Assembly: GCA_015068025.1 (NCBI GenBank)
Contig: SVLH01000019.1
Location: 1-33,078 of the forward strand
Length of the DNA stretch: 33,078 nucleotides
Source of the DNA: Oscillospiraceae bacterium
Lineage (GTDB): Bacteria > Bacillota > Clostridia > Oscillospirales > Oscillospiraceae
Direction: 5' to 3'
The notes beneath the pieces were generated by a model. The model did no database searches, was not told where the DNA came from, and saw only the letters and a list, made by a program, of their open reading frames with translations. Each line of letters starts with the position of its first letter. The stretch's first letter is position 1. The position numbers were made by a program, and so were the translations under genes. Shown piece after piece: positions 1-33,078 of the stretch.

Positions 1-50
1 TTACACGAGCACTCCCTATGCGACCGAGATTGTCGAACGCTGTCAAAAAC

Positions 51-101
51 GGTCAAAGCCCTTGGAAAATCAAGGGTTTTGACCAAAGTGTTAATTTTTT
101 T
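51..101 (+). terminator. Hairpin with T-run in front of truncated spoVT
   Basis: A 14-bp stem (51-64 with 71-84, one G-U pair, six-base loop) is followed within a few bases by a run of seven T at about 95-101. This looks like an intrinsic terminator for whatever lies to the left of the window. Its position just 20-40 bases before the surviving part of spoVT is odd, because it leaves no room for that gene's normal start and promoter. Bases 1-50 contain no recognisable coding sequence. Confidence 0.55.
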
Positions 102-122
102 GCTTCTCCCTTGACACGTTGA

Positions 123-635
123 GATGATCTGGGGCGGGTGGTGATCCCCAAGGAAATTCGCCGCACGATGCGCATCCGCGAAGGCGACCCGCTGGAGATC
201 TACACCAGCCGGGATGGCGAGGTCATCTTCAAAAAATACTCCCTGATGGGCGGGCTGGAGGATTTCGCCGCCCAGCTGTGCGAGACCATGAGCCGCTCCG
301 CCGGCAGCATCTGCGCCGTGACCGACCGCGACACCGTCATCGCCGTGGCCGGCGGCGGCAAGCGGGAGCTGATGGGCAAGCGCATTACCCCCGAGTTGGA
401 GCAGATCATGGAGAACCGCCGCATCTATCAGTACACCGGCGAGGGGCAGGCCCTGCCCGTTTCCGACAGCACCGACAAGCTGGTGGCCAATGTGGCCGCC
501 CCCATCCTGGCAGAGGGCGATCTGCTGGGTCTGGTGCTGTTCGTCGGCTCCGCCCCCGGCGACGTCACCGGCGATGCGGAGTACAAACTGGCACAGACCA
601 TCGCCGCCTTCCTCGGCAAGCACATGGAGTCCTGA
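123..635 (+). pseudogene. spoVT: spoVT, 5'-truncated stage V sporulation protein T
   Basis: SpoVT is a forespore transcription regulator: an AbrB-type swapped-hairpin DNA-binding domain followed by a GAF-like domain. The sequence from 123 reads DDLGRVVIPKEIRR, the AbrB signature, and continues through the GAF-like part to a stop at 633-635, so the C-terminal ~170 residues are intact. Known SpoVT proteins are about 178 residues and begin with roughly ten more residues before DDLGR. Here those codons are absent: TGA at 120-122 stops the frame directly before them, and the upstream bases encode nothing similar. A GTG at 138 would give a 165-residue product without the first beta strand, and no proper ribosome binding site precedes it. 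Either the gene is broken or interrupted at this codon, or the left edge is a junction (see findings). Identity is confident; functional state is not. Confidence 0.8.
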
Positions 636-640
636 CAGTG

Positions 641-670
641 GGCGGACACCCCGGGGTGTCCGCCTTCTCT
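641..670 (+). terminator. Terminator-like hairpin after spoVT
   Basis: A perfect 12+12 base palindrome at 641-664 (ggcggacacccc and its complement) starts five bases after the spoVT stop and is followed by a short pyrimidine-rich stretch. The T-run is weak, so termination may be partial. Confidence 0.6.
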
Positions 671-757
671 TTGCCACAAAGGCGCTATCTGCCGTCATTT
701 TTTTGCTTTTTGCCCCCACTTTCACCGAAATTTTGCCAAAAACCAACACTTTGCCTC

Positions 758-786
758 TTGTGTTCCCTCCGGTTTGCTGATATGAT
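758..786 (+). promoter_or_regulatory. Sigma-A-type promoter for glnN
   Basis: TTGTGT (758-763), a 17-base spacer, then TATGAT (781-786). Transcription would start about 25 bases before the glnN start codon. No riboswitch or GlnR-type palindrome was recognised nearby. Confidence 0.65.
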
Positions 787-817
787 AAAGTTCCAGCAAA
801 ACAGGAGGATACGCCTT

Positions 818-2905
818 ATGAATACATCCGGAAAACTCCCCGAATCCTTTGGCAGCCTGGTCTTTAACGAGGAGGCCATGAAAGAGCGCCTCTCCGCCGC
901 ATCCTATGCCGCGTGGAAAAAGTGCATCACGGAAGGAACATCTCTGGACCTCGCCACCGCCAACGAGATCGCCGACGCCATGAAGCTGTGGGCCATCGAG
1001 AAGGGCGCCACCCACTACACCCACTGGTTCCAGCCCATGACCGGCTACACCGCCGAAAAGCACGACAGCTTCATCTCTCCCGCCGGCGGCGGCAAGATCA
1101 TTATGGAGTTTTCCGGCAGCGAGCTGGTACGGGGCGAGTCTGACGCCTCCTCCTTCCCCTCCGGCGGCCTGCGCGCCACCTTCGAGGCCCGAGGCTACAC
1201 CGCCTGGGATCCCACCTCCTTTGCCTTCATCAAGGAAAACTCCCTCTGCATCCCCACCATTTTCTGCTCCTATTCCGGCCACGCGCTGGATAAGAAGACG
1301 CCCCTGCTGCGCTCCATCGAGGAGGTGTCCCGTCAGGCCATCCGCATCCTGCGGCTGTTCGGCGACACGGAAACGAAGCGGGTCACGCCCCAGGTCGGCC
1401 CCGAGCAGGAATACTTCCTCATCGACAAGGCGCTCTACAACCGCCGCCGCGACCTGCGCATGACCGGCCGCACCCTGTTTGGCGCCAAGCCTGCCCGCGG
1501 TCAGGAGCTGGACGACCACTACTACGGCGCCATCAAGCCCCGTGTTGCCGCCTACATGAAGGATCTGGACGAAACTTTGTGGGCGCTGGGCGTGCTGTCC
1601 AAGACCAAGCACAACGAGGTGGCCCCCTCCCAGCACGAGATGGCCCCCATTTACGCCGACGTCAACACCTCCTGCGATCACAACCAGCTGACCATGGAGA
1701 TGATGAAAAAGGTGGCCGACCGCCACGATCTGGTGTGTCTGCTCCACGAAAAGCCCTTTGCCGGCGTCAACGGCTCCGGCAAGCACAACAACTGGTCTCT
1801 GGGCACCGACACCGGACGCAACCTCTTCAAGCCCGGCTCCACCCCCAGCCAGAACGCCCAGTTTCTGCTGTTCCTCGCCGCCTTCATCAAGGGCGTGGAC
1901 GACTATCAGGACTTCCTCCGCGCCACTGTGGCCTCTCCCGGCAACGACCACCGTCTGGGCGCGCAGGAGGCGCCGCCCGCCGTCATCTCCATCTATCTGG
2001 GCGACGAGCTGAACGCCGTGGTGGAATCCATCATCAAGGGCACCGAATACAAGGAGGCCGACAAACGCACGCTGAAAATCGGCGTGGACGTGCTGCCCCC
2101 CATCCCCCAGGACACCACCGACCGCAACCGCACCTCTCCCATGGCCTTTACCGGCAACAAGTTTGAGTTCCGTATGCTGGGCTCCTCCCAGTCCATCTCC
2201 GGCCCCAACGTGGCGCTGAACACCATCATGGCCGAGGAGCTGGGCCAGTTTGCCGACGAGCTGGAGCAGTCCACCGACTTCCAGGCGGATCTGCACGCTC
2301 TCATCAAGCGGGTGTTTACCGACTATCAGCGCATTCTGTTCAACGGCAACGGCTACGACGATGCCTGGATCGCCGAGGCGGAGCGCCGGGGACTGAGCAA
2401 CCTTGTCTCCACCGCCGACGCACTGCCCATGTACTTCTCCGAGAAGAATGTGGCACTGTTTGTCAAGCACGGCATCTACACCCGCGAGGAGCTGGAGGCT
2501 CGTGCGGAGATCCACATGGAGAACTACTCCACCGTGTCCATCATCGAGGCCAGAACCATGGTGGACATGATCCGCCACGAGATCCTGCCTGCCGTTTCCG
2601 GCTTCGCCGACCAACTCTGCCAGCGCGCCTTCCACAAGGAGGCCATGCAGGTGTCCTGCCGGTACGAAACTTCCACCGCCAGAGAGCTGGGTCGGCTGAC
2701 GGACGCGCTGGCAAAGGCCTGTGACCGACTGGAATCTGACCTGTCCGCCATTCCCGGCGACACCATGGACGCCATGGTCTACTGCCACAACGTCCTGATC
2801 CCCGACATGGACGCCGCCCGCGCCACCGCAGATCGGCTGGAGGCTATCACCGCCGCCGAAGCCTGGCCCTTCCCCGTATACAGCGACCTCCTTTTCAGCG
2901 TATAA
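818..2905 (+). CDS. glnN: Glutamine synthetase type III
   Basis: ATP-dependent ligation of ammonia to glutamate in the cytoplasm. The 695-residue length is right for the GSIII family (about 700) and far too long for GSI. GSIII signatures are present in order: KHNEVAPSQHEMAPIY near residue 268 and KPFAGVNGSGKHNNWS near residue 312, the latter holding the nucleotide and glutamate site. Family knowledge says GSIII forms a double-ringed dodecamer. The ATG at 818 is chosen because AGGAGG lies at 803-808; the reading frame stays open upstream to 278, but that extension runs through spoVT in another frame and is not real. The gene is monocistronic: it has its own promoter and a strong terminator. 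It is the nitrogen-assimilation enzyme of the window; no regulator gene is adjacent. Confidence 0.96.
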   Translation: MNTSGKLPESFGSLVFNEEAMKERLSAASYAAWKKCITEGTSLDLATANEIADAMKLWAIEKGATHYTHWFQPMTGYTAEKHDSFISPAGGGKIIMEFSGSELVRGESDASSFPSGGLRATFEARGYTAWDPTSFAFIKENSLCIPTIFCSYSGHALDKKTPLLRSIEEVSRQAIRILRLFGDTETKRVTPQVGPEQEYFLIDKALYNRRRDLRMTGRTLFGAKPARGQELDDHYYGAIKPRVAAYMKDLDETLWALGVLSKTKHNEVAPSQHEMAPIYADVNTSCDHNQLTMEMMKKVADRHDLVCLLHEKPFAGVNGSGKHNNWSLGTDTGRNLFKPGSTPSQNAQFLLFLAAFIKGVDDYQDFLRATVASPGNDHRLGAQEAPPAVISIYLGDELNAVVESIIKGTEYKEADKRTLKIGVDVLPPIPQDTTDRNRTSPMAFTGNKFEFRMLGSSQSISGPNVALNTIMAEELGQFADELEQSTDFQADLHALIKRVFTDYQRILFNGNGYDDAWIAEAERRGLSNLVSTADALPMYFSEKNVALFVKHGIYTREELEARAEIHMENYSTVSIIEARTMVDMIRHEILPAVSGFADQLCQRAFHKEAMQVSCRYETSTARELGRLTDALAKACDRLESDLSAIPGDTMDAMVYCHNVLIPDMDAARATADRLEAITAAEAWPFPVYSDLLFSV

Positions 2906-2918
2906 ACCGTATCGCACA

Positions 2919-2949
2919 GGAAGCGCGGGATACCCCGCGCTTCCTTTTT
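2919..2949 (+). terminator. Intrinsic terminator of glnN
   Basis: An 11-bp perfect GC-rich stem (2919-2929 with 2934-2944), a four-base loop and five T at 2945-2949, starting 13 bases after the glnN stop. Confidence 0.9.
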
Positions 2950-3014
2950 GTTGCTCTTTTCCGTATTTTTTATCGTTTTCCATAACTTTCATGTGCAAAA
3001 AGTCCGTTTTTTCA

Positions 3015-3043
3015 TTGAGCGGCCGCAGCCCACGTGTTATACT
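3015..3043 (+). promoter_or_regulatory. Promoter of the phospholipase C-like gene
   Basis: TTGAGC (3015-3020), 17 bases, TATACT (3038-3043). The predicted transcript starts near 3050, directly at the ribosome binding site. This excludes the GTG at 3034 as a start codon and supports TTG at 3064. Confidence 0.65.
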
Positions 3044-3063
3044 GCTCGGCGGAGGTGTTCCCC

Positions 3064-3627
3064 TTGCAAAAACGAAGTCATATCCACCTTGCCAAAGCGC
3101 TGCTGCAAGGCACAGAAGGCTTTGACCGCCGCCGGCACAGGGCGGCATTCCTGCTTGGTTCCATCCAGCCGGACTGCAACCCCCTGACCTACCTGAAAGG
3201 CTCGCTGTCCGCCCGCTGCCTGCAGGGGCACAGCTTTTCCAACGCACGCCCCTACATCTTCTCCCGCATGGAGCGGCTCAAACAGCGCCGGCGATGGTCG
3301 CTTCGGCACTACTACATCCTGGGCAAGCTGACCCACTACCTCTCCGACGCTTTTACCTGCCCCCACAACCAAACCTTTTCCGGCGGGCCGACCGCCCACC
3401 ATCGCTATGAAAGCGAACTGCGCCACCGACTGACCGCCGCCCTTGCCCACCCCCAATGCCCCTTGCCGCCGGTGCGCGGCTGCCCGCTCCCCACCGCCGC
3501 CGTGGATGCCCTCCACAAGCAGTATCTGGCCGGGGAACCTCACATTCAGCGGGACATTGCCTACATCCTGCGCTCCACGGCACTCCTGATGAGCGCCTGC
3601 CCGCCTGTCCCTCCCGTTTCTCGTTAA
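3064..3627 (+). CDS. Zinc-dependent phospholipase C-like protein
   Basis: The 187-residue protein has the pattern of the Zn_dep_PLPC family: His near the N-terminus (H6/H8), an Asp in GSIQPDCNP, a His in GHSFSNA, then HYLSDAFTCPH (H-x3-D-x5-H) and HHRYESEL (H-x3-E). These are the ligand positions of the trinuclear zinc site in bacterial phospholipase C. It has no signal peptide, so unlike the secreted toxins it is probably cytoplasmic; the substrate cannot be named. Start: TTG at 3064 with GGAGGT at 3051-3056, seven bases away. The flanking genes are unrelated and it has its own promoter. Arg- and Pro-rich stretches near the C-terminus are unremarkable. Assignment to the fold is good; hydrolysis of phospholipids is inference. 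Confidence 0.8.
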   Translation: MQKRSHIHLAKALLQGTEGFDRRRHRAAFLLGSIQPDCNPLTYLKGSLSARCLQGHSFSNARPYIFSRMERLKQRRRWSLRHYYILGKLTHYLSDAFTCPHNQTFSGGPTAHHRYESELRHRLTAALAHPQCPLPPVRGCPLPTAAVDALHKQYLAGEPHIQRDIAYILRSTALLMSACPPVPPVSR

Positions 3628-3679
3628 ATTCCGTTTATTTTGTTTGGTTTTCAGCCTAGCATTTTGTGAAAATTGACAG

Positions 3680-3708
3680 TTCCCATTTGACCCGCAAGGT
3701 GTTATTCT
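3680..3708 (+). promoter_or_regulatory. Probable promoter of the aro operon leader
   Basis: An extended -10 element (TG at 3700-3701, then TATTCT at 3703-3708) has a poor -35 match TTCCCA (3680-3685) at 17 bases. A good TTGACA at 3673-3678 is 24 bases from this -10, too far to use. Transcription would begin about 30 bases before the leader peptide start. Confidence 0.5.
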
Positions 3709-3741
3709 TTAAGCATCTAAAGTCCGAAAGGATCCGTATCC

Positions 3742-3840
3742 ATGAAGTCTGCCGCTCACTCTTTTGCATACCGTTATTTTGGCTTTACCTATTTTTATGG
3801 TAAGGCTTATTTCGGTTTGGCTGAAAGCACCGGGGTGTAA
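3742..3840 (+). CDS. Phe/Tyr-rich attenuator leader peptide of the aro operon
   Basis: A 32-codon open frame, ATG to TAA, preceded by AAAGGA (3727-3732, spacing 9). The central part reads FAYRYFGFTYFYGKAYF: ten aromatic residues (five Phe, five Tyr) in 17 codons, at codons 8, 10, 12, 13, 15, 17, 18, 19, 23 and 24, and no Trp. It ends 33 bases before an intrinsic terminator and 96 bases before aroF, the first enzyme of the pathway that makes Phe and Tyr. By analogy with pheA, trp and his leaders, ribosomes stalled for charged tRNA-Phe or tRNA-Tyr would change the folding of the downstream RNA. Eight of the ten aromatic codons are TTT or TAT, whereas aroF itself mainly uses TTC and TAC. The peptide itself is probably not functional. 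I do not know a named family for it. Confidence 0.88.
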   Translation: MKSAAHSFAYRYFGFTYFYGKAYFGLAESTGV

Positions 3841-3900
3841 GGTCAGGTTTCATTGAAACTGTTCGTACATGCAGACCCGCAGCCAGACCGGCTGCGGGTC
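3813..3900 (+). promoter_or_regulatory. Antiterminator pairing of the aro attenuator
   Basis: Bases 3814-3823 (ggtttggctg, inside leader codons 25-28) are complementary to 3880-3889 (cagccagacc), ten pairs with one G-U; C3813-G3890 adds one. This helix uses half of the terminator's 5' arm and all of its loop, so it excludes the terminator. A ribosome stalled on codons 10-19 (3769-3798) would leave 3814-3823 free, favouring readthrough. A ribosome reaching the stop codon at 3838 would tend to cover or sequester it, favouring termination. A weak local hairpin (3813-3816 with 3829-3832, plus 3820-3822 with 3826-3828) could also hold this strand when no ribosome stalls. Pairing is read directly; the dynamics are inference. 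Confidence 0.75.
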
Positions 3901-3907
3901 TTTTATT
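3874..3907 (+). terminator. Intrinsic terminator between leader peptide and aroF
   Basis: An 11-bp perfect stem (3874-3884 with 3890-3900), a five-base loop, then TTTTATT. It sits before the aroF start in the same transcript as the leader peptide, so it is an attenuator rather than an end-of-gene terminator. Confidence 0.92.
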
Positions 3908-3935
3908 CTAATGTGATTTGCCGGAGGGACCTATT

Positions 3936-4949
3936 ATGATCGTCATTCTGAAACACAACCCCAATCAGGATCAGCTCAAAAGCCTGATCTCCTGGCTGCA
4001 GGAGAAAGGCATCATCATTCACACCAGCATCGGCGAGGCGCACACCATTCTCGGTCTGGTGGGCGACACCTCCAAGCTGGACATCGACCTCATCGCCGCG
4101 CTGGACATCGTGGAGGACGTCAAGCGCGTGCAGGAGCCTTACAAAAACGCCAACCGCAAGTTCCATCCCGAGGACACCGTGGTCAAGGTGGGCAACACCC
4201 AGATCGGCGGCGGCACCCTGACCATCATGGCAGGCCCCTGCTCCGTGGAGTCCGAGGAGCAGGTGGTGGCCATCGCCAAGGCCGTCAAGGCCAGCGGCGC
4301 CACCATGCTGCGCGGCGGCGCCTTCAAGCCCCGCACCTCCCCCTACTCCTTCCAGGGTCTGGGCGCGCTGGGTCTGGAGTACCTGAAGGTCGCCCGTCAG
4401 GAGACCGGTCTGCCCATCGTCACCGAACTGATGGATTTGAGCCAGCTGCCCCTGTTCAAGGATGTGGACGTGATCCAGATCGGCGCGCGCAACATGCAGA
4501 ACTTTGACCTGCTCAAGGCCGTGGGCCATCAGGACAAGCCCGTGATGATCAAGCGCGGTATGTCCGCCACCTACGAGGAGTGGCTCATGAGCGCCGAGTA
4601 CGTCATGGCCGGCGGCAACGAAAACGTCATCCTCTGCGAGCGCGGCATCCGCACCTTTGAGACCCAGACCCGCAACACGCTGGATCTGGCCGCCATCCCC
4701 GTGATGAAGAAGCTGACCCATCTGCCCATCATCATCGACCCCAGCCACGCCACCGGCAAAAGCTGGCTGGTAGAGCCTCTTTCCATGGGCGCCGTAGCCA
4801 CCGGTGCGGACGGTCTGCAGATCGAAGTCCACAACGACCCCGCCCGCGCCCTGTGCGACGGCCCCCAGTCCCTCAAGCCCGAGGATTTCGACCCTCTGGC
4901 CAAGAAGCTGCTCAAGCTGCACAACATGATCCGCACGCTGGAGGATTGA
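3936..4949 (+). CDS. aroF: 3-deoxy-7-phosphoheptulonate synthase (DAHP synthase)
   Basis: First step of the shikimate pathway: PEP plus erythrose 4-phosphate gives DAHP. 337 residues. Residues 1-67 form a ferredoxin-like/ACT-like regulatory domain as in the Thermotoga-type (AroA Ibeta) enzymes; the catalytic TIM barrel follows with GPCSVES at 100-106 (Cys102 is the expected metal ligand), [16 protein letters not shown] around 128-143, and IDPSHATG near 268. ATG at 3936 is chosen over an in-frame ATG-less upstream extension because GGAGGG lies at 3923-3928. The N-terminal domain in this family gives feedback inhibition by Tyr or Phe, so the enzyme is likely controlled by product binding as well as by the attenuator. 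First gene of an eight-gene operon; tyrA follows four bases later. Confidence 0.96.
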
Positions 4950-4953
4950 TACG

Positions 4954-5790
4954 ATGAATATCGGCATCGTCGGCCTGGGCCTGATCGGCGGCTCTATGGC
5001 AAAAAGCACCAAGTCCCGCACCGCCCACACCGTCTGGGGCATCGATCTGGATCAGGAGACCATGATGATGGCCCGCATGTGCGGTGCCATCGACGCACCC
5101 CTGACGGAGGAAAATCTCCCCCTGTGCGATCTGATCCTTGTGGCCATCCGCCCCGGCGCCGCCGTGGAGTGGGTGCGGAAAAACAGTGAGCGCATTTCCC
5201 CCACCGCCATTGTGGTGGACCTGTGCGGCGTGAAGCGCACGGTGGTGGCGGCCATCACCCCCATAGCAGAAGCACGCGGCTTCGCCTACATCGGCGGACA
5301 CCCCATGGCCGGTAAGGAGATCGGCGGTTTCACCGCCGCTTCCGACAGCCTGTACGTGGGCGCATCCATGATCCTCACCCCGGACAAGCGCACGGATATG
5401 CTGCTGCTGGAGACTCTGAAGCATTTCTTCCTCGACATCGGCTTTGCCACCCTCACCTTCTCCGACCCCGAGGAACACGACCGCATCATCGCCTTTACCT
5501 CCCAGCTGGCGCACATCACCTCCAGCGCCTACGTCAAGTCCCCCGAAGCCCAGCGCCGACGCGGTTTTTCCGCCGGCAGCTTTAAGGATATGACCCGTGT
5601 GGCCCGTCTGGACGAGGATATGTGGACGGAGCTGTTCCTCGCCGACGCGGACTATCTGACGAAAGAACTGGATATCCTCATCGGCCACCTGTCCGAATAC
5701 TCCGCCGCCCTGAAAGCCGGAGATGCCGAGGCGCTGCACAAGCTGCTGAAAGACGGCCGGGAGAAAAAGGCTACGGCCGGAGGAAATTAA
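4954..5790 (+). CDS. tyrA: Prephenate dehydrogenase
   Basis: Oxidative decarboxylation of prephenate to 4-hydroxyphenylpyruvate, the tyrosine branch. 278 residues. The dinucleotide-binding glycine motif GLGLIGGS is at residues 7-14, and the segment GGHPMAGKE contains the conserved active-site His (H116). No fused chorismate mutase and no C-terminal ACT domain are present, so the enzyme is a minimal TyrA and tyrosine feedback, if any, must come from elsewhere (AroF or the leader). GGAGG of the aroF end serves as ribosome binding site. Whether it uses NAD or NADP, or prefers arogenate, cannot be told reliably from the sequence; Asp31 after the second beta strand (GIDLD) suggests NAD. Confidence 0.94.
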   Translation: MNIGIVGLGLIGGSMAKSTKSRTAHTVWGIDLDQETMMMARMCGAIDAPLTEENLPLCDLILVAIRPGAAVEWVRKNSERISPTAIVVDLCGVKRTVVAAITPIAEARGFAYIGGHPMAGKEIGGFTAASDSLYVGASMILTPDKRTDMLLLETLKHFFLDIGFATLTFSDPEEHDRIIAFTSQLAHITSSAYVKSPEAQRRRGFSAGSFKDMTRVARLDEDMWTELFLADADYLTKELDILIGHLSEYSAALKAGDAEALHKLLKDGREKKATAGGN

Positions 5791-5807
5791 AATTAAGGAG
5801 TATCCCC

Positions 5808-6878
5808 ATGAAGAACTCCATCCGAACCATTCAAGTACACACCGTCCCCGCCTATGAAGTTTCCATCGGCGGCGGTCTGCTCCATACCTGCGGCCAGCAC
5901 CTCGCTCAGGTGCTGGCTCCCTGCCACGTTGCCGTCATTACCGACAGCACCGTGGCACCTTTGTATCTGGACACCGTGTGCGGCAGCCTGCGCAGCGCAG
6001 GCTTTGCCGTCAGCTCCTATGTATTCCCCGCCGGAGAACAGCACAAGCACATCGGCACCTTCGCCGCCATTCTGGAGTTTCTGGCGGAGCAGCGCCTGAC
6101 CCGCACCGACTGCATTGCCGCTCTGGGCGGCGGCGTGGTGGGCGACATGGCAGGCTTTGCCGCCGCCGCCTATCTGCGGGGCATTCGCTGTGTGCAGCTG
6201 CCCACCACCCTGCTCTCCGCCGTGGACTCCTCCGTGGGCGGCAAGACCGCCATTGACCTGAAGGCCGGCAAGAATCTGGCCGGTGCCTTTTTGCAGCCCG
6301 CCGCCGTGCTGTGCGACACGGACTGCCTCGCCTCCCTGCCCGCCGAGGTCTTTGCCGACGGCGCCGCCGAGGCCATCAAGACCGGCATCCTCTGTGATGA
6401 GAGCCTGTTCACCCTCTTTGAGGACGGCACACTGACTGCCGACCCGGCAGAGATCATCGCCCGGTGCGTGGCCTACAAGGCCGGCGTGGTGGAACGGGAC
6501 GAAAAGGAGCAAAACGAGCGCCGCTTGCTGAATCTGGGTCACACTGTGGGCCACGCCATTGAAAAGTGCAGCGGCTACGCCATCCCCCACGGCCACGCCG
6601 TGGCGGCAGGCCTTGCCATCATGGCACGCAGTGCGGAAGCGCTGGGCTGGACCGACGAGCCCGTTGCGGCCCGCATCACTGCCTGCCTTGCCAAAAACGG
6701 TCTGCCCACCTCCACCGACTATTCCGCACAAGACCTCGCCCACGCCGCCTCCGCCGACAAAAAGCGCGCCGGCAGCGACATCACACTGGTCATCCCGAAA
6801 AAAATTGGCTGCTGTGAACTGAAAAAAGTCCCGGTAACGGAGCTGCTGCCCATCATCGCCGCAGGATTGGAGGGCTGA
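5808..6878 (+). CDS. aroB: 3-dehydroquinate synthase
   Basis: Converts DAHP to 3-dehydroquinate, the second shikimate step, using NAD and a divalent metal (usually zinc). 356 residues, the normal length. The motif ALGGGVVGDMAGFAAAAYLRG near residues 104-124 is the nucleotide/substrate region, KTAIDLKAGKN near 147 and NLGHTVGHAIE near 244 holds the metal-binding His. The ATG at 5808 follows AAGGAG at 5795-5800. A longer frame reaching back to 5622 overlaps tyrA and has no support. It sits 17 bases after tyrA and one base before aroA. Confidence 0.96.
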   Translation: MKNSIRTIQVHTVPAYEVSIGGGLLHTCGQHLAQVLAPCHVAVITDSTVAPLYLDTVCGSLRSAGFAVSSYVFPAGEQHKHIGTFAAILEFLAEQRLTRTDCIAALGGGVVGDMAGFAAAAYLRGIRCVQLPTTLLSAVDSSVGGKTAIDLKAGKNLAGAFLQPAAVLCDTDCLASLPAEVFADGAAEAIKTGILCDESLFTLFEDGTLTADPAEIIARCVAYKAGVVERDEKEQNERRLLNLGHTVGHAIEKCSGYAIPHGHAVAAGLAIMARSAEALGWTDEPVAARITACLAKNGLPTSTDYSAQDLAHAASADKKRAGSDITLVIPKKIGCCELKKVPVTELLPIIAAGLEG

Positions 6879-6879
6879 T

Positions 6880-8115
6880 ATGGACATCCGCATCACACCC
6901 CACACCCTCTCCGGCGCAGTCACGCCGCCGGCCAGCAAATCCATGGCGCACCGCCTCATTATCGCCGCGGCTCTGGGCGGCGGCATCTGCACCATCGCCA
7001 ACGCAGCCTCCTCTCAAGACATCGAGGCCACGCTCCGCTGCATGGCGGCTATGGGCACCGGGATCGAACATGTGGGCGACCGCACGCTCCGCATTCACGG
7101 TCTCGGCCACTCGATCCCACAGGCCGGCATTCCCGACGGTCTCCTTCATTTTGACTGCGGCGAGTCCGGCTCTACCCTCCGCTTTCTCATCCCCATCGCG
7201 CTGGCGGTGGCGGGCGGCGGCGTATTCACCGGTCGGGGACGGCTCATGGAGCGCCCCCAGAAGCCCTACTTCGATATTTTTGAGGAAAAAGGCATCCATT
7301 ACGAACAAAAGGACGGTATCCTTACCGTCCGCGGACAGCTTACCCCCGGCATCTACCGTCTGCCCGGCAACGTGTCCAGCCAGTTCGTCACCGGCCTGCT
7401 CTACGCCCTGCCGCTGCTTGACGGCGATTCCGAGATTGTGATGACCTCGCCGCTGGAGTCCCGGGGGTACGTGGATATGACGCTGGATACTTTGAAGCAG
7501 TTCGGCATCCGGGTGGAACACGAAGAATATGCCCGTTTCCGCATCGGCGGCAATCAGGTCTATCAGGGCACGGACGTCACCGTGGAAGCCGACTGGTCGC
7601 AGGCCGGTTTCTGGTATGCCGCCGCCTTTCTGGACAACCCCGTGACGGTACAGGGGATGAACCCCCGCTCCGTGCAGGGCGACATGGTAGTTTCTGACCT
7701 GTACTGGAAACTCGCAAGACCCGGCGACATCGAGGTCGACATCTCCGACTGTCCCGATCTGCTGCCGCCGCTCTCTGTCATGGCCGCCGTGCGCAATGGG
7801 ATGACCCGGTTCACCGGCGCCGCCCGCCTGCGCATCAAAGAGAGCGACCGCCTTGCCACGGTAAGCGCCATGCTGACGGCGCTTGGCGGCTTCGTGGAGG
7901 AGTTCCCCGATGCGCTGACCGTTCACGGAGGAATCCCCCTCACAGGCGGCACCGTGGATGGCGCCAACGACCACCGCATCGTGATGGCGGCAGCCATTGC
8001 CGCCACGGCCTGCACCGCACCTGTCACCGTTCTGGGGGCGGAGGCTGTTAAAAAATCCTATCCCACGTTCTGGGAAGACTACAAAAAGCTGGGAGGTGTC
8101 CTCCATGTCCTCTGA
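6880..8115 (+). CDS. aroA: 3-phosphoshikimate 1-carboxyvinyltransferase (EPSP synthase)
   Basis: Transfers the enolpyruvyl group of PEP to shikimate 3-phosphate. 411 residues, slightly shorter than the usual 420-440. PASKSMAHR at residues 17-25 holds the conserved Lys20; FDCGESGSTLRF near 90 corresponds to the first EPSP synthase signature, and RIKESDRLATV near 315 to the second; DHRIVMA near 371 is the late active-site motif. At the first signature this protein has GESGSTLR, where many class I enzymes have GNAGTAMR; class II, glyphosate-tolerant enzymes show this kind of Ser-Thr-Leu-Arg variant, so class II is the likely type. Start ATG overlaps nothing and lies two bases after the aroB stop; its end overlaps aroC by 11 bases. 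Confidence 0.95.
   Translation: MDIRITPHTLSGAVTPPASKSMAHRLIIAAALGGGICTIANAASSQDIEATLRCMAAMGTGIEHVGDRTLRIHGLGHSIPQAGIPDGLLHFDCGESGSTLRFLIPIALAVAGGGVFTGRGRLMERPQKPYFDIFEEKGIHYEQKDGILTVRGQLTPGIYRLPGNVSSQFVTGLLYALPLLDGDSEIVMTSPLESRGYVDMTLDTLKQFGIRVEHEEYARFRIGGNQVYQGTDVTVEADWSQAGFWYAAAFLDNPVTVQGMNPRSVQGDMVVSDLYWKLARPGDIEVDISDCPDLLPPLSVMAAVRNGMTRFTGAARLRIKESDRLATVSAMLTALGGFVEEFPDALTVHGGIPLTGGTVDGANDHRIVMAAAIAATACTAPVTVLGAEAVKKSYPTFWEDYKKLGGVLHVL
8092..8107 (+). promoter_or_regulatory. Ribosome binding site of aroC inside a small hairpin
   Basis: GGAGG (8092-8096) is followed after three bases by CCTCC (8100-8104), directly before the aroC ATG at 8105. The five-pair hairpin would mask the ribosome binding site until ribosomes finishing aroA (stop at 8113-8115) open it, which suggests translational coupling of aroC to aroA. 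Confidence 0.5.
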
Positions 8116-9196
8116 ATTTGGAAAACTGCTGCGCATCGCTGTCTTCGGTCAGTCTCACGGCAAGGCCATTGGCGTGAACATCGACGGTCTGCCTGCAGGT
8201 GAAGCCATCGACACCGAGGCGTTGTATGCCTTTATGAGCCGCAGAAAGCCCGGCGGCAATCCCCTCTCCACCGCCCGGAAGGAGACGGATCTGCCCATTT
8301 TCCTCTCCGGCGTGGAAAACGGCGTGACCTGCGGCGCACCGCTGTGCGCCATCATTGAAAACAGCGACCAGCACTCCGGCGACTACGCCAAACTGGCCGA
8401 CACACCCCGCCCCTCCCATGCAGACTACACCGCATGGGTCAAGTGGGGCGGACAGGCGGATATGCGGGGCGGCGGACACTTCTCCGGCCGGCTTACCGCA
8501 CCGCTTTGCATCGCAGGCGGCATCGCCAAGCAGATCCTTGCCCGCCGCAGCATTTATGTTGGCGCGCACCTGGCCTCCGTGGGCGCGGAGCAGGACGCCG
8601 CCTTCCCCCTGCATCCCACAGCAGAACTGTTTGACGCTGTGGCCGCCAAGCCCTTCCCCGTGCTGGATGACGCCGCAGGCGAGCGGATGCAGCAGGTGAT
8701 TCTGGACGCCCGGCAGAATCTGGACTCCGTGGGCGGCGTCATCGAGTGCGCTGCCATCGGCCTGCCCGCAGGTCTTGGCGACCCTATGTTTGACGGCATC
8801 GAAAATCGCCTTGCCGCCGCCCTGTTCGGCATCCCGGCCGTCAAGGGCGTGGAGTTCGGTCTGGGCTTTGGCTCGGCACTTTTGCGGGGCAGCGAAAACA
8901 ACGATGCTTTCCGCATGGAAAACAGCGCCGTCACCGCCGAAACCAACCGCGCAGGCGGCATCCTCGGCGGCATCACCACCGGAATGCCGGTGACGCTGCG
9001 TGTGGCCATCAAGCCCACGCCGTCCATCGGGCAGACGCAGCGCACCGTAAATCTGGCCGACGGCGAAAACACCGAACTGGTCATTGGCGGGCGGCACGAT
9101 CCCTGCATCGCACACCGCGCCGTCCCCGTTGTGGAGGCGGTCACGGCCGCCGTACTGTTAGACATCTTATTGGAGGGTAATCATGGATCTTTCTGA
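8105..9196 (+). CDS. aroC: Chorismate synthase
   Basis: Last common step: EPSP to chorismate, requiring reduced FMN. 363 residues, typical length. Three family motifs are visible: GQSHGKAIG at residues 15-23, RGGGHFSGRLTAP near 120, and RHDPCIAHRAVPVVEA near the C-terminus. ATG at 8105 lies inside the end of aroA and has GGAGG 8 bases upstream (in a small hairpin). It overlaps pheA by 14 bases, so the three genes aroA, aroC and pheA are likely translated in a coupled way. No flavin reductase domain is fused, so it is a monofunctional enzyme depending on cellular reduced flavin, as usual in anaerobes. Confidence 0.96.
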   Translation: MSSEFGKLLRIAVFGQSHGKAIGVNIDGLPAGEAIDTEALYAFMSRRKPGGNPLSTARKETDLPIFLSGVENGVTCGAPLCAIIENSDQHSGDYAKLADTPRPSHADYTAWVKWGGQADMRGGGHFSGRLTAPLCIAGGIAKQILARRSIYVGAHLASVGAEQDAAFPLHPTAELFDAVAAKPFPVLDDAAGERMQQVILDARQNLDSVGGVIECAAIGLPAGLGDPMFDGIENRLAAALFGIPAVKGVEFGLGFGSALLRGSENNDAFRMENSAVTAETNRAGGILGGITTGMPVTLRVAIKPTPSIGQTQRTVNLADGENTELVIGGRHDPCIAHRAVPVVEAVTAAVLLDILLEGNHGSF

Positions 9197-10319
9197 AATT
9201 CGCACCAAAATCGACGCCGTGGACGATCAGCTGCTGCAGCTGTTTCTGGAACGCATGGCGCTGGCCGAGGAAGTGGCCGCATACAAAAACGAACACCACC
9301 TCCCCATCCTGAACAAGCAGCGGGAACGGGAAGTGCTTGCCAAAGTCACGGAAAAGGCCGGTGACAAGGAGCGCTACGCCTACCACCTCTATTCCACCCT
9401 GTTCGAGCTGGCCCGCTCCCGGCAGGCGGAACTGATCTCCGCGCCCACCCGTGTGGCGGCGCAGGTGAAGGCCTCCCTCGCCGCCGGCAGCGATATCTTC
9501 CCCCAGACGGGTCTGGTGGCCTGTCAGGGTGTGGAGGGCGCCAACTCACAGGTGGCCTGCGACCGTCTGCTGCCCCGGGGCAACATCGTATTCGTCAAGA
9601 CCTTTGACGCCGTGGTGTCCGCCGTGGAGTCCGGTTTGTGCAAATTCGGCGTGCTGCCCATCGAAAACAGCTCCAACGGCTCCGTCCGCGCCGTGTACGA
9701 ACTGCTGCAGGATCACAAGCTGTCCATCGTCCGCTCCACCCGGCTGTGCATCCGCCACGAACTGCTCTCTCTGCCCGGCGTGAAGATGGAGGACATTACC
9801 GAAATTTACTCCCACCAGCAGGCCATCGGCCAGTGCAGCAAATTCCTGAACAGCCTCAACGGCGTCCATGTCATCCCCTGCGACAACACCGCCATGGCCG
9901 CTAAAATGGTGGCAGACGCCGGCAACCGCCACGCCGCCGCCATCTCCTCTCACCCCTGCGCCGCTCTGTACGGTCTGGAGTGCATCAACGACTCCATTCA
10001 GGACAGCGACAACAACTACACCCGCTTCATCTGCGTGTCCAAAGACCCCGTCATTTACTCCGGTGCCAACCGCATCAGCCTCATCGTGTCCACGGACAAC
10101 AAGCCCGGCGCCCTTTACGAGATCCTCTCCAAGCTGGCGGCTCTGGGCATCAACATGACCAAGCTGGAATCCTGCCCCGTAACGGGCCGGAACTTTGAGT
10201 TCATCTTCTTCCTTGAGATCGAGGCCTCCGTACAGGAGCCCAGCGTGATGGCCATGCTGCAGGAGCTGGAGCGCAACTGCAGCGGCTTCCAGTATCTGGG
10301 CGCTTACGCAGAGATCTGA
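9183..10319 (+). CDS. pheA: Bifunctional chorismate mutase / prephenate dehydratase (P-protein)
   Basis: Makes prephenate from chorismate, then phenylpyruvate. 378 residues. Domains in order: an AroQ-type chorismate mutase helix bundle (about 1-90, beginning DLSEIRTKIDAVDDQLLQLF, with the conserved Arg and Lys in ERMALAEEVAAYK), prephenate dehydratase (about 105-285, ending in the NNYTRF motif with the catalytic Thr), and a C-terminal ACT domain (about 295-375). The ACT domain carries ESCP where most PheA proteins have ESRP, the loop involved in Phe binding; GALYEIL (GAL motif) is intact. Feedback inhibition by Phe is expected, perhaps altered. It also supplies prephenate for TyrA, which lacks a mutase domain. 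Ribosome binding site GGAGGG is in the end of aroC. Confidence 0.95.
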   Translation: MDLSEIRTKIDAVDDQLLQLFLERMALAEEVAAYKNEHHLPILNKQREREVLAKVTEKAGDKERYAYHLYSTLFELARSRQAELISAPTRVAAQVKASLAAGSDIFPQTGLVACQGVEGANSQVACDRLLPRGNIVFVKTFDAVVSAVESGLCKFGVLPIENSSNGSVRAVYELLQDHKLSIVRSTRLCIRHELLSLPGVKMEDITEIYSHQQAIGQCSKFLNSLNGVHVIPCDNTAMAAKMVADAGNRHAAAISSHPCAALYGLECINDSIQDSDNNYTRFICVSKDPVIYSGANRISLIVSTDNKPGALYEILSKLAALGINMTKLESCPVTGRNFEFIFFLEIEASVQEPSVMAMLQELERNCSGFQYLGAYAEI

Positions 10320-10320
10320 T

Positions 10321-11565
10321 ATGGAGAACAAAATTTACGGCCTGCTGGGCCGCAAGCTGGGGCACAGCTGGTCTGCCCCCATCCACGCCGCTCTGGGCTG
10401 CGAGGGCTACCGGCTCATCGAACTGGAGCCGGAGGAGCTGGAAGCATTTCTCTCCCGCAGCGACATCGGCGGATTGAACGTCACCATCCCCTACAAGCGG
10501 GATGTGATGGCGTACTGCGATGTGATCGATGACGCTGCCCGCGCCATCGGCAGCGTCAACACCCTCGCCCGCCGCAGCGACGGCAAGCTGTATGCGTGGA
10601 ACACCGACGCCATCGGTCTGCTCTGGATGGCAAAGCGGGCAGGCATCACCTTTCAGGGCAGGAAGGTTATCATCCTCGGCAGCGGCGGCGCCTCCCTGAC
10701 GGCGCAGGCCGTGGCCCGCACGCAGGGGGCAAGGGCTGTGGTTGTCGTTTCCCGCTCCGGGGAGGACAACTACGAAAATCTTGACCGCCACGCCGACGCC
10801 GACATCATCGTGAACACCACGCCGGTGGGCATGTTCCCCCACACCGGCGAAGCGCCTGTGGATCTCACCGCCTTTCCCGCCTGCCGGGGCGTGCTGGACG
10901 TTGTTTACAACCCCCGCCGCACCGCATTGCTGCTGCAGGCAGAGCGGCTGGGCATCCCCTGCAGCGACGGACTGCCCATGCTGGTGGCGCAGGCCAAAGC
11001 CGCCGAGGAGTTCTTTTTCGACAAACCCATTCCTGACAGCGAAAATGAGCGCATTCTCGCCATGCTGCGCAAGGAAATGACCAACATTGTACTCATCGGC
11101 ATGCCCGGCTGCGGCAAGACCACGGTGGGGCAGGCGCTTGCGCGGCTGACGGGACGGGAGGCCATTGATCTGGATGCGTGCATCGTGGAGAAGGCAGGCT
11201 GCTCCATTCCCGACATTTTTGTCCGGGACGGCGAGGCCGCTTTCCGGGCGCTGGAACGGGACGTGACCGCAGAGATCGGCAAGCTGTCCGGCAAGATCAT
11301 CCTCACCGGCGGCGGCGTGGTAAAAGATCCGCGCAACTACGCTCCGCTCCACCAGAACGGCCGCATTTACCATCTCATGCGGGATTTGGATGCCCTGCCC
11401 ACCGCCGGGCGGCCCCTGTCCCAGACCACGGCGCTCTCCGCCCTGTGGGAAGAGCGCAAAGCAATGTACGAAGCGTTCCGTGACGAAGTGATCGACAACA
11501 ACGGCTCGGTGGAGGAAACCGCCGCAGCCATCTGGAGGGATTTTTGTGAAAATTCTGGTGCTTAA
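10321..11565 (+). CDS. aroE-aroK: Fused shikimate dehydrogenase - shikimate kinase
   Basis: 414 residues carrying two pathway enzymes. Residues 1 to about 245 are shikimate dehydrogenase: GHSWSAPIH (14-22) binds shikimate, NVTIPYK has the catalytic Lys59, NTDAIG the partner Asp96, GSGGAS (120-125) the NADP loop. Residues about 253-414 are shikimate kinase: Walker A GMPGCGKTT (260-268), IDLDACI for shikimate contact, LTGGGVV and GRPL near the lid. The join is short, with the link around residues 243-252 (PIPDSENERI...). The kinase begins exactly at an internal ATG (11077) preceded by AAGGA, so a free kinase could also be made. Some Clostridia keep separate aroE and aroK genes; here no other copy lies in the window. 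Starts one base after pheA; overlaps aroQ by 20 bases. Confidence 0.93.
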   Translation: MENKIYGLLGRKLGHSWSAPIHAALGCEGYRLIELEPEELEAFLSRSDIGGLNVTIPYKRDVMAYCDVIDDAARAIGSVNTLARRSDGKLYAWNTDAIGLLWMAKRAGITFQGRKVIILGSGGASLTAQAVARTQGARAVVVVSRSGEDNYENLDRHADADIIVNTTPVGMFPHTGEAPVDLTAFPACRGVLDVVYNPRRTALLLQAERLGIPCSDGLPMLVAQAKAAEEFFFDKPIPDSENERILAMLRKEMTNIVLIGMPGCGKTTVGQALARLTGREAIDLDACIVEKAGCSIPDIFVRDGEAAFRALERDVTAEIGKLSGKIILTGGGVVKDPRNYAPLHQNGRIYHLMRDLDALPTAGRPLSQTTALSALWEERKAMYEAFRDEVIDNNGSVEETAAAIWRDFCENSGA

Positions 11566-11974
11566 CGGGCCCAACATGAACATGCTGGGCATCCGCCAGC
11601 CGGAGATCTACGGCAAGGCCACCTACAACGACCTGCTGGACATGATCCGGACCAAAGCCGATGCGCTGGGCGTAGAGGTCGCCTTCTTCCAGTCCAACCA
11701 CGAGGGTGCGCTGGTGGACGCCATCCAGCAGGCCTACTTTGACAAGATCGACGGCATCATCATCAACCCGGCCGCCTACACCCACACCAGCGTGGCGCTG
11801 CTGGACGCCGTGAAGGCGGTGGGCATTCCCACGGTGGAGGTGCATGTCTCCGATCCCGACAGCCGGGAGGAGTTCCGCCACGTATCCTACATCCGCGCCG
11901 CCTGCGTGGGCACCATCCGCGGACACGGCCTGAACGGGTATCTGGAAGCGCTGGAGCTGCTGTGCAGCCGGTAA
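11546..11974 (+). CDS. aroQ: Type II 3-dehydroquinate dehydratase
   Basis: Dehydrates 3-dehydroquinate to 3-dehydroshikimate. The 142-residue length and the N-terminal ILVLNGPNMNMLGIRQPEIYG mark the type II (dodecameric) enzyme; Arg17 and Tyr22 are the expected catalytic pair, NPAAYTHTS near 73 and VEVHVSDP near 97 complete the active site. The start is GTG at 11546 inside the end of the aroE-aroK fusion, with GGAGGG upstream. Last gene of the operon, followed by two strong hairpins. A type I enzyme (AroD) would be about 250 residues with a Schiff-base Lys; that is excluded. Confidence 0.96.
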   Translation: MKILVLNGPNMNMLGIRQPEIYGKATYNDLLDMIRTKADALGVEVAFFQSNHEGALVDAIQQAYFDKIDGIIINPAAYTHTSVALLDAVKAVGIPTVEVHVSDPDSREEFRHVSYIRAACVGTIRGHGLNGYLEALELLCSR

Positions 11975-11982
11975 ACGAACAA

Positions 11983-12015
11983 AAAGGCAGGAGCGGTTGC
12001 TCCTGCCTTTCTTTG
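11983..12015. terminator. Bidirectional terminator 1 between aroQ and cstA
   Basis: A 12-bp stem (11983-11994 with 11999-12010, loop ggtt). It is flanked by a run of A on the left and T-rich bases on the right, so it can end the aro transcript and any minus-strand readthrough. Confidence 0.85.
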
Positions 12016-12027
12016 CGTCATGATGCA

Positions 12028-12066
12028 AAAAGGAAAGGACTGCCGCAACCGCGGCAGTCCTTTTTT
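12028..12066. terminator. Bidirectional terminator 2 between aroQ and cstA
   Basis: A 13-bp stem (12034-12046 with 12051-12063, loop aacc), followed by T at 12061-12066 on the plus strand and by T-rich sequence on the minus strand. Convergent operons (aro, cstA) end here. Confidence 0.9.
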
Positions 12067-12113
12067 GAACGGAGACTGGCAAAACTCCGCTTTCCTTTGT
12101 AAAGAGGGGCGAA

Positions 12114-13901
12114 TTACTTCGCAGCCTTCTTCTTGCCGAAGATGGTGATGATACCCTCGATGGCCAGAACGATGGCCAGAACGACCAGCAGAGCACCAAC
12201 GATGGCCTGGACCCAGGGACCCCAGTCGGCGCCGCCGGCGGTAATCAGGCCGATCTGCTTCTTGGTGTTGATGATCAGAGAAGCGATGGTGACAGCCAGC
12301 ATGAAGAACATGGGGATCCAGCACATGGCGCTCTTCTTGCCGATGTTGCCCAGCCATGCAGCCAGAGCCAGCAGAGCCAGAGCGGCCAGCAGCTGGTTGG
12401 CAGAGCCGAACAGAGCCCAGATCTTGTCGTAACCGTTCATGCCCAGAGTGATGCCCAGCACCACGGTGATGATGGTGGCGACATAGGGGTTGGACAGAAC
12501 CTTCTTGTAGCCGGTGACGTTCTCGGGAGTCTCGCCCTTGGACGCATCGATCCAGAACTCCTGGAACATGAAGCGGCCCAGACGGGTAGCAGTGTCCAGA
12601 GAGGTCAGGCAGAAGGTGGAGTAGGTCAGAACCAGCAGGGTGTACAGAATGGGATACAAACCTTCGCGGGAGGGATCAATCATGGAAGCGATACCGCCGC
12701 CGAAGATCGCGGTGGCGCCGCTGAAGGCCTGCTCGGTGCCTCTGAAGGAATAAGCATGAGCGACGGCGCACAGGGTCAGGATGGCCAGGACGCACTCGAT
12801 CAGCATACCGCCGTAAGCGATGGGCTTGGCATCCTTTTCCTTATCCAGCTGCTTGGAGGTGGTGCCGGAGCCGACCAGAGAATGGAAGCCGGAGATGGCA
12901 CCGCAGGCGATGGTGGTGAACAGGACGGGGAACACAGCGGTACGGGAAATGCCCAATTCAGCAGCCTTTTCAGCAGAAACATTCAGGAGGGGCATGGTCT
13001 CCATGGAGGGGTTCTTGACCACAACAGCGATGACGGCCAGAGCCAGCATGGCGTACAGCAGGAAGGAGGACAGATAGTCACGGGGCTGCAGCAGGATCCA
13101 CACGGGAGTGACAGAGGCGACCAGGATGTAACCGCCCACGATCCACATCCAGGCTTTCTCAGACAGATAGATGGGATGGAAGTTCAGGCCAATGAAGATG
13201 ATCGCAGCAATGGCGAGGACGCCGACGACAGAGGCGATGCCCACGGGAGCGCCCTTGCGGTACACGACGAAGCCGAAGATGATGGCGATCAGGATGAACA
13301 GCAGGGAAACCATGGCGACCTGTGCGTTGGCGGTGGAGGCAACCTTATCCAGAACATCAGTCTTGACAAAGGAGGCCTTGCCGTCCGCACCAACATAGGT
13401 GGCTCTGAAGGTACCAGCAACGATGGATGCGAACGCAGCCACGACCAGGATCAGGGTCAGATAAGAGAAGATGACGAACAGGCGCTTGGCGCGGACGGAC
13501 ATGTTGGCGGAGATGATCTCGCCGATGGACTTGCCGCCGTGACGCACGGACGCGAACAGGGCGCCGAAGTCATGCACACCGCCGAAGAAGATACCGCCGA
13601 TGACGATCCACAGGGTGCAGGCCAGCCAGCCGAAGCCAGCGCCGGCAGCGCTGATGGGGCCGGTAATGGGGCCGGCACCGGCGATGGAGGAGAAGTGGTG
13701 GCCCATCAGAACGGGGGCCTTTGCGGGGACATAGTCGATACCATCCTGCATGGTATGAGCGGGGGTTTCGCCGCCTTCACCGACACCCCACTGCTTGCAC
13801 AGCCAGCGGCCATAGAAGATATAGCCGAGGAGCAGCAGAGCGGCGCCAATGACGGTCAGCAGCAAACCGGGCATGTTGACGTACATATGGGCAAATTGCA
13901 T
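12114..13901 (-). CDS. cstA: CstA-family carbon starvation / peptide or pyruvate transporter
   Basis: 595 residues, an integral membrane protein with many hydrophobic segments (about 15-18) spread from residue 10 to the C-terminus. The N-terminal half carries CstA-family hallmarks: ITGPISAAGAGFGW, GGVHDFGALFASVRH, and GFHSLVGSGTTSKQL later on. E. coli relatives CstA and BtsT are about 700 residues and import peptides and pyruvate; this shorter form is common in Bacillota. The C-terminus is the basic FGKKKAAK. Second gene of a two-gene minus-strand operon, 18 bases after the preceding unknown gene. Start ATG at 13901 has GGGAG upstream; an ATG five codons later is a weaker alternative. Substrate unknown: peptide, pyruvate or amino acid import is inferred from family members. 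Confidence 0.92.
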   Translation of the reverse strand: MQFAHMYVNMPGLLLTVIGAALLLLGYIFYGRWLCKQWGVGEGGETPAHTMQDGIDYVPAKAPVLMGHHFSSIAGAGPITGPISAAGAGFGWLACTLWIVIGGIFFGGVHDFGALFASVRHGGKSIGEIISANMSVRAKRLFVIFSYLTLILVVAAFASIVAGTFRATYVGADGKASFVKTDVLDKVASTANAQVAMVSLLFILIAIIFGFVVYRKGAPVGIASVVGVLAIAAIIFIGLNFHPIYLSEKAWMWIVGGYILVASVTPVWILLQPRDYLSSFLLYAMLALAVIAVVVKNPSMETMPLLNVSAEKAAELGISRTAVFPVLFTTIACGAISGFHSLVGSGTTSKQLDKEKDAKPIAYGGMLIECVLAILTLCAVAHAYSFRGTEQAFSGATAIFGGGIASMIDPSREGLYPILYTLLVLTYSTFCLTSLDTATRLGRFMFQEFWIDASKGETPENVTGYKKVLSNPYVATIITVVLGITLGMNGYDKIWALFGSANQLLAALALLALAAWLGNIGKKSAMCWIPMFFMLAVTIASLIINTKKQIGLITAGGADWGPWVQAIVGALLVVLAIVLAIEGIITIFGKKKAAK

Positions 13902-13919
13902 ATTGGTTCTCTCCCTTCT

Positions 13920-14441
13920 TTATTTTGCCTTGGGGGCGAAGTTCGCCTCCAGGGTCTTCTTTGCTCCCTTTCCGGCTGGATTAGAAAGGAAGCTTTGCGT
14001 GGATATTTCCATTGCAGCAATATGATACTCCATCCAGCCATGGAGTGCCAGTCGAAAGTTTTTCTGGAAGCGGGTCTTCTGGATCAGTTTTTTCGCTTCC
14101 GGATCAATGGTGTCCGCCAGGATCACCAGCGTGACGTAGGAGGACTTGTGCTCCTTGTGGGGGCGGATCTGCGCCATGCCTTCCTTCAATGCCAGATCGA
14201 TCTGGGTCTTGGCGGTCGCCGCATCCAGATGGTCCGCCAGGAAGAAGAAGGTGTAGTCATACTGCTCGTAGGCGCTGATGACCACCTTCTTGCTGAAGGC
14301 ATAGTTTTCGTCCCGCATGAAGAATGTGGCTGTGGCGGGGTATTCAGCACCGCTCTCCGTGCGCACAGAGCGCGCCACGTTATAGTGGTGAGAATAGGCT
14401 TCCAGGAGCTTTTCCAGCCGCTCCTGCCGGGTCATTTCCAT
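13920..14441 (-). CDS. Unknown protein co-transcribed with cstA
   Basis: A soluble protein of about 173 residues with start ATG at 14441 (an upstream TTG at 14462 would overlap the GGGAGG ribosome binding site, and a further ATG lies two codons downstream). I do not recognise a family. It begins with a charged helix (TRQERLEKLLEAYSHHYNV), then alternates beta-like segments such as YTFFFLADHL and SSYVTLVILADT; the middle is rich in aromatic residues. The C-terminus is basic (KKTLEANFAPKAK). No signal peptide or membrane segment. It is 18 bases upstream of cstA under one promoter, so it may be a cytoplasmic partner of the transporter. Codon use matches its neighbours. Confidence 0.85.
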   Translation of the reverse strand: MEMTRQERLEKLLEAYSHHYNVARSVRTESGAEYPATATFFMRDENYAFSKKVVISAYEQYDYTFFFLADHLDAATAKTQIDLALKEGMAQIRPHKEHKSSYVTLVILADTIDPEAKKLIQKTRFQKNFRLALHGWMEYHIAAMEISTQSFLSNPAGKGAKKTLEANFAPKAK

Positions 14442-14470
14442 AGGTTCACTACCGCCTCCCAACGCTGCTT

Positions 14471-14492
14471 GGCCTTATAAAGGCATAAGGCC
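14471..14492 (-). repeat. Perfect hairpin in the 5' leader of the cstA operon
   Basis: Eight-base arms (14471-14478 and 14485-14492, GGCCTTAT and its complement) around a six-base loop lie about 10-30 bases after the predicted transcript start and before the ribosome binding site. It could stabilise the mRNA end or be an operator. Confidence 0.6.
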
Positions 14493-14507
14493 CCATTGAT
14501 GTTAGTC

Positions 14508-14536
14508 ATTATACACGTTTTGCCGTTTCTTGTTAA
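14508..14536 (-). promoter_or_regulatory. Promoter of the unknown gene-cstA operon
   Basis: On the minus strand TTAACA (14536-14531), 17 bases, TATAAT (14513-14508). This is a near-consensus sigma-A promoter. Confidence 0.85.
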
Positions 14537-14581
14537 GAGGGTATCTATATTTTTGTGCATTATTGTAAATTTTCCGTTAAT

Positions 14582-14615
14582 AAATTGGCATATTTCAATA
14601 ATTTTTTGCCAATTT
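14582..14615. repeat. Spaced perfect inverted repeat upstream of the cstA promoter
   Basis: AAATTGGCA (14582-14590) and TGCCAATTT (14607-14615) are exact complements separated by 16 AT-rich bases. The centre lies about 60 bases upstream of the -35 box of the cstA operon. This is a typical place for an activator or a looping repressor. The rest of 14540-14690 is AT-rich and I see no gene in it. Confidence 0.6.
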
Positions 14616-14693
14616 CTCCGAGGTCGCCGTCTGCGTTCCTTAACATTTTCTGTCGGTCGGATCGTTCCCTATGTATGAAGTTTACTACCCGGC

Positions 14694-14724
14694 AAAAAAG
14701 CGGCGGTGCCGTTGCACCGCCGCT
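14694..14724 (-). terminator. Terminator of the gntR-type gene
   Basis: An 11-bp stem (14699-14709 with 14714-14724) is followed on the minus strand by a run of six T (complement of 14694-14699). It lies about 20 bases beyond the stop codon of the regulator. Confidence 0.92.
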
Positions 14725-14745
14725 TCCCAGACGTTCTTTCGCAGG

Positions 14746-15429
14746 TCATTCCTGCAAGGTATTCACCAGATGCTTCATGTGAATGCTCATGGCATGACGC
14801 GCACCCACCTCGTCCCGCTTCATCAGGAATTCCAGGATCAGCCGATTGTCCTGAATGGCAATATCCTGCATATGCCGGCGGTTCTGGGAGATCTGCATGA
14901 TCTCATTCACCGCGCTGTTGATAATGGGATACAGCCGCCGCATATACTCGTTGTGCGACGCCTTGATGATGGCCAGATGGAACTCCTGATCCGCCAGCGG
15001 CCAGTCGCCGCCCTGTCTGGAGATCTCCTCCATGCGCTCCGCTTTCTTGCGGATCTGCTGCAATTCTTCGTCCGTTGCGCGCTGACAGGCCATGGCCGCC
15101 GTGGCAGGCTCGAAGATCAATCGCATTTCAAAGAGATCCTTCGCCCGGACACGGGAATGCAATTCAGACAGCTCCGTCAGATCCACGCCGGCGGTAGGCA
15201 GTTCCTCCGCCACGAAGGTGCCCTTGCCCCGCCGGATCTCCAGCACCCCCTGCACCGCCAGAAACGAGATCGCCTCCCGCAGCGTCGTGCGGCTGACGTC
15301 CAGCGCAGCGCTGAGTTCATTTTCGTTGGGCAGCTTGCTGCCCGCCTCGTAGAGATGCTCGTCCACGATCATTTCATACAGGCGGTTGGCTGTCTGCTCC
15401 GACAGCTTTGCCTTTTTCATATCCGGCAC
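14746..15429 (-). CDS. GntR-family transcriptional regulator, FadR (FCD) subfamily
   Basis: About 227 residues. Residues 5-70 are a winged helix-turn-helix (GSKLPNENELSAALDVSRTTLREAI is the GntR recognition region, followed by the wing GVLEIRRGKGTFV). The rest is an all-helical FCD ligand-binding domain with the metal-ligand pattern D-x3-H (DQEFHLAI), H near SHNEYMR and H near HMKHL. Start chosen: GTG at 15429, seven bases after AAGGAG; ATG at 15420 is an alternative, and a longer frame to 15537 would overlap the promoters. FadR-type regulators respond to organic acids or acyl compounds. It is divergent to the 2-oxoacid oxidoreductase operon, so control of that operon and of itself is likely. 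The ligand is unknown; a branched-chain 2-oxo acid or acyl-CoA is a guess. Confidence 0.9.
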   Translation of the reverse strand: MPDMKKAKLSEQTANRLYEMIVDEHLYEAGSKLPNENELSAALDVSRTTLREAISFLAVQGVLEIRRGKGTFVAEELPTAGVDLTELSELHSRVRAKDLFEMRLIFEPATAAMACQRATDEELQQIRKKAERMEEISRQGGDWPLADQEFHLAIIKASHNEYMRRLYPIINSAVNEIMQISQNRRHMQDIAIQDNRLILEFLMKRDEVGARHAMSIHMKHLVNTLQE

Positions 15430-15469
15430 ACGATCGCTCCTTCCGCCCCTGCTTTCTGCTATGCTCCTT

Positions 15470-15498
15470 ATTATACCGAACACCCGGCCCCAATGCAA
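15470..15498 (-). promoter_or_regulatory. Promoter of the gntR-type gene
   Basis: On the minus strand TTGCAT (15498-15493), 17 bases, TATAAT (15475-15470). Confidence 0.75.
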
Positions 15499-15503
15499 AC
15501 ACA

Positions 15504-15568
15504 TTTGTATGATTGCACGAAAATTTGTTGACATCATTTCTCAACTTGTGTACAATGACATCATACAA
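15504..15568. promoter_or_regulatory. Candidate GntR/FadR operator copies
   Basis: TTGTATGAT occurs twice in opposite orientation: on the plus strand at about 15505-15513 and on the minus strand at 15568-15560. The second copy is part of an imperfect dyad, 15546-15568, with TTGT and ACAA ends, and covers the -10 box (15551-15556) of the plus-strand operon. The first lies between the two promoters. Binding there would repress the operon. Confidence 0.5.
15528..15556 (+). promoter_or_regulatory. Promoter of the P-loop ATPase / oxidoreductase operon
   Basis: TTGACA (15528-15533), 17 bases, TACAAT (15551-15556), near consensus, 50 bases before the first start codon. Confidence 0.88.
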
Positions 15569-15607
15569 TACAAACAGCGGTAATACAACACAGAGGAGGT
15601 GGGGTGT

Positions 15608-16288
15608 TTGACTGCCTCGACCATTTGCTCCCACCGCATTTCCATCATCACAGGCCACTACGGCACCGGGAAAACGGAGTTCGCCGTCAATCTGGCTCTG
15701 GCGCTGGCCGGCGAGGGAAAGCGGGTCATGATCGCCGATCTGGACATCGTGAATCCCTATTTCCGTTCCCGGGAGCGCAAGGCGCTGCTGGAGGATGCCG
15801 GCGTGCGGCTGATCTCCTCCTCCCAGTCCTGCAGCAATGCCGACCTGCCCGCTCTGCCGGCGGAGCTGCTTTCCGTTCTGGAAAACCGTGGGCTCACCGG
15901 CATTCTGGATATCGGCGGCGACCCCGTGGGTGCCAGAGTGCTGGCACGGTTCCAGCCCAAGATCGTGCAGGAGGACAGCCAGCTGATCTACGTCCTCAAT
16001 GCCAACCGGCCGGAGGTGCGGGAGGCGGAACACGCCATCGAATATCTTCGAAACATTGAAGCCGTCACCGGCCTCACCTGCACCGGCATCATCAACAACA
16101 CCCACCTGTGCGGCGAGACCACAGAGGCCGACATCCGCCGCGGCGCGGCGCTCTCCGCCGCCGTATCCGAAAAAACCGGCATCCCCGTGCTGTGCCACGT
16201 GGCGGTGGAGCCGCTGGCGGACACACTGGCCGATCTGCCGGAGCCGGTATTTCCCATTACCATTAAAATGAAAAAACCGTGGGAATGA
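15608..16288 (+). CDS. P-loop ATPase of the MinD/ParA/Mrp type heading the oxidoreductase operon
   Basis: 226 residues. The N-terminus IITGHYGTGKTEFAVNLALALA (from about residue 12) is a Walker A motif of the SIMIBI class; it lacks the KGG start with the signature Lys of true ParA/MinD. ADLDIVNPYFRSRE (switch I-like) and LDIGGDPVGARV (switch II) follow. No CxxC metal-binding motif typical of Mrp/Nbp35 iron-sulfur carriers is seen. Start: TTG at 15608, seven bases after GAGGAGGT (15593-15600). It is 26 bases before the ferredoxin-like subunit of a 2-oxoacid oxidoreductase, so it may help cofactor insertion, assembly or regulation of that enzyme. That role is inference from position. It is cytoplasmic; no membrane helix except the hydrophobic N-terminal strand. 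Confidence 0.85.
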   Translation: MTASTICSHRISIITGHYGTGKTEFAVNLALALAGEGKRVMIADLDIVNPYFRSRERKALLEDAGVRLISSSQSCSNADLPALPAELLSVLENRGLTGILDIGGDPVGARVLARFQPKIVQEDSQLIYVLNANRPEVREAEHAIEYLRNIEAVTGLTCTGIINNTHLCGETTEADIRRGAALSAAVSEKTGIPVLCHVAVEPLADTLADLPEPVFPITIKMKKPWE

Positions 16289-16314
16289 CCACAGAGAAGG
16301 AGGGCCGCATCATT

Positions 16315-16527
16315 ATGGCTGCAAAAGTTACATTCAACTCCGACCGCTGCAAGGGGTGCGAACTGTGCACCACCGTATGCCCCAAGCACATTGTTGTGAT
16401 CGACAGCAATGTGGTCAACCGCAAGGGCTATCATCCCGCTACCGTGACAGACATGGACGCGTGCATCGGCTGCGCCAGCTGCGCCAGGATCTGTCCCGAC
16501 TCCATCATCACCGTGGAAAAATTCTGA
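16315..16527 (+). CDS. vorD: 2-oxoacid:ferredoxin oxidoreductase, delta (2[4Fe-4S] ferredoxin) subunit
   Basis: 70 residues with two cluster-binding motifs, CKGCELCTTVCP (about 13-24) and CIGCASCARICP (about 50-61), each C-x2-C-x2-C-x3-C-P, binding two [4Fe-4S] clusters. It passes electrons from the TPP-bound intermediate to free ferredoxin. ATG at 16315 follows AAGGAGGG at 16297-16304; an upstream in-frame ATG at 16285 is less well placed. First subunit gene of a four-gene set. The subunit name (vorD, korD, porD) depends on the substrate, which the sequence alone does not prove. Confidence 0.92.
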   Translation: MAAKVTFNSDRCKGCELCTTVCPKHIVVIDSNVVNRKGYHPATVTDMDACIGCASCARICPDSIITVEKF

Positions 16528-16543
16528 AAGGAGGTTGTGTATC

Positions 16544-17617
16544 GTGGCAAAAGAACTGTGGAAAGGCAATGAAGCCATTGCAGAAGCCGCCATCCGCGCC
16601 GGCTGTGACTGCTTCTTCGGCTACCCCATCACCCCCCAGAGCGAAGTCCCCGAGTATATGTCCACCCACCTGCCCAAGGCGGGCGGCGTGTTTGTGCAGG
16701 CCGAATCCGAGCTGGCCGCCATCAACATGGTGTACGGCGCCGGCGGCTCCGGCAAGCGTGCGATGACCTCCTCTTCCTCCCCCGGCATCAGCCTGAAGCA
16801 GGAGGGCATCACCTATCTGGCAGGCGCTGAAGTTCCCGCCGTCATCGTCAACTGCATGCGCGGCGGCCCGGGTCTGGGTACCATCCAGCCCGGTCAGGGT
16901 GACTACTATCAGGCGACCCGCGGCGGCGGCAACGGTGACTACCGCACGGTGGTTCTCTCTCCCTCCAACATTCAGGAGGCCGTGGACTTCGTGCAGGAGG
17001 CCTTCGACATCGCCGACCAGTACCGCAACCCCGTTCTGGTGGTGATGGACGGCCTCATCGGCCAGATGATGGAGCCCATCGAATGGCGTGAGATCCCCAA
17101 GCGCAAGCTGCCCTCCAAGGACGAGTGGGCCACCACCGGCCGGCGAGACCGGGCACACACCAACATCATCAACTCCCTGTTCCTCGACGCCGAGATCTGC
17201 AACGCGCACAATGTGCGGCTGACCGCAAAACTGGCCGAGATGGAGAAGAACGAAGTCCGCTGGGAGGAAGTCCAGTGCGACGATGCCGAGCTGGTCATCA
17301 CCGCATACGGCACCCCCGCCCGCATCGCCCTCACCGCCATCGACATCCTGCGCAGTGAGGGCTATAAGGTGGGCCTGTTCCGTCCCATTACCCTGTGGCC
17401 CTTCCCCGAGAAGGCGTTGCGCGATCTGGCTGCAAGCGGGCATGTGAAGGCATTCCTGGACGTGGAGATGAGTACCACCGGCCAGATGATCGACGACGTT
17501 CGCCTGTCTGTTCTGGGCAAGAAGCCCATTTCCTATCTGGGCTGCGCCGGCGGCCTGATCCCCACCGTGGAGGACATGGTCGAAGCAGCCCGAAAGGCAT
17601 TGAAGGAGGTGCAGTAA
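16544..17617 (+). CDS. vorB: 2-oxoacid:ferredoxin oxidoreductase, alpha subunit (VorB-like)
   Basis: 357 residues. It starts KELWKGNEAIAEAAIRAGCDCFFGYPITPQSEVPEYM, the pyrimidine-binding domain of the pyruvate/2-oxoacid:ferredoxin oxidoreductase superfamily, with GYPITPQSE as family motif, RGGPGLGTIQPGQGDYYQATRGG near 108-130, and a C-terminal domain II. Sequence style and the four-subunit arrangement match proteins annotated as VorB (3-methyl-2-oxobutanoate oxidoreductase); the 2-oxoglutarate enzyme KorA is the main alternative. Start GTG at 16544 with AAGGAGGT at 16528-16535; an upstream ATG at 16535 overlaps the ribosome binding site. The next gene begins one base after the stop codon. Confidence 0.9.
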   Translation: MAKELWKGNEAIAEAAIRAGCDCFFGYPITPQSEVPEYMSTHLPKAGGVFVQAESELAAINMVYGAGGSGKRAMTSSSSPGISLKQEGITYLAGAEVPAVIVNCMRGGPGLGTIQPGQGDYYQATRGGGNGDYRTVVLSPSNIQEAVDFVQEAFDIADQYRNPVLVVMDGLIGQMMEPIEWREIPKRKLPSKDEWATTGRRDRAHTNIINSLFLDAEICNAHNVRLTAKLAEMEKNEVRWEEVQCDDAELVITAYGTPARIALTAIDILRSEGYKVGLFRPITLWPFPEKALRDLAASGHVKAFLDVEMSTTGQMIDDVRLSVLGKKPISYLGCAGGLIPTVEDMVEAARKALKEVQ

Positions 17618-17618
17618 T

Positions 17619-18368
17619 ATGGCAATCGTATATGAAAAGTCCCGCGGCCTGACCGACGCCGAATTGCACTACTGCCCCGGCTGCCACCACGGCATCATCC
17701 ACAAGCTGGTGGCGGAATCTCTGGTGGAGCTGGGTCTGCTGGACGAGGCCATCGGCGTGTGTCCCGTGGGCTGCTCCGTTCTGGCCTTCAATTACTTCAA
17801 CTGCGATATGCAGGAGGCCGCCCACGGCCGTGCCCCTGCCGTTGCCACCGGCATCAAGCGCACCCATCCCAATCAGGCCGTCTTTACCTATCAGGGCGAC
17901 GGCGATCTGGCCTCCATCGGTGCGGGCGAGATCGTTCACGCCGCGATGCGCGGCGAAAAGTTCACCACCATCTTCGTCAACAACGCCATTTACGGCATGA
18001 CCGGCGGTCAGATGGCGCCCACCACCCTGATCGGTCAGAAGGCCACCACCTGCCCCGGCGGCCGTGACGCCGCGCAGGCCGGTATGCCCATCCGCGTGGC
18101 GGAGATGCTCTCCACGCTGGACGGCTGCGTCTACGCCGAGCGCGTGTGCGTTACCGACATCGCCAACCTGAACAAGGCCAAGCGCGCTATCAAGAAGGCC
18201 TTTGAGAAGCAGATGGCCGGTGAGGGCTTCACCTTCATCGAAGTCCTGTCCACCTGCCCCACCAACTGGGGCATGACGCCGCTGAAGGCCAACGAGTGGC
18301 TGAAAACCGAGATGGCGGCCTACTATCCTCTGGGCGTGATCAAGGACAACACTGCGGAGGTGAAGTAA
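17619..18368 (+). CDS. vorA: 2-oxoacid:ferredoxin oxidoreductase, beta (TPP-binding) subunit
   Basis: 249 residues. CPGCHHG (about 19-25) is the conserved N-terminal Cys motif; GDGDLASIGAGE followed by NNAIYGMTGGQ is the TPP/magnesium motif (GDG-x about 26-NN). Domain is the C-terminal-like pyrophosphate-binding half that pairs with VorB in the active site. The 2-oxoacid is decarboxylated to an acyl-CoA with reduction of ferredoxin. The motif GMTGGQMAPTT is shared by VOR and KOR enzymes. One base separates it from both neighbours, so the subunits are made stoichiometrically. Confidence 0.92.
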   Translation: MAIVYEKSRGLTDAELHYCPGCHHGIIHKLVAESLVELGLLDEAIGVCPVGCSVLAFNYFNCDMQEAAHGRAPAVATGIKRTHPNQAVFTYQGDGDLASIGAGEIVHAAMRGEKFTTIFVNNAIYGMTGGQMAPTTLIGQKATTCPGGRDAAQAGMPIRVAEMLSTLDGCVYAERVCVTDIANLNKAKRAIKKAFEKQMAGEGFTFIEVLSTCPTNWGMTPLKANEWLKTEMAAYYPLGVIKDNTAEVK

Positions 18369-18369
18369 C

Positions 18370-18906
18370 ATGAAGAAAGAAGTCATCATTTCCGGTTTTG
18401 GCGGACAGGGCGGTCTGGCCATCGGCAAGAATCTGGTGGAAGCCGGTCTGGCCGAGGGGCTGAACGTGACCTGGGCGCCTTCCTACGGCCCCGAAATGCG
18501 CGGCGGCACCGCCAACTGCTCCGTCGTCCTCTCCGACAAGCCCGTCGGCTCTCCCGTGTTCAACCACTCCACCGAGCTGATCGCCCTCAATGAGCCTTCT
18601 CTGGCAAAATTCGAAGCCGGCGTTCTGCCCGGCGGAACCGTGTTCGTCAACTCCTCCGTGGTCACCGACAGGGTCTCCCGGGACGACCTGACCGCTTACT
18701 ACATCCCCTGCGGCCAGATCGCCGAGGAGATCGGCAACAGCAAGGTCGCCAACATGGTCATGCTGGGCGCCTACGTGGCCGCCACCGGCGTGCTGAAACC
18801 GGAGACCATCGAGGCCATGATCGCAGAGATGTTTGCCGGCGCCAAGGCGAAGTTCATCCCCCTGAACATCGAGGCCTTCCGCCGCGGAATGGCCTGCGTG
18901 AAATAA
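18370..18906 (+). CDS. vorC: 2-oxoacid:ferredoxin oxidoreductase, gamma subunit
   Basis: 178 residues, starting EVIISGFGGQGGLAIGKNLVEAG, the glycine-rich N-terminus typical of the gamma domain of the superfamily, with YGPEMRGGTANCSVVLSD at about 38-55. This domain is thought to take part in CoA binding. It completes the delta-alpha-beta-gamma set; a GC-rich hairpin follows. Subunit lettering differs between organisms, so the symbol is only indicative. Confidence 0.9.
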   Translation: MKKEVIISGFGGQGGLAIGKNLVEAGLAEGLNVTWAPSYGPEMRGGTANCSVVLSDKPVGSPVFNHSTELIALNEPSLAKFEAGVLPGGTVFVNSSVVTDRVSRDDLTAYYIPCGQIAEEIGNSKVANMVMLGAYVAATGVLKPETIEAMIAEMFAGAKAKFIPLNIEAFRRGMACVK

Positions 18907-18916
18907 CGCTTTCCCC

Positions 18917-18949
18917 GCCGCGGGCCGCACCATGCCGCCGGCCCGCGGC
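18917..18949 (+). terminator. GC-rich hairpin after the oxidoreductase operon
   Basis: Ten-base perfect arms (18917-18926 with 18940-18949) with a 13-base loop, 10 bases after the last stop. The following bases are only weakly T-rich, so it may be a partial terminator or a 3' end stabiliser. Confidence 0.5.
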
Positions 18950-18975
18950 TTCCTCGTTCCGCGGTGCGATTCCCC

Positions 18976-19004
18976 TTGACTTTGCCACACAATCAGCGTA
19001 TAAA
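18976..19004 (+). promoter_or_regulatory. Promoter of ilvE
   Basis: TTGACT (18976-18981), 17 bases, TATAAA (18999-19004). It gives a leader of about 138 bases before the ilvE start. Confidence 0.85.
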
Positions 19005-19058
19005 AGGAAGTAAGATTGGCGAATTGTCGGAACGAAAGCAGACGCGCCACGGATGTGT

Positions 19059-19105
19059 GACTTTCGCCTCTCCCTGCGAAACGGGACTGCGCGAAAGTCT
19101 TTTTT
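19059..19105 (+). terminator. Terminator inside the ilvE leader, with competing pairings
   Basis: GACTTTCGC (19059-19067) pairs perfectly with GCGAAAGTC (19091-19099), followed by six T (19100-19105). It lies between the ilvE promoter and the ilvE ribosome binding site, so the leader is a candidate attenuator. The strand CTTTCG can also pair with CGAAAG at 19033-19038 or with GCGAAA at 19076-19081; both would exclude the terminator. No T-box motif and no branched-chain-rich leader peptide is present. Confidence 0.65.
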
Positions 19106-19148
19106 GTTTTCGTTTCCGAACATCACTCGTATAAAGGAGAAATTTACA

Positions 19149-20225
19149 ATGCTGGACATCAAGATCGTCAGAACGACCACCCCCAAGACCAAGCCCGCCG
19201 ACGAAACCAAGCTGGGCTTCGGTAAGATCTCCTCCGACCACATGTTCCTGATGGATTACAGCGTGGAACAGGGCTGGCACGATCCCCGCATCGTCCCCTA
19301 CGCCCCCTTCCAGCTGGACCCCGCCTGCGTGGTGTTCCACTATGCACAGGAGTTGTTTGAGGGCATGAAGGCCTACCGCACCGAAGACAACAAGATCCAG
19401 CTATTCCGTCCCGAGTGCAACGCCCAGCGCATGCAGGACTCCTCCGAGCGTCTGTGCATCCCCACCATCCCCGTGGAGGACTATGTGCAGGCCGTGAAGG
19501 CTCTGGTGGAAGTGGAAAAGGACTGGGTGCCCTACACCTACGGCGCTTCCCTGTACATCCGTCCCTTCGTCATCGCCACCGACGTTGGCATGGGCGTCCA
19601 CGCCAGCCACACCTATACCTTCTGCATCATCGCCTTCCCCTCCGGCGCCTACTATGCCGAGGGCATCAATCCCGTGCGCATCTACGTCGAGGATGAGTAC
19701 ATCCGTGCCGCTCCCGGCCTGACCGGCTACACCAAGTGCGGCGGCAACTACGCTGCCTCCATCAAGGCCGGCGAAGTGGCCGCCCAGAAGGGCTTCGCCC
19801 AGGTGCTGTGGCTGGACGGCGTGGAGCGCAAGTATGTGGAAGAAGTCGGCGCGATGAACATCTTCTTCAAGATCGACGGCAAGGTCTACACCGCCGCCTG
19901 CACCGGCACCGTGCTGCCCGGCGTCACCCGCCGCAGCTGCATCGAGCTGCTGCGCGACTGGGGCTACGAGGTCATCGAGGGCAAGCTGGCCATCGCCGAC
20001 ATCATGGAAGCCAGCCGCAACGGCAAGCTGGAGGAGGTCTTCGGCACCGGCACCGCCGCCGTCATCTCCCCCGTCAAGGAGCTGTGCTGGAAGGACGAGT
20101 CCGCCTTCATCGGCGGCGGCGTCATCGGCCCCGTCACCCAGAAGCTGTATGACGTGATGACCGGCATCCAGTGGGGCAAGGTGGCCGACGAAAAGGGCTG
20201 GATCGTTCCCGTCTGCCAGGGCTGA
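19149..20225 (+). CDS. ilvE: Branched-chain amino acid aminotransferase
   Basis: PLP enzyme exchanging the amino group between Leu, Ile or Val and 2-oxoglutarate. 358 residues, the length of the group II (BCAT, fold type IV) enzymes. Lys196 in TKCGGNYAAS is the Schiff-base Lys; GMKAY with its Arg neighbours, the EVGAMNIFF segment and GTGTAAVISPV near the C-terminus are family motifs. ATG at 19149 follows AAAGGAG; the frame is open upstream to 19053 but that part lies in the terminator hairpin. It is separate from the oxidoreductase operon and has its own promoter and leader. Functionally, it connects amino acids to the 2-oxo acids used by the neighbouring VOR-like enzyme. Confidence 0.95.
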   Translation: MLDIKIVRTTTPKTKPADETKLGFGKISSDHMFLMDYSVEQGWHDPRIVPYAPFQLDPACVVFHYAQELFEGMKAYRTEDNKIQLFRPECNAQRMQDSSERLCIPTIPVEDYVQAVKALVEVEKDWVPYTYGASLYIRPFVIATDVGMGVHASHTYTFCIIAFPSGAYYAEGINPVRIYVEDEYIRAAPGLTGYTKCGGNYAASIKAGEVAAQKGFAQVLWLDGVERKYVEEVGAMNIFFKIDGKVYTAACTGTVLPGVTRRSCIELLRDWGYEVIEGKLAIADIMEASRNGKLEEVFGTGTAAVISPVKELCWKDESAFIGGGVIGPVTQKLYDVMTGIQWGKVADEKGWIVPVCQG

Positions 20226-20237
20226 TCGTTTCAATAA

Positions 20238-20275
20238 GAAAGAACCGGAGGAAGTTCCTCCGGTTCTTTTTATTT
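20238..20275. terminator. Terminator between ilvE and the ThrE operon
   Basis: A stem of 11-13 bp (20241-20253 region with 20255-20267), then TTTTTATTT. On the minus strand the tail is T-rich as well, so it may serve both converging units. Confidence 0.9.
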
Positions 20276-20713
20276 CGTCCGTCTTTGGCGGCTCTTGGAA
20301 ATGATGCGCACCACGGATGCCACCAGTGAGCAGCCCACCGCGATGGCGCCGGCAAGAGCAACCGTCTCCATGCCCTTTTCCACGAAAAGGTCCATATCGC
20401 TGTTGATCAGCGCCTCCAGCGTGTAATAGATACCGCCGCCGGGCACCAGCGGGATGATGCCGATGAGCAGAAACACCGCCGCCGGGGATTTGAACACCCG
20501 GGCGAAGATCTCCGACAGCACCGCCACCACCACCGTCGCCAGCAGGCCGCGCAGGACGATGCTGCTGCCCTCCAGCAGCAGGTACACCAGCCAGCCACCG
20601 GCACCGGAAAGCGCCGCGCACACGATATGCTGCCACTTGCGCAGTTGAAACACGAAGCAAAAGGCCGCGCAGCCCACGAAGGCGTACAGGCAGGGAAGAA
20701 TGATCTGTTCCAT
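20270..20713 (-). CDS. Threonine/serine exporter, ThrE C-terminal-type subunit (YjjB-like)
   Basis: 147 residues with four to five membrane segments (for example LPCLYAFVGCAAFCFVF, IVLRGLLATVVVAVL, AAVFLLIGIIPLVPGGGIYYT, TVALAGAIAVGCSLVASVV). The LIGIIPLVPGGGIYYT stretch is characteristic of the ThrE_2/DUF3815 family, homologous to the C-terminal half of Corynebacterium ThrE and to E. coli YjjB. Start ATG at 20713 with AAGGAGG just upstream; a longer frame to 20743 has no support. It pairs with the next gene, 10 bases away, to form a split exporter. Substrate (Thr, Ser, or dicarboxylates as shown for YjjPB) is not determinable. Confidence 0.9.
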   Translation of the reverse strand: MEQIILPCLYAFVGCAAFCFVFQLRKWQHIVCAALSGAGGWLVYLLLEGSSIVLRGLLATVVVAVLSEIFARVFKSPAAVFLLIGIIPLVPGGGIYYTLEALINSDMDLFVEKGMETVALAGAIAVGCSLVASVVRIISKSRQRRTK

Positions 20714-20723
20714 TTGCCCCTCC

Positions 20724-21488
20724 TTACACGCCCAGTGCGCCAAACAGCCAGGGCACCGACGTCAGCGTAATGGCCACGCCGATGGTGATGCCCAGCGCCA
20801 CCAGCAGCACCTCCGCCGTGCGGCTCACCGCCGCCAGATAGTCGCCCGCCAGCACGTCCCGCATCATATTGGTAATGGCCAGACCCGGCACCAGCAGCAT
20901 AATCGTGCCGATGGTGGCCTTATCCGCGTGCACGGAGCCGTTGAGGGTCTGCAAAACGACCGGGATGACCGTGGCCAGCATGGCGGCGATCAGATTTCTG
21001 AAAAAACCGTTGGCCTGCACGCCGTGCAGAAAGCTCACTGCCCGCCGCACCAGCAACCCGGAGAAGAATGCCGCCACGGCGTCCGTGGCGCAGCCGCCCC
21101 AGAACAGCGTGAAAAACGCCGCCACCACGCCGAAGGACAGATAGTCCGCCCAACGGGGGTACAGGGGGCTGTTCAAAATCTCCCGCAGGTTCTCCTCCGC
21201 CGCGGCCACCGCAGGGGGCGCGGCGCAGATCTCACGACACAGGGAATTGAGCCGGCGCAGGCGGTTCAAATTGACCGCCGCGGGCTTGACCCGCACCGCC
21301 TTGGTGTAGTTGCGCTCCTCCGTGCGGATATTGACGATCACACAGGACGGGATGGCGAACACCTCCGGCGCAGGGCAGCCGTAGGCGGCCAGCACACGCT
21401 CCACCGACTCTTCCACGCGGCAGATCTCGCCGCCGTTTTGCATCAGCTGCCGTCCCAGTTCGCAGCTGAAATTCAGCACACTCTCCAT
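20724..21488 (-). CDS. Threonine/serine exporter, ThrE N-terminal-type subunit (YjjP-like)
   Basis: About 254 residues. Residues 1-110 are a cytoplasmic domain with NGGEICRVEESVERVLAAYG and VFAIPSCVIVNI, characteristic of the ThrE/DUF1212 family; residues about 115-250 hold four to five membrane helices, including TIGTIMLLVPGLAITNMMRDVLAGDYLAAV. The N-terminal domain of family members is soluble and its role is unclear. Start ATG at 21488 with GGAG seven bases upstream; an ATG three codons earlier (21497) is an alternative. It is 15 bases after the zinc-ribbon gene and is followed by the ThrE_2 partner, so the two would form one complete transporter. Confidence 0.92.
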   Translation of the reverse strand: MESVLNFSCELGRQLMQNGGEICRVEESVERVLAAYGCPAPEVFAIPSCVIVNIRTEERNYTKAVRVKPAAVNLNRLRRLNSLCREICAAPPAVAAAEENLREILNSPLYPRWADYLSFGVVAAFFTLFWGGCATDAVAAFFSGLLVRRAVSFLHGVQANGFFRNLIAAMLATVIPVVLQTLNGSVHADKATIGTIMLLVPGLAITNMMRDVLAGDYLAAVSRTAEVLLVALGITIGVAITLTSVPWLFGALGV

Positions 21489-21503
21489 CACACACATCTC
21501 CGC

Positions 21504-21929
21504 TTATGTTTTTGCGATGATCTTTCCGCCGCATTTCGGGCAGGTGATCTCGATCTTTCCCTTGCCCACCGGCACGCGGCAAATGGTCTTGCAGGTTTTG
21601 CAGGTGAAATACTTATGCGCCGTGTCCGCGTGACGGGCCTTTGCACCGGCGACGGCGTTTTTCCGCGCCTGCCACCAATTCACCCACTTCTGATTTTCCG
21701 CCCGCCGCTTGGGCAGATTCCTGGAAAAGGTGCGAAACAGCACCAAAATCAGCAGCGCATAAATCAGCACATTCAGCAGCGACACCATCACCTGCACCTT
21801 CAGCAGGGCAAAGATCAGCTCCACGCCCCAGAGGATCAGATATCCCCAGATCAGGGCACGGTTCAGCTGGTCTGCTCCGTTGCGGCCGTACATAAATCGC
21901 GCTAGGGCGCATCTGAATTTATAAAGCAT
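21504..21929 (-). CDS. Unknown membrane protein with C-terminal zinc ribbon
   Basis: 141 residues. Two adjacent hydrophobic segments (about residues 28-42 and 46-66) anchor it; a basic region (RTFSRNLPKRRAENQKWVNWWQARK) follows, then a cytoplasmic zinc ribbon, CKTC-x about 14-CPKC, at about 112-136. I do not recognise a named family or function. Start ATG at 21929 with AAGGAG seven bases before; the promoter at 21966-21994 excludes longer starts. It heads a three-gene unit with the ThrE pair; whether it acts with the transporter is unknown. It could be a zinc-responsive or protein-protein module. Confidence 0.85.
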   Translation of the reverse strand: MLYKFRCALARFMYGRNGADQLNRALIWGYLILWGVELIFALLKVQVMVSLLNVLIYALLILVLFRTFSRNLPKRRAENQKWVNWWQARKNAVAGAKARHADTAHKYFTCKTCKTICRVPVGKGKIEITCPKCGGKIIAKT

Positions 21930-21965
21930 ACTCTCGCTCCTTATTTGCGTTTGTTCGCTGCCCCT

Positions 21966-21994
21966 ATTGTACTCAACCACAGTGCTTCTGGCAA
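21966..21994 (-). promoter_or_regulatory. Promoter of the zinc-ribbon / ThrE operon
   Basis: On the minus strand TTGCCA (21994-21989), 17 bases, TACAAT (21971-21966). Confidence 0.75.
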
Positions 21995-22085
21995 GCACCG
22001 CGGCCTCCAAATTTACAAAAAGGTCATTTATTCCCGGCGGCTACACCGCGCTGGTATGGGTCTGCTGCAATAACCACCCTAAAAA

Positions 22086-22123
22086 GAACCGCCGCCCCAA
22101 CTTCGGTCAGGGCGGCGGTTTTT
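22086..22123. terminator. Terminator at the end of the LRR-VWA-MoxR-NifU unit
   Basis: An 11-bp GC-rich stem (22086-22096 with 22109-22119). On the minus strand it is followed by a T-rich tail (complement of the A-run at 22079-22085), and on the plus strand by six T, so it works in both directions. Confidence 0.85.
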
Positions 22124-22125
22124 TG

Positions 22126-22419
22126 TTACAGATGATGATCCCGGAGGAGTTTCTTGGCCATGTCCCACAGTTCGTCGCTGACTTCCTGCACGATGACGGC
22201 GCGCTCCACCAGATCGGGCAGTGCCTGCACCACTTCGGCTTCCACTACGGTTTCGTTGGTCAGGTCGGCGGAGGGGCAGCCGGCGCAATGCCCCAGCATC
22301 TTCACATACAGCACCTTATTCTCCAGACGGTCGATGCTGATCTCGCCGCCGTGGGCGCGCAGCACGGGACGCACCTTCTCGTCCAGCACGGCTTCAATGC
22401 GCTTGATATCTTCATTCAT
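22126..22419 (-). CDS. NifU-like C-terminal domain protein
   Basis: 97 residues containing a single NifU C-terminal domain: RAHGGEISIDRLENKVLYVKMLGHCAGCPSAD, with the C-x2-C pair at Cys45 and Cys48. In the family this domain binds a [4Fe-4S] cluster and hands it to target proteins. Some stand-alone members act in cluster delivery in Firmicutes. Start ATG at 22419 with AGGAGG nine bases upstream; it overlaps the end of the MoxR-like gene by eight bases. It is the last gene of a four-gene unit; the reason an iron-sulfur carrier is coupled to a MoxR/VWA pair is not known. Confidence 0.9.
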   Translation of the reverse strand: MNEDIKRIEAVLDEKVRPVLRAHGGEISIDRLENKVLYVKMLGHCAGCPSADLTNETVVEAEVVQALPDLVERAVIVQEVSDELWDMAKKLLRDHHL

Positions 22420-23944
22420 GGGTCAGTTCCTCCTGTTGCGCCGCTCTGGCGGCGGCAATATCGTCGCGGATGCGGCGGCGGGTATCGTCAAAGAGCAGTT
22501 CCTTGTTGTGGCGGAAGTAGGCATCGCAGCCGAAATTCTCCACAAACCAGCTGGCATCATAGCCGGAGGTGACCTCCGTAACAAAGAGCACCATCTCCTG
22601 ACTCTGCTCCAGCGCCTCCTCGAGAAAGCGGAAGGCATTGTCGAAGGCAGCGCCCGTTTCACCTGCCAGCGTGCTGCGGCGCTCCACCTCTGCGCCGAAC
22701 CAGCCACGCACAGCGTCCATGGCGGTGTCGGCTTCGCTCACGCTCTCGCTCTGCAGGCGCAGGCGGTAGTCCTCCAGCGCGTTGATCTCACGCAGCCACA
22801 GGTCGCGCGTTTCCTTTTCCAGCTGGCCGGCTTCTTTGGCCTGCTTCAATTTTTCCTGCCGCTGCCACACCAGCTGCGAGAGCACAGCAACAGGGTCGGC
22901 CTCCGCGATTTTGCCGCGGAAGTCCAGCAGCGTTTCGTGCAGCGCCGCGGTCAGCGCATCCTGCCGGCGGGTCTGGCGCGCCAGTTCCGTCAGGCGGGAG
23001 AAGATCAGGCTCATGACGGAGAGCTTCTCATCAAAGGGCGCGGCGCGCAGCTCCAGCATCGTGACGCGCTGCCAAGTGCCCTGCAGGATGTCCTCCACAT
23101 GGTAGGTTTTCTGGTACTTATAATACAGTTCCAGATAGTTGGCAAAGTCCTTGGCAATGCGGGGCAGCTGGATATACTGCTCCACCACGCCGCGATCTAC
23201 CCGCAAGCCCAGTTTTTCGTAGGCGAAGATCAGTTCGCTCAAATCCTCCCAGCCGCGGGCGGTGGCAAACTGCAGGCCATCCACCGTGGTCTCCACCCGG
23301 TAGAAGTGGTCTTTCTTAATATCCAGATAGGACACCACCGCACCGTGGACGCCCTTGCGAAGGGCGTATTCCTTCCACACGGCAAAGTTCTCCTCCACGT
23401 CGATGCGCTTGACGCGATCCAGCGTGACCATATCAAAGTCCCGGACGGACTTGTTGTACTCGGGGGGATTGCCCGCCGCCACGATGAGCCAGCCCTCGGG
23501 CAGGCTCTGATTGCCGAAGGTCTTGCACTGGAGGAACTGCAGCATCATGGGAGAGAGCGTTTCGGACACGCAGTTGATCTCGTCGAGGAAGAGTATGCCC
23601 TCTTTGATTCCCGTGCGCTCCATCAGCTGATAGACGGATGCCAAAATCTCGCTCATGGTGTATTCGGTGACGGAAAATTCCGCGCCGTCATAAGTGCGCT
23701 TTTCAATGAAGGGCAGACCCACGGCGCTCTGGCGGGTATGGTGGGTGATGGTGTAGGCCACCAGTCCCACGCCGGTCTCCGCCGCGATCTGCTCCATAAT
23801 CTGGGTCTTGCCGATGCCCGGAGGGCCCATCAGCAGCACCGGGCGCTGGCGCACCGACGGGATCAGGTAATTGCCCAGAGCGTCCCGGGTCAGGTATGCT
23901 TTGAGCGTATTGGTAATTTCCTGTTTTGCCTGTTTGATGTTCAT
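22412..23944 (-). CDS. MoxR-like AAA+ ATPase
   Basis: 510 residues. Walker A GPPGIGKT (40-47), Walker B ILFLDEIN (about 117-124), sensor 1 IVAAGNPPEY, and arginines in the DMVTLDRVKRIDV segment, giving the MoxR lineage AAA+ module at about 1-250. The C-terminal half (about 270-510) is mainly helical with charged, coiled-coil-like stretches (for example QEKLKQAKEAGQLEKETRDL) and is not typical of short MoxR proteins (about 330 residues). MoxR proteins act with VWA-domain partners as chaperones that insert cofactors or remodel complexes. Its VWA partner is the preceding gene. Start ATG at 23944 with GGAG eight bases upstream. Confidence 0.92.
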   Translation of the reverse strand: MNIKQAKQEITNTLKAYLTRDALGNYLIPSVRQRPVLLMGPPGIGKTQIMEQIAAETGVGLVAYTITHHTRQSAVGLPFIEKRTYDGAEFSVTEYTMSEILASVYQLMERTGIKEGILFLDEINCVSETLSPMMLQFLQCKTFGNQSLPEGWLIVAAGNPPEYNKSVRDFDMVTLDRVKRIDVEENFAVWKEYALRKGVHGAVVSYLDIKKDHFYRVETTVDGLQFATARGWEDLSELIFAYEKLGLRVDRGVVEQYIQLPRIAKDFANYLELYYKYQKTYHVEDILQGTWQRVTMLELRAAPFDEKLSVMSLIFSRLTELARQTRRQDALTAALHETLLDFRGKIAEADPVAVLSQLVWQRQEKLKQAKEAGQLEKETRDLWLREINALEDYRLRLQSESVSEADTAMDAVRGWFGAEVERRSTLAGETGAAFDNAFRFLEEALEQSQEMVLFVTEVTSGYDASWFVENFGCDAYFRHNKELLFDDTRRRIRDDIAAARAAQQEELTHE

Positions 23945-23956
23945 ACTATTATCTCC

Positions 23957-25318
23957 TCACAGCTGGGGCAGTTCGTCCAGCTCGATCCCGTATTCTTCTG
24001 CCGTTTCCCGCGCCGCGCGTTCCAGTCCCGGCACATCCAGCACCAGCCGGATGGCCCACGGCGGCATTTCAAAGGACAGCGGGGGCTCTTCCAGCAGCAC
24101 AAAAGCCGCGTCGTAAGGCGGACGCTTTTTGGGGTAGAAGCCCATGCCGTCCGTAAAGTACACCAGCCCCCGCAGAGAGGTGAATGCCCCCTCTTTCCGC
24201 AGCCGATCCACATGTTCGAACACGGGGCGGAAGTCCGTGGCGCTGCCGCCGCAGAGCGTGAAGTTTTCCATGTAGTTTTTCAGTTCCTCCAGATCACGGA
24301 TCACCGTGTCGGAGCGGATCTGATCGTCGCATTGTAGGATACGGATGTTCACCTTGCGGGTAAAGGTCTCCGTGCTGCGCAAAATGGCATAGGTGCAGGC
24401 CAGAAACTGCCGCACCAGTTCGCCGGAGGTGGACATGGAGGTGTCCACGGCAATGACAAAATCCTCGATGCGCTTGTCCTCTTTCGTTTCCGGCGGCTCT
24501 ACCAGCGGCATATTGCCGTAAAGCTGTAATCCGTAGGTGTAGAAGGTATAGTCGAAGGCGTCGCCATCCACCTCCATGACCTCACGGGGGGCGGCGAACC
24601 GGCGCAGGAAGGCGCGGTAGTCCACATCGTTGCGGTTGGCCACCCGCAGGCGTTCCAGCACGGCCTCGCCGCCGGTGGCCTGATCGGCCAGCACGGTCTC
24701 CATGGAGGTCTGGGTCTTTTCCGCCATGCTCTGCCACTTTTCGTCCTGCTGCTGGGACTGTTCCTGCTGTTCCTTCTGCTCCGGATCCCACAATCCGTGG
24801 TCATCCACCAGAAACAGCTTTTGCAGCTGCGCCACCCGATAGGGTTCCAAGTCCAGCTTCAGCAATCGGCGATAGATACCCTCCGCCGTCAGCACCGGCA
24901 TCTCCTGCCGGCATTCGCCGTAAAACTTCCTCTTTGCCGGAGAGGTGACATCCTCCAGACAGGGGTAATCCAGTCCGTCCAGAATGCTCTCCACCGCCGC
25001 GTCGCAGGCCAGATCCCACAGTTCCGGTGCCTTGCCCCGCTTCTTCGCCAGATGCCGCAGCATGCAATGGAGAATCACATGGAGGTAGGCCCGGTTTACA
25101 TGGATCTCGCTGCGCAGATACCGCTCCGCCAGAAAGGCGCCGTCATAATACAGCGTGTCGCCGTTGGTGGCAAGGGACGCCGTCACACCGCCGCCGGGCT
25201 GGAACGCAAGGGCACACAGCGCCGCATCCAGATAGGGCAGGTTCATATACAGCCGGTTGCGCGCTGTGTACAGAATCTCCTGCCCAATGGCGGAAAAATC
25301 TTTTTTCTGTCCATCCAT
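23957..25318 (-). CDS. VWA-like domain protein (DUF2201 type) with putative metallopeptidase N-terminal domain
   Basis: 453 residues. The N-terminal half contains HVILHCMLRHLAKKRG (residues about 78-93), resembling the zincin-like motif of the DUF2201 N-terminal domain, though a complete active-site ligand set is not obvious. A Gln/Glu-rich linker (about 192-210) follows, then a VWA-like domain starting VIAVDTSMSTSG, a DxSxS metal-ion-dependent adhesion site variant. The C-terminal end VVLDVPGL... LDELPQL is acidic. It is upstream of the MoxR-like ATPase by 12 bases and follows the LRR protein; VWA-MoxR pairs commonly act as one machine. Start ATG at 25318 with AAGGAGG eight bases upstream. 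Confidence 0.9.
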   Translation of the reverse strand: MDGQKKDFSAIGQEILYTARNRLYMNLPYLDAALCALAFQPGGGVTASLATNGDTLYYDGAFLAERYLRSEIHVNRAYLHVILHCMLRHLAKKRGKAPELWDLACDAAVESILDGLDYPCLEDVTSPAKRKFYGECRQEMPVLTAEGIYRRLLKLDLEPYRVAQLQKLFLVDDHGLWDPEQKEQQEQSQQQDEKWQSMAEKTQTSMETVLADQATGGEAVLERLRVANRNDVDYRAFLRRFAAPREVMEVDGDAFDYTFYTYGLQLYGNMPLVEPPETKEDKRIEDFVIAVDTSMSTSGELVRQFLACTYAILRSTETFTRKVNIRILQCDDQIRSDTVIRDLEELKNYMENFTLCGGSATDFRPVFEHVDRLRKEGAFTSLRGLVYFTDGMGFYPKKRPPYDAAFVLLEEPPLSFEMPPWAIRLVLDVPGLERAARETAEEYGIELDELPQL

Positions 25319-25347
25319 GCGCCTGCCCTCCTTTCCTGTTTTACCCC

Positions 25348-26322
25348 TTATAAATCAAAGGACTTTTGCAGTCCCGCAGGGGCGTTTCGGTGCCGCTCCT
25401 CCATCAGGATGGCCATCAGTTCCGTTTTCCCCTGCCGCCGGGCCTCCTCGCTGAGCGCCGACAGTCCTGCGCTGTCCCACGCCGTTTTGTGCAGCAGCGC
25501 GCGCAGGCCGGAAGCATCCCCCTCGGCCAGCAGCCAATGGGCCAGCGCTTCAGCGTGGGCGCGGATGTAGGCGAGGTACTGCTCCTCCGCCTCGTGCGTC
25601 AGCTCCACGGGGCAAATCAGCCGCCGCCAAGCCAGACGCAGCGCGCCCGCCGGGTCATGACCCACGCCCAGAAAGGGCTTCCAGAGGTCGTCGTAATCCT
25701 TCAGCGAAAATTTCTTTTCGTAAAAACAATGGTGGTAGGCATAGCCGCCGCCGCTGATGCGGAAATCAAACTGGTGGTGGGGAATGTTCTCCTCATGCTC
25801 CTCCGTGTAGGAGGGGAAGATCAGGCGTGCCGTGGTGCCGTCCCTGCGATACAGCGTCACATCCAGTTCCCGGATCAGCTCGTCGCACAGATAGGCCAGC
25901 AGCACACCCTCCTGCCCCGTGCAGGTGATGCGGAAGGTGTCCAGCGCGCGGCAGTTCATCAGCGAGCCGCCGCCCCAGTGGGCAGCCGTGTCCTGCAGGA
26001 TCAGCGTTTTCAGTCCGGTACAGTTGAACAGGGCATAGTTCTCGACTCTGCGCAGACTGTCCGGCAGTTTCAGTTCTGTCAGGCTGCGGTTGTCCCAGCC
26101 ATCTTCCGGCGGGATGCCGCAGGTGACCAGCACCGCCTCCCCCTCCGGCGGGGTGCGGTTGGACGTGAGGGCGTGGTCGCCCAGAACGGTGACCGGCAGG
26201 CCAAACAGCTCCTCCGGCAGCGCAGCGCGGCTATCGCAGGTCAGCGCCTGCAGAATCGTCACCTGCTCCGCCTCCCGGCGGATGACCAGTTTCCAGTTGT
26301 TTGCACCGCTGATCCGTTCCAA
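25348..26322 (-). CDS. Leucine-rich-repeat (BspA-like) protein
   Basis: 324 residues, no signal peptide. The middle (about 78-135) has LTELKLPDSLRRVENYALFNCTGLKTLILQD and NCRALDTFRITC, which resemble one to three BspA-type leucine-rich repeats, the repeat class found in surface proteins; absence of a signal peptide suggests a cytoplasmic variant. The N-terminus (WKLVIRREAEQVTILQALTCDSRAALPEELFGLPVTVLGDHAL) also has LRR character. The C-terminal part (about 235-324) is helical, with repeated motifs of about 30 residues reminiscent of ankyrin-like helices (LLAEGDASGLRALLHKTAW). Start is TTG at 26322, seven bases after GGAGG. It is the first gene of the LRR-VWA-MoxR-NifU unit and is the likely recognition subunit; this is inference. 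Confidence 0.85.
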   Translation of the reverse strand: MERISGANNWKLVIRREAEQVTILQALTCDSRAALPEELFGLPVTVLGDHALTSNRTPPEGEAVLVTCGIPPEDGWDNRSLTELKLPDSLRRVENYALFNCTGLKTLILQDTAAHWGGGSLMNCRALDTFRITCTGQEGVLLAYLCDELIRELDVTLYRRDGTTARLIFPSYTEEHEENIPHHQFDFRISGGGYAYHHCFYEKKFSLKDYDDLWKPFLGVGHDPAGALRLAWRRLICPVELTHEAEEQYLAYIRAHAEALAHWLLAEGDASGLRALLHKTAWDSAGLSALSEEARRQGKTELMAILMEERHRNAPAGLQKSFDL

Positions 26323-26353
26323 AGCCTGTCCTCCCGCATTTTCTTAACAATTC

Positions 26354-26362
26354 AGTATAGCA
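26354..26362 (-). promoter_or_regulatory. Weak promoter of the LRR-VWA-MoxR-NifU unit
   Basis: On the minus strand an extended -10, TGC directly before TATACT (26359-26354). No good -35 box is at the right distance (TAGGAA at 17 bases). Confidence 0.4.
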
Positions 26363-26392
26363 CAACGCAATTCATATTCCTATACTTTGTGC

Positions 26393-26424
26393 AAAAAAAG
26401 GAGAAGGCAGCCGCCTCCTCCTTT
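26393..26424 (-). terminator. Terminator of the manganese pyrophosphatase gene
   Basis: A 12-pair stem (26397-26408 with 26413-26424, one G-U) is followed on the minus strand by a run of seven T (complement of 26393-26399). Confidence 0.9.
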
Positions 26425-26454
26425 GGTATGCGATTTTTTGCGGCGCTTCGCCAA

Positions 26455-28080
26455 TCAGCCCCACAGGGCGGACAGCGTGGGAATGACCTGCTTCTTGCGG
26501 GACATGATCCTGGGCAGGAAGGCGCAGTTCCCCTCGTCCTTGATGTTAAACGCCTGACGGATGGTCTCCTCGTCGCCCACATAGAGAAGCTGGGTACCAT
26601 CCAGCAGCACATCCGTGATCATCAGGATCACGGTATTGAATCGCTTCTCCTTCCGGATCTCACGCATGGCGTTCAGGAACTCCTCTTTCCGTTCCATCAG
26701 ACGGTCGGAATCCATGCAGGTGATCTGGCTGACCGCCAGATCGTGGCCGGCAATATGGAACTCCTTGTAGTCCGTTTTCAGCATGGTCTCCACAGACTTA
26801 TCCTCGCCGCAGGTGGCGGAGAAGATGGCCTTGCCCAGCTCATCCAGAGAGATGTTGGCAATGCGTGCCATGCGGTTGGCAATGTCGATGTCCCGCTGGG
26901 TGCAGGTGGGGGACTTGAACATGACGGTGTCGGACACGATGGCCGCTGCCATGAGTCCCGCCATTTTCGCCGTGGGCATGAGACCCTTTTCCTGATACAT
27001 GCCCGCCACGATGGTGGTGGTGCTGCCCACAGGCTCGTTGCGCACATAGATGGGGTTTTTCGTCTGGATGTCCGCAAGGCGGTGGTGATCCACGATCTCC
27101 AGAATGTCCGCCTGATCCAGACCCATCACGGACTGCGCTTTTTCGTTGTGGTCCACCAGCACCACCTGTTTGCGCCGGGGACGCAGCAGATGGTAGCGGG
27201 ACAGGGTGCCCACCACACGCTCCTCCTCATCCAGAATGGGGTAGGCGCGGAAGCGGCTTTCCAGCACGGTGTCCTGCACATCGTCGATATAATCGTCCAG
27301 ATGGAAGCACACCAGATTTTCGCTCTTGCAGACACGCTCGATGGGCAGCGCCTGATTGATCAGCCGCACGGCACGATAGGCGTCGTAGGGCGTGGCAATG
27401 AGGCAGGTCCTGGTTTCCATGTCCAGCAGTTCCTGCTGCACCTCTGCCTGGCAGACGATAACGCAGTTCACATTCAGCTCCAGCGCGCGGCGGATCATGT
27501 CCGGCTGGTCGCCGCAGATGAGAACCGTTTCCTCCGCGGCAAACAGCAGCGTCTCCCGTCCGGTGGGCAGCGCCACCGTGATCTCACCGGAGATCTCGTC
27601 CCGCAGTTCGCCGCCGGCGTTGAGGATGCGCCCCTCCAGCACGGAGAGCAGGTTGTACACCGGCACCTGATTCACCGTGGGGTTTTCCACGGAGGTCATG
27701 TCATAGTTCGCCACGTCGCCTGCGGACAGCATACCGTAGAGCGAGCCGTCCTCGTTGGCTACGGGCAGGACGGAAATGCGCTCCGCCTGCATCACCTGCC
27801 ACGCGCGGCTGAGCGTTGCGGCAGCAGAAAGCGTGGGCGGCGTATCGTAATCCAGATCGCGAACCTGCGTCCGCACGTTGCTGATCTTCTGGGGCGGCTG
27901 GAAGCCGAAGCGATCCAGCACGATCTGGGTCTCATCGCTGATCTGACCCAGACGGGCGGCCTGATACTGCCGCTGTCCCAGCGCCTGCTTCAGCGCCGCA
28001 TAGGCCATGGCGGATACGATCGAGTCGGTATCCGGGTTCCGGTGGCCCGTGATATATACGGTATCCATTCCAGTATCCAT
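26455..28080 (-). CDS. ppaC: CBS/DRTGG-domain manganese-dependent inorganic pyrophosphatase
   Basis: Family II pyrophosphatase with a regulatory insert; hydrolyses PPi to phosphate in the cytoplasm. 541 residues. The N-terminal DHH domain starts VYITGHRNPDTDS (manganese ligands His and Asp); the insert runs from about 75 to 300 and contains CBS (about 80-130), DRTGG (about 140-245) and a second CBS segment (about 250-300). Then the rest of the DHH domain with VDHHRLAD and the DHHA2 domain. Known CBS-type enzymes of Clostridium perfringens are inhibited by AMP or ADP and activated by diadenosine polyphosphates, which bind to the insert. Start ATG at 28080, six bases after AAGGAG. Monocistronic. 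Confidence 0.95.
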   Translation of the reverse strand: MDTGMDTVYITGHRNPDTDSIVSAMAYAALKQALGQRQYQAARLGQISDETQIVLDRFGFQPPQKISNVRTQVRDLDYDTPPTLSAAATLSRAWQVMQAERISVLPVANEDGSLYGMLSAGDVANYDMTSVENPTVNQVPVYNLLSVLEGRILNAGGELRDEISGEITVALPTGRETLLFAAEETVLICGDQPDMIRRALELNVNCVIVCQAEVQQELLDMETRTCLIATPYDAYRAVRLINQALPIERVCKSENLVCFHLDDYIDDVQDTVLESRFRAYPILDEEERVVGTLSRYHLLRPRRKQVVLVDHNEKAQSVMGLDQADILEIVDHHRLADIQTKNPIYVRNEPVGSTTTIVAGMYQEKGLMPTAKMAGLMAAAIVSDTVMFKSPTCTQRDIDIANRMARIANISLDELGKAIFSATCGEDKSVETMLKTDYKEFHIAGHDLAVSQITCMDSDRLMERKEEFLNAMREIRKEKRFNTVILMITDVLLDGTQLLYVGDEETIRQAFNIKDEGNCAFLPRIMSRKKQVIPTLSALWG

Positions 28081-28122
28081 GCAAATCTCCTTCTCTGCCC
28101 CAGGGGTCGGTTATTTTTCTTT

Positions 28123-28151
28123 ATTATGCTTCCGCCGCAACCCTTTGTCAA
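28123..28151 (-). promoter_or_regulatory. Promoter of the manganese pyrophosphatase gene
   Basis: On the minus strand TTGACA (28151-28146), 17 bases, CATAAT (28128-28123). Confidence 0.85.
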
Positions 28152-28205
28152 CGGCTCTTTCCGTTAAGAAGCACACAAAGCCGCCCCTTTGCGGGCAGTT
28201 TTTCC

Positions 28206-29279
28206 TTACAGGATCAGCAGTTCCTTGGGCGCCTTGGTGAGGTTGCGGCAGCCGTCCTCTGTCAGGACGATCACATCCTCGATGCGCACGCCCAGTCTGC
28301 CCGGCAGGTAGATGCCCGGCTCCGCCGAGATCACGGCACCCACGGGCAGGGGGGCAGGATTGGCAGGGGACGCATTGGGCGCTTCATGCACCTCGATGCC
28401 CACGCCATGACCGAAGCTGTGGCCGAAACAGGCGCCGTAGCCCGCCGCCTCGATGACAGCCCGGGCTGCGCCGTCCACTTCCTGCCCTGTGGCGCCGCCC
28501 CTTGCGGCGGCGATACCCGCCAGTTGGGCGGTGAGGACGGTATCGTATATAGTACGCATTTCTTCCGTCACATATCCCACCGCCACCGTGCGGGTCATGT
28601 CGGAGCAGTAGCCGCGGTACACGCAGCCAAAGTCCATGGTGACGAATTCGCCGGTTTGGATCTGCCGCTCGGAAGGAACGCCGTGGGGCAGGCTGCCGTT
28701 GGGGCCGGAGACCACCACCGGATCAAAGGACATATCCTCTGCGCCGTAGTGCAGCATCAGGTATTGCAGTCTGGCGGCGATCTCCTTTTCCGTGACACCC
28801 GGACGAATCTCCTTCAGAATATCCTCCAGCGCCCGTTCCGCGATGCGCTGCGCCGCTTCCATGCACGCCAGTTCCTCCGGTTCTTTCACCGTGCGCAGGC
28901 GGTGCAGAAGATCCGTCGCCGGGATCAGTTCGCAGGGCAGCGCCTTGCTGTAATGGGCGTGGGAGCGCACCGTCATGCAGCCGTCTTCAAACCCCAGACG
29001 GCGGACAGCCTTCTCCTCCACCGCCTCTTTGATGAGCGCGGCATAGCCCCGGCCGCGGCCGATCTCCCGCAATTCCGCGTTTTGCAGGCAGCGCTCCGCC
29101 GCCTCCGTATAACGGGAGTCCGTGAAAAAGTGCGCCTTGTTCCGCGTCACCAGCGCTACGCCATCTTCTCCCGGAGAATGGAAGCCGGAGGCGTAAAACC
29201 GATTGGCCTCGCCCGTCAGAAGTACGGCGTCCAGACCGTTCTCCTCCAGAATGGCGGAAATTTGATCAAAATGGTTCAT
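28206..29279 (-). CDS. M24-family aminopeptidase (Xaa-Pro aminopeptidase-like)
   Basis: 357 residues in the two-domain layout of prolidase/Xaa-Pro peptidases: an N-terminal creatinase-like domain (about 1-125) and a C-terminal pita-bread metallopeptidase domain. All five metal ligands are visible: Asp in MDFGC, Asp in YCSDMTRT, His in GHGVGIEVHE, Glu in SAEPGIYLP, and Glu in RIEDVIVL. It cleaves the N-terminal residue before proline, in cytoplasmic peptide turnover. Start ATG at 29279 preceded by AAAGAGG, six bases away; an ATG six codons earlier has a weaker site. It is monocistronic with its own promoter, and divergent to the fumarylacetoacetate hydrolase-like gene. Confidence 0.93.
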   Translation of the reverse strand: MNHFDQISAILEENGLDAVLLTGEANRFYASGFHSPGEDGVALVTRNKAHFFTDSRYTEAAERCLQNAELREIGRGRGYAALIKEAVEEKAVRRLGFEDGCMTVRSHAHYSKALPCELIPATDLLHRLRTVKEPEELACMEAAQRIAERALEDILKEIRPGVTEKEIAARLQYLMLHYGAEDMSFDPVVVSGPNGSLPHGVPSERQIQTGEFVTMDFGCVYRGYCSDMTRTVAVGYVTEEMRTIYDTVLTAQLAGIAAARGGATGQEVDGAARAVIEAAGYGACFGHSFGHGVGIEVHEAPNASPANPAPLPVGAVISAEPGIYLPGRLGVRIEDVIVLTEDGCRNLTKAPKELLIL

Positions 29280-29310
29280 ACAAATCCTCTTTCCCATACA
29301 GGATGGTTTC

Positions 29311-29339
29311 AGTGTAGCAGACGCACCTGTTTTCGTCAA
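29311..29339 (-). promoter_or_regulatory. Promoter of the M24 aminopeptidase gene
   Basis: On the minus strand TTGACG (29339-29334), 17 bases, TACACT (29316-29311). Confidence 0.75.
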
Positions 29340-29390
29340 AGACTTTACGCCGCAGAAAAAGCGGAATTTCGGCAGGACGCAAAATGATGG

Positions 29391-29419
29391 TTGACTTTTT
29401 ACAGGGGAAAAGATACCCT
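29391..29419 (+). promoter_or_regulatory. Promoter of the fumarylacetoacetate hydrolase-like gene
   Basis: TTGACT (29391-29396), 17 bases, TACCCT (29414-29419). The -10 is weak. It is back to back with the M24 promoter, the -35 boxes about 50 bases apart. Confidence 0.6.
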
Positions 29420-29447
29420 GAAACTATCAAACACAAAGGAGTTTCCT

Positions 29448-30293
29448 ATGAAACTGGTCACTTATCTGGAAAACGGCGCGGAACGCCCCGGGATTCTCGT
29501 CGCAGACGGCACCGCCGTTGCCCCGCTGCCTTACCCCGATATGCAGGCGCTGATCGAAGATCCCTCCCGCATCGGTGCATACGATGAGGCTGCCGCCATC
29601 CCCCTTTCCGCCGTTTCTCTGTGTGCGCCCATCCCCCGCCCCCGGCAGGATGTGATCTGCCTGGGCATCAACTACAAGGCCCACGCCGAGGAGGCGGAGC
29701 GGTACAGCGCCGAATCCTTTACCAAGGAGCGTCCCATTCCCATCTACTTTTCCAAGCGCGTGACCGAGGCGGTGGCGCCCGACGGCTTCATCGAGAGCCA
29801 TCCCGGGCTGGTGGAGCGGCTGGACTATGAGGCAGAGCTGGCCGTCATCATCGGCAAGACCGCCAGAAACGTCAGTGCCGCAGACGCCGCCGACTACATC
29901 TTTGGCTACACCGTACTCAACGATGTTTCCGCCCGCGTGCTGCAGACCGCCCACAAACAGTGGTATTTCGGCAAGAGTCTGGACGGCTTCACCCCCATGG
30001 GTCCCTGCATCACCACCGCTGACGAGATCGCCTTCCCCCCGGTGCTGGGCATCTCCGCCCGCATCAACGGCGAGCTGCGGCAGGATTCCACCACGGATCT
30101 CCTCATCACCGGCATTGCCGACATCATTGCGGAGCTGTCCTCCGGCATGACCCTGCTGCCCGGCACCATCATCGCCACCGGCACACCCGCCGGCGTGGGC
30201 ATGGGCTTTGATCCGCCCAAGTTCCTGAAAGCCGGCGACACCGTGGAGTGCAGCATCGAAGGCATCGGCACCCTGCGAAACACCGTGCGCTGA
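29448..30293 (+). CDS. Fumarylacetoacetate hydrolase (FAH) family protein
   Basis: 281 residues, the usual length of the single-domain family. Residues about 65 onward hold the conserved core: CLGINYKAHAEEA, DYEAELAVIIGK, GYTVLNDVSAR (metal ligands Glu and Asp), KSLDGFTPMGP, and the C-terminal GTPAGVGMG. Family members hydrolyse or decarboxylate 2-oxo acids, such as 2-hydroxyhepta-2,4-diene-1,7-dioate isomerase, oxaloacetate decarboxylase or acylpyruvase; the substrate cannot be read from the sequence. ATG at 29448 with AAAGGAG seven bases upstream; an in-frame ATG-like start at 29391 lies in the promoter. Single gene with its own promoter and terminator. Confidence 0.92.
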   Translation: MKLVTYLENGAERPGILVADGTAVAPLPYPDMQALIEDPSRIGAYDEAAAIPLSAVSLCAPIPRPRQDVICLGINYKAHAEEAERYSAESFTKERPIPIYFSKRVTEAVAPDGFIESHPGLVERLDYEAELAVIIGKTARNVSAADAADYIFGYTVLNDVSARVLQTAHKQWYFGKSLDGFTPMGPCITTADEIAFPPVLGISARINGELRQDSTTDLLITGIADIIAELSSGMTLLPGTIIATGTPAGVGMGFDPPKFLKAGDTVECSIEGIGTLRNTVR

Positions 30294-30303
30294 CAAAAGG
30301 CCA

Positions 30304-30342
30304 AAAAGAACCCCGACGGCTTTCGCCGTCGGGGGTTTGTTG
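30304..30342. terminator. Terminator shared by the FAH-like and DegV genes
   Basis: A perfect 10-bp GC stem (30311-30320 with 30325-30334, loop tttc). T-rich on the minus strand (complement of AAAAAGAA) and moderately on the plus strand, between converging genes. Confidence 0.85.
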
Positions 30343-30343
30343 T

Positions 30344-31189
30344 TTAATAGCCGATAATCAGACCTTTTTCCATGGCGTAGAAACTGGTCAGGCCACGGCA
30401 GGAGAGGATGTCCACGCTCCTGACCGGCAGAGTCTCCAGAATCTGCTCCTTCAGTTTCTGGGCGCCGGTGGCGTTCTCACAGTGGGAGATCACCACCTCT
30501 GCGCCGGTGCAGTCCTTGCTCTCCGCCATGATCTTGGCCAGCGCCTTATAGGTTTTCACCTCACCCCGCGCCTTGCCCACCACCTGAATGGTGCCCTGGG
30601 GAGAGGCCACAGCCGTAACATGGATGCCCAGAGAGTGCAGCAGCGTGCCAACCAGAGGACGCATCCGCCCATTCTTAATCAGGTTGTCAAAGCTTTCCAA
30701 TGTAAAGCAGGTGCGCAGGGACGCCTGATAAATCCGCAGCATGCCGCACAGTTCCTCGAAGTCCACTTCCGGGTTGGCCTCGATGATCTCCTTGGTTTTC
30801 CGGATCAGCAGAACCATCGCACCGGCGGTCGCCTTGGAGTCAATGATGCAGATCTTCTTTTCCGGATGCTCCTCCAGCACCATCTCCCGCGCCATAACGG
30901 CGGCATTATAGGTGCCGGAAAGGTTTGCGGAAATTGTGAAGCACAGCGTGCAGTCACCCGCTTCAAAGGCCTTTGCGAAATCGCCGGGAGAGGGGCAGGC
31001 CGAGGATGCCGCGCTGCTCTCCTGACTCATGGCCGCGAGCATCTCCGGCACACACAGGTCATCGTTGTCCATAAATTCGCGCTCGCCCACCTGTATGCGC
31101 AGAGAAACCAGCTGGAACCGAATGCTCTCGCTGTTGAAATCACAGGTGCGAAGGTCGCAGCTGCTGTCACTGACTATATTCCAAATCAT
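30344..31189 (-). CDS. DegV family fatty-acid-binding protein
   Basis: 281 residues, the family's usual length. It starts MIWNIVSDSSCDL, the characteristic DegV N-terminus, and the second domain contains the lipid site region (FTISANLSGTYNAAVMARE), with a late SCRGLTSFYAMEKG. DegV (FakB-type) proteins bind a fatty acid, and in several Firmicutes present it to FakA kinase for phosphorylation, so it may take part in fatty-acid incorporation. No fakA partner is in the window. ATG at 31189 with GAGGAG just upstream; the frame stays open to 31327 but that runs over the promoter. Confidence 0.93.
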   Translation of the reverse strand: MIWNIVSDSSCDLRTCDFNSESIRFQLVSLRIQVGEREFMDNDDLCVPEMLAAMSQESSAASSACPSPGDFAKAFEAGDCTLCFTISANLSGTYNAAVMAREMVLEEHPEKKICIIDSKATAGAMVLLIRKTKEIIEANPEVDFEELCGMLRIYQASLRTCFTLESFDNLIKNGRMRPLVGTLLHSLGIHVTAVASPQGTIQVVGKARGEVKTYKALAKIMAESKDCTGAEVVISHCENATGAQKLKEQILETLPVRSVDILSCRGLTSFYAMEKGLIIGY

Positions 31190-31231
31190 TTCATACTCCT
31201 CGTAATCTGGTTTTGAAAACCACTTTTGTTT

Positions 31232-31260
31232 ATCATACCCTCTGCCGCTTTGTTTGTCAA
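31232..31260 (-). promoter_or_regulatory. Promoter of the DegV gene
   Basis: On the minus strand TTGACA (31260-31255), 17 bases, TATGAT (31237-31232). It is a near-consensus promoter just beyond the stop of the TIM-barrel gene. Confidence 0.9.
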
Positions 31261-31292
31261 CAAAAAATGGCACGGCTGTTGTTCGTTTTGCG

Positions 31293-32090
31293 TTAAAATC
31301 CCGCGCGCACCGCATTGATCGCGGCAACTGCTGCGGCGGAGTCCGTTTTCGGAAATAGTTCGAAGGCGATTATTCCGTCATAGCCGAGGGTTTGGAGTTC
31401 CTGCAGCACCGCGCGGTAGTCGATGGCGCCGGTGCCGGGCTCGCCCCGTCCCGGTGCGTCGGCAATGTGGATGCAGCCGATCAGGGGAAGATAGCTGCGA
31501 AGCGTTTCCATTATTTTGCCCTCGTTGAGGTACATGTGATACGCATCATACAGAATTTTTATCGCCGGGGAGTTCACCGCACTTACAATCTCTGCGGCAT
31601 CTTTCGTATATTTCAGGAAGTTGCCGATATGCTCCACTTGCACGTTCAGCGCTTCCAGACACAGCGTCACGCCGGCCGCCTCCGCTTCCGGTGCAATCGC
31701 CGTCAGGGTTCGGATCATGGCCGCGGTCTTTTCCGCGTCGCTGTACTGCAAAAAGAGGTCGGCGGCGTAGGGGTGGGGCTCCGGCAGCAGCTCATTGGAG
31801 TGGACGGCCAGCCGCTTGCAGCCGAGCTTCTGCGCCATCTGCAGCGAATTCCGCAGGAAGTCCAGATATTCCTCCCCGTGGGCAGGATCACACAGAGAAA
31901 ACGGCCCATCGCCGCCCATGCAGGAGATCTCCACGCCATATTCCCGGCAGAGAACAGCGAGTTCGTCGGGGTCTTTCACCGTCCAGTCCCAGATCTCCAC
32001 ATAGTCAAAGCCGTCCCGCTTTGCCGCCGCAAAACGCGCTTCAAAGGGCAGTTCCCGATAAACCGTTTCAATATTGACCGAATACTTCAT
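31293..32090 (-). CDS. TIM-barrel sugar isomerase/epimerase family protein (hydroxypyruvate isomerase-like)
   Basis: 265 residues of the AP endonuclease-2-type TIM barrel. The metal-binding acids and His are in place: LCLEALNVQVEHIG (Glu), KILYDAYHMYLNEG (Asp, His), CIHIADAPGRGEPGTG (His, Asp), and IAFELFPKTD near the C-terminus (Glu). The DAPGRGEPGTG motif is shared with hydroxypyruvate isomerase and related sugar isomerases, so an aldose-ketose or epimerase role is likely, but the substrate is not known. Monocistronic with its own promoter (32130-32158). No sugar kinase or transport gene is adjacent. Confidence 0.9.
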   Translation of the reverse strand: MKYSVNIETVYRELPFEARFAAAKRDGFDYVEIWDWTVKDPDELAVLCREYGVEISCMGGDGPFSLCDPAHGEEYLDFLRNSLQMAQKLGCKRLAVHSNELLPEPHPYAADLFLQYSDAEKTAAMIRTLTAIAPEAEAAGVTLCLEALNVQVEHIGNFLKYTKDAAEIVSAVNSPAIKILYDAYHMYLNEGKIMETLRSYLPLIGCIHIADAPGRGEPGTGAIDYRAVLQELQTLGYDGIIAFELFPKTDSAAAVAAINAVRAGF

Positions 32091-32129
32091 GCCTTCTCTC
32101 CTGTTCCCCTGTTGTGGTTTGTTTTTTTC

Positions 32130-32158
32130 ATCATACCATTCGCAGGGAGGTCTGTCCA
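32130..32158 (-). promoter_or_regulatory. Promoter of the TIM-barrel gene
   Basis: On the minus strand TGGACA (32158-32153), 17 bases, TATGAT (32135-32130). Confidence 0.75.
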
Positions 32159-32195
32159 GAAGCGGATAGGGGCGCGGTCTGCCCTTTAACGGCGC

Positions 32196-32225
32196 AAAAA
32201 GAAGCCCGCACGGTGTGCGGGCTTC
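32196..32225 (-). terminator. Terminator of the amino-acid ABC transporter operon
   Basis: An 11-bp stem (32201-32211 with 32215-32225, loop ggt) followed on the minus strand by a run of T (complement of 32196-32200). Confidence 0.93.
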
Positions 32226-32242
32226 TCATTCCTTTGCAATTC

Positions 32243-33022
32243 TTACAGCACCTTGCTGAGGAAGTCCTGCAGTCTGGGGTGCCTGGGGCTGCCGAAGAGT
32301 TCCTCGGGCGTGCCTTCTTCCAGCAGCAGGCCGTCTGCCATGAACAGGACGCGGTTTCCCACTTCCCGGGCAAAGCCCATCTCGTGGGTGACCACCACCA
32401 TGGTCATGCCCTCGTTTGCCAGCTGCTTCATGACTTCCAGCACCTCGCCCACCATTTCAGGGTCGAGGGCAGAGGTGGGCTCATCAAAGAGCATGACCTC
32501 GGGTTCCATGGCCAACGCACGAACAATGGCCACGCGCTGCTTCTGACCGCCGGAGAGCTGGATGGGATAGGCACTGGCACGGTCGGCAAGACCGACACGC
32601 TCCAGCAGCGCCATAGCCTTCTCCTCCGCTTCCGCCTTGGACAGACCGCGGACCTGAATGGGGGCCAGCGTCATGTTTTCCAGAACGGTCATATGGGGGA
32701 AGAGGTTGAAGTGCTGGAACACCATGCCCATCTTGCGGCGGTGCTTGTCGATATCCAGCTTCACCAGCGTACCCTGCTGGTTGGGGATCTTCTTTTTGGT
32801 GATGTCCACACCGTCGAACACGATGGAGCCGCCGGTGGGCTCCTCCATCAGGTTCAGGCTTCGCAGGAAGGTGGACTTACCGGAGCCGGAGGGACCGATG
32901 ACCACGATCACATCGCCGCGGTTGATGTCCACGGTGACACCGTCCAGCGCGCGGATGGCGCCCTTGTTGTAATGCTTTTTCAGGTCTGTGACCCGGATCA
33001 GGCTATCATCTCTTGCTGCCAC
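32243..33022 (-). CDS. Polar amino-acid ABC transporter ATP-binding protein (GlnQ-like)
   Basis: 259 residues. Walker [10 protein letters not shown] (about 43-51), Q-loop [16 protein letters not shown], signature [15 protein letters not shown], Walker [16 protein letters not shown]-loop VTHEMGFA. This is the GlnQ/HisP type of ATPase used with a polar amino-acid permease and a binding protein. The start is GTG at 33022 with AAGGAG eight bases before. A short insert of about 18 residues ([19 protein letters not shown]) before the Q-loop is a modest extension relative to E. coli GlnQ. It overlaps the upstream permease by 17 bases. The transported amino acid is unknown; the binding protein is not in the window. 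Confidence 0.95.
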
Positions 33023-33077
33023 GGCTCATTCTCCTTTCGAAATAGGCAATGATCTTGGAGGTGGGGAAGCACAGGCA
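33006..33077 (-). CDS. Amino-acid ABC transporter permease, C-terminal fragment
   Basis: The last 23 residues of a gene that runs off the right edge, reading [19 protein letters not shown] then a short tail and TGA at 33008-33006. The FERRMS motif near the C-terminus is typical for the HisM/GlnP permease family. It overlaps the ATP-binding gene by 17 bases, which fits the usual permease-ATPase order. Confidence 0.7.
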
Positions 33078-33078
33078 G

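Follow-up and report, generated by a model that had tools for sequence, protein, structure and literature searches.

Leader-peptide attenuators are known classically from the trp, his, and pheA operons of Proteobacteria and are represented by trpL, hisL, and pheL of Escherichia coli; in the E. coli trp attenuator, segment 2 is shared between hairpins. For the amino acid operons of Bacillota, the usual textbook picture is the T-box: in T-box leaders, tRNA charging sets the choice between terminator and antiterminator via direct tRNA binding, with no translated ORF involved.

The earlier note on the DNA analysed here followed this division, treating peptide attenuators as classical in Proteobacteria and Bacillota as usually relying on T-boxes or TRAP. 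T-boxes are indeed common in the genus genomes, but leader-peptide attenuation is not foreign to Bacillota, as several sources indicate (PMC5794164, PMC9413887, PMC2965389, PMC8632094). A leucine-rich attenuator peptide of the ilv-leu operon in Staphylococcus aureus is supported by suppressor mutations in the leader region (PMC5794164). Predictions of His leader attenuators exist for the B. cereus group, Peptostreptococcaceae, and Erysipelotrichales (PMC9413887; PMC2965389), PMC4833913 mentions C. difficile hisZ and Lactococcus lactis lysQ, and PMC1262725 covers Actinobacteria. For aroF itself, uORFC-13-1 of Acholeplasma was described as a predicted uORF that contains one or more Phe codons and lies directly before a terminator, and attenuation was proposed; its 24 representatives are restricted to Acholeplasma and environmental sequences, and the description mentions at least one Phe residue and no Tyr (PMC8632094).

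Here, we analyse a leader found in a window of 33,078 nucleotides (the whole stretch of DNA studied) from an Oscillospiraceae bacterium. Like E. coli trpL, hisL, and pheL, it combines a short ORF rich in regulatory codons, a terminator, a mutually exclusive antiterminator, and an operon of the same pathway; unlike them, it unites Phe and Tyr codons in one leader and precedes the shikimate trunk genes together with tyrA and pheA. With uORFC-13-1 it shares a Phe-coding uORF and a terminator before aroF, the two being compared by description only (PMC8632094). The S. aureus ilv-leu leader is likewise a case of leader-peptide attenuation in Bacillota, although for other amino acids, another operon, and the class Bacilli (PMC5794164), and the Bacillota His leaders are also predicted ribosome-mediated attenuators, although for histidine and in narrow species groups (PMC9413887; PMC2965389). 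The T-box (RF00230) makes the same choice between terminator and antiterminator by tRNA charging but has no match at the aro locus. The mechanism itself is textbook, and what seems to be new is a broad leader family of Clostridia residing on the shikimate operon. In the literature consulted, which mostly excluded subscription papers, we came across no description of a Phe/Tyr leader in front of aroF in Clostridia; related predictions could be contained in two papers referenced in PMC4833913 and PMC1262725, Lopatovskaya et al. (2010) and Panina et al. (2003).

Results

The leader ORF (positions 3742–3840, plus strand, as are all features below) starts with ATG, comprises 32 codons encoding the peptide MKSAAHSFAYRYFGFTYFYGKAYFGLAESTGV, and is kept in the genus. 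In its segment FAYRYFGFTYFYGKAYF, Phe or Tyr occupies 10 of 17 residues and Trp none, and the Shine–Dalgarno sequence GAAAGGA (3726–3732) lies nine bases upstream of the start codon. All these elements had been reported in the earlier note and were recovered as described; together, they give the locus a short ORF that appears to be translated and in which codons for the products of the pathway are clustered. No other ORF of this kind (six or more Phe/Tyr within a 15-codon stretch, together with a Shine–Dalgarno sequence) occurs on either strand of the window.

Downstream of the leader, eight genes form the aro/tyrA/pheA operon. The first is aroF for DAHP synthase (3936–4949; NCBIfam NF006421 and TIGR01361 over cut-off), followed by tyrA for prephenate dehydrogenase (4954–5790; NCBIfam NF006307, E 4e-46, under the curated cut-off), aroB for 3-dehydroquinate synthase (5808–6878, the likely start, since the open frame extends farther upstream; TIGR01357 over cut-off), aroA for EPSP synthase (6880–8115; TIGR01356 over cut-off), and aroC for chorismate synthase (8105–9196, likely start; NF003793 over cut-off). 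The operon ends with pheA for chorismate mutase/prephenate dehydratase (9183–10,319; NF008866 and NF007910, both under curated cut-offs), an aroE–aroK fusion with shikimate dehydrogenase and shikimate kinase domains (10,321–11,565; TIGR00507 at residues 4–234 and NF010553 at residues 253–411, under cut-offs), and aroQ for type II 3-dehydroquinate dehydratase (11,546–11,974; NF003806 and TIGR01088 over cut-off).

Between the leader ORF and aroF, an intrinsic terminator is located (3873–3905). Its stem-loop (3873–3901) consists of arms 3873–3884 and 3890–3901 with a five-base loop and is followed by a T-rich tail beginning with TTTATTC. We count 12 pairs and thus 32 bases from the end of the ORF to the stem; the earlier figures of 11 pairs and 33 bases describe the same terminator with a stem one pair shorter. 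The alternative pairing suggested for 3814–3823 and 3880–3889 is present as well: GGTTTGGCTG (3814–3823), the 5' arm of the antiterminator, and CAGCCAGACC (3880–3889), its 3' arm, form ten complementary pairs, one of them G-U. The 3' arm overlaps the 5' arm and the loop of the terminator, and the antiterminator pairing occupies this loop and the top of this arm, so the two structures are mutually exclusive. Among 51 genus sequences, 97.6% of the antiterminator cells are paired. Inside the ORF lies a further hairpin, P1 (3782–3806), in which 3782–3789 pair with 3799–3806 (8 pairs); all of its cells (100%) are paired in the same 51 sequences. The RNA 3720–3912 as a whole folds better than 200 of 200 shuffles (z −5.2), part of this being contributed by the terminator. 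A helix P0 (TACCG with CGGTT around P1) also appears in folds, but was rejected because its register shifts between subgroups.

Covariation of the helices was assessed at two evolutionary distances. In the 51 genus sequences, 6 of the 11 counted terminator pairs are altered on both sides, and with terminator and P1 counted together this level was reached by 0 of 500 shuffles; P1 itself is nearly invariant and so yields no covariation evidence. The antiterminator is too conserved for its covariation within the genus to be significant (score reached by 41 of 500 shuffles), which is why it was addressed by a cross-genus test, in which the region around the ORF end was paired with the terminator loop and upper arm in 104 diverged leaders at most 50% identical. 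Mean pairing energy was −12.1 kcal/mol with a leader's own terminator vs. −8.2 kcal/mol with those of others, and none of 10,000 permutations was as good (z −17.7). The own leader was the top partner for 16 of the 104 terminators and ranked within the best five for 44, and the antiterminator surpassed dinucleotide shuffles (p < 0.05) in 61 of these leaders. The expectation that both helices covary thus held for the terminator within the genus and for the antiterminator across the diverged leaders, but not for the antiterminator within the genus.

This pairing bears on whether the operon could be controlled by a T-box, a protein such as TRAP, or a metabolite riboswitch, the ORF being incidental. 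T-boxes are frequent enough to make such control conceivable: a match occurs in 61 of 61 genus genomes (59 over cut-off), and a T-box stands upstream of trpE at 2 of 20 trp loci. In the window, no Rfam family reached its gathering score, including the T-box (RF00230) and the listed leader-peptide families, e.g., the proteobacterial Phe leader, and no family except one tRNA was over threshold at 20 aroF loci, 16 of which are loci without the leader. The covariation of the leader arm with the terminator loop also speaks against this explanation, which we regard as extremely improbable. Since T-boxes are found genus-wide and upstream of some trpE genes, both modes of control would coexist in these bacteria.

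Codon usage of the leader indicates why the end of its peptide is conserved. The antiterminator arm is encoded by GGT (50 of 51 Gly), TTG (46 of 46 Leu), and GCT (48 of 51 Ala) across the genus, codons that represent only 14, 5, and 8%, respectively, of those for their amino acids in the window's operon. The codons of the P1 arms are fixed as well, but no such restriction applies to Tyr in the P1 loop, which is encoded by either codon (21 TAC, 18 TAT). Because the arm codons are fixed in spite of being rare and the loop codon is free, the conservation of the peptide tail is mainly an RNA constraint.

The same data permit evaluation of nascent-chain arrest, as in TnaC, which responds to Trp: the leader peptide, perhaps together with Phe, Tyr, or chorismate, would stall the ribosome, and the Phe/Tyr residues would serve as an arrest motif rather than as a sensor of tRNA charging. 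Such a role could account for the strong conservation of the core AEYRYFSFTYFxGKAYFGLAE as a peptide within the genus, for the retention of GKA by some leaders outside it, and for the WARF or SAGYF-like motifs kept by another subtype. However, the best-conserved residues, G-K-A and G-L-A, fall on the RNA arms, where rare codons are fixed down to the third base, and peptides from different families share little besides Phe/Tyr (99 of the 104 representatives, at most 50% identical, contain at least two of each). Arrest by the peptide is therefore improbable in our opinion, and we retain tRNA charging as the likely signal.

The consequences of ribosome stalling were modelled by masking the ribosome footprint and folding the RNA at the moment when the terminator loop is made. 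In the genus, the predicted mean probability of the antiterminator was 0.87 with a stall in the Phe/Tyr cluster (at least 0.5 in 49 of 51 sequences) and 0.07 with the ribosome at the stop codon (1 of 51). When the RNA was cut at the leading edge of the ribosome, all 51 sequences were predicted to reach at least 0.5 for some stall at codons 9–18. Among the 104 diverged leaders, the modelled probability was at least 0.5 in 80 (median over stalls at Phe/Tyr codons) and in 9 with the ribosome at the stop; in the remaining 24, a typical stall is not predicted to favour the antiterminator. In these leaders, the upstream distance from the arm is sufficient for 848 of 925 Phe/Tyr codons.

Two properties of the model qualify this picture. 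Once the full terminator is made, the predicted equilibrium favours it in both states, the mean probability of the antiterminator being 0.03 even with a stall. With no ribosome on the RNA, the antiterminator is predicted to be favoured already in 22 of the 51 leaders from the genus and in 36 of the 104 diverged ones, so the untranslated state is, according to the model, not uniformly “off”. P1 does not contain the antiterminator arm and in this genus differs from the E. coli trp attenuator with its shared segment 2; a ribosome-mediated attenuator would be expected to have a 1:2 hairpin that sequesters the arm when the leader is untranslated.

The model also suggests that stalls outside the Phe/Tyr codons may free the arm: permissive positions in the genus include 646 of 1113 other codons along with 356 of 440 Phe/Tyr codons. 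This would suit a general sensor of translation rate or coupling, in which any slowing of the ribosome, by antibiotics included, opens the operon and the aromatic codons add little specificity. Yet Phe/Tyr density is kept across families while the remaining peptide changes, and the genes downstream make Phe and Tyr; we consider a general sensor even less probable than peptide arrest, and return to a specific response to charged Phe and Tyr tRNAs.

Occurrence of the leader was analysed at increasing taxonomic distances. An AroF search gave matches in 54 of 61 genus genomes, and one aroF locus per genome was taken (54 loci); 87 loci were added from the family, 56 from the order plus class, 40 further from the class, and 29 from the phylum. 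One locus with less than 250 nt upstream was dropped from each of the genus, family, order-plus-class, and phylum sets (the genus one, L054, has only 200 nt before the contig end). A Phe/Tyr-rich leader, defined as above, was present together with a terminator at 52 of 53 genus loci, and a leader was found at 70 of 86 family, 46 of 55 order-plus-class, 13 of 40 further class, and 10 of 28 phylum loci, frequencies that are not unbiased rates because the loci were chosen mainly by aroF score rather than randomly. Altogether, the leader precedes aroF at 191 of 262 loci, being missing from 71 by the same criteria, and a terminator accompanies 189 of the 191. Rather than a peculiarity of one window, the leader thus extends across many families of Clostridia.

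At least two Phe and at least two Tyr are present in 179 of the 189 leaders with a terminator, and Trp in 28; Phe/Tyr content alone is not independent evidence since the leaders were selected on it. Of 1720 dinucleotide shuffles of family upstream regions, about 0.5% satisfied the leader definition, as did none of 45 upstream regions of trpE or hisG in related genomes. The latter control omits L357 and L401, whose upstream DNA is incomplete (L357 has 614 nt, and a scan of its whole locus was empty). The search of related genomes recommended in the earlier note thus returned the expected frames, and orthologous leaders devoid of aromatic codons or of the alternative pairing, which that note regarded as contrary to its proposal, were looked for; instead, the codons recur and the pairing covaries among the diverged leaders.

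Within the genus, L051 is the locus without a leader, and L053 carries an equally Phe/Tyr-rich leader unrelated to the others, MANVFFGIYYFYFTMQS. Scanning the genome collection for the RNA core revealed 89 stretches, 85 of which have aroF within the following 1500 bases. As for the other four, the sequence of L119 ends 112 bases past the match start, L110, with 301 bases, is ambiguous, and the matches in L096 and L134 resemble chance matches in coding DNA. The core is carried by Oscillibacter, Dysosmobacter, and other Oscillospiraceae, including the complete chromosome of O. valericigenes Sjm18-20 and Flintibacter muris DSM 110149.

A second leader subtype is characterised by a conserved [GS]WARF motif, usually followed by a glycine/aromatic segment (YARF without Trp in L217). 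It was detected at L199, L201, L202, L204, L207, L216, L217, L220, L222–L225, and L230, where it precedes a second type of aroF starting with MVVVMKPG or similar; SAGYF-type leaders akin to it occur in other families.

A scan for a sigma-70 promoter by strict consensus gave no match. A candidate extended −10 element, TGTTATTCT (3700–3708), emerged from comparison, since TGnTATnCT is found at the matching place in 48 of 54 genus upstream regions. In these 48 regions, it is preceded by a conserved block with the consensus TTTGnnnnAAnTnACAnTTnYCATTT (3663–3688), which, judged by sequence, is possibly an operator together with a weak −35. Of 41 genomes, 12 contain the strict pattern of this block, each a single time and always a few hundred bases upstream of the genome's aroF match. 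The stretch from the leader stop to the terminator (3838–3873 and its relatives) is variable and in many genus members resembles a local hairpin; it is followed by a conserved stretch similar to GTACATGA.

Discussion

The presented data make it highly probable that the operon is governed by ribosome-mediated transcription attenuation sensing charged Phe and Tyr tRNAs, as judged from sequence comparison and folding models. A ribosome would translate the 32-codon peptide at the same time as RNA polymerase transcribes the leader. With both Phe-tRNA and Tyr-tRNA charged, the ribosome would pass the aromatic cluster, reach the stop codon, and cover the 5' arm of the antiterminator, which sits in the Gly-Leu-Ala codons; the terminator hairpin would then form and transcription would end just past 3901. 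If either tRNA is poorly charged, we infer that the ribosome stalls over the Phe/Tyr codons, so that 3814–3823 would stay free and pair with the terminator loop and upper 5' arm immediately upon their synthesis, and the polymerase would read through into the aro-tyrA-pheA operon. Since the finished terminator is more stable at equilibrium, the antiterminator must win kinetically, and this kinetic advantage is assumed in our model. Translation of the leader is thus most likely what decides whether the pathway genes are transcribed, and the operon would respond to the supply of Phe and Tyr. The ORF, the two alternative structures, their conservation and covariation, and their geometry, on which this scheme is built, are features of the compared sequences themselves.

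At a broader scale, we incline, by a modest margin of confidence, to the view that Phe/Tyr attenuation is a widespread and possibly ancestral control of the shikimate entry enzyme in Clostridia, existing beside T-boxes and of separate origin from the proteobacterial attenuators, with at least two leader subtypes associated with different aroF types (GKA/GLA with Phe/Tyr only, and WARF/SAGYF often with Trp in addition). With a leader-peptide family that extends over many families of Clostridia, aromatic amino acid synthesis in major gut bacteria would be annotated and modelled differently. About a hundred diverged attenuators would form a natural series for comparing codon choice, arm position, and terminator loop, and the family would exemplify the sensing of two amino acids by a single peptide.

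The lack of Trp codons in the window's leader may be considered together with the Trp pathway. A trpE gene was detected in 8 of 41 genus genomes (40 of the 41 with completeness of at least 90% and contamination of no more than 5%) and, among family genomes, in 15 of 41. Most of these genus members probably synthesise Phe and Tyr and lack the ability to make Trp, and the small number of trpE-bearing genomes fits a leader without Trp codons. The 33 mostly near-complete genus genomes without a trpE match suggest that Trp auxotrophy is common.

In a divergent genus member (G009, contig C17), trpE (18,078–19,445) is located just upstream of aroF (20,364), and the leader has Trp. Whether Trp in the leader goes together with a trpE gene was considered, but no clear relationship emerged: G081 and G088 have leaders containing Trp and no trpE match.

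A Trp- or His-rich leader with a Shine–Dalgarno sequence was found before none of 17 trpE loci, while the 30 hisG loci yielded one clear His leader. This leader (L402, genome G070) is a His-rich ORF with a Shine–Dalgarno sequence, encoding MTRFGLFIHAHADVHHHHAHCIRHVDKRVLQVL and extending from 326 to 224 nt upstream of the hisG match.
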